Source of the DNA: Luteithermobacter gelatinilyticus
GTDB taxonomy: Bacteria > Pseudomonadota > Alphaproteobacteria > Sphingomonadales > Emcibacteraceae
Direction of reading: 5' to 3'
Assembly: GCF_005849285.1 (NCBI RefSeq)
Contig: NZ_CP040517.1
Location: forward strand, 1,308,501-1,372,500
DNA: 64,000 nt
Below are positions 1-64,000 of this stretch, in pieces. The first letter of the stretch is position 1; each line of letters begins with the position of its first letter. Made by a program: the position numbers and the translations under genes. Below the pieces are notes generated by a model that saw only the letters and a program-made list of their open reading frames with translations, did not search any database and was not told the origin of the DNA.

Positions 1-1428
1 ATTGAGTGTGTCCGGAGCCTGGTCCCGCTCCAGCCAGTCTTCCAGGGTCGCAATCGGATCGAACAGATCCGGACCCGTGCCCGGCACGCCCCAGCAATGG
101 CCATGACCGGGCACCATAAACATCCGGAAATAGGTCTGCGTGATTTCCATGGAGCCGTCGCGGGTCGTGACTTGCTCGTAATACTGAACGGTGCGCTGCG
201 GCAGAATCAGGCTGTCGGCCCAGCCGTGCCAAAGCAGAAGTTTCCCGCCATTTTTGCGAAAGGCGGAGAGATCCGTGTCGGTGGCGTCCAGAAGGTCTGG
301 AAGCGAGGAGTGCGTTAGCACTGCCGGATGACGATTGAAATCAAATGTTGGGGCTTTCAAATCAGGGACGTTCAAAAGATGTGCCGCGAGTTTCAGATAA
401 TTTTCCCCTGCGCGCTGTCCCCAGCCGGGCCTATTTTCATCGCCGGTAATCCACAACGGCCAATTATGTTCGCCGCCCGGCGCAATGCCAAAAAATAATG
501 GCCTGCCGTCCTTATCCTGTGCGCCTTGGTATAATTTCCAGGCGGCGGCAATTTCATCGGAAGTCAGGCAGGGAAGAACTGTCCTGGCGTTGCAGGACAA
601 TTTGTCCAGGTCAGGCTTGCACCGGCCGGGTCGGCTGATAAGGCCGTCTTTTTGACCATCCAGGGCATCACATTGCGCCAGGATCTCTTTTTGCAAAAGC
701 GCGGCTGTTCTTGGCGTCAAAATCCGGTCGCCGTCGGGTGTGGTGTTGCTGCGGGACAGCCAGGCGCCGTGAATGCCGGCATTGCCGGTCATGTCCAGAA
801 TGGGACCACCGACCAGAATGCCGTCAAACAGTTCCGGATATCGTTGAGCCGCCACGAGCCCCAACCGACCGCCATTGGAGCAACCGGAATAAAGTTTTCT
901 GTGGGCAGGCTTTTGATAAAAAGAATGAGTCAGTTCCTCCAGCCCCTGGATGGTCAAAGGCAAGAGTTTGTGGGCGAAAATTTCCAGGGCTTCCGGATCG
1001 TCATAAGCCCAGCCGGTCTTATGGTTTTGTCCTTTATGGCCGCCATCCGTGGTGATAACGGCATATCCTTTTTTCAGGGCCGGGAGGATGCTGTTGGAAA
1101 AACCGGGTTTGTCCGGCAGTAGCGTACCGCAAAAGCCGCCACATCCCGCCATGAACAGCGCCCCGTTCCAGTCTGCGGCCGGCAGGCGGGCCTCAAAGCC
1201 GATTTTCCCGGCAATCTGGCCACGAATTTTGCAGAAGGCCGGCAGGGTGGACGAGGCCGGGACCATGTCTGCGGTCTGCACGGTAAGGTCCTTGCGGGCC
1301 AATGTCTTCATGTCACTGCAGGTCCCGGCGGCTGCTATAGCGCCGGAAGAGGCAGTGATAGAGACAGCCGCAGACACTAAAAGGCCCGCAAGAAACCCCC
1401 CGACCCTCGAAGACGTACTGCCGTTCAT
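1..1428 (-). CDS. Tannase/feruloyl esterase family secreted hydrolase (3' end outside window)
   Basis: I translated this minus-strand frame directly; it is open for 476 codons and runs off the window, so the C-terminus is missing. Residues 1-34 form a signal peptide with a hydrophobic core ending in AIAAA, so export to the periplasm is expected. The family triad is visible: nucleophile Ser184 in GCSNGGR, Asp405 in HGWAD and His444 in GHGHC. Cys183 and Cys445 next to Ser and His match the CS-D-HC arrangement of tannases. An Asp-rich calcium-site-like stretch (CDALDGQKDGLI) lies at 253-264. The ATG at 1428 has AGGGAG 8 bases upstream. The family hydrolyses ester bonds of gallate, ferulate or related aromatic esters. 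The substrate here is inferred only from the neighbouring feruloyl-CoA-synthase-like gene. Confidence 0.85.
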   Translation of the reverse strand, partial: MNGSTSSRVGGFLAGLLVSAAVSITASSGAIAAAGTCSDMKTLARKDLTVQTADMVPASSTLPAFCKIRGQIAGKIGFEARLPAADWNGALFMAGCGGFCGTLLPDKPGFSNSILPALKKGYAVITTDGGHKGQNHKTGWAYDDPEALEIFAHKLLPLTIQGLEELTHSFYQKPAHRKLYSGCSNGGRLGLVAAQRYPELFDGILVGGPILDMTGNAGIHGAWLSRSNTTPDGDRILTPRTAALLQKEILAQCDALDGQKDGLISRPGRCKPDLDKLSCNARTVLPCLTSDEIAAAWKLYQGAQDKDGRPLFFGIAPGGEHNWPLWITGDENRPGWGQRAGENYLKLAAHLLNVPDLKAPTFDFNRHPAVLTHSSLPDLLDATDTDLSAFRKNGGKLLLWHGWADSLILPQRTVQYYEQVTTRDGSMEITQTYFRMFMVPGHGHCWGVPGTGPDLFDPIATLEDWLERDQAPDTLN

Positions 1429-1518
1429 GAATGCTCCCTGTGCGCATTATCAATTTAATCTGTTATGACGTGAGGCGATCTTTGTTGTTATGGTTCTGTA
1501 AAGACCGGCCCCGGTCGG

Positions 1519-1543
1519 GACGAAGGCCCTGTCAGCCTTCGTC
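1519..1543. other. Intergenic hairpin
   Basis: A perfect 9-bp inverted repeat (GACGAAGGC / GCCTTCGTC, 7-base loop) lies between the oxygenase stop and the hydrolase start. On the minus strand, where the genes run, it is not followed by a T tract, so it may be an RNA processing or stability hairpin rather than an intrinsic terminator. Confidence 0.35.
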
Positions 1544-1553
1544 GGATCGGATT

Positions 1554-3092
1554 TTATTTCCAGATGTCTTCGCCACGGACCCAATTGGAATGGAACCCAT
1601 AGGGCAGGCGATGCGGCAGATGGATACGGGCGATGGGCCCCTGCTTGACATTTTTCGCATCAAAGATCAGGCAATATGATTTCCAGGTTTTGGCGTCTGT
1701 GGTGAAGGTAATCAGATAACCGTCATCTTCGGGGTCGTTCCGGGTGGCGCCTTTGCGCGGGGCAAAGGGAGTTTCGCTGCCGAAAACGTCTTTGCCATAA
1801 TTATACCGTTCATAACCGCCGCTTTCGGTGTCATATTTGATCAGTCCGCCGAATGCCAGCGTGCGGGCCTCATCCGGGGCTGTCATGATATACTGATTAT
1901 AGGAATATCTGTTTTTCACACCGCCATAGAGCGGATTGATGCGGGGAAATTCCGTATTCAGGGTGCAGATGTCGTGCTCCACCACTTCGCCGGTTTTCAT
2001 GTTGAATTTCCAGCGATACATATTGGCTTCGAGACGCATATAGGACAGCATGCCGGCAAGTTCCCCTTCAGAGCGATCCGGTTCCGGCCAGGGGTTGGTT
2101 GACCGGCAGCCATCCATAATCACCCAGTCACCTTCTTCCCAGCAATTCACGACATGCAGAATATAACATGGTTCGCATTCAAACCATTTGACCTGATCGC
2201 CGCTGCCATAACGGGGGTTGATGCCGAAACGGGTCGGGATTTCGCGATGAAAATGCACCACCCTTTTGTCGGTTTCGTGAAGCGCGTCTACATCATGGAA
2301 AAAAGGCAAATCATGCAGGATGACATAATTTTTGGTAAACCCAATATCATGGGGGGAGCGGGCGCCGGGCAGTTCAATGTCAGTCTGATGAATGATGTGG
2401 CCGTTCGCATCCGCAATGCCGTAACTCATATAAGGCGGTTCATCCCAGTAATCGAAAAAGACCAGTTCCCCGTTTGACCAGTCCACCTTGGAATGAGCAG
2501 ACATGGCGCGTCTCAGGCCCCCCCGCAGGGTTTCCTTGCCCGTGGTTTTCAGGGATTGCGGGTTCAGTGTATAGGGGATACCGGCCATATACCACAGGGT
2601 CATGATATTGCCGTTGAAATACATCAGATCCGTATTGGATGTGTCCTTGATGGGGAAATCCGGCAGATCGAAATTAAACGGTCCCATGACCCCCGGCCAG
2701 ATGGCTTCGCCGGCGTCTTTTTCTTTTTTCAGGGCGTCGGTTTCGATCATCTTGTTTATGAAGCTGGCCTTGCCGTCCCGAAAAAAGATCGCGGACACCA
2801 TGCCGTCCCCGTCAAAGGGGTGATAGCGATATTTGGGTTTAAAGATAGGATTGGGGCCATTGCGCATATAGGCGCCATACAGATCTTCCGGAATTTTCCC
2901 TTCGATCACAAGGTCGTTCGTATTTGTTTCGACAGTGGTCGGGGCATATACGCCATGCAGATAGGGATTGTCCACTTCATAAATCCACTCAGGCGCGTTA
3001 GGAGGCAATGAGCCGTCATCGGCACGGATGCGGACATTCCTTTCGGTGATGGGCAGATTGGAATAAGGGTCATTAACAACTGCTTCGCTCAT
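1554..3092 (-). CDS. Carotenoid oxygenase family protein (RPE65/lignostilbene dioxygenase type)
   Basis: This 512-aa protein has the usual length for the non-haem Fe(II) carotenoid cleavage oxygenase family. The four iron-ligating histidines of the beta-propeller are identifiable: His200 (MSAH), His248 (SPHD), His313 (CYILH) and His501 (near the C-terminal GFHSNW). No signal peptide is seen, so it should be cytoplasmic. The family cleaves C=C bonds of carotenoids, apocarotenoids or stilbenes. Bacterial lignostilbene dioxygenases release vanillin-type aldehydes. Lying between a tannase/feruloyl-esterase-like gene and a feruloyl-CoA-synthase-like gene, a phenylpropanoid or stilbene substrate is more likely than a carotenoid, but that is inference. 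A promoter-like sequence at 3217-3247 suggests it can be transcribed on its own. Confidence 0.88.
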   Translation of the reverse strand: MSEAVVNDPYSNLPITERNVRIRADDGSLPPNAPEWIYEVDNPYLHGVYAPTTVETNTNDLVIEGKIPEDLYGAYMRNGPNPIFKPKYRYHPFDGDGMVSAIFFRDGKASFINKMIETDALKKEKDAGEAIWPGVMGPFNFDLPDFPIKDTSNTDLMYFNGNIMTLWYMAGIPYTLNPQSLKTTGKETLRGGLRRAMSAHSKVDWSNGELVFFDYWDEPPYMSYGIADANGHIIHQTDIELPGARSPHDIGFTKNYVILHDLPFFHDVDALHETDKRVVHFHREIPTRFGINPRYGSGDQVKWFECEPCYILHVVNCWEEGDWVIMDGCRSTNPWPEPDRSEGELAGMLSYMRLEANMYRWKFNMKTGEVVEHDICTLNTEFPRINPLYGGVKNRYSYNQYIMTAPDEARTLAFGGLIKYDTESGGYERYNYGKDVFGSETPFAPRKGATRNDPEDDGYLITFTTDAKTWKSYCLIFDAKNVKQGPIARIHLPHRLPYGFHSNWVRGEDIWK

Positions 3093-3216
3093 TGGATACT
3101 CCTGGTTTTCTTCTGCAGGCGGTGTTTTCTGACCCAGGGTTGTGGTGCTGGGCCTGTTGATGCGGCGCCCTTCAAGGTTTGATGTTTCGCCAAGTAACTT
3201 TCATAAAAGTACCTAC

Positions 3217-3247
3217 AGGATAGCAATAAGGTTTTTTTATGCAAGTA
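3217..3247 (-). promoter_or_regulatory. Putative promoter with TACTTGCATAA box (oxygenase gene)
   Basis: Read on the minus strand: TTGCAT, 16 bases, TATCCT, resembling a sigma-70 promoter about 125 bases upstream of the oxygenase start. The -35 hexamer is inside the 11-mer TACTTGCATAA. The same 11-mer with the same 16-base spacing to a TACCCT box recurs upstream of the ligase gene (5125-5155), so the two genes may share control. Confidence 0.45.
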
Positions 3248-3286
3248 ATTTGTGATATTTTTGTATTATTCTTTGTTTTCAATGAA

Positions 3287-5089
3287 TTATGTTGGAATAA
3301 CTAAGACTCTTTCATCAGGATTCTCCGCAAAAAGCGACTCAATCATATCGGCACGGTTGGCCTGCACGGCGGTGGCGTTGACGGTGCCTTTGTCGGATAA
3401 TTCGTGGCGGCTAGGGTCGGGCGGGGTGTCCAGAAACGTCAGACGTGCAATACGGGTGCTGCTGCCTGGAAATTCCCGGTTATGGGCAGCCAACCGGGAT
3501 AGAACCCGGTCCGCAAATCCGGAGTGCTGTACCCGTTCCGGATCAGGCCAGGCCAGCAGCGCAATGTAATCCTGGTTTAGTCCGCACACCACGAGTTCCG
3601 AAATATCGGGGGCGAGGCGGCGCAGAAGCCTGTCACGCAGCGCGGAGCTGTTGACCCAGGTGCCGGTGGCGAGCTTGAATTCATCAGACAGCCGTCCGAC
3701 AAATTTCAGACCCTGTTCCGGGACGCTTCTGTCTACCCAGTCCACCAGATCGCCGATGGAATAATATCCTTCTTCATCAAGAATGGTTTCATTCAGGTCC
3801 GCCCGTCCATAATAGCCCGGGGTAATGATATCCCCGGCCAGACGCAGCTCATAGCCGGTGCGCGCCGGCACCATTTTGATTTTGACCCCTGGCTGGGGCA
3901 ATCCGATGCCGCGCCCGTCAATTTCGAAATAGGTACACAGCACGCCCGAGGTGGTTTCGGTGGCCCCATACCCGGATCCGAACAGGATTTTTTCTCCCGT
4001 TTCGGTAAGAGCCATTTTCTGAAACCGGTCATAAACGCTTCGTGATATTCCGGCCCCGCCATAAACAAGGTGGCGAATGTTTGTGAAAAACTGTTTGCGG
4101 AACTCCTCGTCCTTTTCCAGCTCCCGCGCCAGCAGTTCATAAGCCAGCGGGATATTGGTCAGAAAGCTGACATTCAGTTCCCTGATATTGGCTATGCTTT
4201 TTTCAAACAGACCGGGCAGGGGGCGGCCGTCGTCAATATATAATGTGCCGCCATTCATCATCACCAGAACAAGAACCAGGGCCCCCGAGGCATGATTCCA
4301 GGGCAGCCAGTCCAGGGTTTTATCCGCCCAGCTGGTGGCGTTTTTCATAACCGCGTTGCAAAATGCCGCATTGGCCGCCAGCATACGGCTGGTATGAATA
4401 ACGGTCTTGGGCGCCCCCGTGGATCCCGAAGTCAGCATCAACTTGAAAATTCCGTCCGGGTTAACCTGATCGACAGGCGCGATCTCCGCTGGGTCCACGA
4501 GCGGTTCCAGGATTTCTGTGAGGGGTATGGCCGGGACAAGGAGTCTATCCGGCTGTTCGGTGATCAGTATGACGTCTTCTGCGTTCAGGTATTCAAGTGT
4601 CTTGTGAAACAGGGAGGTCTGTTCGGCAAAGATGATGGCAGGCGTGATCATCTGGCGCACATAGTCCAGCCTTTCATAATTGCCCATGAGGGCATAATTG
4701 ACGCTGACCGGACAGACCGGAACGCCTGCATACAAACCGGCGAAAGTGAAAATTGCGTGATGTATGGAATTCCCGGACAGTATCAGAAGACTTTGACCTT
4801 TCGGAATATCCCGTCGGCGCAGCCATGTTCCTGCGGCCAGAACTTTATGAAAAAAATCGCGATAGGTGATGCCGCGCCAGGCGCCTTGAGGGTCTTTTTC
4901 CTGAAGAAATACCGTTTCCGGGCGGCTTCTGGCCTGCTGTTGCAGAATGGAGAGAAGGTTGGGATCATAAGCCGGCGGTGTTTGGGCTGACTGAAGATAA
5001 ATCGTGCCGTCATCCTGCTTTATAATATCCAAGTTAACGGGCGGAAAATCCACTTTTCTGAATGCTGGTTGCCTGAGGAGGTGTTGCAT
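3287..5089 (-). CDS. Feruloyl-CoA synthase-like AMP-forming acyl-CoA ligase
   Basis: A 600-aa ANL-superfamily enzyme. The phosphate-binding loop TSGSTGAPK is at 220-228, the second core motif appears as GYGATETTS around residue 375, and the GRLSDEFKLATGTWV segment near 480-495 is characteristic of feruloyl-CoA synthases. The LPWNHASG stretch is also typical of that subgroup. The reaction expected is hydroxycinnamate + ATP + CoA to hydroxycinnamoyl-CoA + AMP + PPi, the first step of CoA-dependent ferulate breakdown. No enoyl-CoA hydratase/aldolase (ech) or vanillin dehydrogenase (vdh) is seen in the visible part of the cluster. It has its own promoter-like sequence 35 bases upstream. Confidence 0.82.
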   Translation of the reverse strand: MQHLLRQPAFRKVDFPPVNLDIIKQDDGTIYLQSAQTPPAYDPNLLSILQQQARSRPETVFLQEKDPQGAWRGITYRDFFHKVLAAGTWLRRRDIPKGQSLLILSGNSIHHAIFTFAGLYAGVPVCPVSVNYALMGNYERLDYVRQMITPAIIFAEQTSLFHKTLEYLNAEDVILITEQPDRLLVPAIPLTEILEPLVDPAEIAPVDQVNPDGIFKLMLTSGSTGAPKTVIHTSRMLAANAAFCNAVMKNATSWADKTLDWLPWNHASGALVLVLVMMNGGTLYIDDGRPLPGLFEKSIANIRELNVSFLTNIPLAYELLARELEKDEEFRKQFFTNIRHLVYGGAGISRSVYDRFQKMALTETGEKILFGSGYGATETTSGVLCTYFEIDGRGIGLPQPGVKIKMVPARTGYELRLAGDIITPGYYGRADLNETILDEEGYYSIGDLVDWVDRSVPEQGLKFVGRLSDEFKLATGTWVNSSALRDRLLRRLAPDISELVVCGLNQDYIALLAWPDPERVQHSGFADRVLSRLAAHNREFPGSSTRIARLTFLDTPPDPSRHELSDKGTVNATAVQANRADMIESLFAENPDERVLVIPT

Positions 5090-5124
5090 GAAGATGTCCC
5101 TGTTTTTTTTATTGGTTTCTTTTC

Positions 5125-5155
5125 AGGGTAACAACTAAGTCCAATTATGCAAGTA
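5125..5155 (-). promoter_or_regulatory. Putative promoter with TACTTGCATAA box (ligase gene)
   Basis: Minus-strand TTGCAT, 16 bases, TACCCT, about 35 bases before the ligase ATG. TTGCAT lies inside TACTTGCATAA, which is identical to the box upstream of the oxygenase gene. Confidence 0.45.
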
Positions 5156-5159
5156 TGTA

Positions 5160-5188
5160 TTTTCAGATCCGCATTTTTCAGATCCGCA
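5160..5188. repeat. Tandem 14/15-bp direct repeat
   Basis: TTTTCAGATCCGCA occurs twice in tandem (5160-5173, and 5174-5188 with one extra T), just upstream of the ligase promoter. It could be a regulator site or simple slippage. Confidence 0.5.
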
Positions 5189-5267
5189 CCATATCGCGGC
5201 CGGATATTGTCTGGGTGGTGTTTTAGGGGATGGCGATACGACTGGCTGCGCGGGGTGTCAACATCTT

Positions 5268-5300
5268 AAGAAAAGCCGACAAGAGGATGCCGGCTTCTTT
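5268..5300 (-). terminator. Putative intrinsic terminator of rpoH
   Basis: On the minus strand GAAGCCG and CGGCTT can pair around a 12-base loop, followed by TTTTCTT. It begins about 35 bases after the rpoH stop. The loop is long, so the call is moderate. Confidence 0.45.
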
Positions 5301-5335
5301 ATGACTGCTATCAGGGGATCCGGAGAGGTCCTTGT

Positions 5336-6238
5336 TCAGTCATCCTGATGGGTGAGAGCCGCTGGCTGGTTTTCCTTGGCCATTTCCATCATGGCTTTTT
5401 GCAGTTTTTCAAAGGCGCGGACCTCAATCTGGCGCACTCGTTCCCGGCTGATATTATAGATCTGGCTGAGTTCTTCGAGTGTGGCCGGGTTGTCTTTGAG
5501 GCGGCGTTCGGTCAGAATATGCTGTTCCCGGTCGTTCAGTTTCTTCATGGCCTTTGCCATGAGCTCCCGCCGGTAATCCAGTTCTTCGCTTTCGGCATAG
5601 GCGGTTTCCTGATCGACGCTGTCCTCATCCACCAACCAGTCCTGCCATTCGCCTTCCGCATCGGCGCGCAATGGGGCATTCAGCGAATGATCCCCGCCAG
5701 CCAGGCGTCGGTTCATCTGCACCACATCGTCCTCGGAAACATCCAGCTCCGAAGCGATTTCCTTGACCTGGTCCGGGTGCAGGTCGCCCTCATCAACGGC
5801 TTCAAGCTGGCCCTTCAGACGGCGCAGGTTAAAAAACAGCTTTTTCTGGGCCGCGGTGGTGCCGATCTTGACCAGTGACCAGCTGCGCAGGATATATTCC
5901 TGAATGGATGCCCGAATCCACCACATGGCATAGGTGGCCAACCGGAAGCCCCGATCCGGGTCAAATCGTTTCACCGCTTGCATCATGCCCACATTGCCTT
6001 CGGCAATCAGTTCACCAATCGGCAGGCCATACCCCCGATATCCCATGGCGATTTTTGCCACCAGCCGCAAATGAGAGGTTACCAAACGATGAGCGGCTTC
6101 CGTATCGCCATGTTCCCGCCAGGCTTTGGCCAGCATAAACTCTTCATCCGCTTCCAACATCGGAAACTTGCGGATCTCTTGAAGATATCGCGTTAGACTG
6201 CCTTCCGGGCTTAAGACAGGCAGATCATTATTTGCCAT
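5336..6238 (-). CDS. rpoH: RNA polymerase heat-shock sigma factor RpoH (sigma-32)
   Basis: A 300-aa sigma-70-family protein of standard RpoH length. Region 2 contains GNVGMMQAVKRFDPDRGFR and the aromatic helix YAMWWIRASIQEYI. The RpoH-box-like QKKLFFNLR follows at about 131-139 and separates it from RpoD-type factors. Region 4 ends with the helix-turn-helix NISRERVRQIEVRAF. It directs RNA polymerase to heat-shock promoters. It is divergent from nothing nearby and is followed on the same strand by the aromatic-compound genes, from which a hairpin at 5268-5300 may insulate it. Many alphaproteobacteria carry two RpoH paralogues; this window cannot say whether this is RpoH1 or RpoH2. Confidence 0.95.
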   Translation of the reverse strand: MANNDLPVLSPEGSLTRYLQEIRKFPMLEADEEFMLAKAWREHGDTEAAHRLVTSHLRLVAKIAMGYRGYGLPIGELIAEGNVGMMQAVKRFDPDRGFRLATYAMWWIRASIQEYILRSWSLVKIGTTAAQKKLFFNLRRLKGQLEAVDEGDLHPDQVKEIASELDVSEDDVVQMNRRLAGGDHSLNAPLRADAEGEWQDWLVDEDSVDQETAYAESEELDYRRELMAKAMKKLNDREQHILTERRLKDNPATLEELSQIYNISRERVRQIEVRAFEKLQKAMMEMAKENQPAALTHQDD

Positions 6239-6373
6239 GTGAGTTCTCCACCTCGCAACATGTGTTGCTTTTCTTCTTGATCTGATTTTACGCGGGATGC
6301 GTGACCAAATTAAGTGTTAATTCATGTGATCATTTAAATCAGATTATATTTTAGTGCCTTATATTCCTTATTA

Positions 6374-7429
6374 TCATGATTCTAAGGCAGTAATAAGGCG
6401 TCTCATATCATTTGGGAGGTCAGACTCGAATTTCAAGACCTCGCCGGTCACAGGATGCACAAAACCAATCACATGCGCGTGAAGGGCCTGACGATGGAAA
6501 CCGGAAATGGCTTCCCGTGCCTGCTCTGAAAAGTTTTTCAGTGGCGGGTTGCGGCGCCCATAGAGCGGATCGCCAATCAGCGGATGGCCCGCTGCGGCCA
6601 TATGCACCCGAACCTGATGGGTGCGGCCGGTTTCCAGCCGGCATTCCACCAACGACACGCTGGGCGGCAGGCGCAGGGCTTTGACCTTTTTTCCGCTGCT
6701 GTAGGCTCCACCGCTTCTGGTGGGAGTTCGCGGCGGTTCCAGCCGGCGGAGCACCCGGTAATTGGTCAGGGCTTCCTTGCCACCTTCCGTCACCACGGCC
6801 ATTTTCAGGCGGTTTCTGGGATCGCGGCCAATATTGGCTTCGATGAAGCCGTCGGCTGGATTGGGGACCCCCCAGACCACCGCCAGATAAGCCCGCTCCA
6901 GGCTGTGATTGGCAAACTGTTTGGCCAGTTTTTTATGCGCCTTGTCGGTTTTGGCTACCACGATCAGGCCGCTGGTGTCTTTGTCAATGCGATGTACGAT
7001 GCCGGGACGTTTGACACCGTTGATGCCTGACAGGCTGTCGCCGCAATGGGCAATCAGGGCATTGACCAGGGTACCGTGCCAACTGCCGGGGGCGGGGTGC
7101 ACCACCATGCCCGCGGGTTTGTCGATCACGAGAAGATGGTCATCTTCATAGACAATGTCGAGGGGAATATTTTCGCCCTCTGGTTCTGGCTCAACAAGAT
7201 CCGGAATTTTCAGCTCGAATGTCTCACCGGGTTTGACCCGGTAGGACGGGTCGTCTATTGTTCTCGCGCCGGAGGAGGGGCTGAGAAAGACCTGCTGTTC
7301 GGTAATCAGGGTTTTCAGGCGCGACCGGCTGATATCCGGTAGCCTTTCGGCCAGAAATTTATCCAGACGCAGGCCCCGGGCCTCGTCTTCAACAGTCAAC
7401 TGATAAGAATCGGGTTCAATATTTGTCAT
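6374..7429 (-). CDS. rluD: 23S rRNA pseudouridine synthase RluD
   Basis: A 351-aa pseudouridine synthase of the RluA/RluD family. The N-terminal S4 RNA-binding domain (GLRLDKFLAERLPDISRSRL, about residues 19-38) precedes a catalytic domain whose motif HRIDKDTSG carries the catalytic Asp149. RluD modifies helix 69 of 23S rRNA. The usual motif is HRLDKDTSG; the Ile here is conservative. A basic insert around 236-250 is longer than in E. coli. Its ATG (complement 7427-7429) shares the tetranucleotide CATG with the start of the divergent membrane-protein gene. Adjacency to rpoH is common in alphaproteobacteria. Confidence 0.93.
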   Translation of the reverse strand: MTNIEPDSYQLTVEDEARGLRLDKFLAERLPDISRSRLKTLITEQQVFLSPSSGARTIDDPSYRVKPGETFELKIPDLVEPEPEGENIPLDIVYEDDHLLVIDKPAGMVVHPAPGSWHGTLVNALIAHCGDSLSGINGVKRPGIVHRIDKDTSGLIVVAKTDKAHKKLAKQFANHSLERAYLAVVWGVPNPADGFIEANIGRDPRNRLKMAVVTEGGKEALTNYRVLRRLEPPRTPTRSGGAYSSGKKVKALRLPPSVSLVECRLETGRTHQVRVHMAAAGHPLIGDPLYGRRNPPLKNFSEQAREAISGFHRQALHAHVIGFVHPVTGEVLKFESDLPNDMRRLITALES

Positions 7430-7823
7430 GACAGAACAACAGGTGCCAAATAATCATCGTTTACTCAAGTGGATTGTGATCATTCTGGGCATTTTAATTA
7501 TGATTATGCTTGGCGTGATCATTGTGACCATTACCAGCCGCCTGATTGCCCGGGCTGAACGGAAACAGCAGGAGCAGCAGAAAATTGAGCTGGCGCAGCA
7601 GGCGCTGGTCCGGCAAAGCGGTGAGAGGGTTGTGGAAAACTTTCCGACAGAAGTCACCTTATCCCTTGCCGAAGGGGAAGACATTGCTGACAGCCGTCTG
7701 ACGCCGGCGGGGTTGTTGCTGCGTGTGGTCAAGGACGGGAAGACGAGTCATTTGTTGCTGATCGGGACAGATGGGCGGACCAGAACCCGCTTCCAGGTAG
7801 AGAGAACGGAGAGGGCGGAATAA
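7428..7823 (+). CDS. DUF6476-like single-pass membrane protein
   Basis: A 131-aa protein with one strongly hydrophobic segment (about residues 14-38), a short charged Arg/Lys/Gln-rich linker, and a C-terminal soluble part ending in a beta-rich GLLLRVVKDGK...LLLIGTDGRTR region. It resembles the small DUF6476 proteins that sit beside rluD in many alphaproteobacteria; their function is not known. Its ATG at 7428 overlaps the divergent rluD ATG, and no clear Shine-Dalgarno sequence precedes either. It is closely followed by the JAMM gene (7 bases), so the two are probably co-transcribed. Confidence 0.65.
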   Translation: MTEQQVPNNHRLLKWIVIILGILIMIMLGVIIVTITSRLIARAERKQQEQQKIELAQQALVRQSGERVVENFPTEVTLSLAEGEDIADSRLTPAGLLLRVVKDGKTSHLLLIGTDGRTRTRFQVERTERAE

Positions 7824-7830
7824 AATTCTA

Positions 7831-8259
7831 ATGACGGCGCTGACAATACCGGCAGACATCCTGGCCTCGATCAAATCGCATTGCGCGGCGGCGTATCCGG
7901 AGGAAGCCTGTGGCTTGCTGATCGGGCGGGGCATGACAATTGAGCAGGCCGTCAGAGCCGAAAACCTTTCCGCTCGCCCGAAAGACAGTTTTGAAATTGA
8001 CCCGGCGCTGATTGTGCACTGGCAGAAAAAATTGCGTCAGGAGCCCAAAGAGCAAGGCACAGAAACAAGGCGTATTCTGGGGCATTATCACAGCCACCCT
8101 GATCATCCGGCAGAGCCTTCGGCGCAGGACAGGGCCCGTATTTACGAACCCGATCTGATTTGGGGCATTGTCCGGGTTAGTGGTGAAGGGGCCGAAACGA
8201 TCCGTTTCTTTTCGGCACGCGAAGGGACATTCCAGCCGCTAGACGTGATCGTCCGTTGA
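7831..8259 (+). CDS. JAMM/MPN (M67 family) metallopeptidase
   Basis: A 142-aa single-domain protein. The zinc-binding JAMM signature is complete: Glu24/25 in PEEACG, then His87-x-His89, seven residues, Ser97, two residues, Asp100 (HSHPDHPAEPSAQD). Members are isopeptidases or C-terminal processing proteases, in bacteria often acting on ubiquitin-like sulfur carriers. No ThiS/MoaD-like protein or E1-like enzyme is adjacent, so the substrate is unknown. It follows the DUF6476-like gene by 7 bases. Its last 21 bases overlap, tail to tail, the convergent DUF3253 gene. Confidence 0.88.
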   Translation: MTALTIPADILASIKSHCAAAYPEEACGLLIGRGMTIEQAVRAENLSARPKDSFEIDPALIVHWQKKLRQEPKEQGTETRRILGHYHSHPDHPAEPSAQDRARIYEPDLIWGIVRVSGEGAETIRFFSAREGTFQPLDVIVR

Positions 8260-8565
8260 GGTTTCATTCCGGTTTTCGGTGGCGTCCTCCATGGGTAGTG
8301 AAAACTTCACCAACCCCTTCATTTTGTTGGGGTCAATGGGCACCCCCCGGCGCAGAATACTGATGCGTCCCTGACGGGCCAGGTGTTTGGCCTGCTGTTT
8401 GACGGCCAGCATGTATTTGCGCCAAATGTCCTTGGGCGCTTCTGGTTTGGCCCGATCATGGGCAATTTTCAGGGCAATGTCACGGGCCGTCACCTGGCTG
8501 CCGTCCGCGATAGCATCCAGGATATAGCCTATGATCGGGTCCTCTTTTTTTTCTTCGTTTTCCAT
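8239..8565 (-). CDS. DUF3253 family protein (winged-helix-like)
   Basis: A small basic protein of about 108 aa. The pattern of a helix-rich N-terminus with ARDIALKIA, then WRKYMLAVKQQAKHLARQGRISILRRG and VDP-like PIDPNK, matches DUF3253, a predicted winged-helix DNA-binding fold of unknown role. I choose the ATG at 8565 because GGAG lies 6 bases upstream; in-frame ATGs at 8580 and 8637 would add 5 or 24 residues but lack a good ribosome site. It converges with and overlaps the 3' end of the JAMM protease gene by 21 bases. Confidence 0.7.
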   Translation of the reverse strand: MENEEKKEDPIIGYILDAIADGSQVTARDIALKIAHDRAKPEAPKDIWRKYMLAVKQQAKHLARQGRISILRRGVPIDPNKMKGLVKFSLPMEDATENRNETSTDDHV

Positions 8566-8782
8566 TTTCGTCTCCGGCATAAGGGACTTTTCTTTCTTTT
8601 CGCCGGCTCTACCACGATTTTCATGCGCCTGCCACAAATCTTTTTCCTATATATCATCTCATAGGGATATATCGCCTCATAAGGGCAAAAATTACACGAT
8701 CGGGCACGTTGGGACTTTTCTTCCTGGGCAGGAGTCTATAAAGAGGCTGATGACATGACCGGGCATTATCTGGAAAATTTTC

Positions 8783-9409
8783 ATGACGGTACTTTATCTG
8801 TTCTGGGGAATTCTGATCGGTATCCTTGTGGCGGCGCCCATGGGGCCGGTCAATATCATCTGTATCCGGCGGGCTCTGGCCTATAATGCCTGGAACGGAT
8901 TTCTGGTCGGTATGGGGGCGGCGCTGGCGGATACGCTGTTTGGGGCGGTGGCGGCATTCGGTTTGTCGACCCTTACCCGGCTAATCCTGGAATTTAATGG
9001 CTGGTTTGAAGTCTGTGGCGGCATTGTTCTTCTGATCGTGGGGGTCAATATCTGGCGCAAACACCCCCATCTGAGTGATGTTCAGGATCAGAACGGTGAC
9101 TGGGTTAAGGCGTCAATTGGGACTTTTGCGCTGACGATTACCAATCCTATGACCATTCTGGGGTTTGTGGCCCTGTTTGCCGGATTGGGGCTGGGGAGAC
9201 TGGGGGAGTCCCTGCCCAATGCTCTTCTGGTGATCGCCGGGGTTTTTCTGGGCTCCAGCCTGTGGTGGTTTGCCCTGACCGAAGGGGTGGCTCATATGAA
9301 AAAGAAACTCTCCGATGATCATCTGTTGTGGATCAACCGGCTTTCCAGTGTGGTGGTGATCGGATTTGGCCTTTGGGCGCTCGGTAAAAATCTGTATCTG
9401 CTGATTTGA
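8783..9409 (+). CDS. LysE/RhtB family exporter
   Basis: A 208-aa membrane protein with about six hydrophobic segments. The N-terminal APMGPVNIICIRRAL is the LysE-family signature, followed by the WNGFLVGMGAALADTLFG helix pair. The conserved TNPMTILGF of the central helix is present. Members export amino acids or related small molecules from the cytoplasm; the substrate cannot be read from sequence. The gene is convergent with cysQ, and the 38-bp palindromic element at 9412-9449 lies in the 51-bp gap. Confidence 0.88.
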   Translation: MTVLYLFWGILIGILVAAPMGPVNIICIRRALAYNAWNGFLVGMGAALADTLFGAVAAFGLSTLTRLILEFNGWFEVCGGIVLLIVGVNIWRKHPHLSDVQDQNGDWVKASIGTFALTITNPMTILGFVALFAGLGLGRLGESLPNALLVIAGVFLGSSLWWFALTEGVAHMKKKLSDDHLLWINRLSSVVVIGFGLWALGKNLYLLI

Positions 9410-9411
9410 CC

Positions 9412-9449
9412 TAGAGTGAATTATGCATAGGTTGGCTCAATTCACTCTA
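9412..9449. repeat. TAGAGTGAATT palindromic element, 38-bp form (copy 1)
   Basis: Perfect 11-bp arms TAGAGTGAATT (9412-9422) and AATTCACTCTA (9439-9449) around a 16-base centre that includes GCATAGGTTGG. It almost fills the gap between the convergent lysE-family and cysQ genes. Further copies are at 11031-11300, 17553-17590 and 20773-20810. TA at both ends suggests TA-targeted insertion. It could also fold as a bidirectional RNA hairpin. Confidence 0.85.
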
Positions 9450-9460
9450 ACCTTATCGGA

Positions 9461-10258
9461 TTATAGTTCTACCCCGCCCTTGGCGATAAAGGGGCCGTTA
9501 CGGAAATCCGGCTTACCGTACAGAAATGGTTTGCCGTCGGGGTGGGTCACCTCTCCCCCGGCGGCCCGCAGCACCGCATGGCCTGCCGCCGTATCCCATT
9601 CCATGGTGGGGCCAAAGCGGGGATAGATATCCGCTTCCCCCGCGGCCACCAGACAGAATTTCAATGAACTGCCGATAGATCGGGTGTCGCGAATACCGTG
9701 CTGTTTCAGAAAAGTGTCGGTCTCGGCATCCCGGTGGGATTTGCTGGCTACCCCCACAAGGCCGCTTTCAGGAACCTTGCGCACCTTAAGGGGGGTTTTA
9801 GATGACGTCAGGGCGTCATCCTTTACATCCCAGACCACGGCCTCCCGGGGCGATCGGGCGAGGTAGAGTTTTTTGAGTGCCGGGGCATAAACGATGCCGA
9901 AGACAGGCTGACGATTCTGGATGAGCGCGATATTCACGGTGAAATCGCCCCCCTTGCGGATAAATTCCTTGGTGCCGTCCAGCGGGTCCACCAGCCAGAA
10001 CATATCCTTCACTTCGGGGATATGGCCGGCGGCCACGCGTTCTTCGGCCACCACCGGGATCTGAGGCGTAAGGGTGGCAAGGTCCCGCAGGATCATTTCT
10101 TCCGCGGCCTCATCCGCTGCTGTGACCGGTGACGTGTCATCCTTGTAGACCACTTCAAAGTCCTGTTTATAGATGGCCATAATCCGCCGCCCGGCTTCCA
10201 GGGTACAGGGAACCAGAACATCGGCAAGGCGGGTTTCAGAAACAGGCAAGTGAGACAT
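9461..10258 (-). CDS. cysQ: 3'(2'),5'-bisphosphate nucleotidase CysQ
   Basis: A 265-aa inositol-monophosphatase-superfamily enzyme. The metal-binding motifs are clear: Glu72/73 (VVAEE), DPLDGTKEF at 91-99, and WDTAAGHA near residue 224. The TKEF ending of the second motif is typical of CysQ/PAP phosphatases. It hydrolyses 3'-phosphoadenosine 5'-phosphate to AMP and phosphate, relieving inhibition during sulfate assimilation. The gene is divergent from chpT and convergent with the lysE-family gene. No other cys genes are near. Confidence 0.92.
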   Translation of the reverse strand: MSHLPVSETRLADVLVPCTLEAGRRIMAIYKQDFEVVYKDDTSPVTAADEAAEEMILRDLATLTPQIPVVAEERVAAGHIPEVKDMFWLVDPLDGTKEFIRKGGDFTVNIALIQNRQPVFGIVYAPALKKLYLARSPREAVVWDVKDDALTSSKTPLKVRKVPESGLVGVASKSHRDAETDTFLKQHGIRDTRSIGSSLKFCLVAAGEADIYPRFGPTMEWDTAAGHAVLRAAGGEVTHPDGKPFLYGKPDFRNGPFIAKGGVEL

Positions 10259-10370
10259 AAAACTGAACTTTCTGCTTTGACTTCTGATCGTGAATATCGT
10301 TAAGTTTGGGGTGTCCGCATTATAGGGACATCATCTGTACTGTCACGAGAATTCAAGAGAAAACCGGTTC

Positions 10371-11033
10371 ATGAGCGATATTGAATTTGCTGCCCTGTTA
10401 TGTTCCCGTCTGTGTCATGATCTGATCAGCCCGGTGGGGGCCATTGCCAACGGGATTGAAATCCTGTCTGAGGAAGACGATGATATGATGCGCCAGGAAG
10501 TTATGAAGCTTCTGGAGCAGAGCGCCGGGCAGACATCTAACAGGCTTCAATTTTTCCGTCTGGCCTTCGGGGCGGCGGGGGGCTTTGGCGAGGAGGTCCC
10601 GCTGGATGAGGCGGAAAAGGCGGTTAAGGCTCTTTTTTCTACCTCCCTGGTTGACGTGGCCTGGAATGTCCGGGTGCAGATGATGAACAAGGATGCCATC
10701 AAGCTGATGCTGAATCTGATACTGCTGGCCGGAGAAGCATTGCTTCGGGGGGGGCGTCTAGAGGTCAATGTGGAGGAACACGGTGAGAGCCGGCAGATCG
10801 GCATCACTGCATCAGGCGAGAAAGTAATCTTTCAAGACAAGATTCGCGAAACTCTTTTGGGCAATGTGGCGCCGGAGGGTCTTGAGCCGAAAACCGCGCC
10901 GGCCTTTCTGGCAAAAAACGTGGCCGACAAACTGGGTACGGAAATTCAGCACACGGTGTCTCAGGAACAAAGTTTTGCTCTGCGTTTTACCCTGGCCTCA
11001 TCCGCAAAAGATTCCCTGCCCCAAGTGGGCTAG
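10371..11033 (+). CDS. chpT: Histidine phosphotransferase ChpT
   Basis: A 220-aa protein of ChpT length. The phosphoacceptor is His16 in CSRLCHDLISPVGAI, within an HK-like dimerization helix pair. The remainder is a degenerate kinase-like C-terminal domain with no recognisable N or G boxes. ChpT passes phosphate from the hybrid kinase CckA to CtrA and CpdR, controlling cell-cycle entry and, in many alphaproteobacteria, motility. ctrA lies 6.7 kb downstream behind the chemotaxis genes. The stop codon TAG (11031-11033) is the first triplet of the 270-bp repeat element, so the present end of the protein was probably set by that insertion. Confidence 0.92.
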   Translation: MSDIEFAALLCSRLCHDLISPVGAIANGIEILSEEDDDMMRQEVMKLLEQSAGQTSNRLQFFRLAFGAAGGFGEEVPLDEAEKAVKALFSTSLVDVAWNVRVQMMNKDAIKLMLNLILLAGEALLRGGRLEVNVEEHGESRQIGITASGEKVIFQDKIRETLLGNVAPEGLEPKTAPAFLAKNVADKLGTEIQHTVSQEQSFALRFTLASSAKDSLPQVG

Positions 11034-11300
11034 AGTGAAGTGTGCATAGGTTGGCTCAATTCTGTTGGCGGATTGCGGCCCGCCTCACGCGGAAGACGGT
11101 GCCGGGCGATGCGGGACATCGGGCCAGGCGTCTGACAAAGTGAGCGGCCCCAAGCCGCCAACCCGAAGGGCCGGGCCGGTCTGGCCCAGTTCCTGCGGGA
11201 TTTGGCTTGGCCGTACCGCCAGTATGACCTGCACCAAATCCCTGGCTCCTGAACCAGACCTGACCGGCAGAATGGGTCAACCTATGCACAATTCACTCTA
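11031..11300. mobile_element. 270-bp miniature inverted-repeat element (TAGAGTGAA family)
   Basis: Terminal inverted repeats of about 33 bp. The left end begins TAGAGTGAAGTGTGCATAGG; the complement of the right end begins TAGAGTGAATTGTGCATAGG; both reach a CAATTCTG/CCATTCTG inner boundary. The GC-rich interior has no plausible transposase, only short overlapping frames. Outer TA dinucleotides fit a TA target duplication of the IS630/Tc1-mariner type. It separates chpT from cheA and supplies the chpT stop codon. Confidence 0.75.
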
Positions 11301-11309
11301 GAGTCACGC

Positions 11310-11327
11310 TCTTCACAATTCATTCCA
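11310..11327 (+). repeat. Decayed half copy of the TAGAGTGAA element
   Basis: CTTCACAATTCATTCCA, 10 bases past the 270-bp element, resembles the right half-end CTTCACAATTCACTCTA seen at 44442-44464. It could be a decayed solo end. Confidence 0.3.
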
Positions 11328-11562
11328 ATACGGGTCACTGCAACAGTGATTATTCCAATAGTGGCCGGTCTTCTGTGTGATGCCCATTTGGCCTAGCAGA
11401 AATGCGTATATGCAGCCTTGAGAGAGCCCGGGGGTCCTGCAGACGCGGATGGCTCTTCAAAAGCGTATTTTAAAACGGATTACTTTACAGCTTTTTAACC
11501 AATTTCTCCCATCTTAAGGGAAACTAAAAAAGTTCCCTGTCCAAGGAAGAAGGTTAAGAGCT

Positions 11563-14500
11563 ATGGATGATCTGTTAAACGAGTTTCTGACGGAGACGGC
11601 AGAAAGTCTTGATGTTGTCGATGTGGAACTGGTTACCCTCGAACAAGATCCCAATAACAAGGCTGTTCTGGATAATATTTTCCGGCTCGTCCACACCATT
11701 AAAGGAACGTGCGGTTTCTTGGGATTGCCCCGTCTTGAGGCCGTAGCTCATGCCGCCGAAAATGTTCTGGGTAAATTCCGTGATGGTGAAATCAGTGTTA
11801 CCCCTGAGGCGGTGACCCTTATTCTGGAATCCCTTGACCGGATCAAGGAAATCCTGGCCGGACTTGAGGCCACTGAGGAGGAACCCTCCGGCGATGACAG
11901 CGAAATTATTGCCCAGCTGAACGCCATGGCATCCGGGGAGGCGGGCACCGCAACGGGGACTGAAAAATCTGATGCCGGTTCCGTTTCCGCCGAAGATGAT
12001 GCTGTTCTTCCGGAACCTGTTTCCACTGTGGGATCGGTGCCGGGGGAAGTCTCTCTGGAAGAACTCGAAGCCGCTTTCCAGGCGGCTCCGGGGCCTGATG
12101 ATCTGGTGGACGGGGAAGAAGAAGGGCATTCTGCCCCTGTGCGTGAGGGATCGCTGTTTGATCAGATCGGCAGCAGCGAGACAATCAGCGTGATCTCTCA
12201 CCTCCTGCATAACAGAATCCTGGGGGATGCGGCCCTTAAACCCTTGCTTCAGGGAGCCGACCTTCAGGCCAGCAAAAAGGCAGTAGCGGCCTTTCTTGAA
12301 GAAACTTTCAAAACCGGTGCGGTAGGCGGGGACCCAAAGACCGCCTTTGCCCCGATGATTGCCAAGGGGATCACGTCGGGGCAATTTGCCCAGATCGTTG
12401 AGCACCTTAAAACGGTGCTGAACGAGGTGGACGTGGCCTCCGATTGTATTGATGAGGCCGTCACCCTCGTTCAGCAGGCCGAGTCAAAGGTGACATCCGC
12501 GGCCACTCAGAAGTCTCCGGCATCTGCCAGAAAAAACGAAGCGGAAAATACGTCGACTGCGTCCGCTCCCTCCAATGGGGAAAGCAGCGTCGCCAATCAG
12601 AGTATCCGGGTGAATGTGCAGTTACTTGAGGATCTGATGAATATGGTCAGTGAACTGGTGCTGACCCGTAACCAGTTGATGCAGATCCTGCGCCGGTCCG
12701 GAGAGAGTGAGTTTTCCGTGCCCCTGCAACGGCTGAGCCAATGCACGACGGAGTTGCAGGAAGGGGTCATGAAAACCCGCATGCAGCCGATTGGCAATGC
12801 CTGGGCCAAACTGCCACGGATTGTCCGCGATCTTCAGGTGGACCTGGGCAAAAAGATTGACCTTCAGATGTTGGGCGCGGATACGGAACTAGATCGTCAG
12901 GTGCTGGAACTGATCAAGGATCCGCTCACCCATATGGTGCGCAATTCCGCAGACCATGGCATTGAAACGCCGGATGTCCGCAGGGCCGCCGGGAAAAAGG
13001 AAACGGGAACCATCCGTCTGAACGCTTTCCATGAAGGCGGACACATTATTATCGAAATTACTGATGACGGGGCGGGCCTGAGTGTTGAAAAGCTGAAAGC
13101 CAAGGCGCTGAAAAACGACCTGGCGACGGAAGCCGAACTGGCCGAAATGTCGGACCAGCAGATTCAGAAATTTATTTTCCATCCAGGGTTTTCCACGGCG
13201 GAGAAAGTCACCAGCGTGTCCGGCCGTGGGGTGGGCATGGATGTGGTGCGCAGTAATATTGAAAAAATCGGTGGCACCATTGATCTGAAATCCATTGAAG
13301 GCAAAGGCACCAGTTTCAGCATCAAAATTCCTCTGACGCTGGCCATTGTTTCCGCTCTGATTGTCAAATGTCGGGAAGAACGTTTCGCCATTCCCCAGAT
13401 CAGCGTTCTGGAGCTTGTACGCACTTCGGAAGATGCGGATCACCGTATTGAATATATCAACCGGACCCCGGTTCTGCGGCTGCGGGATCGTTTGCTGCCG
13501 CTGATCTGTCTGGAAAAGGTTCTGGGTTTTGAAAGCGAGGATGGTGAAGACATCACTTCCCGCGAAGCCTTTATTGTGATTACCCAGGTCGGGGCCTTTA
13601 CCTTTGGGATCGTGGTGGACCAAGTTTACGATACCGAGGAAATCGTGGTCAAACCTGTGGCCCCGATCTTGCGGGATATAAGTGTTTATTCCGGCAATAC
13701 CATTTTGGGCGACGGCAGCGTGATTATGATTTTGGATCCCAATGGCATTGCGGCCCAGACGGGTGATGTTCTGTCGGATATTTCCGATGCGGAGGCGGAG
13801 CGCGAGACCGCGCATTATGAAGCTTCTCTGATTAATGATCGTGAAGCCATTCTGCTGTTCCGCGCCGGCGACCGGGCCCAGCGGGCCGTGCCGCTGTCGT
13901 TGGTGGCCCGTCTTGAAGAAGTGGATGTTGACAAGATCGAAACTTCGGATGGCAAGCCCGTTGTCCAGTATCGCGGGAAGCTGATGCCGCTGGTCAAGAT
14001 TTCTGAGGATTTCGCCATGAAGGAAAGCGGCCGGCAGCCGGTGCTGGTGTTCACGGATGGAGACCAAACCATGGGTCTGGTTGTTGACGAAATCATCGAC
14101 ATTCTGGAAGACCGTATGGAGGTGGAACTGGCGTCCAAAATTGAAGGTCAGATCGGGACAGCGGTGATTAACGGCAAGGCGACGGAAGTCATTGATGTGG
14201 CCTATTATATCGAGAAAGCCTTTGGCAAGTTCGGGCCTTCAGGACGCGCTGATGCTGCCCATCAATCGCATAAGCGCTCGCAAGTGCTGATCGTTGACGA
14301 CAGTCCTTTTTTCCTCAACATGATCCGACCGTTGTTGTCAGCGGCCGGCTATGAGGTGACAGCTGTGGACACGGCCAAAGAGGCGCTTGTGCTAAGAGAA
14401 AAAGGCCGGGATTTCGATGTGATTATCAGTGACATTGAGATGCCGGAGATTGACGGGTTCAGTTTTGCAGAGCAGGTGCGCGAAAGCGGGCGCTGGCAGG

Positions 14501-14655
14501 ATGTGCCGCTGGTGGCCTTGTCGTCCCATGCCACAGCACAGGATTTCGCCCGGGGCCGTGAGGTCGGGTTTAATGATTATGTGACCAAACTTGATCGGGA
14601 AATGCTGCTGGAGACGATCACCCATCAGATCAACAACAAAGCCAGTGTGGCCTAA
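11563..14655 (+). CDS. cheA: Hybrid chemotaxis histidine kinase CheA with an internal truncated-globin-like domain
   Basis: A 1030-aa multidomain kinase. Order: HPt (1-110, phospho-His44 in RLVHTIKGTCG); an acidic linker; a truncated-globin-like domain (about 196-310); a linker; the P3 dimerization helices (about 345-410); the HATPase with N box DPLTHMVRNSADHGIE and G box SGRGVGMDVV; two CheW-like modules (about 590-735 and 760-890); and a C-terminal receiver (about 905-1025, phospho-Asp in IISDIEMPEIDG). It autophosphorylates in response to chemoreceptors and passes phosphate to CheY and CheB. The globin-like part starts SLFDQIGSSETIS and aligns along its length with group-1 truncated haemoglobins, but Met265 sits where the haem-ligating His should be and no B10 Tyr is seen. 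It heads the cheA-W-Y-B-R cluster. Confidence 0.93.
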   Translation: MDDLLNEFLTETAESLDVVDVELVTLEQDPNNKAVLDNIFRLVHTIKGTCGFLGLPRLEAVAHAAENVLGKFRDGEISVTPEAVTLILESLDRIKEILAGLEATEEEPSGDDSEIIAQLNAMASGEAGTATGTEKSDAGSVSAEDDAVLPEPVSTVGSVPGEVSLEELEAAFQAAPGPDDLVDGEEEGHSAPVREGSLFDQIGSSETISVISHLLHNRILGDAALKPLLQGADLQASKKAVAAFLEETFKTGAVGGDPKTAFAPMIAKGITSGQFAQIVEHLKTVLNEVDVASDCIDEAVTLVQQAESKVTSAATQKSPASARKNEAENTSTASAPSNGESSVANQSIRVNVQLLEDLMNMVSELVLTRNQLMQILRRSGESEFSVPLQRLSQCTTELQEGVMKTRMQPIGNAWAKLPRIVRDLQVDLGKKIDLQMLGADTELDRQVLELIKDPLTHMVRNSADHGIETPDVRRAAGKKETGTIRLNAFHEGGHIIIEITDDGAGLSVEKLKAKALKNDLATEAELAEMSDQQIQKFIFHPGFSTAEKVTSVSGRGVGMDVVRSNIEKIGGTIDLKSIEGKGTSFSIKIPLTLAIVSALIVKCREERFAIPQISVLELVRTSEDADHRIEYINRTPVLRLRDRLLPLICLEKVLGFESEDGEDITSREAFIVITQVGAFTFGIVVDQVYDTEEIVVKPVAPILRDISVYSGNTILGDGSVIMILDPNGIAAQTGDVLSDISDAEAERETAHYEASLINDREAILLFRAGDRAQRAVPLSLVARLEEVDVDKIETSDGKPVVQYRGKLMPLVKISEDFAMKESGRQPVLVFTDGDQTMGLVVDEIIDILEDRMEVELASKIEGQIGTAVINGKATEVIDVAYYIEKAFGKFGPSGRADAAHQSHKRSQVLIVDDSPFFLNMIRPLLSAAGYEVTAVDTAKEALVLREKGRDFDVIISDIEMPEIDGFSFAEQVRESGRWQDVPLVALSSHATAQDFARGREVGFNDYVTKLDREMLLETITHQINNKASVA

Positions 14656-14679
14656 ACTGTGGCCTAAGAGGATATAGTC

Positions 14680-15138
14680 ATGGTAGACATTACAAACAAT
14701 AACGATTTTGTAACCATTCGCCTTGCCGGCCAGCTTTGCGGTATTCCCGTACTCAGTGTGCATGATGTGCTCTCAGAACAGAAAATCACCAAAATTCCTT
14801 TGGCGCCGTCTTCTGTGGCAGGAGTGCTCAACCTGCGCGGGCGTATTGTAACAGCCATTGACCTGCGGAAACGGTTGGGATTGCCGGACCGGGAAGCCGG
14901 GGCAGGGAGCATGAGTGTCGTTGTGGAGTATAAAGGAGAGCCTTACAGTCTTCTTATTGACAGTGTGGGGGATGTTCTGTCTTTACCGGCGGATTCCTTT
15001 GAGCGGAATCCTGTGACGCTCGATCCCTGCTGGCAAGAGGTTTCCGGCGGAATATTTCGCTTGGAGGGTGAGCTTCTCGTTATCCTGGATGTGCATAAGT
15101 TACTGAATTTCGGGGCTGATCAAACAGTTGCCGCATAA
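14680..15138 (+). CDS. cheW: Chemotaxis adaptor CheW
   Basis: A 152-aa single CheW/SH3-like domain protein. FVTIRLAGQLCGIPVLSVHDVL opens the first beta-barrel, VAGVLNLRGRIVTAIDLRKRLG is the conserved central motif, and SLLIDSVGDVLSLP is the second half. CheW couples chemoreceptors to CheA in the membrane-associated array. It lies 24 bases after cheA with its own Shine-Dalgarno-like AGAGGA, within the che operon. Confidence 0.95.
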   Translation: MVDITNNNDFVTIRLAGQLCGIPVLSVHDVLSEQKITKIPLAPSSVAGVLNLRGRIVTAIDLRKRLGLPDREAGAGSMSVVVEYKGEPYSLLIDSVGDVLSLPADSFERNPVTLDPCWQEVSGGIFRLEGELLVILDVHKLLNFGADQTVAA

Positions 15139-15184
15139 CGGCGGCCGGATAACGAGCGGCAGATAAAAAATCGGAGAGAAAGAA

Positions 15185-15550
15185 ATGAAATCCTGTCTTG
15201 TTGTGGATGATTCAAAAGTCATTAGGAAAGTGGCCAGAAGGATCCTGGAGGAGTTGAACTTCGAGGTCATCGAAGCGGTGGACGGCGAGGATGCGCTTGC
15301 GGCTTGTAAAAAGGCGATGCCTGATGTTGTGCTTCTGGACTGGAATATGCCGGTGATGAATGGCTTGGATTTTCTAAAAACACTGCGCAATACAGCGGGA
15401 GGCGATAAACCGGTGGTGGTTTTCTGCACCACGGAAAATGATATGAGCCATATCAGCGCCGCCATTTCTGCCGGGGCTGATGAATATATTATGAAACCTT
15501 TTGATCGTGAGATTATTGAGTCTAAGTTTTCTCAGGTAGGACTGCTGTAA
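15185..15550 (+). CDS. cheY: Chemotaxis response regulator CheY
   Basis: A 121-aa stand-alone receiver domain. The acidic pair VVDDS (residues 7-9), phospho-acceptor Asp52 (LLDWNMP), the CTTE switch Thr and the KPFD Lys are all in place. Phosphorylated by CheA, it should bind the flagellar switch (FliM/FliN). The gene sits between cheW and cheB; GGAGAGAAAGA precedes the ATG. The cheB start follows its stop by one base, pointing to translational coupling. Confidence 0.94.
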   Translation: MKSCLVVDDSKVIRKVARRILEELNFEVIEAVDGEDALAACKKAMPDVVLLDWNMPVMNGLDFLKTLRNTAGGDKPVVVFCTTENDMSHISAAISAGADEYIMKPFDREIIESKFSQVGLL

Positions 15551-15551
15551 A

Positions 15552-16709
15552 GTGATTTCGTCCGTTTCCGACAAGATTGAATACCCTACACACCCTCGTA
15601 GAACGGGGCCATACCGTGTCATGATCGTGGATGATTCCGCCGTTGTGCGGGGGTTATTTGCCCGATGGCTGGAAGCTACACCACATATCAAAGTCGTCAA
15701 CACTTCCAGCAATGGCGAAATGGCGCTGAGAAACCTGAAAAACAGCGATCCGGAAATTGTCATTCTGGATATTGAAATGCCGGTTTTGGATGGTCTGACG
15801 GCATTGCCCAAAATTTTGGCCTCGCAGCCCGGGGTTCAGGTGCTAATGGCGTCAACCCTGACCAAGCGCAACGCGGAAATCAGTCTCAGGGCCCTGTCAA
15901 TGGGGGCCGCTGATTATGTCTCCAAGCCGGAAAGCAGTCGGGAAGTCACGACATCCCTGTCTTTTAAGGAAGAACTGATCAGCAAGGTTGTGAGCCTGGC
16001 GGCTGCCAAAAGGCAGCAGACAGGAGGAGAGGTTTTTCAACCTGATCAAAGGTCATCTTCTGCTGTTAAAGGGATAGTCAGGGCGGCTTTTCGTCAGCAA
16101 GGAGCGCTACGTCCCATCTCTTCCACACGCCCGAGGATTATAGGAGTGGGAAGCTCTACGGGCGGACCGCAGGCACTTTTGAAATTTTTGAATTCCATCA
16201 AGGAAAATTTACGCCTGCCTGTCCTGATTACCCAGCATATGCCGGCAAGTTTTACGGCCATTTTGAGCGATCATCTGGCGCGGGCGACGGGACTGCCCTG
16301 CAAACAGGCTCGCAATGGGGATGTTTTGCAGACCGGGCATGTTTATGTGGCGCCCGGGGAATATCATATGACGGTCGTTAAAGAGGACGGTGTGAAAAAA
16401 ATTCGTTTGATCCAAACCCCACCGGAAAATTTCTGTCGCCCGTCGGTGGACCCGATGTTCCGCAGTTTGGCGGAGGTGTTCGGGCCGGCTGTGCTGGGCG
16501 TTATTCTAACCGGGATGGGGCAGGATGGTCTGAAAGGCAGCGAATCCATCGTGGCCGCGGGGGGAACCATTATTGCTCAGGATCAGCAGACCAGTATAGT
16601 CTGGGGAATGCCGGGCGCGGTGAGTGAAGCCGGGTTGTGCAGCGCCTTGTTGCCGCTGGATGAAATTGGACCCCAAGTAGTAGCGATTGCCAATGGAGAG
16701 GCGGCATGA
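15552..16709 (+). CDS. cheB: Chemotaxis protein-glutamate methylesterase CheB
   Basis: A 385-aa protein: receiver domain (about 20-140, VMIVDDSAVVRG and phospho-Asp in ILDIEMPVLDG), a linker, and the C-terminal methylesterase (about 190-380) with catalytic Ser in GVGSSTGGPQA, His in TQHMP and Asp in GMGQDGL. It demethylates and deamidates receptors when phosphorylated by CheA. The start is a GTG one base after the cheY stop, with AGGTAGGA about 10 bases upstream. The end overlaps cheR by 4 bases (ATGA). Confidence 0.93.
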   Translation: MISSVSDKIEYPTHPRRTGPYRVMIVDDSAVVRGLFARWLEATPHIKVVNTSSNGEMALRNLKNSDPEIVILDIEMPVLDGLTALPKILASQPGVQVLMASTLTKRNAEISLRALSMGAADYVSKPESSREVTTSLSFKEELISKVVSLAAAKRQQTGGEVFQPDQRSSSAVKGIVRAAFRQQGALRPISSTRPRIIGVGSSTGGPQALLKFLNSIKENLRLPVLITQHMPASFTAILSDHLARATGLPCKQARNGDVLQTGHVYVAPGEYHMTVVKEDGVKKIRLIQTPPENFCRPSVDPMFRSLAEVFGPAVLGVILTGMGQDGLKGSESIVAAGGTIIAQDQQTSIVWGMPGAVSEAGLCSALLPLDEIGPQVVAIANGEAA

Positions 16710-17542
16710 GAACAGAAGATTTTCAGTTGATTAGCAGTATTCTCAAAGAAAGATCCGGTTTGGTTCTTACAGAGGATAAGGTCTACCTTCTGGAAAGTCG
16801 TCTCACCCCCATTGCCCGCCAGAAAGGGATGGAAACCCTTGATGATCTGATTAATGAAGTGAGGTTGCGGCGCAAGGAAGATCTGCTGAATGAAATCACG
16901 GAAGCAATGACGACCAATGAGTCCTTCTTCTTCCGCGACAATACGCCATTCGACCATCTTCGGGACAAGGTGTTGCCGGAACTTTTGGGCGCAAGGAGCA
17001 ATGTCAAACGCTTGCGTATATGGTGTGCGGCGGCCTCAACCGGGCAGGAACCCTATTCTATTGCGATTACCCTGAAGGAAATGCAGGCCAAGTTGCAGGG
17101 GTGGAACATAGAGATCGTAGGGACGGACTTGTCCCAGCAGGTTCTGGAAAAGGCCCGGGCCGGTCTTTATTCCCAGTTTGAAGTGCAACGCGGGCTCCCC
17201 ATCAAAATGCTGATTAAATATTTTACCCAGGTGGGGGAAATGTGGCAGATCAGCGAGGAACTTCGCAACATGGTCACTTATCGGCCGTTTAATCTGTTGG
17301 ATAATTTTTCCATTCTGGGACAGTTTGATGTGGTATTTTGCCGGAATGTGCTGATTTATTTTGATCAGGCCACCAAAACCCAGGTCCTTGATCGGATACG
17401 TTCCCAGATGCCCGAAGATGGCACATTATTTCTGGGAGCGGCGGAAACGGTCCTGGGGGTGAGCGATAAGTTCAAACCCGTTGCCGGTCACCGCGGAATG
17501 TATATGACTTCTGATGCGCCTGCGCTGCGCAAGGTAGGCTAG
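16706..17542 (+). CDS. cheR: Chemotaxis protein-glutamate O-methyltransferase CheR
   Basis: A 278-aa SAM-dependent methyltransferase. The N-terminal helical domain (about 1-75) carries the NESFFFRD element, and the SAM-binding domain has RIWCAAASTGQEPYSIA and the late motif FDVVFCRNVLIYFD. It methylates receptor glutamates for adaptation. It is the last gene of the che cluster and overlaps cheB by 4 bases. The 38-bp palindrome (17553-17590) lies 10 bases past the stop, before the convergent ctrA. Confidence 0.94.
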   Translation: MRTEDFQLISSILKERSGLVLTEDKVYLLESRLTPIARQKGMETLDDLINEVRLRRKEDLLNEITEAMTTNESFFFRDNTPFDHLRDKVLPELLGARSNVKRLRIWCAAASTGQEPYSIAITLKEMQAKLQGWNIEIVGTDLSQQVLEKARAGLYSQFEVQRGLPIKMLIKYFTQVGEMWQISEELRNMVTYRPFNLLDNFSILGQFDVVFCRNVLIYFDQATKTQVLDRIRSQMPEDGTLFLGAAETVLGVSDKFKPVAGHRGMYMTSDAPALRKVG

Positions 17543-17552
17543 GGTCAGGATC

Positions 17553-17590
17553 TAGAGTGAATTGAACCAACCTATTCACAATTCACTCTA
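17553..17590. repeat. TAGAGTGAATT palindromic element, 38-bp form (copy 2)
   Basis: Arms TAGAGTGAATT and AATTCACTCTA around a 16-base centre containing AACCAACCTATTCAC, the reverse orientation of the centre in copy 1. It lies between the convergent cheR and ctrA genes. Confidence 0.85.
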
Positions 17591-17631
17591 GACGAATGAG
17601 GCATGTATAAAGTATAACATGCATGAGGTAT

Positions 17632-17672
17632 AAAAAAGGACCATTCGGAAAAGGAATGGTCCTTAAGTTTTT
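17632..17672. terminator. Bidirectional intrinsic terminator between cheR and ctrA
   Basis: An 11-bp perfect stem (AAGGACCATTC / GAATGGTCCTT, 7-base loop). The minus strand is followed by TTTTTTATA (ctrA side) and the plus strand by AAGTTTTTA (cheR side). It lies 56 bases after the ctrA stop. Confidence 0.8.
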
Positions 17673-17727
17673 ATCAATTGCGTTTTATCTTTACCGGAGA
17701 TTTCGCAATTTGGTTATAGGAGGAGGG

Positions 17728-18432
17728 TCAGCCGGTTGCGGCCATTCCCTCTGAATTTTCACTAGGATCTCTCAGCACATAACCCCGACCCCAGACGGTT
17801 TCGATATAGTTTTCACCGCTGACGGCTGCCAGTTTCTTGCGCAGCTTGCAGATAAAAACATCAATGATTTTCAGTTCCGGCTCATCCATGCCGCCATAAA
17901 GGTGATTGAGGAACATTTCCTTGGTAAGCGTGGTGCCCTTACGCAGGGAAAGCAATTCGAGCATGGCGTATTCCTTGCCAGTGAGATGTACCCGTTGACC
18001 ATCGACCTCTACGGTTTTGGTGTCCAGATTCACGGCCAGCTTGTCGGTACGGATAATGGATTCCGCATGTCCCTTGGAACGGCGGATAATGGCCTGAATC
18101 CGGGCCACCAGTTCTTCTTTATAAAACGGCTTGGTCAGGTAGTCATCGGCACCAAAGCCCAGCCCCTTAACCTTGTTTTCCAGCTCAGCCATGCCTGACA
18201 GGATCAGGATCGGGGTGTTGACCTTGGCCATGCGCAGTTTTTTCAGGACATCATAGCCGTGCATGTCCGGCAGGTTGAGATCAAGAAGAATAATGTCATA
18301 GTCATACAGTTTGCCAAGATCGATGCCTTCCTCGCCCAGATCGGTGCTGTAGACGTTAAATCCTTCTGCCGACAACATCAGTTCGATGCTTTTGGATGTG
18401 GACGGATCGTCTTCAATCAATAAAACGCGCAT
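17728..18432 (-). CDS. ctrA: Cell-cycle master response regulator CtrA
   Basis: A 234-aa OmpR-type regulator very close to the family standard. The receiver has IEDDP and phospho-Asp51 ([15 protein letters not shown]), and [22 protein letters not shown] marks the linker. The winged-helix domain includes [17 protein letters not shown] and the recognition segment [14 protein letters not shown]. CtrA activates flagellar, chemotaxis and division genes and can silence replication origins. Its phosphate comes through ChpT, encoded 6.7 kb away. It is divergent from fliI, with TTAAC-rich boxes between them that could support autoregulation. The last residues after YVLRDPSE are variable in the family. 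Confidence 0.97.
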
Positions 18433-18816
18433 TTCTCAAACCCCTATTCTGTTAACTCCACCGGTCAACATTGTTTCAAAGTTCTCTTGCATGGTTAATT
18501 TTTGGCTGTTTGGCCCTTTTCACATTAACCATTTTTAACAGTATTAGTTAACAAATGGTAACCAAACCTGTTTTTTTGTGATGATCTGTAAGGAGATTTT
18601 AAGGATGATTAATTTCCAAAAATGTGATTTGTTGTCTTAACTATTTGTAAAATATGATGATTTTATTTATTCATGTATATGAATACATGTTAAGATTTGT
18701 CCTGGTCAAGATCCGTTTTTTTATTAATAAAGGCTGTGATATTTGGGGGTTTTCTCTTATGATAAACGCAAACTGGTGATAAACCCAAACTGGGCGACGT
18801 TGATACGACAATATGA
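18433..18816. promoter_or_regulatory. ctrA-fliI divergent intergenic region with CtrA-like boxes
   Basis: A 384-base AT-rich region. TTAACCATTTTTAAC (18525-18539) and, on the other strand, GTTACCATTTGTTAA (complement of 18548-18562) form an imperfect inverted pair. Both resemble CtrA boxes (TTAA-N7-TTAA), though spaced by 6 rather than 7 bases. A further GGTTAATTTTTGG lies at 18493-18505. Autoregulation of ctrA and control of fliI are plausible. No other gene is seen here. Confidence 0.4.
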
Positions 18817-20232
18817 GTGCCGGGGTATGGGCTGCTGAGGCCATATGAGGGCATAATCGGAATGATCGCCCGAAACGACCCACAGAAAACAGGGGATCTG
18901 GTGTTTACGCTTAAAACAGAAATAGACAGGATACAGCCCTGGAAGTTTTATGGCCGGGTGGTCGGTGTTCAGGGATTGCTGGTGGAAGTGGCCGGCGCGC
19001 AGCGCTCTTTGAGCATTGGAGCGCGGGTTAATATTCTGTCCCGTCAGGACAAGGTGATCCCTGCCGAAGTGGTGGGCTTCCATGCGGACCGGGCTCTGCT
19101 GATGCCCTTTTCCATGCTTGAAGGTGTGGGCGTGGGCTGCAAGGCCTTCATTGAGGGAGAAGTGGCCGTGGTGCATCCGGGCGAAGGCTGGCTGGGGCGG
19201 GTGGTCAATGCCATGGGGGAACCCATTGATGGCAGGGGGCCGATCCGCGACGGCGCCGAATCCTATGCGGTGCGGGCCCAGCCCCCGGCGGCGCATTTGC
19301 GTCAGCGGGTCGGGGAAAAGATTGATCTTGGGGTGCGGTCCATTAATACTTTTGTGACCTGCTGCAAGGGGCAACGTATGGGGATTTTTGCCGGATCAGG
19401 TGTCGGGAAATCCGTTCTTTTGTCCATGTTTGCCCGTTATGCCAGCGCCGATGTGACGGTAATCGGTTTGATCGGGGAACGGGGGCGCGAGGTGCAGGAA
19501 TTTCTTGAGGATGATCTGGGGGAAGAGGGACTGGCGCGCAGTGTTGTGGTGGTGGCCACGTCGGACGAGACTGCCTTGATGCGTCGGCAGGCGGCGTATC
19601 TGACGCTCACGGTCAGTGAATATTTTCGGGACCGGGGCATGGATGTACTGACCCTGATGGACAGTGTGACCCGGTTCGCCATGGCGCAGCGGGAAATCGG
19701 CCTGGCCGGGGGCGAACCACCGGCCAGCAAAGGCTACACGCCTACCGTCTTTTCCGAACTACCGCGTCTTCTGGAACGTGCGGGGCCGGGGCTCAGAGGC
19801 CGGGGCGGATCCATTACCGGATTGTTTACCGTGCTGGTGGAAGGGGATGATCATAACGAGCCGGTATCCGACGCGGTGCGTGGCATTTTGGACGGCCATA
19901 TTGTTCTGGATCGGTCTATTGCGGAACGTGGCCGCTTTCCGGCGGTGAATGTGCTACGGTCTGTTTCCCGTACCATGCCGGGGTGCAACACATCAGAGGA
20001 AAATGAGCTTCTGGTTACCGCTCGTAAATATTTGGCGGACTATAATGACATGGAAGAGATGATTCGCTTGGGGGCTTATCGCTCCGGGGCCAACCGGGAG
20101 GTTGACGAGGCGATATTTTATCATCCGGCGCTGGAAGAATTTCTGGCGCAACAAAAAACGGAACGCAGCAGCCTGGTGGAAGGGTACCAAAGGCTGGCGG
20201 AAATATTGAACCGACGTCCAGGTTCGGAATAA
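18817..20232 (+). CDS. fliI: Flagellum-specific ATPase FliI
   Basis: Up to 471 aa. FliI is the hexameric ATPase of the flagellar type III export apparatus at the inner membrane. Walker A is visible as [11 protein letters not shown], with [19 protein letters not shown] after it and Walker B-like [18 protein letters not shown]. The GTG at 18817 gives the longest frame; the ATG at 18862 (MIARNDPQ...) gives 456 aa, nearer the family norm, and may be the real start. The downstream fliJ begins 39 bases later, and both are divergent from ctrA. Confidence 0.95.
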
Positions 20233-20271
20233 ATGCAGGATTAAAAAGAAAGAGGGACAATCGAGGCGCAA

Positions 20272-20700
20272 ATGGTTAAAGGTTTGGAGGGGATGATCCG
20301 GTTACACAAGTGGCAGCTGGATGAAAAAAGGCGTCAGTTAAACGATCTGGAGGCGATGCGTGACGATCTGCTGCGGCAGAAGGCGCTTCTGGCGGAGCAA
20401 TTATCATTTGAACAGCAAAAGGCGGCGGCCGCGCCGGTGGTGGATTTTGCTTATGCCAATTATGCAACCTCGGTGATGCAGCGGCAGCAAAATCTGCAAA
20501 ACTCCCTAAACGAGATTGAAGCGTCCATCGAAGACATGAAAGAGCAGGTGGCCGAAGCCTTCAAGGAAATGAAGAAATATGAAATCGTCGAGCGGCGGGA
20601 GCAGGAGCGTCGCCGGGCCCAGGCTCACCGGCGCCAGCAGGCTGACCTTGACGAACTGGCGGTGCAGATGCATCGGCGTAAAAACCGCGCAAGCGCCTGA
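20272..20700 (+). CDS. fliJ: Flagellar export protein FliJ
   Basis: A 142-aa, almost entirely alpha-helical coiled-coil protein rich in Gln, Glu and Arg, starting VKGLEGMIRLHKWQLDEKRRQ. This is the form of FliJ, the central stalk that couples FliI to FlhA and escorts export chaperones. Sequence similarity in this family is weak, so the call rests on coiled-coil character, size and position directly after fliI. It ends 72 bases before a palindromic element. Confidence 0.82.
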   Translation: MVKGLEGMIRLHKWQLDEKRRQLNDLEAMRDDLLRQKALLAEQLSFEQQKAAAAPVVDFAYANYATSVMQRQQNLQNSLNEIEASIEDMKEQVAEAFKEMKKYEIVERREQERRRAQAHRRQQADLDELAVQMHRRKNRASA

Positions 20701-20713
20701 GCGCCCCCCCAAA

Positions 20714-20747
20714 AACATCGCCAGAAACGAAACATCGCCAGAAACGA
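20714..20747. repeat. 17-bp tandem duplication after fliJ
   Basis: AACATCGCCAGAAACGA is repeated exactly (20714-20730, 20731-20747) just after the fliJ stop. It is probably a slippage product. Confidence 0.7.
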
Positions 20748-20772
20748 AATCAGATTCTGTCAGCAGGGCATT

Positions 20773-20810
20773 TAGAGTGAATTGTGAATAGGTTGTCTTA
20801 ATTCACTCTA
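20773..20810. repeat. TAGAGTGAATT palindromic element, 38-bp form (copy 3)
   Basis: Arms TAGAGTGAATT and AATTCACTCTA around TGTGAATAGGTTGTCTT-type centre sequence. It lies between the convergent fliJ and a small T-fold-like gene. Its last three bases (complement TAG) are the stop codon of the latter. Confidence 0.85.
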
Positions 20811-21188
20811 TACGGCAAGGCGTTGCAGCAGGGCTTCGTCATGCCATTGCGGCTGGCGGTCCTCCACGGCGATTTTGACCTCAAGGCCCCCATCCTCTCC
20901 CTTGCGGACGATGCTGAGCCCCACCCATTTAGGCACAATTTCATCCATAATGTCTTCCAGAACATGCAGGGCCAATCCTTCAGGTGTGGTCCATTCCGGA
21001 AGCTGGCCCAGAATCTGGCATTGTTCCAGATAGTCATCAAATGCTCCATGCTGCAGGATCAGCTTGTCCGGCACATAACGCAGGGTGAACACATAGCTGT
21101 TGTGATTGAACGTCACAATCTTGCGAAGGGAGATCACATAATCGCGTCTTTTGTCGGGATTGTTATGGGAAATCAGTAATTTTTTCAT
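20808..21188 (-). CDS. Conserved small protein, T-fold-like (function unknown)
   Basis: A 126-aa protein that I cannot assign with certainty. VFTLRYVPDKLIL...FDDYL and TPEGLALHVLEDIMDEIVPKWVGLSI, ending in VKIAVEDRQPQWHDE, recall the tunnelling-fold (QueF, 6-pyruvoyltetrahydropterin synthase, GTP cyclohydrolase) pattern of strand, long helix, strand. The catalytic Cys of QueF is not visible, so an enzyme role is uncertain. Its TAG stop is the outer triplet of the palindromic element at 20773-20810, implying the C-terminus was set by that insertion. It lies 42 bases after the 774-aa FliK-like gene on the same strand. Confidence 0.55.
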   Translation of the reverse strand: MKKLLISHNNPDKRRDYVISLRKIVTFNHNSYVFTLRYVPDKLILQHGAFDDYLEQCQILGQLPEWTTPEGLALHVLEDIMDEIVPKWVGLSIVRKGEDGGLEVKIAVEDRQPQWHDEALLQRLAV

Positions 21189-21230
21189 GGGAATCCGGTT
21201 GTTTGCTGATGGAATGCCTTAAATGGTCCC

Positions 21231-23555
21231 TTAAATCGTCAATGTATCCAGGTCCGATTGGTGAATGTGGGATTCAATAATCTTTTTTACCGAAATATCT
21301 GTGGGTCTGCCATCATGAAACAGAAGCTCTCCGGCAAAACCACTTCCTTCCAGCGCAGACGTAAACCGTGATGTCAGATCCTTTTTGACAGTGTCGGCGA
21401 GAATATTTTCGGATTTCAGAATAATATCCAGCCGCCTTTCCCTGAGCATGCCATCCAGGACCAAGTGGCCATAACGGCTCAGGTCAAGATCAAGGATGAA
21501 CCGCGTGGTATGGACAGATACCTCCCGGTTTTCGCCGGCTGTCTCATCATTGTTTTCTTCGGACTTTTCCTGTCCGCTATGGCGGATCAGCATGGGCAGG
21601 GCCGTCACCTCCTGCCCATTATAGGCGGGCAAAAGCACCGGGCGCCAGTCACCAGCCGGAGCCTCTGCGCCCAGCCTGGCGATGCGGCGCATATCATGGT
21701 CCAGTTGTCGCAGAAGCTTCTGCTGCCCAACCTTTTGCAGCTGTGCGCTGACCTCGGGCCCAAGCCAGGTCCGGGCGGGCTGTGGTGCACCAAGGGCGGC
21801 CATAAAGAACAACAGGGTACTGCTCATCTGTTGAGGAGACTGAAGGTTGGGCAGGCGACTGCCCATCAGGGTATAAGGGGCCGTATTTTGTTGTGCCGCC
21901 AGAATCGCCATGATGTCATTTAGGGCCTGCCAGTTTTGAAACAGGCTGTCCAAGGGTTGCGCCGGTAATGCCGCTGCCGTTTGTGAGGGGGGGAGGGGGG
22001 CTCCTTCTACAGCGGCTGGATCCGAAGATGGGACGTCGGCAGGTAGGGAGGATGGCGGTGTGGCGCTGACGGAGACAGCTGTAGCCGCAGTTCCAGCGGG
22101 CTTTTCCAGAGAGGATGCGGAACTTTCGGGGGCCTGTCGGGGCAGGGGGGTAAAACTGACAATGGTGCCCGGCGGCAATTCTGCACTGCTTTCGAATTTG
22201 ATAATGGATACCGGGGTTGCCAGATAATGAGTCTTGGGACTCGAAGCAGCTGCGCCGGTTGGCATGCGGGTAGCTCTCCCCCCATAACTATGGGCGGCAG
22301 GGGGCGGGGGGGATCGCCGGAAGGAATCCTCCGGCGCCAGAACAATCCCGGAAATCACCGGGGCCGTCGATGTTTCAGGGGACGGGGCAGAGACTGGGGT
22401 GGAAGGGGAAGCCGGCGCAGCGGGTTGGGCGGCGGCCGTTTGTTCGGTGGTCTCAGGCTCCGAAGAAGAAAAAGAAGGTCTCTGCTGGGAAGCGTCCCGG
22501 GGATCAATATTTTCGGCCGGCTGGACATGGGGGATGGCCACCGCGTGCACCCTGAAACTGAAATGGCTTCCCTGAGGCAGACGGTCCAGTATGCTGTCCA
22601 GCCCGATTTCCCGGGCCACGAAGCTGGGCAGGGAGGAGGCCGGATTGGGATAGGTTTTGACAACCGTGGCCAACAGCTCCCGGTTCAGAAGCGTTTCAAG
22701 TTCGGCCTGAACAGCGGCAGGCGGTGGTGATGCGACGGGGGGTGGGGTTTGTTCCTGGGCCAATAAGGGGGTGGCGGTGATTTTCGGGCTTAGGGGTGGC
22801 GTAATGGATTTGGTGGCTGTTTCCGGCGCAACGGGGGCTGTTTTGCCATGATCCGGCGGTGGGGAAGCCGGGACGGGTTTTTCAAAAAAAGTATAAGCGG
22901 TACCAGAGGTGGGTAGCGGAAAATTTTCCATATTGCCGCTCATATTGCGGGCGATTTGTTCGGCCCGGTAAAGGGTGCTGGCCTGATATTGGTACCCGGC
23001 TGGCGGGGAAAAAGCGTCTTCCTGTGCCGGGTGTTGGGGGGTGGTGAACCCGGCTTTGACTTTGATCAGGGTCAGGCTGACCTGAACCGGTTGAAACAGC
23101 GAAGTGTCCGAACTGCCTGGTGTGTCCCCGGGTTTCTCGTTTCTAACCGGGATGAGGGTGGCCCGTATTTCCTTGTCCACCTGGTCAATTTTTACCATCA
23201 CCGCCGTCCCCGGCGATAACTTTGCAAGGGCCTTTTCGATTTCCGGTTTGCTTTGCACCAGATAAACAGCGCTGTCGGTTGCCAGGGTCTGACGGCCTTC
23301 CACATCAAGGCCATCGGTTCGGGCGGTAAAGTTGCTGCCGGCTCGTAGATGCAGGAGGGAAGCGGACAAGGTGACCGCGGGATCGTGATGGGGGATGGGT
23401 TTGTCGGCTTCCCCGGCATTATCCGCACGGGGGGCGGAATGCCCTGTGGCCTCCTGTCGCGGTCTCTGGTCCGAGGTGGTGGACGCAGGGGTCACGCGGT
23501 TGGGGCTTTCCTGGGGACTGAAGTCCGGTTTTTGCGGGCCGCCGATTTCGCTCAT
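21231..23555 (-). CDS. FliK-like protein with C-terminal Flg_hook-type domain
   Basis: A 774-aa, Pro/Ala/Ser-rich, low-complexity protein. Only the C-terminal part (about 640-774) looks folded: RFILDLDLSRYGHLVLDGM...LDIILKSENILADTVKKDL...ALEGSGFAGELLF. This matches the pattern of the hook-length-control C-terminal domain (Flg_hook, as in FliK). Residues about 55-140 have a beta-rich pattern. A second, more typical FliK is at 37022-38911, so this one may be a distinct type III-exported ruler or a paralogue. It follows flhG by about 107 bases on the same strand and may be the last flagellar gene of that run. Confidence 0.6.
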   Translation of the reverse strand: MSEIGGPQKPDFSPQESPNRVTPASTTSDQRPRQEATGHSAPRADNAGEADKPIPHHDPAVTLSASLLHLRAGSNFTARTDGLDVEGRQTLATDSAVYLVQSKPEIEKALAKLSPGTAVMVKIDQVDKEIRATLIPVRNEKPGDTPGSSDTSLFQPVQVSLTLIKVKAGFTTPQHPAQEDAFSPPAGYQYQASTLYRAEQIARNMSGNMENFPLPTSGTAYTFFEKPVPASPPPDHGKTAPVAPETATKSITPPLSPKITATPLLAQEQTPPPVASPPPAAVQAELETLLNRELLATVVKTYPNPASSLPSFVAREIGLDSILDRLPQGSHFSFRVHAVAIPHVQPAENIDPRDASQQRPSFSSSEPETTEQTAAAQPAAPASPSTPVSAPSPETSTAPVISGIVLAPEDSFRRSPPPPAAHSYGGRATRMPTGAAASSPKTHYLATPVSIIKFESSAELPPGTIVSFTPLPRQAPESSASSLEKPAGTAATAVSVSATPPSSLPADVPSSDPAAVEGAPLPPSQTAAALPAQPLDSLFQNWQALNDIMAILAAQQNTAPYTLMGSRLPNLQSPQQMSSTLLFFMAALGAPQPARTWLGPEVSAQLQKVGQQKLLRQLDHDMRRIARLGAEAPAGDWRPVLLPAYNGQEVTALPMLIRHSGQEKSEENNDETAGENREVSVHTTRFILDLDLSRYGHLVLDGMLRERRLDIILKSENILADTVKKDLTSRFTSALEGSGFAGELLFHDGRPTDISVKKIIESHIHQSDLDTLTI

Positions 23556-23661
23556 CTCATCACATTTCGCTTTCAGCAGAGTTCAGGCAAATTGTACACA
23601 TATTTCGTGGCCTTAGCCAAAAAATACTTCGGGTCAGGCCCAGTGAAAAAGGGGAATGGCC

Positions 23662-24429
23662 CTATAGTTTCCGCGAAATGGCTTCCACGTCTTCGCCAGC
23701 GGCGCAAACGGGATGGCGGCTGAGTAATGGTTGCTGATGACGGATAGCGGAAACCACATGATCGTCCTGACGTACTGGCCCCAAAAACTCGGGCGTGAAT
23801 TTCAGAAAGTTTTCGCAGGCTTTTTTCAGTGTTTCATAAATGCGTGTGGCTACATGGCGATCCTTGACCATATTTACCACAATGGCAACGGGAGCTTCTG
23901 GGTTGCGCATGCGTGTGACCTTGATGAAGGCATAGGCGTCGGTCAGCGATGTGGGATCGCCGGTAACCACCACAATCACCTTGTCGGAAACCTGGGCCAG
24001 CGTGGTTACCGAGTTTTCCACTCCGGCCCCTAGATCCATGATGGTGAAGTCATAATTTCGGCTGATGGCGCGCAGGTCCCGGGCAAGCCGGCCCAGGGGT
24101 TCTTGTCGCAGCGAGGCGAGCGCACCGGATCCGGACTGTCCCGAAATAACGTCAAAGACGGTTTTGCGGTTGCTTTCATCGACAAAGGGAGTGATGGCCT
24201 CCTCCAGAGGAATTTTCCGGGTAAGCACCATGCCGAGATCCTTTTCCGGCATAAGGCCAAGCTGAATGTCGATATTTGCCAAACCGAGATCACCATCGAA
24301 CAGCAGGACCTTGTGTCCGTTGCGGGCCAGGGTGTGAGAGAGGGTTGCCGACAACCAGGTTTTGCCGACACCGCCCTTGCCGGAAGCAACTGTAATCAGT
24401 TTTTGTTCAACAGGGGCTTGAGAGCTCAT
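23662..24429 (-). CDS. flhG: Flagellar number regulator FlhG (MinD/ParA-like ATPase)
   Basis: A 255-aa ParA/MinD-type ATPase with the deviant Walker A SGKGGVGKTWLSATL (about 16-30), DGDLGLANIDIQLG (switch I and family signature) and IMDLGAGVENSV (Walker B). FlhG acts with FlhF to limit flagellar number and place it at the pole. The DQAEXLR-type N-terminal FlhF-activating motif is not evident. It overlaps the flhF end by 4 bases, indicating translational coupling. Confidence 0.88.
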   Translation of the reverse strand: MSSQAPVEQKLITVASGKGGVGKTWLSATLSHTLARNGHKVLLFDGDLGLANIDIQLGLMPEKDLGMVLTRKIPLEEAITPFVDESNRKTVFDVISGQSGSGALASLRQEPLGRLARDLRAISRNYDFTIMDLGAGVENSVTTLAQVSDKVIVVVTGDPTSLTDAYAFIKVTRMRNPEAPVAIVVNMVKDRHVATRIYETLKKACENFLKFTPEFLGPVRQDDHVVSAIRHQQPLLSRHPVCAAGEDVEAISRKL

Positions 24430-25559
24430 GAGTGTTTGCTTTCCTCGGGTCTGTTTTCTTCGGAGATATCTTCGGGGGCTCCCTGCAGATTTTCATCAGG
24501 GGTTTCATCGGAGGGAGCAGGAGAGCTGTCCGTGGCTGGGGACGCCGCAGACAGGTTTTGTATATTTTGCCGTTTGGGAATTTTGGTCAAAAGTTTCGCC
24601 AGCTGCACCGCATCCAGTTTCTGAATGCCGTCGGCCAAGTAGGGGGTAATACCGACGCCGGCAAAAGTCAGTCCCGCACCGTCCGCGGCCATTAGAAGGC
24701 TGGCATAACGCCGGGCCGCGTCCAGCCGGGTCCCAATAAAACGGCGCACGCCCAGGGCGGCATAGGTTTCGGCAATCTCCCTAGCCTCGACGGGATCGGT
24801 TCCGGCTGTCAATACCAGTACCGGTTCCACGTCCGCGGCGGTAATAAAACGATGTAATTCGGCAATTTCCGTGTCGGAATAGGGATTATATCCGGCGGTG
24901 TCGACGATGGTCAGTTCGCCAGGCTTCTTTTTGCTTCCAAGAAGGTCGGCCAAAAGTTCGGGCGAAGCGGCTTCGGCAACCGCCAGTTTCAGCGCCAGAC
25001 CATATCCTTCCAATTGCGCCAGACCGCCGGTGCGCAGTGTGTCGGTACTGACCAGCCGCACCGGCCGGTTGTCCAGTACGGCCTGGCTGGCCAGTTTGGC
25101 GGCCGTGACGGTTTTGCCCACACCCGGCGGTCCGACCAGCATGACCGGCCGGTCCTGATAGTCATTATTCAGTGGATCAAAGTGGAACAGGCTGTCCAGC
25201 GCGCAGGCCAGCGCCATCAGGCTGTTTTCGCGTTCCACGCTGGCGGCAAAGTCAAGAAGACGCAATTTCAGGCTGGTGCTGAGGCCGTGATGGCTGAGAT
25301 AATACTCCAGATCCAGTTCTCCGGACTGCTGCTCTTCTTCCAGTTCCTTTAAAGATTTTCGTATGGGGGAGGGGGTCGGTTTGGGCGGCGGCGATACCCG
25401 GGGGTTGACCCGGGGCGGCGGCGCCTCCACAGCGGCGGTAATCTTAACCCGGTCGCCTTCCTCCTGACTGTCCAGAATAATGGCATTTTCCCCGAGGGTC
25501 TTGCGGACCTGATCGAGGGCATCCTGTATGTTTCTGGCGCTGAAAATCTTTATTCGCAT
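24426..25559 (-). CDS. flhF: Flagellar SRP-type GTPase FlhF
   Basis: A 377-aa protein. An N-terminal basic region with SARNIQDALDQVRKTLGENAIIL is the FlhF B-domain start. The NG GTPase part carries the P loop GPPGVGKTVTAAKLA (about 143-157), then STDTLRTGGLAQLEGYG and IVDTAGYNPYSD. FlhF recruits early flagellar components to the pole. A C-terminal tail of about 45 residues (about 333-377), rich in Ser/Pro/Glu, extends past the GTPase domain. It starts 49 bases after the flhA stop. Confidence 0.9.
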   Translation of the reverse strand: MRIKIFSARNIQDALDQVRKTLGENAIILDSQEEGDRVKITAAVEAPPPRVNPRVSPPPKPTPSPIRKSLKELEEEQQSGELDLEYYLSHHGLSTSLKLRLLDFAASVERENSLMALACALDSLFHFDPLNNDYQDRPVMLVGPPGVGKTVTAAKLASQAVLDNRPVRLVSTDTLRTGGLAQLEGYGLALKLAVAEAASPELLADLLGSKKKPGELTIVDTAGYNPYSDTEIAELHRFITAADVEPVLVLTAGTDPVEAREIAETYAALGVRRFIGTRLDAARRYASLLMAADGAGLTFAGVGITPYLADGIQKLDAVQLAKLLTKIPKRQNIQNLSAASPATDSSPAPSDETPDENLQGAPEDISEENRPEESKHS

Positions 25560-25607
25560 ATCGGGTCTTCAGAACGTCCTATTAAATGTGCCTCAGAATA
25601 ACCCCGA

Positions 25608-27707
25608 TTAAATCTGGCCTAGGGTACGGATTTTAATCTTGGGGTGAATTTCATTTTGCGACATGACCACGGTGGCAGGCCGGAATCGTTCGATGATCGA
25701 CCGGACATAAGGCCGGATCATCGGGCTGGTCAGCAAGACGGGCAGTTCCCCCGCATGGGCCTGTTCTTCAAAGGTCATGCGGACGGTGTTGATAAATTCC
25801 TGTAATTCGCTGGGCGGCATGGCCAGCTGTTTTTCCTCACCGCCGCCAACCAGGGATTCCATGAACCGCTGTTCCCACTGGGGCGACATGTTAATCAGTG
25901 GAATGCTTCCCTGCGCATCCGCATTGTCATGGCTGATCTGGCGCGCAAGCCGGGCGCGCACATGTTCGGTGATCATGACCACATTCTGGGTGTAGCCGCA
26001 GGCTTCGGCAATGCCTTCGAGGATGGTCGGTAGGTCACGAATGGACACTCTTTCATTCAGCAGGTTTTGCAGGATACGCTGCACCCCGCTTTGGCTGATC
26101 ATGCCCGGAATCAGGTCGGCGACAAGTTTCTGGTGTTCCTTGGGCAGATCATCCAGAAGTTTCTGGACCTCGGCGTAAGACAACAGCTCAGCCATATTGT
26201 CCTTGATGACTTCGGTAATGTGGGTGGTGATCACCGTCGAGGGATCCACGACGGTATAGCCCCGGAAGGAAGCTTCTTCCTTCATGCTGCGCTCCACCCA
26301 CACGGCCGGTAGGCCAAAGGCCGGCTCTCGGGTGGCTTCGCCGGGCAGGGCCACCTGTTCGCCGCGGGGATCCATGACCATCAGCATGTTGGGGCGGATA
26401 TCCCCACGGCCCACCTCGGCTTCCTTCAGGCGGATGACATAGGTATTGGCCTGAAGCTGCATATTATCGAGGATCCGCACTGACGGCATGACAAAGCCCA
26501 TCTCAGAGGCGATTTGACGCCTGAGCGCCCTGATCTGATCCGTCAGGCGAATACCGCTGTCATCGTTGATCAGCGGCAGCAGGCCATAGCCCAGTTCCAG
26601 CCGGATCGGGTCGATGGCCAGGGCTGAGGTAATAGGTTCCTCGGCCGGTTTGGCTTTTTCCTTTTCTTCCTGTTGCTGTTGCAAGAGTTTTTCATTTTCC
26701 ACTTCTTCCTCTTTTTTACGGGTCAGCGCATAGGACGTATAGCCCAGCAACCCTGACAGAACGGCAAAAGGCAGAAATGGAATGCCCGGCAGCAGGGCCA
26801 GGCAAAACAACAGAAAGGCACTGACGCCAATGGCGCGCGGATAGGCGCTGAGCTGGGAAAACAGAGCTTGGTCGGTTTTTCCCGTGACCCCCGCCTTGGT
26901 CACTAGCAGACCGGCCGCAGTAGAAACAATCAGCGCGGGAATCTGGCTTACCAGCCCGTCCCCCACGGTCAGTAAGGTATAGGTGTTGGCGGCATCCGCA
27001 AAGCTCATGCCGTTTTGGGCCACCCCCACAATCATGCCGGCGATAATGTTGATGAAGGTAATCAGCAGGCCGGCAACGGCGTCGCCGCGGACATATTTGG
27101 CCGCCCCGTCCATGGATCCGAAGAAGGTGCTTTCGTCTTCCAGTTCCCGGCGCCGCCGGCGGGCTTCGTCTTCATTGATGAGGCCGGAAGACAGATCCGC
27201 GTCAATGGCCATTTGCTTGCCGGGCATGGCATCCAGGCTAAAACGGGCCGCCACCTCTGCAATGCGGCCGGAGCCTTTGGTGATGACCATGAAATTAACG
27301 ATCAGCAACACGGCAAACACAATGATACCGATGACAAAATTCCCCCCCATGACAAAAGAGCCAAAGGCTTCGATCACATGTCCCGCCGCCGAGGGGCCGG
27401 TATGTCCGTTGCTGAGAATCAGCCGGGTCGAGGCCACATTGAGCGCCAGCCTGAGCATGGTTGAAACCAGAAGGATTGTTGGAAAGGCGTTCAAATCCAG
27501 CGGCTTTTCGATGAACAGGCAGGTCATCAGGATCATCACGGCAAAGGTGATGGACAGGGCCAGACAAATATCTAGAAGCCAGGGCGGCATGGGCAGAAAC
27601 AGAACCACCAGAATACCAACAACGCCCAGCGCCATCATGATGTCGCTTCTTTGGGAAAGCTGTGCAGCGAGGCCGGGGCCTGCGTTATTTGTGGCTGTGT
27701 CGCTCAT
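25608..27707 (-). CDS. flhA: Flagellar export gate protein FlhA
   Basis: A 699-aa inner-membrane protein of standard length. Eight hydrophobic segments occupy about 20-340. The FHIPEP-type signature is represented by LVSTMLRLALNVASTRLIL and the cytoplasmic loop DAMPGKQMAIDADL. The soluble domain (about 360-699) includes the ordered blocks found in all FlhA proteins. FlhA is the nonameric ring of the export gate that receives substrates and chaperones. It lies between flbD and flhF on one strand. Confidence 0.96.
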   Translation of the reverse strand: MSDTATNNAGPGLAAQLSQRSDIMMALGVVGILVVLFLPMPPWLLDICLALSITFAVMILMTCLFIEKPLDLNAFPTILLVSTMLRLALNVASTRLILSNGHTGPSAAGHVIEAFGSFVMGGNFVIGIIVFAVLLIVNFMVITKGSGRIAEVAARFSLDAMPGKQMAIDADLSSGLINEDEARRRRRELEDESTFFGSMDGAAKYVRGDAVAGLLITFINIIAGMIVGVAQNGMSFADAANTYTLLTVGDGLVSQIPALIVSTAAGLLVTKAGVTGKTDQALFSQLSAYPRAIGVSAFLLFCLALLPGIPFLPFAVLSGLLGYTSYALTRKKEEEVENEKLLQQQQEEKEKAKPAEEPITSALAIDPIRLELGYGLLPLINDDSGIRLTDQIRALRRQIASEMGFVMPSVRILDNMQLQANTYVIRLKEAEVGRGDIRPNMLMVMDPRGEQVALPGEATREPAFGLPAVWVERSMKEEASFRGYTVVDPSTVITTHITEVIKDNMAELLSYAEVQKLLDDLPKEHQKLVADLIPGMISQSGVQRILQNLLNERVSIRDLPTILEGIAEACGYTQNVVMITEHVRARLARQISHDNADAQGSIPLINMSPQWEQRFMESLVGGGEEKQLAMPPSELQEFINTVRMTFEEQAHAGELPVLLTSPMIRPYVRSIIERFRPATVVMSQNEIHPKIKIRTLGQI

Positions 27708-27746
27708 TCGGGTCTTTTCTCAGCATGCGCATCAATGTTCGGGTTT

Positions 27747-29129
27747 TCAGGACAGGGAGGAATTTTCCATTCCCTCTCCGGGGCTGGGGACCGCCACACC
27801 CTCAGCCATATACTGATTCAGCTTGTTGCGCAGGGTGCGGATGGAAATCCCCAGAATATTGGCGGCATGGGTCCGGTTGCCCAGACAGTGTTTCAGGGTG
27901 TCAATAATTAGGTCCCGCTCCACATCGGCCACTGTCCGGCCAATATGGGAGCTGGCGGCAAAAGGTTCGGTGTCTCGTGGCGAAGCTGTGTCCGTGCCAC
28001 GTGTACTGCTCTGGATTGCCATGTGCGGCCGGCCATCCGGCAGCAGGATATCCTGTTTGGTGATTTCGGGACCGCTGGCCAACAGGACGGCGCGATGCAT
28101 GGTATTTTCCAGTTCGCGCACATTACCCGGCCAGTCATGATTGATCAGCACCTTCATGGCCTCATCGGATACGGGTTTCGGCTCAAGGCCATTGAATTCC
28201 GCATATTTCCGGGCAAAATGTTTGCATAGGGCCCGGGTGTCTTCCGGCCGTTCCCGCAACGGCGGGAGGTTAAGATTGACCACATTCAACCGGAACAGCA
28301 AATCTTCCCGGAACGTGCCTTTTTTGACTTCTTCATGGAGATTGCGGTTGGTGGTGGCGATAATGCGGATATCCACCTTTACGGGGCCACCGCTGCCGCC
28401 CACGCGGTCAATTTCACGTTCCTGGATGGCCCTGAGCAGCTTGGCCTGGAGACGGATGTCCATTTCGCTGATCTCATCCAGTAGCAGGGTACCGCCATTG
28501 GCTTCTTCAAACTTGCCGATCCGGCGGGCCACGGCCCCGGTAAAGGCGCCTTTTTCATGACCGAACAGTTCAGATTCCAGAAGGTTCTCGGGAATGGCCG
28601 CGCAGTTAACGCTGACATAGGGCTTCTGGGCCCGGCGGCTTTTGTTGTGTACGTAACGGGCCATCACTTCCTTGCCGGTGCCGGATTCGCCGCTGATCAG
28701 AATGCTGGCTTCGCTGGGAGCGACCTGGTCAGCCAGACTGACCACTTTCATCATGGCGCGGTCGCGATAGATAAATTCATGGTCGTCATCGGAAATGGCG
28801 GTCAACACCGCGGCAATCATATCCGGATCCGGGGGCAGGGGGATATATTCCTTGGCTCCGGCGCGAATGGCGCGGACGGCGGCATCTGGGTTAGAGCCAA
28901 TTCCACAAGCCACCACAGGGGTGGAAATACGTTCTGTTTTCAGGTTCTCGATCAACCCTTTAATGTCCTGTTTGATGTCCACCATCAACAGGTCTGCCCC
29001 CTTGCTGCGGATCAGATTAAGGGCGCCGTCCACATCATCCACATGCATGACCTGGGCCCCCTGTTGCATGGCAATCCGGGAGGCTGTACTGAGCTGGCCT
29101 TGTAATGTTCCGACAATGATTAATCGCAT
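27747..29129 (-). CDS. flbD: Sigma-54-dependent flagellar regulator FlbD
   Basis: About 460 aa from the ATG at 29129, where MRLIIVGTLQGQLS matches the family N-terminus; a longer frame to 29186 would overlap motA. Order: receiver-like domain (1-120, divergent), AAA+ domain with Walker A GESGTGKEV and the sigma-54-contacting GAFTGA loop, then a Fis-type HTH near the C-terminus (THAANILGISIRTLRNKL). FlbD activates late flagellar genes at sigma-54 promoters and can repress early ones. Good -24/-12 matches lie upstream of fliK and flgK in this window. Confidence 0.92.
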   Translation of the reverse strand: MRLIIVGTLQGQLSTASRIAMQQGAQVMHVDDVDGALNLIRSKGADLLMVDIKQDIKGLIENLKTERISTPVVACGIGSNPDAAVRAIRAGAKEYIPLPPDPDMIAAVLTAISDDDHEFIYRDRAMMKVVSLADQVAPSEASILISGESGTGKEVMARYVHNKSRRAQKPYVSVNCAAIPENLLESELFGHEKGAFTGAVARRIGKFEEANGGTLLLDEISEMDIRLQAKLLRAIQEREIDRVGGSGGPVKVDIRIIATTNRNLHEEVKKGTFREDLLFRLNVVNLNLPPLRERPEDTRALCKHFARKYAEFNGLEPKPVSDEAMKVLINHDWPGNVRELENTMHRAVLLASGPEITKQDILLPDGRPHMAIQSSTRGTDTASPRDTEPFAASSHIGRTVADVERDLIIDTLKHCLGNRTHAANILGISIRTLRNKLNQYMAEGVAVPSPGEGMENSSLS

Positions 29130-29142
29130 TTTCCGTCTACTC

Positions 29143-29904
29143 TTATTCAAAATATCTGATGCGATGGGTTTGCGGCAGCATGGCATTCAGCTGCATTTCC
29201 AGACGCCGCGGATTTTCTTCCCTGCTGATGGACAGGGCGCCTGTCAAATACAGGGCGTTAAGGGTGGATTCATTCTGGGAATTTCTTTCTGCCTTGGTCG
29301 CCAGCGGCATCAATACCATATGCGCCAAGACGGCGCCATAAAATGTGGTGAGCAGGGCCACCGACATGGCCGGGCCGATGGTGCTGGGATCGCTGAGATT
29401 GCCCAGCATCTGCACCAGCCCCACCAGGGTACCGATCAGTCCCATGGCCGGGGCCACCTCGGCTGCCCGGCGCAACAGGTCCACGCTCTTGGACTGGATA
29501 CTGGCGGTATAATGGATTTCCTTTTGCAGGATTTGTTCGATTTCCTCCACTGAGGCGCCATCAACCGTGAGGTTCAGGGCTTTTTGCAGAAAGGGTTCGT
29601 TATTCATGGTGGAGGTGAGCTTTTCCAGCGACATCAGCCCCTGCTTGCGGGCCCTTTCGGAAATCTGGATCATGGTGACGCCAGCCTCCCGCGGGTCAAG
29701 GGGGGTATAGGTCATCATGTGCCACAATGCCCCGGGAATCAGTTGCAGGTCTTTTGGCGAAAAACTGACGATGGTAATGGCCACAGTTCCCCCCAGAACA
29801 ATGAGAATGGAGGGTACATCCACAAAGGCCAATGGCGACCCTCCCAGAATCATGGCGGAGATGATCAGTGCAAAACCTGCGACAATACCCAATAACGTAA
29901 TCAC
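29143..29904 (-). CDS. motA: Flagellar motor stator protein MotA/PomA
   Basis: A 253-aa inner-membrane protein with four predicted membrane segments, two near the N-terminus and two around 145-205 containing EVAPAMGLIGTLVGLVQML. This is the A subunit of the ion-driven stator. The length and compact cytoplasmic loop resemble PomA, the sodium type, but coupling ion cannot be settled without the B subunit. No motB/pomB is present in the window. The gene lies between fliN and flbD, with its stop 13 bases from the flbD start. Confidence 0.88.
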   Translation of the reverse strand: MITLLGIVAGFALIISAMILGGSPLAFVDVPSILIVLGGTVAITIVSFSPKDLQLIPGALWHMMTYTPLDPREAGVTMIQISERARKQGLMSLEKLTSTMNNEPFLQKALNLTVDGASVEEIEQILQKEIHYTASIQSKSVDLLRRAAEVAPAMGLIGTLVGLVQMLGNLSDPSTIGPAMSVALLTTFYGAVLAHMVLMPLATKAERNSQNESTLNALYLTGALSISREENPRRLEMQLNAMLPQTHRIRYFE

Positions 29905-29960
29905 CCTAACTTCCCTCTTTATATTGCCGAGTCCGGCGCGATACCGGAGACTTTGGCATA

Positions 29961-30311
29961 TTATTCTTCGCCCTTGATAATTTCCGTCATGGTGATGCCC
30001 AGCTTGTCCTCCACCAGAACGACCTCACCCCGTGCCACAAGGCGGTTATTCACATATATGTCAATGGCTTCGCCAACCTTGCGGTCCAGTTCGACAATGG
30101 CGCCGGGCCCCATGCGTAACAATTTGTTCACGGGGAGGTTGGTTTTGCCAAGCACGGCAGAAACCTTGACCGGTACGTCAAAAACCGCTTCCAGATCACC
30201 GGCCATGGCGTTTTCGGTGTCTACCGGCTCGCTTTGCGAAGGCGTTGCAGTTTCAGTACTGGATTCGGACTTGTCCAGTTCCTGCCAGTCCATATTCTCA
30301 GTATCAGACAT
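29961..30311 (-). CDS. fliN: Flagellar motor switch protein FliN
   Basis: A 116-aa protein: a variable acidic N-terminus (about 1-38) then a SpoA domain with VFDVPVKVSAVLGKTNLPV and LLRMGPGAIVELDRKVGE, then VNNRLVARGEVVLVEDKLGI. This is the standard FliN core. FliN tetramers complete the C-ring with FliM and help dock FliH-FliI. It follows fliH by about 110 bases. fliM is not in the window. Confidence 0.94.
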   Translation of the reverse strand: MSDTENMDWQELDKSESSTETATPSQSEPVDTENAMAGDLEAVFDVPVKVSAVLGKTNLPVNKLLRMGPGAIVELDRKVGEAIDIYVNNRLVARGEVVLVEDKLGITMTEIIKGEE

Positions 30312-30420
30312 TATCCTATCGTCCTTAATATTTCCTTGTCATATCCCGAACCGCTCCCTGGTTGCGCTATATGTTCAGAGCAGGTCGGAAACATGGCCTC
30401 ATCTATTACTATACTGTCCG

Positions 30421-31077
30421 TCATACAGCCGGCCCCACCTCATCGGCGGAAATGCTCACCGTCATCCCGTTATCGTCCTGGTGGCCTGAAGAAGGGGCCT
30501 CAATGAAAAGCTGTATGGTTTTATCAATGGTGTTTTTCAATGCTTCAAAATCACGGTCTGCGCCGCCATCCGCCCATTCCACCTTGCAATCGCTGATATG
30601 TCGCATGGGCTCGCTGATCAAAACAATCTCACCGGCGAAACCGGTCATTGTTTTCAGATCCTCAATTCGTTTTTGCAGGAACGGCAAGATCTGATCATCA
30701 ACCCGGATCACGATGCGCGGTTCCAGCGGGCTGTTTTTCAGGCACTGGCTGACCAGGGCCTCGATTTCCGGCAAGGGCGTGTTTTCCACCAGGGCCGGCG
30801 CCAGTTTTCCGATGATGGTATGGGCCAGAATCGCGGCTTCCTTATGCATCATGGCTTCCTGTTCCTTGTGCCGGGTGGTGAGAACCTGAAGGGCCGCGTG
30901 AATATTCTGTAGCAGATACTGGCTTTGCTGTTCTATGCTCTCGCGAATTTCCGCGCGTCCTGCTTCCAGCCCCTTTTCAAAGGCTTCCTGGCGGGCCTGT
31001 TCAATTTTTTCCTGGCTGCGGGGGCCGCCAAGTTCGTCTTCAAAGTCCGTATCGAATGTATATTTTACCGCAGTCAT
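30421..31077 (-). CDS. fliH: Flagellar assembly protein FliH
   Basis: A 218-aa protein between fliG and fliN. The middle is a Glu/Gln-rich coiled coil (about 18-95: EKIEQARQEAFEKGLEAG), and the C-terminal half has the FliH/YscL/AtpE-type pattern ending with a beta-hairpin (CKVEWADGGADRDFEALK). FliH regulates FliI ATPase and docks it to FliN at the C-ring. Sequence conservation is weak in the family; position and architecture carry the call. Confidence 0.85.
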   Translation of the reverse strand: MTAVKYTFDTDFEDELGGPRSQEKIEQARQEAFEKGLEAGRAEIRESIEQQSQYLLQNIHAALQVLTTRHKEQEAMMHKEAAILAHTIIGKLAPALVENTPLPEIEALVSQCLKNSPLEPRIVIRVDDQILPFLQKRIEDLKTMTGFAGEIVLISEPMRHISDCKVEWADGGADRDFEALKNTIDKTIQLFIEAPSSGHQDDNGMTVSISADEVGPAV

Positions 31078-31099
31078 GTGTCCCCTGTTTCTTTCCGGA

Positions 31100-32122
31100 T
31101 CAATAGATCAGTTCGTCCTCGCTCTTGTTGTCGGCCAGGACAATTTCCCCGGCATCGGCCAGATCTTTAGCCACATTGACGATTTCCATCTGGGCCTCGT
31201 CAACATCTTTTAGCCGTACTGGCCCCATGGCTTCCATGTCCTCTTTGAGGATTTTGGCGGCCCGTTCGGACATATTACTGAAGAAGATATCGCGGAGTTT
31301 TTCCGAGGCTCCCTTAAGCGCCAGCCCCAGGCGATCCTTGTCAATACTCCGCAGCAGGGTCTGCACGCCGGTGGAATCCAGACTTTGCAGATCGTCAAAG
31401 GTAAACATCAGGGCCCGGACACGCTCGGCGCTTTCCCGGTTGCGATCTTCCAGGGCGGTCAGGAACCGGGTTTCCGAACTCCTGTCCAGGAAGTTGAAGA
31501 TTTCCGCGATAGTTTCATGGCTGTCCTTACGGCTGGTCCGCGCCAGGTTGTTCATGAATTCGGTACGCAGGGTTTGTTCCACTTTATCCAGAATGTCTTT
31601 TTGCACCGGCTCCATGCGTAACATACGCATAATTACTTCCATGGCGAAATCATCGGGCAGGACACTGAGCACCGCGGCAGCATGTTCGGGTTTAATCTTG
31701 GACAGAACCACGGCCACGGTCTGCGGATATTCATTTTTGAGATAGGTAGCCAGCACCACCTCGTTGACATTGCCCAGTTTGTCCCACATGGTCCGCCCGG
31801 CCGGACCACGGATTTCCTCCATGATCTGGGTCACTTTATCTTTGGGCAGCATTTTGGAAAGCAGCCGTTCCGTGTTATCAAAGTTGCCGGTCATGGTGCC
31901 GACGGAGCTGACGTTGTTGGCAAAATCAAGAAACAGCTCCTCAATAACCTTGGCGTCCACCGTCCCGAGGGAAGACATGGCCAGAGACAGTTCTTTGACT
32001 TCCTCATCATCCAGGAGATTCCAGATGATCCGGCCATGATCGTCACCAAGCGCCAGCATCAGGGCTGCGGCCCTGTCGCTGGAACTCATATCGCTGAGAC
32101 GTGATATTTTTCCTTTACTCAC
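31100..32122 (-). CDS. fliG: Flagellar motor switch protein FliG
   Basis: A 340-aa armadillo-repeat protein of normal FliG size. Features include the [20 protein letters not shown] segment, the [20 protein letters not shown] helix set (EHPQ-like motif, here EYPQ) and the C-terminal torque-generating domain with [20 protein letters not shown]. FliG links the MS-ring (FliF) to FliM/FliN and contacts the stator MotA. The gene sits between fliF and fliH on the same strand. Confidence 0.95.
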
Positions 32123-32219
32123 TCAATTCACCTGACCAGTTGTGGTTACCATTACTGTGATGGCGGTTCTTGTAGGGTACGGATTCAGAGTTAATTTCCA
32201 GAAACTATTCATAAAGTAT

Positions 32220-33959
32220 CTATTCATAGAGCCAGCTTCTGATAACGGCGGCAGATTCGTCGGGGTATTTTTCAACCAGCTCTCCAACTTTTTTAAGAGC
32301 CGTTGCCTGAATTTTTCCTTCGACGGAGGCGATATCAATGGCCGACTCAATCCCCTGTTTTTCAGCCACTTCCCGGGCCGTGAGCGTGCGACCGCTTTCA
32401 TCTGTCGGGATCACCACCTGTTCCCCTTCGCGAGTGACAATGGCCTTACCCTGTTGCGGGGGGGCTAGGGCTTGCTGTTGTTGCTGGCCTTCTTCACCTG
32501 GCAACTGGGGATACTGTCCGCCTTGGGCCCCTTGAAGAGCCAATTGTCCGGTGCCTCCTTCGTCAGGTCCCATCATATAGGAAATCAGGGGACGCAGGCC
32601 AAAAAAGGTAACAGCCAGGAAGGCAATCAGCAAAACCCCGAGCTCTACAAGCCACAGAATGTCGCCTTTGTCAAAATTGAACAATCCTTCTTCAACCAGG
32701 TCATCGCCATAGTCCACTTCGGCAAACTGCATGTTTACCACACTGACCGTATCGCCGCGGTCCTCATCGAAACCAATAGCGGACTTAACCAGATTTTCCA
32801 GTTGCGCCAACTCTTCGGGACTCCGCGGCTGGTACAAGGGCGGCGTGCCTTCCCCCTGATCCACATAGGTCCCGTCTACCAGAACGGCTACGGAAACCCG
32901 TTTGACCGTACCCGCTTCATGAATTTGCGTGCGGATGGTTTTGGAAATTTTGTAGTTAATGGTTTCTTCGGTGGTGCTGCCGGACGACTGGTTAAGCACA
33001 GTCGGACCGCCGGCGGTTGCTTCCTGATCCGGCAGGTTGTTGGCCACGGAAACCTGGGTTTCCTCGGCATTTTCCTGATCCCTTGTGGTGGATTCGCGGA
33101 TTTGTGAGGATAGAACCACCTGGCCGTCAGGATCGTATATTTCAGAATTGCTGGTGACCCGGTTCAGGTCAAGTTCTGCCGTCACTTCTGCCCGCACTTT
33201 CCCCAGGCCCACTGTCTTTTCAAGCAGAGTCTCGATCTGACTGCGCAGGCGGTTCTCCATAGCGATTTTCTTTTCCTCCAGGGAGGTGGCCAGAATGCCG
33301 GTGCTGTCTTCCGCTGAGCCGCGGGCCAGAAGAGAGCCTTTCTGGTCAACAATGGAAATACGTTCCGGCTGCAAATCCGGTACTGCTGCAGCGACCAGAT
33401 TCTGAATGGCCATAACCTGGTCCCGGCTGAGCCGCCCATTTCTGGTTTTGACCAGAATGGAAGCCGTTGCTTCGCGGCTTTCGTTACTGAACAGCCGGCG
33501 TTCCGGCATAACCAGATGTACCCGGGCGCTTGCAACGCGTTCCATGGATTGGATGGTGCGGGACAGTTCCCCTTCAAGGGCGCGCAGACGGTTGATATTC
33601 TGCACAAAACTTGTGGTGCCGAGGGAATCGGTGCGGTCAAAAATTTCGTATCCCAGAGATCCCCCACCGGTCAGACCCTGGGCATGAACCATCATCCGCA
33701 GGCGGTAGACCTGGTCCTCAGGCACCAGAATGGTGCTGCCATCGCCGGCAATCTTGTAGGGAATGGATTGGCTTTCGAGCTGTTGCACAATACGGTCTGC
33801 GTCAGCAAGATCAAGACCACTGAATAACAGTCCCATATTGGGGGTGGAAAGGCGAACCGTAATATAGATAAAGAAACCAATGATGATGGCCGCCACCGTT
33901 CCCATCGCCGCCAGACGGGCGGGACCAAGAGTTTTAAAAAAGACAGCTAAACTATTCAC
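32220..33959 (-). CDS. fliF: Flagellar MS-ring protein FliF
   Basis: A 579-aa protein with a membrane segment near each end of the periplasmic region (about 19-40 and about 445-465). The ring-building motifs include MGLLFSGLDLADADRIVQ and VMPERRLFSNESREATASILVK. The C-terminal cytoplasmic part, which binds FliG, is Gln-rich in its middle. FliF is the first assembled basal-body ring. It is the first gene of the long minus-strand run fliF-G-H-N-motA-flbD-flhA-F-G. A CtrA-like box is about 83 bases upstream. Confidence 0.96.
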   Translation of the reverse strand: MNSLAVFFKTLGPARLAAMGTVAAIIIGFFIYITVRLSTPNMGLLFSGLDLADADRIVQQLESQSIPYKIAGDGSTILVPEDQVYRLRMMVHAQGLTGGGSLGYEIFDRTDSLGTTSFVQNINRLRALEGELSRTIQSMERVASARVHLVMPERRLFSNESREATASILVKTRNGRLSRDQVMAIQNLVAAAVPDLQPERISIVDQKGSLLARGSAEDSTGILATSLEEKKIAMENRLRSQIETLLEKTVGLGKVRAEVTAELDLNRVTSNSEIYDPDGQVVLSSQIRESTTRDQENAEETQVSVANNLPDQEATAGGPTVLNQSSGSTTEETINYKISKTIRTQIHEAGTVKRVSVAVLVDGTYVDQGEGTPPLYQPRSPEELAQLENLVKSAIGFDEDRGDTVSVVNMQFAEVDYGDDLVEEGLFNFDKGDILWLVELGVLLIAFLAVTFFGLRPLISYMMGPDEGGTGQLALQGAQGGQYPQLPGEEGQQQQQALAPPQQGKAIVTREGEQVVIPTDESGRTLTAREVAEKQGIESAIDIASVEGKIQATALKKVGELVEKYPDESAAVIRSWLYE

Positions 33960-34165
33960 TTGCTAATCCCTGTGAAACAGTCCGAAAATGCCTGTTGATG
34001 AGTGAGCTTTCCGAACCCCTGTGTTCCAAAACGAACCAGAGTTTACCCAATGTTAAGTAAATAACTGGTTAATGCTAGGCAAAAATTGCCTAGTATGAGG
34101 CGTAAAAAATTAGATGTTTCTAATAAATCGCAGAATTCCTTGAGTTAACAAGCTATAGTGTGCCT

Positions 34166-34192
34166 TAAAAAAAATACCACAAGATGTGGTGT
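34166..34192 (-). terminator. Second intrinsic terminator downstream of sciP
   Basis: On the minus strand ACCACA-TCT-TGTGGT is followed by ATTTTTTTT. A short hairpin with a strong T tract, distal to the first terminator. Confidence 0.65.
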
Positions 34193-34226
34193 TTCCCATA
34201 ATGTTAAAATCAGTGATTGTCTGGCC

Positions 34227-34264
34227 AAAAAAATTAACCATGAGACTCGGGGCCCCATGGTTAA
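34227..34264 (-). terminator. Intrinsic terminator of sciP containing an inverted TTAACCATG pair
   Basis: Perfect 9-bp stem TTAACCATG (34234-34242) / CATGGTTAA (34256-34264) with a 13-base GC-rich loop; the minus strand continues TTTTTTTGG. It starts about 55 bases after the sciP stop. The arms also look like CtrA half-sites. Confidence 0.7.
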
Positions 34265-34318
34265 TAATGTTTGTCTGTAAGGTCAATATGTTCCGGCGTG
34301 CTGATGCCGGTATATGCA

Positions 34319-34618
34319 TTAGTTATTAGCCGGCGTGGACTTCCCGGAACGGTAATCCTGGACTTTTGTCACGCGCAATCCCATCAGTCCGTCATTGTCG
34401 ATGGCGCGCTGCCATGACAGGAATTCCTCGACGGACAAGGTATATTTCTTGCAGGCTTCTTCCAGAGAGATGAGACCGCCCCTGACTGCGGCGACCACTT
34501 CGGCCTTACGTCTAACAACCCATCTTTTAGTATTGCTGGGGGGCAGATCATCAAGCGTAAGTGGCTCTCCGGTCGGTCCCATGATGGATGCCGGCTGCAT
34601 GTCTTTTCTGGTACTCAT
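34319..34618 (-). CDS. sciP: CtrA inhibitor SciP (DUF1153)
   Basis: A 99-aa helix-turn-helix protein matching SciP: TLDDLPPSNTKRWVVRRKAEVV, then GLISLEEACKKYTLSVEEFLSW and MGLRVTKVQDYR. SciP binds CtrA and blocks its ability to recruit RNA polymerase in G1. CtrA is also encoded in this window, so regulator and antagonist lie in the same motility block. It is monocistronic, with two intrinsic terminators after it. Confidence 0.94.
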   Translation of the reverse strand: MSTRKDMQPASIMGPTGEPLTLDDLPPSNTKRWVVRRKAEVVAAVRGGLISLEEACKKYTLSVEEFLSWQRAIDNDGLMGLRVTKVQDYRSGKSTPANN

Positions 34619-34805
34619 TGTTACGCGAATCTCCGGTATCTTGGTTTGATGAAAAAAAGATACGCGAAGCTCTTTAAAAAAGACCTAATGAATTCGGTTA
34701 ATTTGGAGCAAAAAAAATATAAATTTTTATCAAACTGTGTTGGACGAAATTGTCTGCTATATGGGAATGGGGTTCGTTTGAAATATAACCTGAAACATAA
34801 AAAGA

Positions 34806-34840
34806 CATAAAAAGGATGCCGGAGGATTCCGGCATCCTTA
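34806..34840 (-). terminator. Intrinsic terminator of the fliK-flgD-flgE operon
   Basis: On the minus strand an 11-bp perfect stem AAGGATGCCGG / CCGGCATCCTT with a 6-base loop is followed by TTTATGTCTTTTT. It starts about 20 bases after the flgE stop. Confidence 0.88.
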
Positions 34841-34859
34841 GGTGAAGTCTTTGAAAAGA

Positions 34860-36218
34860 TTATCGTTTGATGTTGTTCAGTTCACTAAGCATCTCATCCG
34901 CCGTGGTGATAATCTTGGTGCTGGCGGAAAAGGCGCGTTGAGTGGTAATCAGCTGGGTGAACTCGTTGGACAGATCCACTGTGGAGGCTTCCAGGGTAGA
35001 GGGGGCAACAAATCCGGCACCCCCGGTTCCCCCTACCTGTAAGGCAAAGGTACCGGACTGGTCAGATACGGTATAGCTGTTGCCCTGCCGGCGCGTCAGG
35101 CCGTCCGGGTTCTGGAACACGGCGACGGGAAGCTGGTAGACTTTCCGGGTCAGCCCATTGTCAAACAGGGCCGTAACAATGCCTTCCTCGTCAATGGATA
35201 CCCCCGTCACGTTGCCAAAAACCGCTCCGTCCACTGAAGAGGAAATCAAGGTGGAGATACTGTCATACTGGGTAAACCCGTTGCCTTCGCCATCATCGCC
35301 GAAATCGAAGGTGATGGTGCTGGGCGCGGCCTGACTGGCTGAACCGCCCCCGGGGGCCCAGTTAATGGGAACCGGACTGGTCAGCGCCGGGCTGGTATTG
35401 GTCAGGTCAAGATGACTGTCTTGATCAAAGGCCAGCGTGCCGACGGCGATCTGGCCGCTATGCAGTGGCGCTATTGGCGTTATGTCGGAGGCCGGATCAA
35501 TAAACAGTTCCACATGCCATTCATTGGGGGTTGAACTTTTTAGGGCCGCAATGGTGACGGTGTGGGAGGTTCCCTGAGAGTCAAAAACCTGGATTTGTCG
35601 TTTGAAATCCGGAGTGATTGAGCCGTCGGCCATAGAAAAACCGGGGCCGCCGGTATAGGTGGCTTCGGCAGGATTGACCGGCTGGGTATTCTGTAGGTTG
35701 GCCCGCAGGGTCACATTGGTTGTGGCTTCCGCCGTCCCGGTCAGCCCGGAAACATTGATCGGCTCCAGGGAACTGACCGGACGGTCCGGGTTGAGGCTTC
35801 CGGTGGAATCAATCGGGAAACCCAGAAGATACAGACCGGCGGTGTTTTTCAGAAATCCTTCGTCATCGGGGGTGAAGGATCCGGCGCGGGTAAAACTGAT
35901 AGAATCGTTGTTCTGACCCACTGTCGGTGTGGAGGAGACCACAAAAAAGCCGGCGCCGTCGATGCTGAGATCAGTTGCCGAGGCAGAAGATTGCAGCAGC
36001 CCCTGGCGACTGATGAGGTTTTGCGGTAACGACTGAACCCCGCCGGGAGAATAGGAGGTTGTGGAGCGGGATTCCGTCACCAGAGTGGTGAAGCTGGCCC
36101 GTGTTTCCTTATAGCCGATGGTATTCACATTCACGATATTGTCGGAAATCATACCCAAAGCACTGCTATAGGCGCTAAGCCCGGAAACTCCGGAAAAGAG
36201 TGATGCGTAAAGACTCAT
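34860..36218 (-). CDS. flgE: Flagellar hook protein FlgE
   Basis: A 452-aa axial protein. The N-terminal signature SDNIVNVNTIGYKETRASF and the C-terminal helix beginning STVDLSNEFTQLITTQRAFSASTKIITTADEMLSELNNIKR are both clear, and the middle is the variable, Gly/Thr/Ser-rich hook core. It polymerizes outside the cell to form the universal joint. It is the last gene of the fliK-flgD-flgE run. No separate sigma-54 promoter is evident in its 94-base upstream gap. Confidence 0.95.
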   Translation of the reverse strand: MSLYASLFSGVSGLSAYSSALGMISDNIVNVNTIGYKETRASFTTLVTESRSTTSYSPGGVQSLPQNLISRQGLLQSSASATDLSIDGAGFFVVSSTPTVGQNNDSISFTRAGSFTPDDEGFLKNTAGLYLLGFPIDSTGSLNPDRPVSSLEPINVSGLTGTAEATTNVTLRANLQNTQPVNPAEATYTGGPGFSMADGSITPDFKRQIQVFDSQGTSHTVTIAALKSSTPNEWHVELFIDPASDITPIAPLHSGQIAVGTLAFDQDSHLDLTNTSPALTSPVPINWAPGGGSASQAAPSTITFDFGDDGEGNGFTQYDSISTLISSSVDGAVFGNVTGVSIDEEGIVTALFDNGLTRKVYQLPVAVFQNPDGLTRRQGNSYTVSDQSGTFALQVGGTGGAGFVAPSTLEASTVDLSNEFTQLITTQRAFSASTKIITTADEMLSELNNIKR

Positions 36219-36312
36219 GTCATTACTCCTGTTCTTAAAGAGCCCCCAGGTTTAAAGAGTGTCAGGGGCAGCAAGGTTAATTCTGTTTTTTCACAGCGTG
36301 TTTTACGCATAA

Positions 36313-37008
36313 TCAACCGGCGTTTTCTTCACCAGGGGAAGGAGGAGGGGCCTCCGTAACATCTTTGACGGCCAGGATATTATCTGGCGCCACGAGAATG
36401 CCATTGGAAGCCAAGTATGGCAGTCCGCCAAGGGTTTCCACACTTTTTACAATGCCTTTTGAATAGACCTGTGTCTGGACCTCCTGATCGGAAGCGGTGG
36501 TGGCGCTGACTTCCAGGGAATAGATGCCCTCTTCGGCATTTTCCGGCGCCTGCCAGACAAATTCGTGCATTCCTGCGGCCGTTTTCCCAAAACCTTCGTA
36601 GACAACTTTGCCGGTTTTATCATGGGTGACCTTGATCGTTGTGGTTTCCGCCACGGAATCCAGAGTGTATTCCCATTTGGCCTTGCCGTTGTCCAGTCCG
36701 GCTTTATTGGAATCGACGGTGATTTCCTTACCCAGATAGGAAACGGAATCAGCGATGCTTTGGCTGGTCACCTTGCTGATCAGCGTTTCCAGATTTTTAT
36801 TGGTGGCAATCGACTGCTCCACGCCGGTGAATGAGACCAGTTGCTGGGTAAATTCGTTGGAATCCAGTGGGTCCAGCGGATCCTGATATTGCAACTGCGT
36901 GGTCAACAGCGCCAGAAAATCGTCAAAGTCTTCCGCCAGCTTTTGTTCGGCCTGGCGGGCCTTGCCTTGTGTGTCGGTTTGGGAGGCTGTCGCTGAAGTA
37001 ACTTCCAT
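36313..37008 (-). CDS. flgD: Flagellar hook cap protein FlgD
   Basis: About 231 aa. The N-terminal signature FDDFLALLTTQLQYQDPLDPLDSNEF is diagnostic for FlgD, followed by VSFTGVEQSIATNKNLE. The rest is a FlgD Ig/FnIII-type domain (about 95-200) with EFVWQAPENAEEG. FlgD forms the scaffold on which FlgE is assembled. I choose the ATG at 37008 because AAAGAGGA lies 7 bases upstream; the longer frame (start 37038) would overlap fliK. A short Pro/Glu tail ends the protein. Confidence 0.92.
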   Translation of the reverse strand: MEVTSATASQTDTQGKARQAEQKLAEDFDDFLALLTTQLQYQDPLDPLDSNEFTQQLVSFTGVEQSIATNKNLETLISKVTSQSIADSVSYLGKEITVDSNKAGLDNGKAKWEYTLDSVAETTTIKVTHDKTGKVVYEGFGKTAAGMHEFVWQAPENAEEGIYSLEVSATTASDQEVQTQVYSKGIVKSVETLGGLPYLASNGILVAPDNILAVKDVTEAPPPSPGEENAG

Positions 37009-37021
37009 TGCCTGATCCTCT

Positions 37022-38911
37022 TTAAATACTGATATCAATGCCGCCCGCAGAAGCGGACATCAGCAGGTGTTCGGTAACGGCCGGATTGTCTGCTTCCTGC
37101 CAGGCCGCCCCCTCGGACTCGCCAGTGGGGGAGGTTTTGCCACCGGTCCCGCCGTGCTGCTCAAACATATCGCCCTGAGCTGTCTGGTTCTGGTGTTTCA
37201 GGCTGAAATTGAGATTGCCCTGGGAGGTATCGAATCCGGCATTTTGTAACATTTTTTCCAGAATGCCCTGGTCGCGCTGCAACAACATCAGCGTGCGGTC
37301 ATTGTCCACCGTCATGACGGTATGCAGTTTGCCGTCTGCTGCGAAATCCATGCGCACGTCTACCTGTCCCAGTTCCGCTGGATGAAGCTGAATGCGAAAT
37401 GTGCTGCGGCCGTTGGCACTGTGGCGGGTGAGGGTGCTGACAATCTGATCGGCCATATGGGCGGACGGCGTGGTCATGGCCGGACGCAGCGCGGTTTCGC
37501 TGGCCATAAGGCCGTTTTGTGCCCCATTGAGGGAGGTATGGCCCGCTGGCGTCCCAGAAATGCCGGTGCTTGTCCCCTGTCCGGTAGTGAGCTGCGCCCC
37601 GGCCAGGACGGTCTCGCCCGGGGCCTGTGTCAACAGGTTGTCATGCGGTTTTACCCCCATGGGCAGTCCCATATTCTGTCCCGACATCATGGCGCGGAAA
37701 TCCTGTCCCGGGAAGGAGGTGTTCTGTCGGCCGGTCGGAGTTTGGGGATCCGCAGGGACGGAACCTGTCTGGTTCGGTTTGTCGGTGCCAGAATCGGTTT
37801 TGCCTGCCCGGTTTTCTGTTGTGCTTTCCCTCAGGCGTTCTCCAGGGCTTTGACTTCCCTGCCGGTTCTGCTGCCGGTCCGAATGGCCTGACAGAGGCTG
37901 GTTCCGGGTGGCAATTCCGGACAGGGAGGCGATCTGGGAACTGTCTGTCGCTACAGCTCCTGGCTGTCCTGTGGCGGTTGTTGCCGTGTTAACGGCGCCG
38001 GAAAGGGCATGTCCGGGAGGTGTCGTTTCAAGCGCCAATGTGGTATTTGTTTGTGCCTGAGCCTGTGCCGGGATTGCAGCCTCTCCTGGAGGTTCAGCGG
38101 TTTGTGTGTCAGCCGGAAGCCGGGAACCGGCAGATTCCGCTCTGGCGGCGGCTGAGCTCTCGCTGTTTCCGGGGGGTGATGTGCTACTAACGTGATCGGG
38201 TGTACCGTTCGCAGCGGCAACACTAGCTGTTTCAGGGATGATACCCGGATGTTGCGGATTGCCTTGTGACAGGGCCAACTCGTCCAGCGCTTGAGCAGGG
38301 GGAATAAAAACCGGCATTCCCGGAGAGCGGTCGGAACTGGCGTTTGAGGGGGATTGCGCTGTTTTGCGTTGCCCGGTCCCGCTTGTCGTAACCTTGGGAT
38401 CGGCGGTGGGGTCGGACTGGCCGGGCAGAGGCTCAAACAAAATTTCCGGATTCTCGATCATAACCGGAGATCCCACCGGCACGGACTTTGCAACGGGCGG
38501 GGATTTAGGCGGGAACGTTTCTGTGCCCGGAACGGTAATTGCCAAACCTGAGGGGGCCGGCCTGATTTCATCTTCCGTTAAAGATATGTTCTCGACAGAT
38601 ATGCTCTCAGGTATGTTCTTTGGGCGTGCCGGAGAGGTGTTGTTCGGAGCATTTTTGTTCACAGGAGACGTCGCACTCTTGGCCTTGATGTTCTTGGTAT
38701 TGACATTCTGGGCCTTGTTCGGGGAAGACGTGCTGTTCCGTCCGGCTTCTTTGGCAAGATGGGCATCAAATGATGTATTGGAAGATGGCTTTGGAGCAGG
38801 CGATGACGCAGCAGAAGATGACATTTCGGCCCCCCCCGCAGGGAATGGGGTTGAGGCCGCCCTTTGCGGGGTCATCAAGGCGTTGTTATATAAGTCCATT
38901 GCTGTGGTCAT
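37022..38911 (-). CDS. fliK: Flagellar hook-length control protein FliK
   Basis: A 629-aa protein. Residues 1-480 are a low-complexity Pro/Gly/Thr/Ser-rich ruler. The Flg_hook domain is near the C-terminus (about 495-590): RIQLHPAELGQVDVRMDF and TLMLLQRDQGILEKMLQNAGF. FliK is secreted and switches the export apparatus from hook to filament substrates. It is followed at once by flgD. A sigma-54 promoter match is at 39071-39086, and the upstream leader holds a perfect 22-bp tandem duplication. Confidence 0.92.
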   Translation of the reverse strand: MTTAMDLYNNALMTPQRAASTPFPAGGAEMSSSAASSPAPKPSSNTSFDAHLAKEAGRNSTSSPNKAQNVNTKNIKAKSATSPVNKNAPNNTSPARPKNIPESISVENISLTEDEIRPAPSGLAITVPGTETFPPKSPPVAKSVPVGSPVMIENPEILFEPLPGQSDPTADPKVTTSGTGQRKTAQSPSNASSDRSPGMPVFIPPAQALDELALSQGNPQHPGIIPETASVAAANGTPDHVSSTSPPGNSESSAAARAESAGSRLPADTQTAEPPGEAAIPAQAQAQTNTTLALETTPPGHALSGAVNTATTATGQPGAVATDSSQIASLSGIATRNQPLSGHSDRQQNRQGSQSPGERLRESTTENRAGKTDSGTDKPNQTGSVPADPQTPTGRQNTSFPGQDFRAMMSGQNMGLPMGVKPHDNLLTQAPGETVLAGAQLTTGQGTSTGISGTPAGHTSLNGAQNGLMASETALRPAMTTPSAHMADQIVSTLTRHSANGRSTFRIQLHPAELGQVDVRMDFAADGKLHTVMTVDNDRTLMLLQRDQGILEKMLQNAGFDTSQGNLNFSLKHQNQTAQGDMFEQHGGTGGKTSPTGESEGAAWQEADNPAVTEHLLMSASAGGIDISI

Positions 38912-38920
38912 TCATTCTTA

Positions 38921-38964
38921 CCTGTTTTCAGGCCTAACCTGTCCTGTTTTCAGGCCTAACCTGT
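38921..38964. repeat. Perfect 22-bp tandem duplication in the fliK leader
   Basis: Two identical units, 38921-38942 and 38943-38964, each beginning CCTGTTTTCAGGCC. The fliK-proximal unit supplies the ACAGG used as Shine-Dalgarno sequence for fliK on the minus strand. Confidence 0.85.
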
Positions 38965-39070
38965 TTTCATGGCTGTTGCCCAAATGTGTTTCAAAACCTT
39001 TTTGTCCTCTTTAAATTTCTGTAGTGGTTTTGTTCAGACGGTTGAGCCGTAATTCTTCTGCCTTTGGTAA

Positions 39071-39086
39071 AGCAAGATGCGGGCCA
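39071..39086 (-). promoter_or_regulatory. Sigma-54 promoter for fliK-flgD-flgE
   Basis: Minus-strand TGGCCCGCATCTTGCT has GG and GC exactly 10 bases apart and matches TGGCAC-N5-TTGCW well. It lies about 160 bases before the fliK ATG. Confidence 0.72.
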
Positions 39087-39307
39087 TTCTGGATTTGTTT
39101 ATATAACCAGTTGAAAATAAATGTATTTTATGGGTTCTTCCCGGTTCTGAGAGAGGGGTCTGCGGCAATTTTTGCCAGCAAAATTTTCCCGCCGGTCTTT
39201 ATGTGCCGCGTCGTTTTCGGAATGTTTTTGCCTTTGCATTGCTTTTTGGTGTCCGGGCCTTTTTTTTATCTGGCAGGTTTCCGGCTTTTTGGGGCATCGG
39301 TGAAAAC

Positions 39308-39323
39308 TGGCCCCCTGTTTGCA
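39308..39323 (+). promoter_or_regulatory. Sigma-54 promoter for flgK-flgL
   Basis: TGGCCCCCTGTTTGCA has the -24 GG and -12 GC with 10-base spacing. It lies about 254 bases before the flgK ATG, leaving a long leader. Confidence 0.68.
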
Positions 39324-39496
39324 TAGAAATTGCGTAAAGAACGTCGGAACATGGTGTCTCCCGGAACGTTTCACCGGGAGAAGAACACGAAAAGGTTTGA
39401 AAAGCTTTTTAATTATAAAGACTTGATCAGGTAAAGGAAGATGTTTGTGAGAACCGCAAGGATCAGGAACAAAAAAGGAAAAGCGGAAAAAAATGA

Positions 39497-39535
39497 CCCC
39501 GCCCGGCAGTCTTTACCCATGGCGGGGCGCTTTCT
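39497..39535 (+). terminator. Terminator-like hairpin in the flgK leader
   Basis: CCCCGCC and GGCGGGG pair around a 17-base loop, followed by CGCTTTCTTT, 40 bases before flgK. It may act as a leader attenuator or stop a stray transcript; the long loop keeps confidence low. Confidence 0.35.
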
Positions 39536-39576
39536 TTACCTGAAAGATCCAGTTTTGTGGATCGGGAGAAACCAGA

Positions 39577-41694
39577 ATGTCATCCAGCATTAATAATATT
39601 ATCCATAATTCCCTGACGGGGTTGTTTGTGAACCAGGCGGCGTTGTCGGTTACTTCCAACAACGTTGCCAATGTGAACACCCCAGGATATGCCCGCCAAG
39701 TGGTCCAACAGGAAGCCTTTGTGACCGGGACCCAGTCCGGCGGAGTCAGAATTTCGGGCATTGACCGGGTGATTGACAGATTTCTTGTCAGGGCCACTTA
39801 TGACGCCAATGCGGATTTTGGACGGTATCAGGTGGAAAACGCCTTTCATGAAAGAATTCAATCCTTTCTGGGTAAACCCGATGAAAATACCAGCCTCAGC
39901 GGCAAGATTGATGACCTGTTTACCGCGATTTCCGAATTGGCGCTGGACCCGTCCTCCACAATTCTGAGGGAAAACTCCCTGAGCAAAATCAACAATTTCG
40001 GGGAAGAGGTTGGCTATTTGGCGGAGAGTATCCAGAATCTGCGCAAGGATGCCAGCGACAGCATCAATGACAAGATTGCCGAGATCAACGCGCTTTTGGA
40101 AAGGATCGACAATCTCAATCCCTTGATTGTGCGGGAAACGGTTACCAATGGTACGCCGGGGTCCCTTCTGGAACAGCGCGCTCAGGCGATTGGCGAACTC
40201 TCGGAACTCATTGACATCAGCATCACCGATACCGGCAATAACGGTATTCAGATCACCACCTCGACCGGGATTACTCTGGTTGGGCAGCGGCGTGTTGAAT
40301 TGCAGTATGAAGCGCCGGGCAGCGTGACCACCACGACCCGTTTTCCCTCCATCACCATTCATCCTGTTAACGGCGTAACCGGGGCTGTCATGCCCAGTAC
40401 CGCAACCCTTGACGGGGAGGTATTCGGCGGTGAGCTGAAAGGGCTGTTGAAAATGCGGGACGAGGAACTGCCGGAAATCGCCGCCCAGCTTGGGAACCTG
40501 GCAGCCGCCTTCGCGGATGAAATCAACCGGGTTCATAATACCAATTCCGCAGTGCCGGCCCCCAATAGCCTGAGCGGTATCAATACTGGGTTATTGGGCG
40601 GCGATCTGCATAATTTTACCGGTGATGCGGTATTTGCCGTGACCGATGTCAATGGTGATCTGGTCAATTCGGTGACCATTGACTTTGATGCCTTGGCCGG
40701 GGGAACGTTGAATGATGTGATTACAGCGGTGAATGCGGCTCTAGGGCCGGCGGCAACACTGAGCCTGAATAACGGGGTGATGAGTTTCAGTGCCGCAAAC
40801 CCGGCGCATGGTGTGGCTATTGCCCAGTCCGACAGCGACCCGAGCCTCAGGGCCGGACGTGGATTTTCGCATTTCTTCGGGCTGAATGATCTGGTGCAGG
40901 CCAATACCAGAAGTCATTTTCAGACCGGTGTCGCCGGAGCGGAAAATCACGGTTTTGGGGCCGGGCAGACCATTACGTTTGAAGTACTGGATGACAGAAA
41001 CGTGTCGCTGGACAGTTATACCTTGACCATTGCCGGCAGCAGCTTTGACGATCTGCTGAATGATCTGAACGCTAGCCCGCTGTCCAATTATGCGACTTTT
41101 TCACTCTCGTCTGAGGGCGAATTCACGATGACTCCTCTGTCCTCCGGGCAGGCGCTTTCCCTTCAGGTCAAAAACGATACCACCAGCCGTGGCGCCACGG
41201 GGGTCAGCCTGTCTCATTTCTTCGGCATTGGGGAACGTTTCGTCATGGATGCGGCGTTTGGTCTTAAGGTCAAGGACGAAATTTTCCAGGATGCGGGACT
41301 TTTTGCCCTGGCCCGGTTCGATCAGTCGGCGGCGATTGGCGACAATGTGTTCAGCATTGGTGATCAGTCCGGCGCACGGGCGTTTCAGGATCTGGAGAAT
41401 CTGGTGGTTTCCTTCCGCGAGGCGGGGGGCTTGAGCGCCATGAATGTCACATTGGGGCAGTATGGGGCGAATATATTGGCGGATCTTGGGCTCAGGGCCA
41501 GCATGGCGGCCGGTTTTGCCGGCGATTCAGCGAGCCTTAAAAATCAGCTGGAACAGAAATCGGCGGATATTTCCGGTGTTAATCTGGATGAGGAACTTAG
41601 CAACATGGTGATTTACCAGAATGCTTATAGTGCCTCCGCTCGTATTCTTCAGACCGCACAGGATATTTATGATGCCCTTCTGTCGGTGGTCTGA
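39577..41694 (+). CDS. flgK: Flagellar hook-associated protein 1 FlgK
   Basis: A 705-aa axial protein. The N-terminus has SLTGLFVNQAALSVTSNNVANVNTPGYARQ, and the C-terminus has NLDEELSNMVIYQNAYSASARILQTAQDIYDALL, the coiled-coil pair typical of FlgK. The centre is long, with repeated beta-rich segments (two similar SLSHFFGI/FSHFFGL blocks near 430 and 545). FlgK joins hook and filament. It precedes flgL, 107 bases downstream. GGGAG 10 bases upstream supports the start. Confidence 0.95.
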   Translation: MSSSINNIIHNSLTGLFVNQAALSVTSNNVANVNTPGYARQVVQQEAFVTGTQSGGVRISGIDRVIDRFLVRATYDANADFGRYQVENAFHERIQSFLGKPDENTSLSGKIDDLFTAISELALDPSSTILRENSLSKINNFGEEVGYLAESIQNLRKDASDSINDKIAEINALLERIDNLNPLIVRETVTNGTPGSLLEQRAQAIGELSELIDISITDTGNNGIQITTSTGITLVGQRRVELQYEAPGSVTTTTRFPSITIHPVNGVTGAVMPSTATLDGEVFGGELKGLLKMRDEELPEIAAQLGNLAAAFADEINRVHNTNSAVPAPNSLSGINTGLLGGDLHNFTGDAVFAVTDVNGDLVNSVTIDFDALAGGTLNDVITAVNAALGPAATLSLNNGVMSFSAANPAHGVAIAQSDSDPSLRAGRGFSHFFGLNDLVQANTRSHFQTGVAGAENHGFGAGQTITFEVLDDRNVSLDSYTLTIAGSSFDDLLNDLNASPLSNYATFSLSSEGEFTMTPLSSGQALSLQVKNDTTSRGATGVSLSHFFGIGERFVMDAAFGLKVKDEIFQDAGLFALARFDQSAAIGDNVFSIGDQSGARAFQDLENLVVSFREAGGLSAMNVTLGQYGANILADLGLRASMAAGFAGDSASLKNQLEQKSADISGVNLDEELSNMVIYQNAYSASARILQTAQDIYDALLSVV

Positions 41695-41801
41695 TGATCG
41701 TCGACCTTTCAGGCGGTACCGGTGCGCAGAACCATAATGCAGAACCATGAAGAAATAACTGAGATGATGCGATCTAACAGGACAGGAACAGGACCCAAAT
41801 C

Positions 41802-42725
41802 ATGACACGCGTATCCAGTTTTGGCCATCAACAGATGATGTTGTCCAGTCTGTTAAGAAATCAGGAGAAGGTCTTTGATGGTCAGGTGACCATCACCACC
41901 GGCAAAAAAGAGCAGCAATACAGCGGTTTTGCCACCCAGACCAATACCCTCCTCGGAGCTAAGACAGTGCTGACCCGCACCCAAAGTTATATTAATGCGG
42001 GGGAATATGTGGATCGGCAATTGCGCACCAATGATGTTCATCTCAATGCGCTGGTCAGCAATGCTCAGGATGTCCGTCAGGCGGTATTGGAAGCCATTTC
42101 CATGGATGAAACCTTTGCCCTGAATGAAATCATGGATCAGGCGTTTTCCTCAATGGTCAGCGCCCTGAATACCAATATCGGCGGGGTGTATATTTTCGCC
42201 GGGGCCAAAAGTGATGTGCCGCCAGTAAATGCCCGGGATATTACGGATCTGGTGGCGGCGGCGTCGGCGCAGGACCTGTTCCAGAATGACACCCGCCGGG
42301 CGGCGGCACAGGTGGGGCAGAATACGGAAATGGAATATGGTCTGCTGGCCAGCGAGGTGGCCGGGGATATTTTTGCCGCTTTCAAGAATATTGCCGATTT
42401 TAATGCGGGTGGTGGTGGGCCCATTGATGGGAAGCTGAGTCCGGCCCAGCGGGCGTTTCTCGAAGGGGAACTGGCGACGCTGGATTCCGCTATCGACACC
42501 TTGCAGCTGTTTGTGGCCCGCAACGGGACCCGCCAGGCCAATCTGGAAGATATTCTGGTGGAACATAAGGATGAAGAGGCCTTTTTACAGATTTTTATTT
42601 CCGATATCGAGGATGCGGATCTGGCCGAGGCGATCACGCAACTGGAAAATAACCAAGTGGCGTTACAGGCTTCTTATGAAATCACCGCGCAATTGTCCCG
42701 CCTGTCCCTGCTGAATTTCCTTTAG
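41802..42725 (+). CDS. flgL: Flagellar hook-associated protein 3 FlgL
   Basis: A 307-aa flagellin-like protein. The N-terminal helix MTRVSSFGHQQMMLSSLLRN and C-terminal AITQLENNQVALQASYEITAQLSRLSLLNFL are the flagellin-family ends, and the length fits FlgL rather than flagellin. It caps the hook with FlgK. The TAG stop starts a decayed copy of the palindromic element (TAGAG ... CACAACTCACTCTG), so the end of the reading frame may have been set by an insertion. Confidence 0.92.
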   Translation: MTRVSSFGHQQMMLSSLLRNQEKVFDGQVTITTGKKEQQYSGFATQTNTLLGAKTVLTRTQSYINAGEYVDRQLRTNDVHLNALVSNAQDVRQAVLEAISMDETFALNEIMDQAFSSMVSALNTNIGGVYIFAGAKSDVPPVNARDITDLVAAASAQDLFQNDTRRAAAQVGQNTEMEYGLLASEVAGDIFAAFKNIADFNAGGGGPIDGKLSPAQRAFLEGELATLDSAIDTLQLFVARNGTRQANLEDILVEHKDEEAFLQIFISDIEDADLAEAITQLENNQVALQASYEITAQLSRLSLLNFL

Positions 42726-42751
42726 AGATCGCCTCATCACAACTCACTCTG
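42723..42751. repeat. Possible decayed TAGAGTGAATT-family element
   Basis: TAGAG at the flgL stop and CACAACTCACTCTG at 42738-42751 match the outer parts of the intact palindromes (consensus right end CACAATTCACTCTA). About 29 bp remain. Confidence 0.4.
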
Positions 42752-42842
42752 GGACAGGAGAACCTTCCTCAAGGGCGCAGAAAAGGGCAGAATATTGTTG
42801 CAAGGCCTTGAAGTTTGCCCCGGGATGCGGTATCTGCGCATT

Positions 42843-44036
42843 ATGGAAAATTCTCAGGTTTCACATATCGCCGTGGCAGAAGGGTCGAATGCGCCAAAGC
42901 GCGGCTTCAACTCCCTCGGGTTGGCCAAGCCCGTGGCGGAAACGCGGGTGGTGGTGGCCATGTCCGGCGGGGTGGACAGCTCCGTTGTGGCGGCGCTGCT
43001 TAAAGATGAAGGCTACGATGTGGTCGGCATCACGTTGCAGCTTTATGATCATGGTGTGGCGGTGCAGAAAAAAGGCGCCTGCTGTGCCGGGCAGGACATT
43101 CATGACGCGCGGCGGGTGGCGGAGGCCATCGGTATTCCCCATTATGTGCTGGATTATGAAAGCCGCTTTAAAGACAGTGTAATGGAGGAGTTTGCCGACA
43201 GCTATATCCGCGGGGAGACGCCGATTCCCTGTGTGCGGTGCAATCAGGAAGTGAAGTTCAAGGATCTGCTGGAAACCGCCCGGGATCTGGAGGCGGATGT
43301 GCTGGCCACTGGCCATTATGTGCGCCAGACCCTGAGCGGCGGACATGCACGGATGCTTCGGGCGGTGGACGGAAGCCGGGATCAGAGCTATTTTCTGTTC
43401 GCCACCACGCAGGCGCAGCTGGATTACCTGCGCTTTCCTCTGGGCAGCCTGCATAAGGACGAGGTGCGCCGGCTGGCGGCGAAATACGGGCTGGAGGTGG
43501 CGGCCAAACCCGACAGTCAGGACATCTGTTTCGTGCCCAATGGCAGTTATGTGAGCGTTATTGAACGGTTGCGTCCCGGTGCTTCCGAGCCCGGGGAGAT
43601 TGTGCATATTGATGGCCGGGTACTGGGGCAGCACAAGGGCATTATCCATTATACTATCGGCCAGCGCCGTGGTCTGGGGATCGGGGGGGGCGATCCGCTT
43701 TATGTGGTGAAGTTGGAACCGGAACGCCGGCAGGTGGTGGTCGGGCCGAAAGAGGCGCTTGAGACTCACACATTGCTGCTGAAAGAAGTGAACTGGCTGG
43801 GCGAGGGGGCGATCCCTGAAGCGGGGATGGCCGTTGAGGCCAAGGTGCGCTCGACCCGCCCGCCAGTGGCGGCGAGATTGTATGCCGAGGGGGAGGCGCG
43901 GGCGCGGGTGGTGCTGGAGATGCCGGAGGCCGGCGTTTCACCAGGTCAGGCCTGTGTGTTTTATGAGGGGGACCGGGTGCTCGGCGGAGGCTGGATTACG
44001 CGCAGCCTCGGTGCTTGGGAGGCCGCGGCAGCCTGA
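42843..44036 (+). CDS. mnmA: tRNA 2-thiouridylase MnmA
   Basis: About 397 aa. The PP-loop [24 protein letters not shown] sits near the N-terminus, with the catalytic Cys pair in CCAGQD and [10 protein letters not shown], and the SQDICFV motif follows. MnmA adds sulfur to U34 of tRNA-Lys, -Glu and -Gln. The ATG at 42843 is chosen; in-frame TTG at 42795 and ATG at 42825 would extend it by 16 or 6 residues, and no upstream site has a strong ribosome-binding sequence. Confidence 0.93.
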
Positions 44037-44247
44037 GATGGGGCCTGAGGTGGGAATGAGGGGGAAGCTGAGGGGGAGAGGGGCATGCGCTCTGCTGGTT
44101 AAAAAAATCCTCTTCTGGGGTAAAAATACGATTGACTAAGCCGGGATCAGGCGATATACCCCACTCGTTCCCGTTCGGGAGTACCGGTCCGGTTTGGTCC
44201 GGCCAGAGAAGGCCGGAAGGCAGCACCGGGCGGCAGGTCTGTTCAGG
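44037..44247. other. mnmA-tRNA intergenic region with GC hairpins
   Basis: About 210 bases. Two hairpins are clear: CCCGTTCGGG near 44174-44183 and CCGGCC-AGAGAA-GGCCGG at about 44199-44216. These may be processing signals for the tRNA transcript. No open reading frame is convincing. Confidence 0.4.
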
Positions 44248-44324
44248 GGCGGAGTAGCTCAGCTGGTTAGAGCAGCGGAATCATAATCCGCGTGTCGGGG
44301 GTTCGAGTCCCTCCTCCGCTACCA
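44248..44324 (+). tRNA. tRNA-Met (anticodon CAU)
   Basis: A full 77-nt cloverleaf: acceptor GGCGGAG/CTCCGCT (first pair G-U), D arm GCTCAGCTGGTTAGAGC, anticodon stem GCGGA/TCCGC with loop ATCATAA (anticodon CAT), variable loop, T arm with TTCGAGT, and encoded ACCA. The D loop and stems fit elongator tRNA-Met. A CAU tRNA-Ile (lysidine-modified) is the other possibility; the acceptor and anticodon stems favour Met. It borders the variable island to its right. Confidence 0.93.
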
Positions 44325-44441
44325 ACTTCCAAATATTCAATAAAAACAATAAGTTAGATGTATCGTAACGCGAAGTGCGTCGCATATTTGTGTTACATAT
44401 TTGCGCGACCGTGTGATTGATGCGGTTCTTATTGAAGGGGT

Positions 44442-44464
44442 CAACCTCTTCACAATTCACTCTA
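44442..44464 (+). repeat. Solo half of the TAGAGTGAATT-family element
   Basis: CAACCTCTTCACAATTCACT followed by CTA equals the right half of the intact elements. No left half is found upstream. It lies 120 bases past the tRNA. Confidence 0.65.
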
Positions 44465-44700
44465 GTGTGGCGCAGTACATTGAGAAAATGATCGAACAGG
44501 ACAGCGCCTTAATCTTTTCAGAAATGTCTTATGTCTATGACACTGTGACTGGAGAATATGTTTCGGGTTATCTCTACAATGACACTGGAAATATTTCAGG
44601 GTTTGTCATTGGAGTAGATGCCCCCTCCAACGTTGCCTTTCTTCTAGTCGGAATGTTGTTGATATCAAAGAATAGACTCCGAACCCGCTGTCTTAACTGA
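44465..44700 (+). pseudogene. 3' fragment of a PEP-CTERM-like exported protein gene
   Basis: The frame is open from the half repeat to a TGA at 44698-44700, giving about 78 residues without a credible start. The end VDAPSNVAFLLVGMLLISKN followed by RLRTR has the layout of a PEP-CTERM-type sorting tail: a short Pro motif, one hydrophobic helix, then a basic cluster. The Pro motif is not a clean PEP, so the assignment is tentative. The 5' part seems to have been lost where the repeat element joins. Confidence 0.4.
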
Positions 44701-44706
44701 GTATTT

Positions 44707-46077
44707 CTAGCTTCCAGAAGACGTGGAGGATTTTGCATGCTCTATCCTGTCTCGTATTGACGGCTTGGTTTTAACAATCGCTGCGATTTTTTCCTTCGAA
44801 AAGCCGAGGAGAGACAAGAAGTGGAGTTGATACAGAGCTTCTAGGACAAAAATCAAGCTTAATAGTCTGGTTCCTTTTGCTGATTGTTTCTCCAAATCTT
44901 CATTGAAATGAGTAAGATAATTTCTAGTATCCACTATTTTAGATACCAAGTTCTTTCTTGCTTTCTTTGATCCAAAATAGCCTTGAAAAGGCTCAATTAG
45001 ACCCATTACACGTTCGCGTAACGCTATTTCGTTTCCAAACTTAAGACGCCCTTCTAGCCATTCCTGGTGTTCCAATGGGCACTTATCTATGATCCCATCA
45101 ATCAATTGATCGTATTGATTTTGGTCCATCAGTTTTTTGTTGTTGGACCTGCGACTATAGCTCTCTAAACCTCCTATCAAAGTGATATACCGCTCCTCCA
45201 GTAGTCTCTTTGAACTCGGCTGAATTGCAAAATAGGAATTGAATGTCGGTGAATACTTGTCAAAGTGTGTGAGCCATAGCTTGAACGTGTCGCTCTTCAT
45301 ATCATTTAGGTTGAATAGCATGAAATGAGACACGACTTGTGGTTCTTCTGGAGAGAATGGGGTGCTCATATAAAATACGTCCACCTTTCCCTCGAACTCC
45401 TTTGAAGTTACCTCCACTTCCGAAATCGATGCTTCGAGTCCTATGGCTAGACGTAATAGGTGGGTGATTCTGTTGGCTAGTTTCTGGAATCTTTCTAAAG
45501 GTAATTCATTGGTTGACTTAATCCTTATGTATGCCTTTTGGGATAATAGTGCCTCTTTTTGGGTTAGTTGATGCCCTGACTGATATGTAAAAAGAAACTC
45601 CAATGTGAGCTCTTCCGCTAACTCAAAAGAGATATCGTTAGGCAACTTAAAGTCAATGTTTACGTTATGAGCATTCGAGTATGTATATTCAAACCCACTT
45701 ATTCCCAGCCATTCGTCTAGCCCATCAACTGAAAACGAGAAGGAGTTAAACGCTGCTTCTTCGTCAGCATCATATCTAACTCCTCCATACAACGTATTTG
45801 CGGTTATCTTGGATATCGGTTGGCTAGTTGAATACTGTCTTTGAATTTCTATGCATTGTTCTAGGGTCACATACCCATATTTAGTGGTTTCGCCAACAAT
45901 ACGCTTAATAACATCGGAACCCGATGAAACAAGCGAACTCTTCTTGGTCAGTAGCCCTATTAATTCTAGGGAGATATCTCCCCCATCAGAAACAGTCAGA
46001 ATTCCCGAAATCTTGTCTTCAGGGGTTTCAGGTAACCAGAAAGATCCCAATAACCGTATTTCGTCTTTGATGCGCAT
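44707..46077 (-). CDS. apeA: ApeA-type anti-phage HEPN protein
   Basis: A 456-aa protein. The N-terminal half (about 1-300) is beta-rich, like the ApeA N-terminal domain (LLGSFWLPETPEDKISGIL opens it). The C-terminal part is a HEPN-type helical domain with the RNase motif Arg-x4-His in TRNYLTHFNEDL (about residue 392), followed by LLSLIFVLEALYQLHFLSLLGFSKEKI. ApeA proteins protect bacteria from phage by RNA cleavage leading to abortive infection. The gene is visibly richer in A+T than its neighbours and lies alone between a PEP-CTERM-like fragment and an integrase remnant, which fits acquired defence DNA. No good ribosome site precedes the ATG. Confidence 0.72.
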   Translation of the reverse strand: MRIKDEIRLLGSFWLPETPEDKISGILTVSDGGDISLELIGLLTKKSSLVSSGSDVIKRIVGETTKYGYVTLEQCIEIQRQYSTSQPISKITANTLYGGVRYDADEEAAFNSFSFSVDGLDEWLGISGFEYTYSNAHNVNIDFKLPNDISFELAEELTLEFLFTYQSGHQLTQKEALLSQKAYIRIKSTNELPLERFQKLANRITHLLRLAIGLEASISEVEVTSKEFEGKVDVFYMSTPFSPEEPQVVSHFMLFNLNDMKSDTFKLWLTHFDKYSPTFNSYFAIQPSSKRLLEERYITLIGGLESYSRRSNNKKLMDQNQYDQLIDGIIDKCPLEHQEWLEGRLKFGNEIALRERVMGLIEPFQGYFGSKKARKNLVSKIVDTRNYLTHFNEDLEKQSAKGTRLLSLIFVLEALYQLHFLSLLGFSKEKIAAIVKTKPSIRDRIEHAKSSTSSGS

Positions 46078-46311
46078 TGGCTATGCACTTGCCAGTCTTA
46101 GGTGTTCGGTAGGACGTATACGAAAACTATAAAACTGGCGGGCCACCAACGTGAGTACAGAGGTGGTGGAAAGATTAAATGATGTCTTGTAGCATAAATA
46201 CATAAAACCCCGATGTCCTTTTGCTTAATAATGAAGGTGGTGGGCAGGTCGAGTCAAGTCTGCGATCAGTAGCCTTAAGGGAATACAATTTTTAATCCCG
46301 GGTATGTCACC

Positions 46312-46351
46312 TTTTCTATAACTTTGAGACGTTTTCTATAACTTTGAAACG
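46312..46351. repeat. 20-bp tandem duplication at the integrase tail
   Basis: TTTTCTATAACTTTGAGACG is followed directly by the same 20 bases with one change (GAAACG). Since 20 is not a multiple of 3, the duplication shifts frame and produces the present TAG stop of the remnant. Confidence 0.75.
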
Positions 46352-46516
46352 TTGCTTTATGGAGAGACCATCAGGGCTATATGTTCCATAGGTCATCTCC
46401 TTTTCATGACCCACAAGGTCTTTAGCGGCGCTCGGGGCGACCTGCGCCGCTTCCCGGACCAATGCTATGATATTGCGGGGCGGCAGACCCGGATACGCTT
46501 TGGCGACAACAGCCAT
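46316..46516 (-). pseudogene. C-terminal remnant of a tyrosine recombinase (integrase)
   Basis: About 66 residues remain. VAPSAAKDLVGHEKEMTYG followed by TYSPDG matches the end of phage-type integrases, where GHE is the last active-site His box and the Tyr in MTYGTYS is the nucleophile. The Arg box upstream is missing. It is most likely the enzyme that once mobilized the tRNA-linked island. I see no second copy of the tRNA 3' end nearby as an attachment site. Confidence 0.55.
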
Positions 46517-46622
46517 GTGATCGATCAGGCCTATGACGGAGTGGGCGGATCTTTGTGGTGCGGTGCTCGGGTAGTGTCCAGAATTTTTCGCACTTTTGTT
46601 TCAGATTGGTGTCCTTCTGCTA

Positions 46623-47478
46623 GGCTCAGGACCTATTAATTTAGGTATGGTGTATTTTTGGGCATTATGATTCAACGTTGTGGCAGGAGCTTCCACCATG
46701 ACTGATTTGTATTACCTTACCGACGACCAACTGGCGCGCATCCAACCCTTTTTCCCGCTGGCGCATGGTGTGCCACGGGGTGATGACCGGCGGGTCATCA
46801 GCGGGATTATCCATGTGCTGAAGCGGGGGCTTCAGTGGCGTGATGCGCCGAGAGAGTATGGCCCTCACAAGACTTTGTATAATCGCTTCAAGCGCTGGAG
46901 CGAGAGGGGAGTGTTCGACAGGATATTCACGGAGTTGGCGTCTCGGGATGTCCCGGACCAGCTCCAGATAGATGCCACACACCTGAAAGCACACCGGACG
47001 GCCGCCAGTCTGGCAAAAAAGGGGATGTTTCCCGCGACATTGGCCGCCCGAAAGGCGGACTGAACTCGAAGCTTCATGCGGTTTGTGACGGTGAAGGCAG
47101 GCCGCGCCTCCTGTGCCTGACGTCGGGCAATGCCAGCGATTTCAAGGGAGCGGCCATGCTCGCGCCGCACCTGCTGCCGTCACGGGACTTGCTGGCCGAC
47201 AAGGGCTATGACGCCAACTGGTTCAGGGAGGACCTCATCAAGCGCGGGATCAGCCCCTGCATCCCTCCAAAGCGCAACAGACGCCAGCAGATCGCCTATG
47301 ACAAAGCCCTGTACCGTCTGCGACACAAGGTCGAGAATATGTTCGGCAAACTCAAGGACTGGCGCCGTATCGCAACGCGATATGACCGAAAAGCCTGCAA
47401 CTTCCTCGCCTTCACCCTCCTCGCCGCATCAATGATATGGATGCGATGAATGTCGATTCAGCCTAGGTCATCCTGAGA
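46623..47478 (+). mobile_element. IS5-family (IS427-type) insertion sequence
   Basis: About 855 bp. Imperfect ends: CTCAGGACCTA at 46625-46635 and, on the other strand, CTCAGGATGACCTA at the right (about 47464-47477). The two overlapping reading frames orfA and orfB fill it. A target duplication is not certain. Confidence 0.65.
46698..47449 (+). CDS. IS5/IS427-type transposase, orfAB by -1 frameshift
   Basis: orfA (MTDLYYLTDDQLARIQPFFP, to 47063) carries the N-terminal HTH and the first catalytic Asp in QIDATHLKAH. At 47015-47021 the heptamer A-AAA-AAG allows a -1 slip; the shifted frame reads GDVSRDIGRPKGGLNSKLHA onward through LLADKGYDANWFRED (second Asp) to RLRHKVENMFGKLKDWRRIATRYDR (Glu), ending at 47449. 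All three DDE residues are present in the fusion, so it may still be active. The unshifted orfA ends 42 bases after the slip site. Confidence 0.82.
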
Positions 47479-47564
47479 TGAATTGGTTCAGGCTTGACCG
47501 TATCGTCAAACACAAGCCCGGCCTTTTCAATTTGGCACGGGACCGGTGCGGGATCGGAATGAGC

Positions 47565-47725
47565 ATATCAAAACAAAGGTGAAGCCGCCGCAGACGGACG
47601 GCATCTGTGAACGTTTCCACAGAACCATTCTCGAACATTTAACCAGACAGACGCCAACTGAAAATCGGTCTCTGTCAGATCAAGACCATTACACATCAGA
47701 TCCAGACCATTACACACTAATCTGA
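47565..47725 (+). pseudogene. IS481/IS3-type integrase remnant
   Basis: A short frame reads NEHIKTKVKPPQTDGICERF and then HRTILEHLTRQ, typical of the rve core with the catalytic Glu (CERFH). Nothing of the rest remains. At 47678-47725 the sequence TCAGATC(A/C)AGACCATTACACA is repeated twice and may be part of an element end. Confidence 0.55.
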
Positions 47726-47748
47726 CCCCACCGGACGCTTCTCGTGGG

Positions 47749-48162
47749 TTACTTTTGTGCATTTACTTTGCGAATGGTGCCTTGCGCCAACGCCACAACT
47801 CGCTCTTCGCCATTGGCTACCGCAAAAACCTTGCATTGGCATACGGCCTGTGTTTTTCCTGAAGACACAACAGAGGCCCGGGCGATCAGCTTTTCTCCGA
47901 GCGCAGGACGAAGGTAGTTGATTTTATATTCGGAAGTGACTGAATCGCCCAGCACCGATCCCCCCGCGTAAGTTAGTGCATTATCGGCGAGATAACTCAC
48001 GACCCCGCCATGCACGAAACCATGCTGCTGTTTCAGTTTGTCCTGAATGGGTATGCTGAGTGTAGCCATGCCTGGCTCAAATACCTCTAATTCTGTCCCG
48101 ATAAGAACACTAAAGGGCTGGCTTTTTAATATCTTCATCCCGAACTCGAACAACTCAGTCAC
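47749..48162 (-). CDS. PaaI/hotdog-fold thioesterase
   Basis: A 137-aa hotdog-fold protein. FVHGGVVSYLADNALTYAGG is the conserved loop and central helix with the catalytic region, followed by TSEYKINYLRPALGEKLIARA. Members hydrolyse acyl- or aryl-CoA thioesters; the substrate is unknown. I choose the GTG at 48162 because AGGGAG is 7 bases upstream; a frame opening at 48198 would add 12 residues without one. It lies just past the IS remnants and marks the return to normal composition. Confidence 0.82.
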   Translation of the reverse strand: MTELFEFGMKILKSQPFSVLIGTELEVFEPGMATLSIPIQDKLKQQHGFVHGGVVSYLADNALTYAGGSVLGDSVTSEYKINYLRPALGEKLIARASVVSSGKTQAVCQCKVFAVANGEERVVALAQGTIRKVNAQK

Positions 48163-48790
48163 TGATTTCTCCCTGTATAGCGTGTTGATGTAGAGCAACC
48201 CTTGCCAGGCGCCTTATGGCGTGTAGTTTATTGGAGTGTATTTATGCTGGAATCATTGCTTTTGCCTGAGGCTTTGGGTATAAAAAGGCACTTACGAATA
48301 GAAGGGACACTTGACCAATCCGACCCCCAACGGCAAAGGTAAAGTGTCCCTTCTTTATAGTCCCCCAAAGCTGCTTGCGGCATGTAAGCTAAGCAAGTTG
48401 GATATTTAATCCAGGCAACATAGTATGGTTTTCCCTGCGGCGAGTAAATACGACATAACGATTAAGCGTGTAGTACATTTATGCTAGTACTAGAGGCTGG
48501 ATTTTCATAAAAATATGTGTACAATCTATGAGAGCAAATAGGCAGAAGGGGTAAAGTGTCGGGAAAGATGGGAAATTTCTGAGGCGGATGAACATATCGT
48601 GATGTTTTCTTTTCTTCAGTATCGCTAAACTGTTCGGATAAACTTCCTGAAGGGGTATAGCTGGGTCTAACCTTTTGGAAGAACTGGAAATTATCCAGTC
48701 GAAGAAGAAAAAACATCAAGAGGTCCAATACACCATTCCCCGTTAAACCCTCATCATAGGAAGATATACAAGACGACCGAAAGGACAACC
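48163..48790. other. 628-bp intergenic region with a 12-bp inverted repeat
   Basis: It separates the divergent thioesterase and narL-type genes. A perfect inverted repeat, GAAGGGACACTT (48301-48312) and AAGTGTCCCTTC (48342-48353), encloses 29 bases and is followed by TTTAT. It could be a hairpin RNA or the end of a lost insertion sequence. A 108-codon minus-strand frame at 48462-48788 has no protein-like features. Confidence 0.45.
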
Positions 48791-49414
48791 ATGCGTATGC
48801 TACTGGTGGATGACCATACTTTATTCAGAGATGGCCTGAAACATGTGTTATCCCAGTTGGAGGATGATCTGAAGATACTTGAGGCGGGGACTTATGAGGA
48901 CGCCATGGCGATCATACGGGGGGATGATAATGTTGATCTGGTGTTGTTGGATCTGGATCTGCCTGACATGTCCGGTTTGCAGGGGGTTAAGGCTGTGCGG
49001 GATATGAATCCCGTTTTGCCGGTTGCTATCCTGTCCGGCGCCGAAGACGGGGGCCTGATCCGCAAAGCCATGGAAATGGGGGTCATGGGATATATTCCCA
49101 AATCACTGGGCAGTGAGGTCATGCTCCAGGCCCTGAGGCTGATTCTGAAAGGCGGGCGTTATGTCCCGGATAATATCCTCCAGGAAGATCCCCAGGAAAG
49201 GGCAAGAAACTTTCATAGTCTCACCACCCGTCAACTGGAGATTTTGCGGTTAATCACCTTGGGCAAGTCCAATAAGGAAATTGCCCGGACATTGGGCATC
49301 GCGGACAATACGGTCCGGGTACATATATCAGCCATTTTCCAGGTTCTGAACGTCAATAACAGAACCGAAGCGGCGCTGGCGGCCCTTCAGGAGGGGCTGA
49401 TTCAGTCTGCTTAG
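48791..49414 (+). CDS. NarL/LuxR-type response regulator
   Basis: A 207-aa regulator: receiver domain (1-120; VDDH, phospho-Asp in LVLLDLDLPDMSG, Lys in YIPKSLG) and a C-terminal LuxR HTH (about 140-200; LTTRQLEILRLITLGKSNKEIARTL). It is followed after 12 bases by a membrane hybrid kinase, which is its likely partner. The signal sensed is unknown. Confidence 0.92.
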   Translation: MRMLLVDDHTLFRDGLKHVLSQLEDDLKILEAGTYEDAMAIIRGDDNVDLVLLDLDLPDMSGLQGVKAVRDMNPVLPVAILSGAEDGGLIRKAMEMGVMGYIPKSLGSEVMLQALRLILKGGRYVPDNILQEDPQERARNFHSLTTRQLEILRLITLGKSNKEIARTLGIADNTVRVHISAIFQVLNVNNRTEAALAALQEGLIQSA

Positions 49415-49426
49415 GACCCCTCTTTC

Positions 49427-51223
49427 ATGCTGTTGAAAACCAGGGATCGTCATCTTGTCGCAGAACAGGTCAAATGGCATTTTGATCATGTTCCCTCCAT
49501 TATGTTGCTCAATTCTGTCGTGGCTATTGTGGTGTCCTTTTGCATTGTGCAATGGGTGCCGATACAGACTGTTATCCTTTGGCTGATCGCGATTATTGTG
49601 TTGAGCGGGGTGCGGTTTGGGCATTGCCAAATGGCCCGCCAAGATGAAAAATTTGGGGATCATGCCCGCCGACATGCGTTGGCGCTTATCATATTTTCCT
49701 TTAGTTCAGGAGTGGTCTGGGGCAGTCTTGGCCTTTTGCTGCCGGTTGTGGATAATGTATTTGTGGCGGTTCTGGCGGCCACGTTATTTAACGGACTGGT
49801 GGCTGGCTCACTAGCTTCGCTTTCCAATTATAAACCGGCCTATATCGCCTTTGTGATTCCTGTCGCCCTGCCTTTTTCCCTGCGCTGTCTGCTGAGCAAC
49901 GAAGACGTGCTGGTTATGGTGGGCGCGCTGGGGTTGATTTTTTTGGCCTTGAATGTGTTTTACAGCTTTCTGGCAGAAAAAGAGGTGGCCAGAACCATAA
50001 AACTCAGTCTGGAGAACAAGGATCTCATTGAGCGGTTGAAGCGGGAAAAGGAAAACGCCGAAGCTGCTCGCGAAATCGCGGTCAGGAACAATGAAGCCAA
50101 AACCCGGTTTTTGGCTACCGCCAGCCATGACCTGCGCCAACCCCTTCATGCCATGGGCTTTTTTGTGGAAGCCTTGGTCATGGAAGCCACGACGCCGAAA
50201 CTGGTTGCTTTGGCAAAAAAGGTGGATAATTCACTTGAGGCCCTGCGAGACCTCCTGACCAGCCTGCTGGATCTGTCGAAAATCGAAGCCGGCATTCTTA
50301 GTCCCACTAAAGTCCATTTCGATCTCGGGGACATCATTGAGGAAATTAAAAACGATTTTATTCCCGAGGCTCAGGCAAAGGGACTCTCCCTGGAGTTTGA
50401 GGACTGTAACGATGTCATTGTCTACAGTGACCGGGCCATGCTGAGCCGGATTATCCGCAATCTGATTTCCAACGCCATTCGTTATACGCATTTTGGTTTT
50501 GTCAAAGTGCATTATGAACGCCATCCAACCACACTGGCCATCCAGGTGAGCGATAGCGGGCCAGGCATTCCGGCCGATAAGTGCCAGGAGGTGTTCAGGG
50601 AATTCTTTCAACTTGGCAACCCGGAGCGGGACCGGCAAAAGGGACTGGGACTTGGTCTGTCCATCGTGGAAGGGTTATGCCGTTTGCTCAAACACCCAAT
50701 CACCCTGAGATCGGAAGAAGGCAAGGGGACCACATTCTCCGTCCAGATCCCCCTGGGTGATAAAACCCGGATCATCACTCCCCAAGAACGCGGTAAACAG
50801 CTGGTGATGGAACAGACATATCAAATCCTGGTAATTGATGACGAAGAAAGCTCTCGGGACAGCATGCGGGAAATGATCTCCTTATGGGGGCATCGGGTTT
50901 ATGCCTTTGAGGGGCCCGCGGCGGCGGAACTTTTTATCGACTTTGAAGGGTATGAGCCGGATCTGATTATTGCAGACTATCGCCTGAAGGATGGTCTGAC
51001 CGGGGATCAGGCCATCCGCAAGCTGCAGGCTTCACTCGGCCGCGAGGTGCCCGGGTTGATTGTGACGGCTGATACGGAAAAAGAGCGCATCCGGGATGCG
51101 AAGAAAAGTGGTTTTATTTTGCTCCACAAACCCGTGCATCCCGCCAAATTACGCAGTGTGATGACCTATATAATCAATCAAAAAGACATCACTCAAAAAA
51201 ACGATCTACCAACAAATAGCTGA
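49427..51223 (+). CDS. Membrane hybrid histidine kinase with C-terminal receiver
   Basis: A 598-aa inner-membrane kinase. Residues about 25-185 are an integral membrane sensor with roughly six helices and no periplasmic domain. A short coiled coil leads to the HisKA domain (phospho-His in ATASHDLRQPLHAMGFFVEAL) and the HATPase (RIIRNLISNAIRYT, DSGPGIP, GLGLGLSIV). A receiver (about 465-590) has phospho-Asp in LIIADYRLKDG. This type is common in alphaproteobacteria beside NarL-family regulators. It is probably co-transcribed with the regulator 12 bases upstream. Confidence 0.92.
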   Translation: MLLKTRDRHLVAEQVKWHFDHVPSIMLLNSVVAIVVSFCIVQWVPIQTVILWLIAIIVLSGVRFGHCQMARQDEKFGDHARRHALALIIFSFSSGVVWGSLGLLLPVVDNVFVAVLAATLFNGLVAGSLASLSNYKPAYIAFVIPVALPFSLRCLLSNEDVLVMVGALGLIFLALNVFYSFLAEKEVARTIKLSLENKDLIERLKREKENAEAAREIAVRNNEAKTRFLATASHDLRQPLHAMGFFVEALVMEATTPKLVALAKKVDNSLEALRDLLTSLLDLSKIEAGILSPTKVHFDLGDIIEEIKNDFIPEAQAKGLSLEFEDCNDVIVYSDRAMLSRIIRNLISNAIRYTHFGFVKVHYERHPTTLAIQVSDSGPGIPADKCQEVFREFFQLGNPERDRQKGLGLGLSIVEGLCRLLKHPITLRSEEGKGTTFSVQIPLGDKTRIITPQERGKQLVMEQTYQILVIDDEESSRDSMREMISLWGHRVYAFEGPAAAELFIDFEGYEPDLIIADYRLKDGLTGDQAIRKLQASLGREVPGLIVTADTEKERIRDAKKSGFILLHKPVHPAKLRSVMTYIINQKDITQKNDLPTNS

Positions 51224-51308
51224 ATCCGAGCAGTACCCATATGAACCCTGCCAGCAGGATACGGATCAGACTTAGGGACCGGGGGCAGGGAGCTGTCCTT
51301 GGTCTCAT
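51189..51308 (-). CDS. Possible 39-residue membrane microprotein
   Basis: The minus strand between the kinase and the permease encodes MRPRTAPCPRSLSLIRILLA and continues GFIWVLLGFSYLLVDRFFE before TGA: a short basic N-terminus and one hydrophobic helix. It starts 23 bases after the permease stop in the same direction and overlaps the 3' end of the opposite-strand kinase gene. No good ribosome-binding sequence precedes it, so it could also be the tail of a gene cut by the half repeat next to it. Confidence 0.3.
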   Translation of the reverse strand: MRPRTAPCPRSLSLIRILLAGFIWVLLGFSYLLVDRFFE

Positions 51309-51315
51309 TCAGGGG

Positions 51316-51339
51316 GCAACTTCTTCACCATTCACTCTA
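51316..51339 (+). repeat. Solo half of the TAGAGTGAATT-family element
   Basis: GCAACTTCTTCACCATTCAC followed by TCTA matches the right half of the intact element. The TGA stop of the permease gene (complement of 51332-51334) lies inside it. Confidence 0.6.
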
Positions 51340-52426
51340 GATTTGTTTTGAAAGCATTGCGATAGATGCCCAGAACCGTGATCATGACCGCCGCGAGTAC
51401 AGGGCCCAGAATGATCCCCACGGCGCCAAACGCGCCAAGGCCGCCCAGAGTACTGACCAGCACCAGAAGGTCCGGCATTTTCGTATCCCGCTGCACCAGG
51501 CGGGGCCTGAGAATATTATCGACCATGCCAACAATCAGTACGCCCCACAGGATGAGCCCGACGGCGGAAAGATATTGACCATTCAGGGCCAGATAAATGA
51601 CGGCTGGAATCCAGATCAGCCCGACTCCGATCCCTGGAATCGCTGAAATCAACACCACGATCAGGCCCCAGAATATGGCCCCGTTAATCCCCACAGCCCA
51701 AAAGGCCAGTCCCAAAAGCAATCCCTGAAGAGAGCCAATGATCAGAATGCTTTTCAGCATGGCCCGGGACATGAACAACCCTTTTTCCCGGATCAGGATG
51801 CGATCATCCTCACTCAGTGGCAGATGCCGGGAAATCACATCAATGGTCCCATGTCCCCAGATCAGGAAAAAAAACATGGCATAAAACAGGATAAAAAAAT
51901 CAACCAGCATACGCGCGGTGCCCTGTGTTGCGGCGGACAGCATCTTGACAATAAAACCGCTTGCCGTGCCGGCCCATTCCGCGAGCTTTGAGAGGATTGT
52001 TGACTTATACAATACCAGTTCTTCGCTAAAGGGTAGCCAGGCCGGCAACAGCTCCTTAAGCGCGCCGGGCTGATTGATCTGTTGTTCAATCCAGGTGATG
52101 GCGACCTGGGAGATTTTCAATCCTTCGGCCGCGGCCAGTGATAAAATCCCCACCAGCGGGATGCCCACCCCGATAATTAGAACAATCAACAGGAGGACAG
52201 CAGTGACGGCGCGGTGCCGTTCTCCCAAAACGGCAAGCAGACGGTCATAAAAAGGCTGTAGAAGTGCACTGAAAATGGATGCCATCAGAATGACAATAAT
52301 ATAATCGCGGACCACCCAGAGAAAAAAGGCGGAAACCAGAAGCACCAGGATGATGATAAAACTTTTGCGTTGCGGCATGTAGGAAAATTCTTCTTCTGCC
52401 GGTTTTTGTCTGTCTGAATCTGGCAT
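51332..52426 (-). CDS. AI-2E family transporter
   Basis: About 364 aa with seven to eight membrane helices; GLIVVLISAIPGIGVGLIWIPAVIYLALNG is the family's conserved C-terminal hairpin. Members were named after the quorum-signal exporter TqsA, but many transport other substrates or act in sodium or stress physiology. I choose the ATG at 52426, which has AGGA 7 bases upstream; a GTG at 52447 would add 7 residues. The last codons (Asn-Leu-Glu-stop) are formed by the half repeat element. Confidence 0.85.
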   Translation of the reverse strand: MPDSDRQKPAEEEFSYMPQRKSFIIILVLLVSAFFLWVVRDYIIVILMASIFSALLQPFYDRLLAVLGERHRAVTAVLLLIVLIIGVGIPLVGILSLAAAEGLKISQVAITWIEQQINQPGALKELLPAWLPFSEELVLYKSTILSKLAEWAGTASGFIVKMLSAATQGTARMLVDFFILFYAMFFFLIWGHGTIDVISRHLPLSEDDRILIREKGLFMSRAMLKSILIIGSLQGLLLGLAFWAVGINGAIFWGLIVVLISAIPGIGVGLIWIPAVIYLALNGQYLSAVGLILWGVLIVGMVDNILRPRLVQRDTKMPDLLVLVSTLGGLGAFGAVGIILGPVLAAVMITVLGIYRNAFKTNLE

Positions 52427-52500
52427 ATAACTATCCTGCCTCCCCACGAGCTTCTGCGTCAGTCAGAGACAGTTTATGGGCTTAAGTTGTTTCGGCAAAG

Positions 52501-52530
52501 CAAAAAAGCCCGGCCCTGCGGGCCGGGAAG
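52501..52530 (-). terminator. Intrinsic terminator of ahpC-ahpD
   Basis: Minus strand: CCCGGCCC-GCA-GGGCCGGG followed by CTTTTTTG, about 40 bases after the ahpD stop. A textbook hairpin with T tract. Confidence 0.92.
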
Positions 52531-52566
52531 TTCAGAGGTATGATGGGAGGGAGGAATAAGCGTTCC

Positions 52567-53103
52567 TTAACTGTAATCTTCGATGGTGAGCACCTGAGCT
52601 GCCGCAGAGATGACGGCGGCAATGCGAATAGCGGACTGAATGCCGGTTTTACTGATGCCGGCTTTAAGCACTTCGTGAACATGGGCTTCAATACACATGG
52701 CACAGCCATTGATGGCGCTTACGGCAAGGGAATACAGTTCGAAATCGACTTTCTCGATGCCGGGACGCCCAATGACATTCATACGCAGCTTCGCAGGCAG
52801 TTTGCGATAATCCGTGTCGCTGACCATATGGGTGAAACGGTAATAGACATTGTTCATGCCCATGATTGTAGCGGCGGCTTTGGCGGCAGTCATTTCTTCG
52901 GTTGTGATTTTATCTTCCGTCTCCAAGGTAAGGCTTTCGATGACGGTCTTGTTCCTTGTAGCATAGGCACTGGCCAGCGCGATGCCGTAAATCTGACGTT
53001 GGCTGAGGTCCTCAGCGCCTTCTTCCGACAAAACGGCGGACAGGTTGAGTTTGATATCCTTGGCATAGTCGGGCAGGCGTGATTTCAGGTCCTGTATTGA
53101 CAT
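52567..53103 (-). CDS. ahpD: Alkyl hydroperoxidase AhpD
   Basis: A 178-aa carboxymuconolactone-decarboxylase-fold protein. The redox-active pair and proton relay are in AINGCAMCIEAHVHEVLKAG (Cys-x-x-Cys, then His), as in mycobacterial AhpD. It reduces AhpC, using lipoamide-linked electrons. It lies 78 bases after ahpC on the same strand with an intrinsic terminator after it, so the two are likely one transcript under OxyR. Confidence 0.93.
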   Translation of the reverse strand: MSIQDLKSRLPDYAKDIKLNLSAVLSEEGAEDLSQRQIYGIALASAYATRNKTVIESLTLETEDKITTEEMTAAKAAATIMGMNNVYYRFTHMVSDTDYRKLPAKLRMNVIGRPGIEKVDFELYSLAVSAINGCAMCIEAHVHEVLKAGISKTGIQSAIRIAAVISAAAQVLTIEDYS

Positions 53104-53181
53104 AATTGATCCTTTCTTCTGACAGCTTGGGGAGGGACACGGGCGAAAGCGCAGACATATCGCCCGTGCAGGTGAGCAAGG

Positions 53182-53721
53182 TTAACTTATCTTGAGGGTT
53201 TCCTGCCCTTTTTCCCAGTTACAGGGGCAGAGTTCATCGGTTTGCAGGGCATCAAGAACCCGCAGGACTTCCTTGGGGTTACGGCCCACATTCATGTCGG
53301 TCACCATGACAAACCGCACGATACCGTCCGGATCAATGATGAATACTGCCCGCTGGGCGACGCCGGCCTCAGGGTCGATAATGCCGAGGGCGGAGGACAG
53401 GTCGCGTTTGACATCGGCCAGCATGGGGAAGGGCAGGTCCCGCAATTCCTCTTTATCATTACGCCAGGCAAGGTGGACGAACTCACTGTCGATGCTGGCA
53501 CCGAGGATCTGGGCGTCCCGGTCTTCAAATTCTTCGTTCATTTCCCCGAAGGCGGCGATTTCCGTCGGACAGACAAAGGTGAAATCCTTCGGCCAGAAAA
53601 ACAGAACCTGCCATTTCCCAGCATAGGTTTTATCGGTTATTTCCGTAAATGCGGAATTGATGTCAGTGGATACTGTGGCCTGTACGCGAAATTCGGGAAG
53701 TTTTTGCCCTACACTAATCAT
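53182..53721 (-). CDS. ahpC: Peroxiredoxin AhpC
   Basis: A 179-aa two-Cys peroxiredoxin. The peroxidatic Cys is in DFTFVCPTEIAAFGE (about residue 50), and the C-terminal ELCPCNWEKGQETL carries the resolving Cys region of the AhpE/AhpC type that pairs with AhpD rather than AhpF. It reduces H2O2 and organic peroxides in the cytoplasm. It is divergent from oxyR. Confidence 0.94.
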   Translation of the reverse strand: MISVGQKLPEFRVQATVSTDINSAFTEITDKTYAGKWQVLFFWPKDFTFVCPTEIAAFGEMNEEFEDRDAQILGASIDSEFVHLAWRNDKEELRDLPFPMLADVKRDLSSALGIIDPEAGVAQRAVFIIDPDGIVRFVMVTDMNVGRNPKEVLRVLDALQTDELCPCNWEKGQETLKIS

Positions 53722-53735
53722 ATTTGTCTCCTGTT

Positions 53736-53766
53736 GGTTCCTTGAGTGTTGTTGATAGAAGGAACC
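53736..53766. promoter_or_regulatory. Inverted repeat in the ahpC leader
   Basis: GGTTCCTT (53736-53743) and AAGGAACC (53759-53766) form a perfect 8-bp inverted repeat just upstream of ahpC, in or near its transcript leader. It could be an operator half-pair or a leader hairpin. Confidence 0.35.
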
Positions 53767-53794
53767 TAAGAGATCTCGTGCAATATGTACAATA

Positions 53795-53816
53795 TATTGA
53801 TTTTAGTATATCAATA
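53795..53816. promoter_or_regulatory. Putative OxyR operator
   Basis: TATTGAT and ATCAATA flank TTTAGTAT, a dyad midway between ahpC and oxyR. AT-rich LysR-type dyads in this position are usual for OxyR-controlled, divergent gene pairs. Confidence 0.45.
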
Positions 53817-53843
53817 AGAAAAAGTTATTTATGAGGTTTTCTG

Positions 53844-54725
53844 ATGAACATACGGGATTTCACTTACCTGGTGGCGGTGGCGGAGAAAAGGCATTTCGGC
53901 CGGGCAGCGGAACTCTGCCATGTGAGCCAGCCGGCGCTGAGCATGCAACTGAAAAAGCTGGAAGACATATTGGGGGTTAAGCTGTTTGAACGAACCAACA
54001 AATCGGTCATGATCACGGAAGCCGGGCGGCATATTGTGGAGCGGGCGCGGGTAATACTTCAGGAAGTGGAAAATATCCGCGAGATTGCTGCCGGGTTTTC
54101 CGATCCTTTTTCCGGGCGAATTCTGTTTGGGGCTTTTCCGACCCTGGCGCCATATCTGTTGCCCAAAATTATACCGGCTCTGCATAAATTCTATCCCAAT
54201 CTGTCTTTATATCTGGTGGAGGAAAAAACCGAAGTTCTGGTAGAAAAAATCAAAACCGGGGTGATTGAGGCCGCGCTTCTGGCCATGCCGGTGGAAGAAG
54301 ACCTTTTAGATCATGAAAGTCTGTTTAGCGAAAAATTCCTACTGGCCCTACCGGCGGGGCACCCATTGGCGTCACGACCTCAAATCAAGTTGGAAGATAT
54401 TCGTCATGAAAGTCTGTTGTTGCTGGAAGAAGGGCATTGTCTGCGAACACAGGCTCTGGAAGTTTGTACCCTTGTGGGGGCACAGGAAAACACCGAATTC
54501 CGGGCCACAAGCCTGGAAACCTTGCGACAGATGGTCGCGACCAATGTGGGCATGACATTGATTCCGGAATTCGCTGTTCGCGAACAAGAAGGAATAGTAT
54601 ATCTGCCTTTTGCCGAGCCGGCCCCGGCGCGGACCATCGCCCTGTATTATCGTAAGACCACAGTGCGCCGGGATGTGCTGGTGGGGATTGCTAACCATAT
54701 CCGGGAACTGATCATCCCGTCATGA
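53844..54725 (+). CDS. oxyR: Hydrogen-peroxide-sensing LysR-type regulator OxyR
   Basis: A 293-aa LysR-family protein: N-terminal winged HTH (LVAVAEKRHFGRAAELCHVSQPALSMQL) and a C-terminal sensor domain. The two redox cysteines of OxyR are present in LLEEGHCLRTQALEVC, the OxyR-specific pattern. Peroxide oxidation turns it into an activator of the divergent ahpC-ahpD. Its 3' end overlaps the convergent ogt gene by 6 bases. Confidence 0.93.
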   Translation: MNIRDFTYLVAVAEKRHFGRAAELCHVSQPALSMQLKKLEDILGVKLFERTNKSVMITEAGRHIVERARVILQEVENIREIAAGFSDPFSGRILFGAFPTLAPYLLPKIIPALHKFYPNLSLYLVEEKTEVLVEKIKTGVIEAALLAMPVEEDLLDHESLFSEKFLLALPAGHPLASRPQIKLEDIRHESLLLLEEGHCLRTQALEVCTLVGAQENTEFRATSLETLRQMVATNVGMTLIPEFAVREQEGIVYLPFAEPAPARTIALYYRKTTVRRDVLVGIANHIRELIIPS

Positions 54726-55262
54726 CTTTGTCTGAAACAGGGTGAGGGGGGTGTGGTGGGCGTGCTCATGCGCCAGGAGAGCTTTCTTGCGCGCCAGCCC
54801 CCCGGCATATCCTGTCAATTTCCCGTTGGCCCCAATGACCCTATGGCAGGGCACCACGATGGCGATCGGGTTCAGGCCGTTGGTCATCCCGACAGCCCGG
54901 ACAGCGGTAGGATGTCCGATATAATGGGCAAGTTCGCCATAGGTCCAGGTCGTCCCGGCCGGAATGTTCCGCAACGCCCGCCAGACTTTTTTCTGAAAAG
55001 TGGTGCCTTCCATTTCAACATCGATTTTCTCAAGCCGGTCCAGTTCGCCGTCAAAATAGGCTGCCAGCGTATCGCGTAATTCAGAATTTCGCTCGGGCCG
55101 TATTTCTATTGCGCCATATCTTTTTTGCAGGAGTTTGGCCATGCGCGCTTCATAGTCTTCGAAATCAAGAGCGCACAGACGCGAGCCGCGGCTGACGGCG
55201 AAAAGGCGGCCTACGGGGCTGTCGATGGTGTCGAGTGTAAAGTCAGCAGTGCAGGAGGTCAT
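54720..55262 (-). CDS. ogt: Methylated-DNA-protein-cysteine methyltransferase Ogt
   Basis: About 180 aa from the ATG at 55262 (AGGGG about 10 bases upstream). The suicide Cys is in VVPCHRVIGANGKLTGYAGG, and RALRNIPAGTTWTYGELA is the DNA-binding helix region. It removes O6-alkyl groups from guanine. Its start overlaps the preceding Ada-AlkA gene by 20 bases, so the two DNA-alkylation repair genes are translationally coupled. A longer frame starting at 55319 would lie inside that gene. Confidence 0.92.
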   Translation of the reverse strand: MTSCTADFTLDTIDSPVGRLFAVSRGSRLCALDFEDYEARMAKLLQKRYGAIEIRPERNSELRDTLAAYFDGELDRLEKIDVEMEGTTFQKKVWRALRNIPAGTTWTYGELAHYIGHPTAVRAVGMTNGLNPIAIVVPCHRVIGANGKLTGYAGGLARKKALLAHEHAHHTPLTLFQTKS

Positions 55263-56772
55263 GAGGTTTTTCCCCTGTTGTGTCTTGAGTGAGCGAGGCC
55301 CAGAGATAAAGGGCGGCATAGGCCCGAAACGGTCGCCAGGCTTCGGCGCGTTTCAGGAGTTCCTGTGATGAGGGCTTGCGTCCATTTAAGGCGCAGGCTT
55401 TCAGCAAGCCGAGATCGGCGGCCGGAAACGCATCCGTTTCCCCCAAGGCCCGCATGGCGACATAATTTGCGGTCCACGGGCCGATGCCCCTGATCCGGCA
55501 CAGCCGGGTGACGATGTCGTCCACAGTATGGCCTGACTGAAAAAAATCCGGTCTTTCCGCCACGGTTTCAGCGAGCTCCCGCAGGGTCCGTTGACGGGCG
55601 CGCGGTAGGCCGATACAGCCAAGGTTTGCCTTGGCGACCTGGTGCGGCGTGGGAAAAACCAGATCTGTCTCCTGGTCTGTATTTTGTGAGGGGGCTGGTT
55701 GAGGAGGCAGGCCATTGCAGAGGCGAACCAGGCGACTGATCAGCGTTGTGGCGCCCTTGACGCTCACTTGCTGGCCGAGCACAGCCCGAACCGTCATTTC
55801 AAAAGGGTCCCAGCAGCCGGGAATTCTGAGTGTACCATAGTGTCGGATCAAAGGGGCAAGCAGGGCGTCCCGTTGCAGGAATTCCGCAATCGCTGAAACA
55901 GGGCTGTCCAGGTCAAAAAGCCGACGTATTTTGGCGACCAGCAAAGGCAATACCGTGATGTCCGGATAATCAATCCGGGCATACAAAAGATGGTTCTGTG
56001 GGCAATGTTCGATGTGAAACCGGCCTCTTTTCCCCTGAAATATAAAGTTGCGACCATATCCGGTTGCGCTGATGTGTTCTATGCCGGAAATGGCGCGGGG
56101 TTTCCAGAAGGCGATCAGGCCGTGCCAGTCGAAGGGCGGGGCATAGTCCAGTCGCAATGTGAGCAGCCGGGCTTCTCCTTCGGGGGCAGATGGCGTGTAC
56201 CGCCGCATATCCCGTGGAGTCATCTTGTAGGCTCTTTTAAAGGCGTCATTAAATCGTCTGAGGCTGTTAAAACCAGCCGCCAGCGCCACCTCGGTCAGGG
56301 GCAGAGCGGTTTCCGTAATAAGCTGTTTGGCGAACAGCAGCCGGCGGGTTGTGGCGATCTGTTTCGGAGAAGCCCCAAGATGCTGCTCAAAAAGCCGACG
56401 TAAATGGCGTGCTCCTAGACCAACTCTGTTTGACAGTTCCTCCAACGAGCCGTCATTCAGGGCTCCTTCCTCAATCAGCCGCAGGGCACGGGAAACCGTT
56501 GCGGAGGTACCCTGCCAGCCGGGTAAATGTGGAGCCACCTCCGGCCGGCATCGCAAACAGGGGCGGAATCCTGCCGCCTCGGCAGCAGCGGCGGTTGGCA
56601 GAAACAGGCAGTTTTCACGTTTGGGCGTACGGGCCGGACAGATCGGACGACAATAGATGCCCGTGCTAAGGACTGCGGTGAAAAAGCGGCCGTCGTAACG
56701 ACGGTCCCGAGTGCTCAACGCCGTATAACATTCGTCTTGGGTCAGTTTTGCAAGGTATTCCTGATGTGTCAT
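55243..56772 (-). CDS. Ada-AlkA fusion: methylphosphotriester-sensing activator with 3-methyladenine glycosylase
   Basis: About 509 aa. Order: Ada zinc domain (Cys in GIYCRPICPARTPKRENC and FRPCLRCRPE); an AraC-type HTH pair (about 85-190, ARHLRRLFEQHLGASPKQ); the AlkA N-terminal domain; and the helix-hairpin-helix glycosylase with GIGPWTANYVAMRALGETDAFPAADLG. It should sense methylated phosphates, switch on its own operon and excise 3-methyladenine. I use the ATG at 56772; no strong ribosome site marks any of the candidate starts. It is the first gene of the repair pair with ogt. Confidence 0.9.
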   Translation of the reverse strand: MTHQEYLAKLTQDECYTALSTRDRRYDGRFFTAVLSTGIYCRPICPARTPKRENCLFLPTAAAAEAAGFRPCLRCRPEVAPHLPGWQGTSATVSRALRLIEEGALNDGSLEELSNRVGLGARHLRRLFEQHLGASPKQIATTRRLLFAKQLITETALPLTEVALAAGFNSLRRFNDAFKRAYKMTPRDMRRYTPSAPEGEARLLTLRLDYAPPFDWHGLIAFWKPRAISGIEHISATGYGRNFIFQGKRGRFHIEHCPQNHLLYARIDYPDITVLPLLVAKIRRLFDLDSPVSAIAEFLQRDALLAPLIRHYGTLRIPGCWDPFEMTVRAVLGQQVSVKGATTLISRLVRLCNGLPPQPAPSQNTDQETDLVFPTPHQVAKANLGCIGLPRARQRTLRELAETVAERPDFFQSGHTVDDIVTRLCRIRGIGPWTANYVAMRALGETDAFPAADLGLLKACALNGRKPSSQELLKRAEAWRPFRAYAALYLWASLTQDTTGEKPHDLLHC

Positions 56773-57101
56773 GGCGGGAGAGTAACACATTGGAGCCTGA
56801 AAACTCGCCATTTTCGGACTCAAATGCAGGATTTAATTCCATCACAACCATTTTTTGTGGTCATACGGGATTGTACTATGTCTTTTTTGTTTCAACAAAA
56901 CATGTTCTGCTCTAAGTTAACTCTTTATTGAACAAATAGTTATAAATCTCCCCAAGGAAATTTGCGCGTATTCCTCAGGTAATTTTTATGATTTTTTAAC
57001 GCTCGGTATAATACTGTAGGTAGGAAAAGATAGTTAAAACTGTCGGACACTTGATTCCGTGCTCTGGATGAGCAGAGATAACAAACAGGCAGAAGAACCT
57101 T
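56773..57101. other. Divergent intergenic region, AT-rich
   Basis: About 330 bases between the Ada-AlkA gene (minus) and the first DUF2336 gene (plus). A small perfect palindrome, TTTTGTT-TC-AACAAAA, lies at 56885-56900. No reading frame or clear promoter is seen otherwise. Confidence 0.4.
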
Positions 57102-58232
57102 ATGGGTGCTATGCAAAATGGATATAATGCAGAAGATCTTATAAGTCTTGCACAGAACAAGACGATCTCCGCCCGTAATGAACTGGTGGAAAATATCGCT
57201 GATCTTTTTCTGTCTCCTGCTGGTCGCCTGAATGAACATGAACGGGCGCTCATGAGCGATATACTCTCCAAGCTGATCCTGAATGTGGAAAAACATATCC
57301 GTAAGGATCTGGCCGCTCGTCTCGCCACTCATACAGATATTTCTTCCGAGCTGGTGGCCATACTTGCCAATGACAGCATCGAGGTCGCACGCCCCGTCCT
57401 GGAACAAAGCAGCCTGTTGAAAGATGCGGATTTGATTGAAATTATCCGCAATCGGACTGATGCGCATCGTATGGCCATTGCCATCCGGGAACATGTCAGT
57501 GAAGACGTCAGCGATTCCCTGCTGAAGCATGGCGGTGAAGACGTGATCGAGGCATTGATCCGCAATGAGAATGCGGAAATTTCACGGCAGTCCATGGAAT
57601 ATCTGGTGGCAGAATCTAAAACCTTTGACAGGTTTCAGGAACCTTTGCTTAACCGTCAGGATTTGCCGCCGGATCTGGCCTATCGGATGTATTGGTGGGT
57701 TTCCGCGGTACTTAGGCGCAAGATCATCACTGAATTTGACGTGGATGAGGTGGTGTTGGATGATGCATTGGAAATGGCCACTAAACACAGCCTGCAAAAT
57801 TATGACGATCCCAACAGCGCCATGAAGGAGGCCCAAAAGCTGGCCCGGAAACTGACCGAGGCGGGCAAGCTTGATGCGCGGTTTGTCTTGCAATGTCTGC
57901 GCCAGCAAAAAGTCAACCTTGCGGTGGCCTGTCTTGGGGAAATCAGTGGCCTGAATGTTCGCATTATCTGGCGCGCATTCCGGGAAAGAACTGGGGAAAG
58001 TTTGGCCGTAATTGCCAAGTCGATTGATCTAAATAAAGAAGATTTTACGTCATTATTTTTGTTGGTAATGCAGGCTCGGACCGGCGGCAAGGCCCGGGCG
58101 ACAAGTTTGCTGAAATCTATACTTGTATTGTATAATGATATAAAACCAAAAAATGCCAAAACGGCGGTCCGATTCTGGCAGCGGGACTTTGGCTACCAGA
58201 ATGCACTGGCGGATGTAAAAAAAGCGATATGA
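57102..58232 (+). CDS. DUF2336 domain protein (copy A)
   Basis: A 376-aa, mostly helical, HEAT-like protein of the alphaproteobacterial DUF2336 family, whose function is unknown. The segment RKDLAARLATHTDISSELVAILANDSIEVARPVLEQS is the family core near residues 67-103. No catalytic or membrane features are seen. It is followed after 3 bases by a PAS histidine kinase, so a signalling partnership is likely. A paralogue of nearly equal length lies at 62380-63504. Confidence 0.82.
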   Translation: MGAMQNGYNAEDLISLAQNKTISARNELVENIADLFLSPAGRLNEHERALMSDILSKLILNVEKHIRKDLAARLATHTDISSELVAILANDSIEVARPVLEQSSLLKDADLIEIIRNRTDAHRMAIAIREHVSEDVSDSLLKHGGEDVIEALIRNENAEISRQSMEYLVAESKTFDRFQEPLLNRQDLPPDLAYRMYWWVSAVLRRKIITEFDVDEVVLDDALEMATKHSLQNYDDPNSAMKEAQKLARKLTEAGKLDARFVLQCLRQQKVNLAVACLGEISGLNVRIIWRAFRERTGESLAVIAKSIDLNKEDFTSLFLLVMQARTGGKARATSLLKSILVLYNDIKPKNAKTAVRFWQRDFGYQNALADVKKAI

Positions 58233-58235
58233 GCC

Positions 58236-59945
58236 ATGCACGGGAAACAGGGGAATGTTGAGGGGATGACACAGGCGGCGGCCATGCGGCAAGCTGACAA
58301 TCGTACGATCGTACCCATGGAAATGGTGCAGAAGCTGCGCCAGAAACGGCGCAGAAGTGAAAAAAACGGGTCGGCAAAACTGATTGACCAGGTTCAGGCC
58401 CTGCTGGAACACATGAATATCGACGACAGTGTACCGCTTTATGTGGCGTCGGTATCCGGGGAGCTAATTTTTGTCAATGACGCCTACAGGAATCTGGCGC
58501 ACCGTTCCGCTCAGATCGGGTTTCCTGCGCCTCCGGAAAAAGGCAACAGCCTGCCGCCCAGCCTGGTTGCGATTCTCAATGAAGTGCAACTGACCCGCCA
58601 GACCGTGACGACAGAGGAACAGATCGTGATGGAGGGGATAGTGCGTCTGTACCGGTCACGGCATTTTCCCATTTGTGATGACAATGGCTATGTGATTGCT
58701 GTGGGGGGCACCTATGTGGACTGCACCAAGCAACATCAAAGCGTGCAGGACGAAACCCTGATGCAGCAAAGGTTCCGGGATTTTGCCCGGGCCACGTCCG
58801 ACTGGTACTGGGAAGTGGATCGTGAATACAAGATAACCTTTGTTTCTGATCGTCTGACGGCTTTGACCGGGGTGCCGGCCTTTATGATGCATGGCAAACG
58901 GTTTGAAGAACTCGGCCGGCTGAAAAAAGATCATGACGGCCAGGAAATAACCTGTGATGATTTTATGGATGAATACAAGCCGTTCCGGGATTATCTCTTG
59001 TTGCTTAAAGGACAGGACGACGAGGAAATTTATATCCATTTAAGTGGGGTACCGCTGTTTGATTCTGTGACCGGCGCTTTTCAGGGATACCGGGGGGCGG
59101 GAATGGACGTCACCGCCAATTACAAGGCGCGTTTTGAAACATTGGCTATTCAGAAGTCGCTGGAAAATACGCTAGAGGAATTGACCAATAAAAATATCCA
59201 GCTCGATATGGCTTCTGCTACGGCAGAAGCGGCGCTGTCGGCAAAAAGTGAATTTCTGGCGGCCATGAGTCATGAACTGAGAACGCCGCTGAATGCCATT
59301 ATCGGTTTTGCCGAGGCCATGAAAATGCAGGTGTTTGGCGAACTCAACCCTCAATATGTGAATTATAGCAAGGATATCATGAATGCGGGGCGCCATCTGC
59401 TGGAATTGATCAATGACGTGTTGGATGTGGCGGTTCTGGAAAGCGGGAAGCTGTCTCTGGATATTACGGAAGTGCCCCTGGATGACATTATTCAGAAAGC
59501 GCTGAACCTGACGATCCTGCGGGCCCAAAGCAAACATCTGGATACGGAAAATGTGATAATACCTGACGGTATTATGGTCAAGGTTGACGAACGTCGTGCG
59601 ACGCAGATTTTTGTGAATCTATTGAGCAATGCGGTCAAATTTACCCCTGAATATGGTCAAATCGGCGTCCGGGTGAAAAAAATTGATCCCTATTATATTG
59701 GTGTAACGGTCTGGGATACGGGGATCGGCATCCCGCAGGATCAACAGGATCTAGTGTTCGAAAAATTCCACCAGGCAACGGACAATGTGTATTCCCGCAA
59801 GGAGGAAGGGACAGGGCTTGGATTGCATATTTCCCGGCACCTGGCGCAACAAATGGGTGGGGACATCGAACTTCACAGTGTTGTTAACGAAGGTTCCGAA
59901 TTTACCGTCATCCTTCCTGTGGCCCAATCATCTCGGACAAAATAG
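58236..59945 (+). CDS. Cytoplasmic PAS sensor histidine kinase
   Basis: A 569-aa soluble kinase with no membrane segment. Two PAS-like modules (about 65-165 and 180-300; VPLYVASVSGELIFVNDAYR and SDWYWEVDREYKITFVSD) lead through a coiled coil to HisKA (phospho-His in AMSHELRTPLNAIIGFAEAM, about residue 348) and HATPase (NLLSNAVKFTPEYG, WDTGIGIP, GTGLGLHIS). No receiver or partner regulator is adjacent. The gene starts 3 bases after the DUF2336 stop, so the two are probably coupled in translation. Confidence 0.9.
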   Translation: MHGKQGNVEGMTQAAAMRQADNRTIVPMEMVQKLRQKRRRSEKNGSAKLIDQVQALLEHMNIDDSVPLYVASVSGELIFVNDAYRNLAHRSAQIGFPAPPEKGNSLPPSLVAILNEVQLTRQTVTTEEQIVMEGIVRLYRSRHFPICDDNGYVIAVGGTYVDCTKQHQSVQDETLMQQRFRDFARATSDWYWEVDREYKITFVSDRLTALTGVPAFMMHGKRFEELGRLKKDHDGQEITCDDFMDEYKPFRDYLLLLKGQDDEEIYIHLSGVPLFDSVTGAFQGYRGAGMDVTANYKARFETLAIQKSLENTLEELTNKNIQLDMASATAEAALSAKSEFLAAMSHELRTPLNAIIGFAEAMKMQVFGELNPQYVNYSKDIMNAGRHLLELINDVLDVAVLESGKLSLDITEVPLDDIIQKALNLTILRAQSKHLDTENVIIPDGIMVKVDERRATQIFVNLLSNAVKFTPEYGQIGVRVKKIDPYYIGVTVWDTGIGIPQDQQDLVFEKFHQATDNVYSRKEEGTGLGLHISRHLAQQMGGDIELHSVVNEGSEFTVILPVAQSSRTK

Positions 59946-60007
59946 GTATCATTAACCGGGACCTGATAGGGGGATGGGCAAACCCATCACGTCACGATTT
60001 TCCTGAT

Positions 60008-60505
60008 TCAGATATTTTCTTCAGACATTTTCAGGACGATCTGTCGTAGGCCAGCAAGGATCGCCTGCGCTTCCCCGGTGGAGGTTGTCGCGTTCTGTCC
60101 ACTGGTTAATACCGCCTGAAGGGCATGGATATGAGCCACGAGTCCGGCCAGATAGTTCTTGTGTTCCTGGGAACATTTATCCAGCATTTCACATATAGAG
60201 GCGCAGATATCACCGATCAGATCATATCCCAACGATCCGGCCAGTCCCTTGGTTTCAAACGCCAGATGATAAAGTTGTGTCTTTTCAGGTGCAGGGACGG
60301 GATGTTTTTGGCGAAAATCTTCCAAGGCGTGTTTTATGTTATCTAGATCCTGAAAAAGGGTTGCGGCAATGTCGGCGCTTATTTTTTTCATGGCGACTTC
60401 GGCCTTGCGGATCGCCACCTCACCTGATGAGGCCGGAATGCCCTTTGCTTTCATTTTCAGGTGATTGGGTGGGGTGACAATCTTGCTCCGATTTGTAGCG
60501 GTCAT
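60008..60505 (-). CDS. HPt-like protein lacking the phospho-histidine
   Basis: A 165-aa helical protein. LYHLAFETKGLAGSLGYDLIG (about 83-103) is clearly the HPt core, where the usual motif is H-x-x-K-G, but a Phe occupies the phospho-His place (codon TTT). It may bind a receiver or kinase without phosphotransfer. An earlier His (HLAF) is out of register by two residues. It lies between the PAS kinase (convergent) and nadK (9 bases from its end). Confidence 0.6.
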   Translation of the reverse strand: MTATNRSKIVTPPNHLKMKAKGIPASSGEVAIRKAEVAMKKISADIAATLFQDLDNIKHALEDFRQKHPVPAPEKTQLYHLAFETKGLAGSLGYDLIGDICASICEMLDKCSQEHKNYLAGLVAHIHALQAVLTSGQNATTSTGEAQAILAGLRQIVLKMSEENI

Positions 60506-60514
60506 GGCATTCCC

Positions 60515-61288
60515 CTAGTTGATGAATTGTTCATTCAGAATGCGTTCTTCCAGTGTATGTTCCTTATCAAATAACAGGGTGATCTCAACGGATTTGTCTT
60601 GCTCTACCGTTACAGAAGTCACGTCACGTACTTCTTTGATGTCAGCGACGGCGCTGACCGGCCGTTTTTCCGGTTGTAGTATTTCCAGCCGGATTTTGGC
60701 TTCCTGCGGCAAAAGGGCCCCACGCCAGCGGCGGGGGCGGAACGCGCTGATCGGGGTTAGGGCCAGAATATCGGCATTGAGCGGCAGGATCGGGCCGTGA
60801 GCCGAGAGGTTGTAGGCCGTGCTGCCGGCCGGAGTAGCCACCAGAACGCCATCACAGACCAGTTCTTCAAGCCGCTGCCGGTCATCCACATATATTCTGA
60901 TTCTGGCGGTCTGGCGGGTTTCCCGCAGCAGGGAAACCTCGTTAATCGCCAGGGCCGCATGAGTTTCGCCGGAAGTGGTGACCGCCGTCATTTTCAATGG
61001 ATGAAACCGGAAGGCTTCGGCCTGACTGATGCGGTCGTGCAGATGGTCGGTATGAAACTGATTCAACAAAAAACCGACTGTGCCGCAATTCATGCCAAAA
61101 ATAGGGCGTTCATCATGCATCAGGTCATGAATAAGATGCAGCATAAAGCCGTCACCGCCAAGAGCCACAATCACGTCAGCCTGATCCAACGGTACAAAGT
61201 CATGATGTTTTTTAAGTTCTTCTGCGGCTTGGGTGGCAATTTCCGTGTCGCTGTTGACGAGGGCGAGTTTTTGGTTGACATGCGGCAT
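60515..61288 (-). CDS. nadK: NAD kinase
   Basis: A 257-aa enzyme of the ATP-NAD kinase family. The GGDG motif is in VIVALGGDGFMLH, FGMNCGTVGFLLN follows, and the catalytic-site loop VLVATPAGSTAYNLSAHGP is intact. It makes NADP from NAD. It follows moaA by 15 bases on the same strand. Confidence 0.95.
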   Translation of the reverse strand: MPHVNQKLALVNSDTEIATQAAEELKKHHDFVPLDQADVIVALGGDGFMLHLIHDLMHDERPIFGMNCGTVGFLLNQFHTDHLHDRISQAEAFRFHPLKMTAVTTSGETHAALAINEVSLLRETRQTARIRIYVDDRQRLEELVCDGVLVATPAGSTAYNLSAHGPILPLNADILALTPISAFRPRRWRGALLPQEAKIRLEILQPEKRPVSAVADIKEVRDVTSVTVEQDKSVEITLLFDKEHTLEERILNEQFIN

Positions 61289-61303
61289 AGGTGCGTTCCG
61301 TTG

Positions 61304-62296
61304 TTATCCGCCGGTGGTGTTCATGAAACGTTGAAGCGTCGGTTTGTCATCTTGCGGGTCAATGATGAAATAATGGCGTTCCGGTTTTTGGGAAATGGCG
61401 TTGTGCAGGGCTTCTTCCACTTGGGCGACATCTCCTGGATAGGCGCGCAGCACCTGGCGCAAATCAACTTTATCGTCATGCCCGAGACACATATACAATT
61501 CCCCCGTACAGGTCAGCCTGATCCGGTTGCAACTGTCACAGAAATTGTGGCTCATCGGGGTAATCATTCCCAGTTTGGTTTTGCTGCCTTCCACAGTGTA
61601 ATACCGGGCGGGGCCGCCGCTGCTGTGGGAACTGGCTTTAAGAGGCCAACGACTTTTCAGATCTTCAAGTTTGGGAGCAAGCGGCAGATATTGATCGGCG
61701 CGAATGACGTTCACGGCGCCCAGCGGCATGGTCTCAATCAGTGTCAGGTCCATTTCTTCCGCTACGCACCAGGCGAGCATGTCGTCAATTTCCGTGTCAT
61801 TGATTCCTTTAAGCGCGACCATGTTGATTTTAACAGACAGGCCGGCTTTTTTCGCAGCCCTAATGCCCTGCATCACCTGATCCAGGCGTCCCCAGCGGGT
61901 AATGGTCCTGAATAGTTCCGGCTCCAGCGTATCCAAGGAGACATTGATCCGGCGCATCCCCGCCGCATAAAGATCGGCGGCATATTTTTCTAGCTGGCTG
62001 CCATTGGTGGTCAGGGTGAGCTCATCCAGTTCACCGTTATGCACATATTCGCCCAAATGACGGATCAGGGAAATGATGTTTTTCCTGACTAAAGGCTCCC
62101 CACCGGTGAGCCGGATTTTTTTGATCCCCCGGCGGATAAAGACATGACATAAAAGTTCCAGTTCCTCCAAGGAAAGGATTTCGCTTTTCGGCAAAAATGT
62201 CATGTTTTCTGCCATGCAATACTGGCATCTGAAGTCACAGCGATCTGTGACAGAAAGCCTGAGATAGGTAATATGTCTCCCGAACGGGTCGATCAT
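61304..62296 (-). CDS. moaA: GTP 3',8-cyclase MoaA
   Basis: A 330-aa radical-SAM enzyme. The N-terminal cluster motif is CDFRCQYC (residues about 19-26), the GGEPLVR motif follows, and the second iron-sulfur cluster is held by CDSCNRIRLTCTGELYMC near 255-272. It converts GTP to 3',8-cyclo-GTP in molybdenum cofactor synthesis. The usual C-terminal GG tail is present (TTGG). No other mo genes are in the window. Confidence 0.95.
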   Translation of the reverse strand: MIDPFGRHITYLRLSVTDRCDFRCQYCMAENMTFLPKSEILSLEELELLCHVFIRRGIKKIRLTGGEPLVRKNIISLIRHLGEYVHNGELDELTLTTNGSQLEKYAADLYAAGMRRINVSLDTLEPELFRTITRWGRLDQVMQGIRAAKKAGLSVKINMVALKGINDTEIDDMLAWCVAEEMDLTLIETMPLGAVNVIRADQYLPLAPKLEDLKSRWPLKASSHSSGGPARYYTVEGSKTKLGMITPMSHNFCDSCNRIRLTCTGELYMCLGHDDKVDLRQVLRAYPGDVAQVEEALHNAISQKPERHYFIIDPQDDKPTLQRFMNTTGG

Positions 62297-62379
62297 GTTT
62301 GGCCCTGATAGCTGAACTGATACTGTCTTTATAAACGGATGCGGGAAACTTTTCCATGAAAGATATGAGAAAAGTATCG

Positions 62380-63504
62380 TCAGGAGGGAGGGGGTGTTTC
62401 GGTGCGGATCACTTTTGCCAGTGTCTCTCGCGCCTGTTGTCGGTCCATGCGGACAAATTGTTCAAACGCCTTGTCGATTTCCTTTTGTTCAAGGCGGGTA
62501 TCCATGTTGCGGGCTTCCCGGGTCAGGCGAAAGATAGTGAGAAAAACACTGCGGTCTATCCCAACGGCGTGACAGGCCAGAGCCAGGGTATCGGCCCCCT
62601 GGTCATACAGAATGGATTGTAACACCTGACGGGGCATGTCCGCCATGCGGGCAAAGCTGATTTCAAAAAGATTGATTTGTCCCTGCCGGAGGGTTTTCAT
62701 CAGAAAAGCGGGACCCAGCTTGTTCGCCTTATGCAGTTTTTCCACAAGGCGTTCCTCCGAACTGTTCCTTTGATGAAGGGCCTGGGCGCCGTTTTCCTGA
62801 TTCAGCGTGTCCAGCGTGCGCGCCAGAATATCCCTGATTTCCTGTTCGGAGATGTTGTGAACCTTGAGGATAAGATCCTTGAGATCATCTGAAACCCACT
62901 GATACATTTTGGAATAAAATTCCTGTGGCAGGTCCGGCCGTTCGATGAGGGGGGATTGCAGGGCCGTTTTCTCCCGGGACTGTTCCACCAGAATATTCAG
63001 GGTTTCATTGTCAATTCTGGCGCCATGATTGCTGAGCAGGGTCAAGACAACGTCGTCGTTGCCCATATGGACCAGTTCCCGGCACACTTTCGCGGAAAGA
63101 TATTTGCGCGCGGCGATGCTGAACTGATGCTGGATGGTTTTATGCCGGATGATCCGGACCAGATTGTCGTCTGACAGCAGTTTACTCAACAACAGAACCG
63201 GGCGGGCCACTTCGATTTCGTCATTGGCCAGAAGAATGATCAGCTCAGGGGATGTATCTTCGCGATCCGCCAGCCTTTCAGCCAGTTTTTTGCGCACCTC
63301 CATTTCGACATGATGAAGAATACTGCCCAGAATATCAGCCATCAGGGCCGTTTCCCGGTCGGTCAGATCTTTGTGTCGTCTTTCGAGAAGGTCAACGATC
63401 GCCTGAAACAGCTCTGTTCGCCCTGATGTTGACTTCTGATGAGCCAATTCAATCAGGCCGCTGATTTCCCGGTCCAGATTTCCTCCTTGTGGGGGCATAC
63501 TCAT
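62380..63504 (-). CDS. DUF2336 domain protein (copy B)
   Basis: A 374-aa paralogue of the protein at 57102-58232, with the same core (RKKLAERLADREDTSPELIILLANDEIEVARPVL, about 71-104) and the same length. The C-terminal third has diverged. It precedes moaA on the same strand. Family function is unknown; in this neighbourhood it may belong with the PAS kinase and flagellar regulators. Confidence 0.8.
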   Translation of the reverse strand: MSMPPQGGNLDREISGLIELAHQKSTSGRTELFQAIVDLLERRHKDLTDRETALMADILGSILHHVEMEVRKKLAERLADREDTSPELIILLANDEIEVARPVLLLSKLLSDDNLVRIIRHKTIQHQFSIAARKYLSAKVCRELVHMGNDDVVLTLLSNHGARIDNETLNILVEQSREKTALQSPLIERPDLPQEFYSKMYQWVSDDLKDLILKVHNISEQEIRDILARTLDTLNQENGAQALHQRNSSEERLVEKLHKANKLGPAFLMKTLRQGQINLFEISFARMADMPRQVLQSILYDQGADTLALACHAVGIDRSVFLTIFRLTREARNMDTRLEQKEIDKAFEQFVRMDRQQARETLAKVIRTETPPPS

Positions 63505-63715
63505 TTACTCAATAAGTCATATGGCTTTTTATATTAGCAGGGTACAAACTTACCCGAAAACAAGCGTGTTATCCAACTTATAGCGCAAATGTAAATGAAA
63601 CCTTGCTAAAAAGTTAAACTTCTTTCTTTTTATCAATAAGTTGTATAGGAATTGTTATCTTTTTTATGAGAAAGACATTGTAATTTATTGTTTTTCTATA
63701 GTGTTTGGTAAGATA
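63505..63715. other. AT-rich intergenic region
   Basis: About 210 bases rich in A and T between the flgC-like gene and DUF2336 copy B. It probably holds the promoter of the latter. No specific motif is convincing. Confidence 0.4.
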
Positions 63716-64000
63716 TCAGAAGTCTTTTAGGAATTTGTGCAGGGTGTTATCAAGTTCTGCAAGCACCTTGGCATTGGTTTCGTACGCCGATGTGGCGCGG
63801 ATCATCTCACTCAACTCAACGAATTCATTGACATTGGGGGTGTTGACATACCCCTTGGGGCCGGCCACAGGGGATGTCGGGTCATAAACTGCAAGATGCG
63901 CCGGCGAGACGGGAACCGGATGGGCTTTTACCCCGCCGAACCTGTTGGTTGTCTGAACCGTTTTCTGGGGAAGGTAGGCTTTACTGCCGCGCAAACCGGC
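63716..64000 (-). CDS. FlgC-like flagellar rod protein (5' end outside window)
   Basis: The frame is open to the window edge, so the N-terminus is missing. Visible features are FGGVKAHPVPVSPAHLAVYDPTSP, then GPKGYVNTPNVNEFVELSEMIRATSAYETNAKVL, which is the FlgC C-terminal signature, and a final short helix. FlgC is a proximal rod component. It could also be a FlgC paralogue, since its linker differs from the usual form. It suggests another flagellar cluster beyond the window. Confidence 0.7.
   Translation of the reverse strand, partial: AGLRGSKAYLPQKTVQTTNRFGGVKAHPVPVSPAHLAVYDPTSPVAGPKGYVNTPNVNEFVELSEMIRATSAYETNAKVLAELDNTLHKFLKDF

Follow-up and report, generated by a model that had tools for sequence, protein, structure and literature searches.

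The window analyzed here, meaning the whole stretch of 64,000 nucleotides from Luteithermobacter gelatinilyticus, contains three 38-bp palindromes, located exactly where they were first noted. The first (9412-9449, plus strand) is located between a lysE-like gene (8783-9409, +) and an inositol-phosphatase-like gene (9461-10258, -), the second (17553-17590, minus strand) between cheR (16706-17542, +) and a response-regulator gene (17728-18432, -), and the third (20773-20810, plus strand) between fliJ (20272-20700, +) and an open reading frame (20808-21188, -). In agreement with the original prediction, the 11-bp arms are identical, the related center occurs in either orientation, and convergent gene pairs flank all three palindromes. 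The third palindrome also supplies the TAG stop codon of the open reading frame at 20808-21188 (20808-20810, minus strand), where the rejoined flanks read TAA. No match to Rfam was obtained between positions 8500 and 21500 of the window up to E = 1.

A complete element of about 270 bp with the same ends as the palindromes is present at 11031-11300 (plus strand). This MITE begins with TAGAGTG and terminates with CACTCTA, its right end being AATTCACTCTA at 11290, and it provides the TAG stop codon (11031-11033, +) of a chpT-like gene (10371-11033). Half or decayed copies of the palindrome had been proposed at four other positions, and inspection by eye modifies this description. At 11310 there is indeed a degenerate second element (11299-11327, minus strand), but it abuts the complete 270-bp element, with one TA common to both. 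At 44442 and 51316, the supposed half copy is in each case an isolated right end of the 270-bp element (44438-44464, +, and 51312-51339, +, the latter slightly decayed). The site at 42723 is a weak candidate for a strongly decayed copy (42723-42754, strand unassigned), and its first TAG is the stop codon of an open reading frame at 41802-42725 (+).

When the 3.15-Mb genome was searched with the arm pattern, 60 copies with perfect arms were recovered, compared to none with the reversed pattern, and the scarcity of other copies that would have spoken against the original interpretation did not materialize. The 38-bp consensus with up to three mismatches gave 101 genome matches (49 + 52) and none in the control. 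The copy number of the palindrome is beyond chance. The analyses of perfect copies described below cover 58 of the 60, and 60 of 69 further named places were examined besides. For the model matches, the best 150 of 1661 candidates were scored, and counts of the less common short forms are confined to the stretches examined, where they comprise seven copies of 44 bp, three of 37 bp and one of 28 bp. The three 37-bp copies have at most one mismatch, weaker matches to this form being mostly right ends of long elements. The perfect-arm pattern was absent from 59 relatives, and a set of 60 relatives included no second genome of the genus. Empty sites were therefore approached by rejoining the flanks, through orthologous junctions in another genus and at the junctions of a different repeat (M1M2).

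The genome also contains two copies of an insertion sequence (IS), each 1.06 kb in length and flanked by TA. Its transposase possesses a DDE_3 domain (PF13358, E = 9e-37). There are two overlapping reading frames, with eight consecutive A, and the first frame has a weak match to HTH_23 that falls below the curated cut-off. Both elements belong to the IS630 family. Counted by eye, the left end of the MITE is identical to that of the IS at 23 of 24 positions, and the right ends agree more poorly, at 19 of 24. Read from the DNA, these comparisons show that the ~270-bp MITE, the IS and the palindromes have a common terminal sequence. These results support the original expectation of a nonautonomous family linked to a transposase of the IS630/Tc1 type, with ends that match and a TA on either side. 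Both the 270- and the 38-bp forms are small, present in many copies and without a transposase gene of their own, as is characteristic of MITEs.

With 40 of 67 candidates scored, the interior of the ~270-bp element has at least 41 matches and there are at least 28 long copies with two ends, both ends being present at 28 of the 30 loci examined. Three places (L163, L165 and L166) that match model positions 1-32 alone had been considered as cassettes with different interiors; by eye, they are truncated ends beside host DNA. A homologous MITE of 272 bp is found in another genus. Its interior is 69 % identical over 178 bp, and its TIRs, which are perfect and have diverged, likewise begin with TAGAG. 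Another weak match to the 270-bp element (G045) is 47 bp in length.

The shorter elements can be read directly from the long one. Specifically, the 38-, 44-, 37- and 28-bp forms are each an exact prefix plus suffix of the 270-bp form, with copy L184 as the reference. Microhomology at the deletion junction amounts to six bases for the 38-bp form (the repeat CAATTC), four for both the 44- and 37-bp forms (the repeat GAAT) and none for the 28-bp form. By this composition, the palindromes are evidently internal-deletion forms of the ~270-bp MITE that retain its ends. Moreover, the nested 270-, 44-, 38-, 37- and 28-bp forms illustrate a route from a full MITE to a REP-sized palindrome comparable to that proposed for REP singlets. 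In that proposal, a REPIN loses the sequence between its two REPs by deletion and a palindrome remains (PMC3116915).

The target site of the family is well defined. A YTAR sequence surrounds 53 of the 58 perfect copies, compared to 15.1 % of the TA sites in the window (p = 6e-38), and the base preceding the left TA is C or T in all 58. Similarly, the left flank of the 270-bp elements is Y in 26 of 29 cases and the right flank is R in 27 of 28. Because the search pattern itself demands a TA on either side of the 58 perfect copies, the evidence for target duplication comes from their YTAR flanks and from the stop codons formed by rejoining. With these, insertion of the family at TA appears well supported. 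An IS630 composite is said to prefer CTAG, a finding attributed to Tenzen and Ohtsubo in 1991.

A new observation is that a subset of the perfect copies provides neighboring genes with their TAG stop codon, which can be followed site by site. The first TAG of 20 of the 58 perfect copies ends a neighboring gene (21 genes in all, called with a purpose-written codon-usage script), compared to 26 of 411 noncoding YTAR sites (p = 1.5e-8). This background comes mostly from stretches around the copies; in the window alone, taken as a second background, 11 of 156 noncoding YTAR sites supply stop codons (p = 2e-6). Additionally, of 59 open reading frames that enter an element, 48 terminate at its first TAG, compared to an expectation of about one third (p = 5e-14). 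Rejoining the flanks of the stop-supplying copies yields TAA (11) or TAG (10) in all 21 cases. Roughly one site in three thus has flanks that, once rejoined, read as a gene stop, TAA or TAG, for which the element substitutes its own TAG. The proteins ended in this way include EttA, ThiG, DUF899, thiolase and SpoVR proteins, which extend to the last position of their family models or fall at most 11 positions short of it. This family search covered 15 of the 21 genes, leaving aside two that run off the examined DNA and four others; three had no match, and several had only partial or repeat-domain matches that are uninformative about the protein end.

With G as its first base next to the duplicated TA, the element replaces the stop codon of a gene on either strand by its own TAG. 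The YTAR target contains TAA and TAG stop codons on both strands, and since an element starting with G restores TAG in either orientation, such an insertion is silent for the protein. This provides a clear molecular reason for the clustering of TA-inserting repeats at gene ends. Four related IS elements with readable ends carry TAGAG at the start of each end, a fifth carries it at one of them, and the stop-restoring property may consequently be general.

Taken together, it is probable that the palindromes are short forms of a MITE family belonging to the resident IS630-type insertion sequence. The IS transposase would act in trans on the 270-bp element, which would enter TA sites by cut-and-paste, and selection would remove insertions in coding regions and promoters. 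Insertions in stop codons or between convergent genes would be harmless and survive. Location at gene ends, as first claimed, is a tendency and not a rule, as convergent neighbors account for 28 of the 58 perfect copies, tandem ones for 23 and divergent ones for 5, with 2 unclassed. After insertion, the 270-bp element could collapse in place through slippage between the direct repeats that lie at the hairpin base, to 38 bp via CAATTC or to 44 or 37 bp via GAAT. The earlier description of the family as expanding fits the family as a whole but is less secure for the 38-bp form, since a deletion form of the ~270-bp MITE may be a scar.

The balance is slightly in favor of in-place collapse, and against independent mobility of the 38-bp form, as the source of most 38-bp copies. 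The competing scenario, to which we assign somewhat less than an even chance, is that the deletion originated once and that the palindrome then transposed as an ultra-small MITE with 34 bp between its TAs. The 101 matches to the 38-bp form outnumber the two-ended long copies, of which there are at least 28, and C or T precedes the left TA without exception. Moreover, conservation at positions 3-12 is the same in the 38-bp and the 270-bp forms (0.964 vs. 0.965), whereas positions 13-23 have decayed in the former (0.895 vs. 0.976). Position 17 is G in 8 of 98 38-bp copies and in 14 of 28 left arms of the 270-bp form (p = 3e-6); the 38-bp copies are thus no random sample of the present 270-bp copies, which counts against collapse. 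However, the authors of a study of ISY100, an element of the IS630 family, consider that its 24-bp repeats are needed at both ends (PMC2170065). The 38-mer includes one such end but no more than about 10-12 bp of its partner, and the folding of 34 bp into a paired-end complex seems physically doubtful. In addition, there are several short forms, most of them at a direct repeat, which points to repeated deletion.

Variation among the 38-bp copies bears on the same question. Variant and linkage tests were carried out on 98 copies, 5 of 103 having been excluded as poor 38-mers (two of these are truncated or long-element ends). Shared variants (GCGAATAGGTTGGTT in three copies, CATCGG and AGGGTGG) had been considered as sub-lineages that would prove self-copying, and a shuffle test gave this no support. 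The 98 copies contain 27 pairs with at least two common central variants compared to a shuffle mean of 31, and hence no linkage beyond the shuffles and no sub-lineages of the kind expected of a mobile 38-mer; when positions 15, 17 and 24 are omitted, four pairs remain compared to a mean of 1.6, a value reached in 26 of 300 shuffles. The absence of linkage fits either a star of scars or a single master copy.

A further comparison comes from the repeat M1M2, of which there are 15 copies. Seven end directly in host DNA, five carry the 38-mer (one inverted) and the remaining three have, at the same TA, a 44-mer, a truncated 270-type element and a truncated end. Two M1M2 copies that have a derived base in common carry the 38-mer and the 44-mer, respectively, at the same junction, which argues against a mobile 38-mer. 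The idea that the 38-mer is the integral end of a composite M1M2 unit was rejected in view of these mixed contents, which rather suggest a common TA junction. Elements are in excess at the right junction of M1M2 over the left.

It is possible, though less likely than not, that the 34-bp core (38 bp with the TAs) is itself a DNA transposon at about 100 sites, with one full 24-bp end and a stub of 10-12 bp. If true, a mobile core of 34 bp would hide in stop codons on either strand and leave the proteins unchanged. Cyanobacterial small dispersed repeats are reportedly very small and mobile (an account credited to Elhai in 2008), and by this description they resemble the present family.

Selection of the palindromes at gene ends as functional two-way terminators, or as stabilizers of mRNA 3' ends, is unlikely. 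Their marked enrichment at stop codons and in convergent gene pairs would suit such a role, and as RNA the 38-mers fold into hairpins of -13 to -16 kcal/mol. Several convergent pairs are separated by almost nothing except the element, and in the relative L027 the gap between fliJ and the open reading frame has, by eye, a GC-rich stem and a T-run that are not seen in the gap of the window. The SPRITE repeats of pneumococci, moreover, have been suggested to be co-opted terminators (PMC3049150). The stem UAGAGUGAAUUG, however, is not GC-rich and is followed by no U-run, as the element ends in CUCUA. Beside cheR a separate canonical terminator stands next to the palindrome, and tandem genes flank 23 of the 58 copies and divergent genes 5. 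Furthermore, the pneumococcal BOX, RUP and IS elements are also over-represented between convergent genes and are read there as tolerated parasites (PMC3049150). A terminator scan with overly strict criteria was uninformative, with 2 of 28 convergent pairs with the element and 2 of 15 without it.

The original suggestion of REP-like structures fails for these palindromes at the GTAG head, and mobilization as REP sequences by a RAYT (IS200/IS605-like) transposase is highly improbable. GTAG-REPs and REPINs are likewise many-copied palindromes of 20-40 bp situated mostly 3' of genes, and a precedent for TAG stop supply has been reported in that the ends of GTAG-REPs often give flanking open reading frames their TAG stop codon (PMC3733652). 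In contrast, all 58 copies have C or T, and never G, in front of TAG, so the GTAG head is lacking; TA flanks, the YTAR preference and ends matching the IS630-type IS and the 270-bp element with TIRs distinguish the present family. A binding site for a chromosome-organizing or regulatory protein is scarcely credible: the arms are highly conserved and the perfect 38-mers examined (25 in each orientation) are spread over the whole chromosome, but the YTAR preference, the truncated and abutting copies, the 270-bp parent and IS with the same ends, and the lack of the perfect-arm pattern in 59 relatives all speak against it.

Among known systems, IS630 and ISY100 share the TA target duplication, and ISY100 has 24-bp repeats (PMC2170065); these elements are autonomous, whereas the mini forms described here are without two complete 24-bp ends. 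The QMITEs of Coxiella burnetii also favor the 3' ends of genes, and in two rows of the published table the overlap contributes nothing but the stop codon. They differ in having variable direct repeats, no TA rule and a length of about 150-400 bp (PMC5896051). RUP of Streptococcus pneumoniae, a MITE linked to IS630-Spn1, resembles the present family in being nonautonomous, with TIRs resembling the terminal repeats of a resident element of the IS630 family, a TA target, more than 100 copies, stop codons in all frames and an excess between convergent genes (PMC2229807, PMC3049150). As described in those reports RUP is 107 bp in length, whereas a 38-bp deletion form is in the majority here, and for the present family insertion into stop codons has been followed at individual sites.

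The three 38-bp palindromes at 9412-9449, 17553-17590 and 20773-20810 lie where the original prediction placed them, and their 11-bp arms are identical. The window spans bases 1308501-1372500 of a genome assembled as one contig of 3,145,891 bp. A search of the whole genome for the two arms spaced 5-30 bases apart returned 60 copies, against none for the reversed control, and 101 sites match the 38-bp consensus with at most three mismatches (control, 0). Details of these perfect copies rest on 58 of the 60 sequences: 50 are 38 bp long, six 44 bp, one 37 bp (a 38-mer minus one base) and one 28 bp, with the perfect 38-mers oriented 25:25. In a 60-genome sample of its family and order, this genome is the sole member of its genus, and none of the remaining 59 carries the two-arm pattern. 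The pattern is likewise missing from the 384 others in a class-wide sample of 385, which shares a few genomes with the first. The nearest named relatives of the cheR gene in the window are Kordiimonas species.

With a sequence model of the 38-mers, many further sites among the best 150 of 1661 candidates match model positions 1-32 only. The parent form is a 270-bp element, represented at 11031-11300, which starts TAGAGTGAAGTGTGCATAGGTTGGCTCAATTCTG and finishes CAGAATGGGTCAACCTATGCACAATTCACTCTA. Its interior has at least 41 matches in the genome (from the best 40 of 67 candidates). The left end is present at 29 of 30 loci examined and both ends at 28, with sizes of 269-296 bp in 26 cases and of 177 and 205 bp in the other two. 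Folded as RNA, the 270-bp element reaches -144.6 kcal/mol (z = -7.3), far stabler than shuffled sequences. By eye, the half copies listed in the original prediction are parts of this element: that at 11290 is its own right end, and two isolated right ends occupy 44438-44464 and 51312-51339. A homologous 272-bp MITE occurs in a genome from another genus of the same family (G005:C16:16900-17900, locus L284), its interior 69 % identical over 178 bp and its end repeats perfect but diverged, starting TAGAGCAATATCAG. Since this homolog exists, the long MITE seems, on sequence comparison, to be older than the genus, its ends apparently altered with TAGAG kept. In the long elements L179-L207, both arms tend toward the same variant (position 17 is equal in 21/28, including one rare C/C), as if one arm had been corrected by the other.

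All 58 perfect copies have C or T immediately before their left TA, and YTAR is found at 53 of them compared with 15.1 % of 2,099 TA sites in the window (p = 6e-38). The combinations are CTAG (18), CTAA (17), TTAG (12) and TTAA (6). Similarly, the 270-bp elements have Y on the left in 26/29, R on the right in 27/28 and CTAG in 15/28. Because the flanks of the perfect copies lack the covariation expected of a longer stem, they look like a site preference. A title cited within PMC2170065 describes an IS630 composite that prefers CTAG. Family members also adjoin each other with a common TA at five loci (L172, L174, L176, L177 and L178) and at 11299-11327 in the window, and element ends (CTAG) therefore seem to serve as insertion sites themselves.

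Each strand of YTAR holds TAA or TAG. Because the first base of the element is G, an insertion leaves TAG on both sides. With genes called by our own codon-usage script, the positions relative to stops, a point raised by the original prediction, are as follows: 20/58 perfect copies supply a gene's stop codon with their first three bases. These copies end 21 genes, one copy terminating both convergent neighbors. By comparison, of the YTAR sites outside coding sequence, 26/411 serve as stop codons across the examined stretches (p = 1.5e-8) and 11/156 in the window alone (p = 2e-6). Among reading frames entering an element, 48/59 terminate at the first TAG (p = 5e-14), comprising 21/23 for the 58 perfect copies, 16/23 for 60 imperfect copies and 11/13 for the 28 long elements. 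Mere truncation of genes by the element would give roughly equal use of the three frames, which is not what these counts show. Some genes are cut or lengthened by insertion, since 11/59 frames bypass the first TAG. When the flanks are rejoined in the 21 stop-supplied cases, TAA results in 11 and TAG in 10. In a family search of 15 stop-supplied proteins, EttA, ThiG, DUF899, thiolase and SpoVR reach or come within eleven positions of the model end; three had no match, and the remaining matches are a poor guide to the protein end. The chpT-like protein preceding the window's long element exceeds five homologs in length by 6-11 residues. In a Kordiimonas relative (L027), fliJ and the homolog of ORF 20808-21188 are convergent as in the window and the palindrome is absent; this homolog stops at TAA about two residues further on. 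IS870 is an insertion sequence that completes a stop codon with its target.

There is also an excess at convergent intergenic sites, with 12/34 plainly intergenic copies compared with 10/363 intergenic YTAR sites. Added to the excess at stop codons, this amounts to a strong bias towards the 3' sides of genes. Tolerance of insertions, as argued for pneumococcal repeats (PMC3049150), would be enough to explain this bias. That the palindromes act as terminators, as originally proposed, is a less likely alternative. The present element has no U-run; the pneumococcal repeat SPRITE is suggested to act possibly as a terminator (PMC3049150). GTAG-REP ends often supply TAG stops (PMC3733652), QMITEs prefer 3' ends (PMC5896051) and RUP is an IS630-linked MITE (PMC2229807). 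The term 'stop codon' is absent from the main text of a 2024 review of prokaryotic MITEs (PMC10969869). No literature report was found of the present repeat, or of a TA-target MITE in stop codons site by site; subscription journals were thinly covered, and no priority is claimed.

For every short form, the consensus can be assembled exactly from a prefix and a suffix of a single 270-bp copy (L184). The junction is CAATTC in the 38-mer (6 bp shared) and GAAT in both the 44-mer and a second kind of 37-mer (4 bp shared), while the 28-mer junction has no shared base. The shorter the shared repeat, the lower the copy number, from 101 38-mers genome-wide to at least 7, 3 and 1 for the 44-, 37- and 28-mers in the examined stretches. 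Such a pattern would be expected if direct repeats at the base of a hairpin had slipped; for slippage of this kind, the textbook example is the nearly precise excision of Tn10.

A transposase with matching ends, as had been anticipated, was found: a DDE_3 search of the genome returned two proteins, both within 1,058-bp elements with TA on either side. By eye, the left end of the IS, TAGAGTGAATTGTGAAAAGGTTGG, is identical to the MITE at 23/24 positions and the right end at 19/24. Two frames, which overlap at a run of eight A, encode the transposase; the DDE_3 domain lies in the second, and the first has only weak helix-turn-helix matches. Among 19 loci of relatives from the same order, end repeats are readable in five. 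Both ends start TAGAG in L008, L015, L017 and L019, and in L020 one starts TAGAG and the other TAGAC.

The evidence leans slightly towards the 38-mers being scars of long elements and slightly against their being mobile units by themselves. Independent mobility would fit the 101 short copies compared with at least 28 two-ended long copies, the difference in alleles at position 17 (G in 8/98 38-mers and 14/28 long elements, p = 3e-6), and the conservation of positions 3-12, which equals that of the long form (0.964 and 0.965) and is not expected of a dead remnant. However, the 38-mer holds only one complete 24-bp end, whereas ISY100 is thought to require both (PMC2170065), several distinct deletion forms exist, and no sub-lineages were found among the 38-mer copies. 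Moreover, TIR positions 13-23 are more decayed in the 38-mers (pairwise identity 0.895 compared with 0.976 in long elements, a difference matched by 0/500 random subsets), and the same criterion has served to call REP singlets remnants (PMC3116915). The scar reading is further favored by M1M2, a second TA-flanked repeat of this genome: one of its junctions carries differing short forms, and two copies with a common derived base have a 38-mer in one and a 44-mer in the other.

This second repeat, of about 185 bp (TAGTGTGGTGAATTTGAAG...CAGAGTCAGAAGACTA), has 15 copies by its right end (L269-L283; e.g. C1:241544 and 243543), eight of which adjoin an element of the palindrome/MITE family at the same TA. 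In L277 (C1:3047693), a palindrome and M1M2 are fused at CAC; by eye, two different elements have been joined here through a deletion at microhomology.

The CheA encoded at 11563-14655 (+) carries a truncated-globin-like domain at residues about 197-310, between the Hpt and dimerisation domains. The proximal histidine is, by eye, seemingly missing. In the Kordiimonas relative L027, the globin match of CheA is weaker (E=4e-5), and in the relatives L028 and L033 there is none up to E=0.1. The domain in the window matches Pfam Bac_globin (E=3.5e-7) and, against the PDB, HbN chains to E=7.6e-7 covering most of the fragment.
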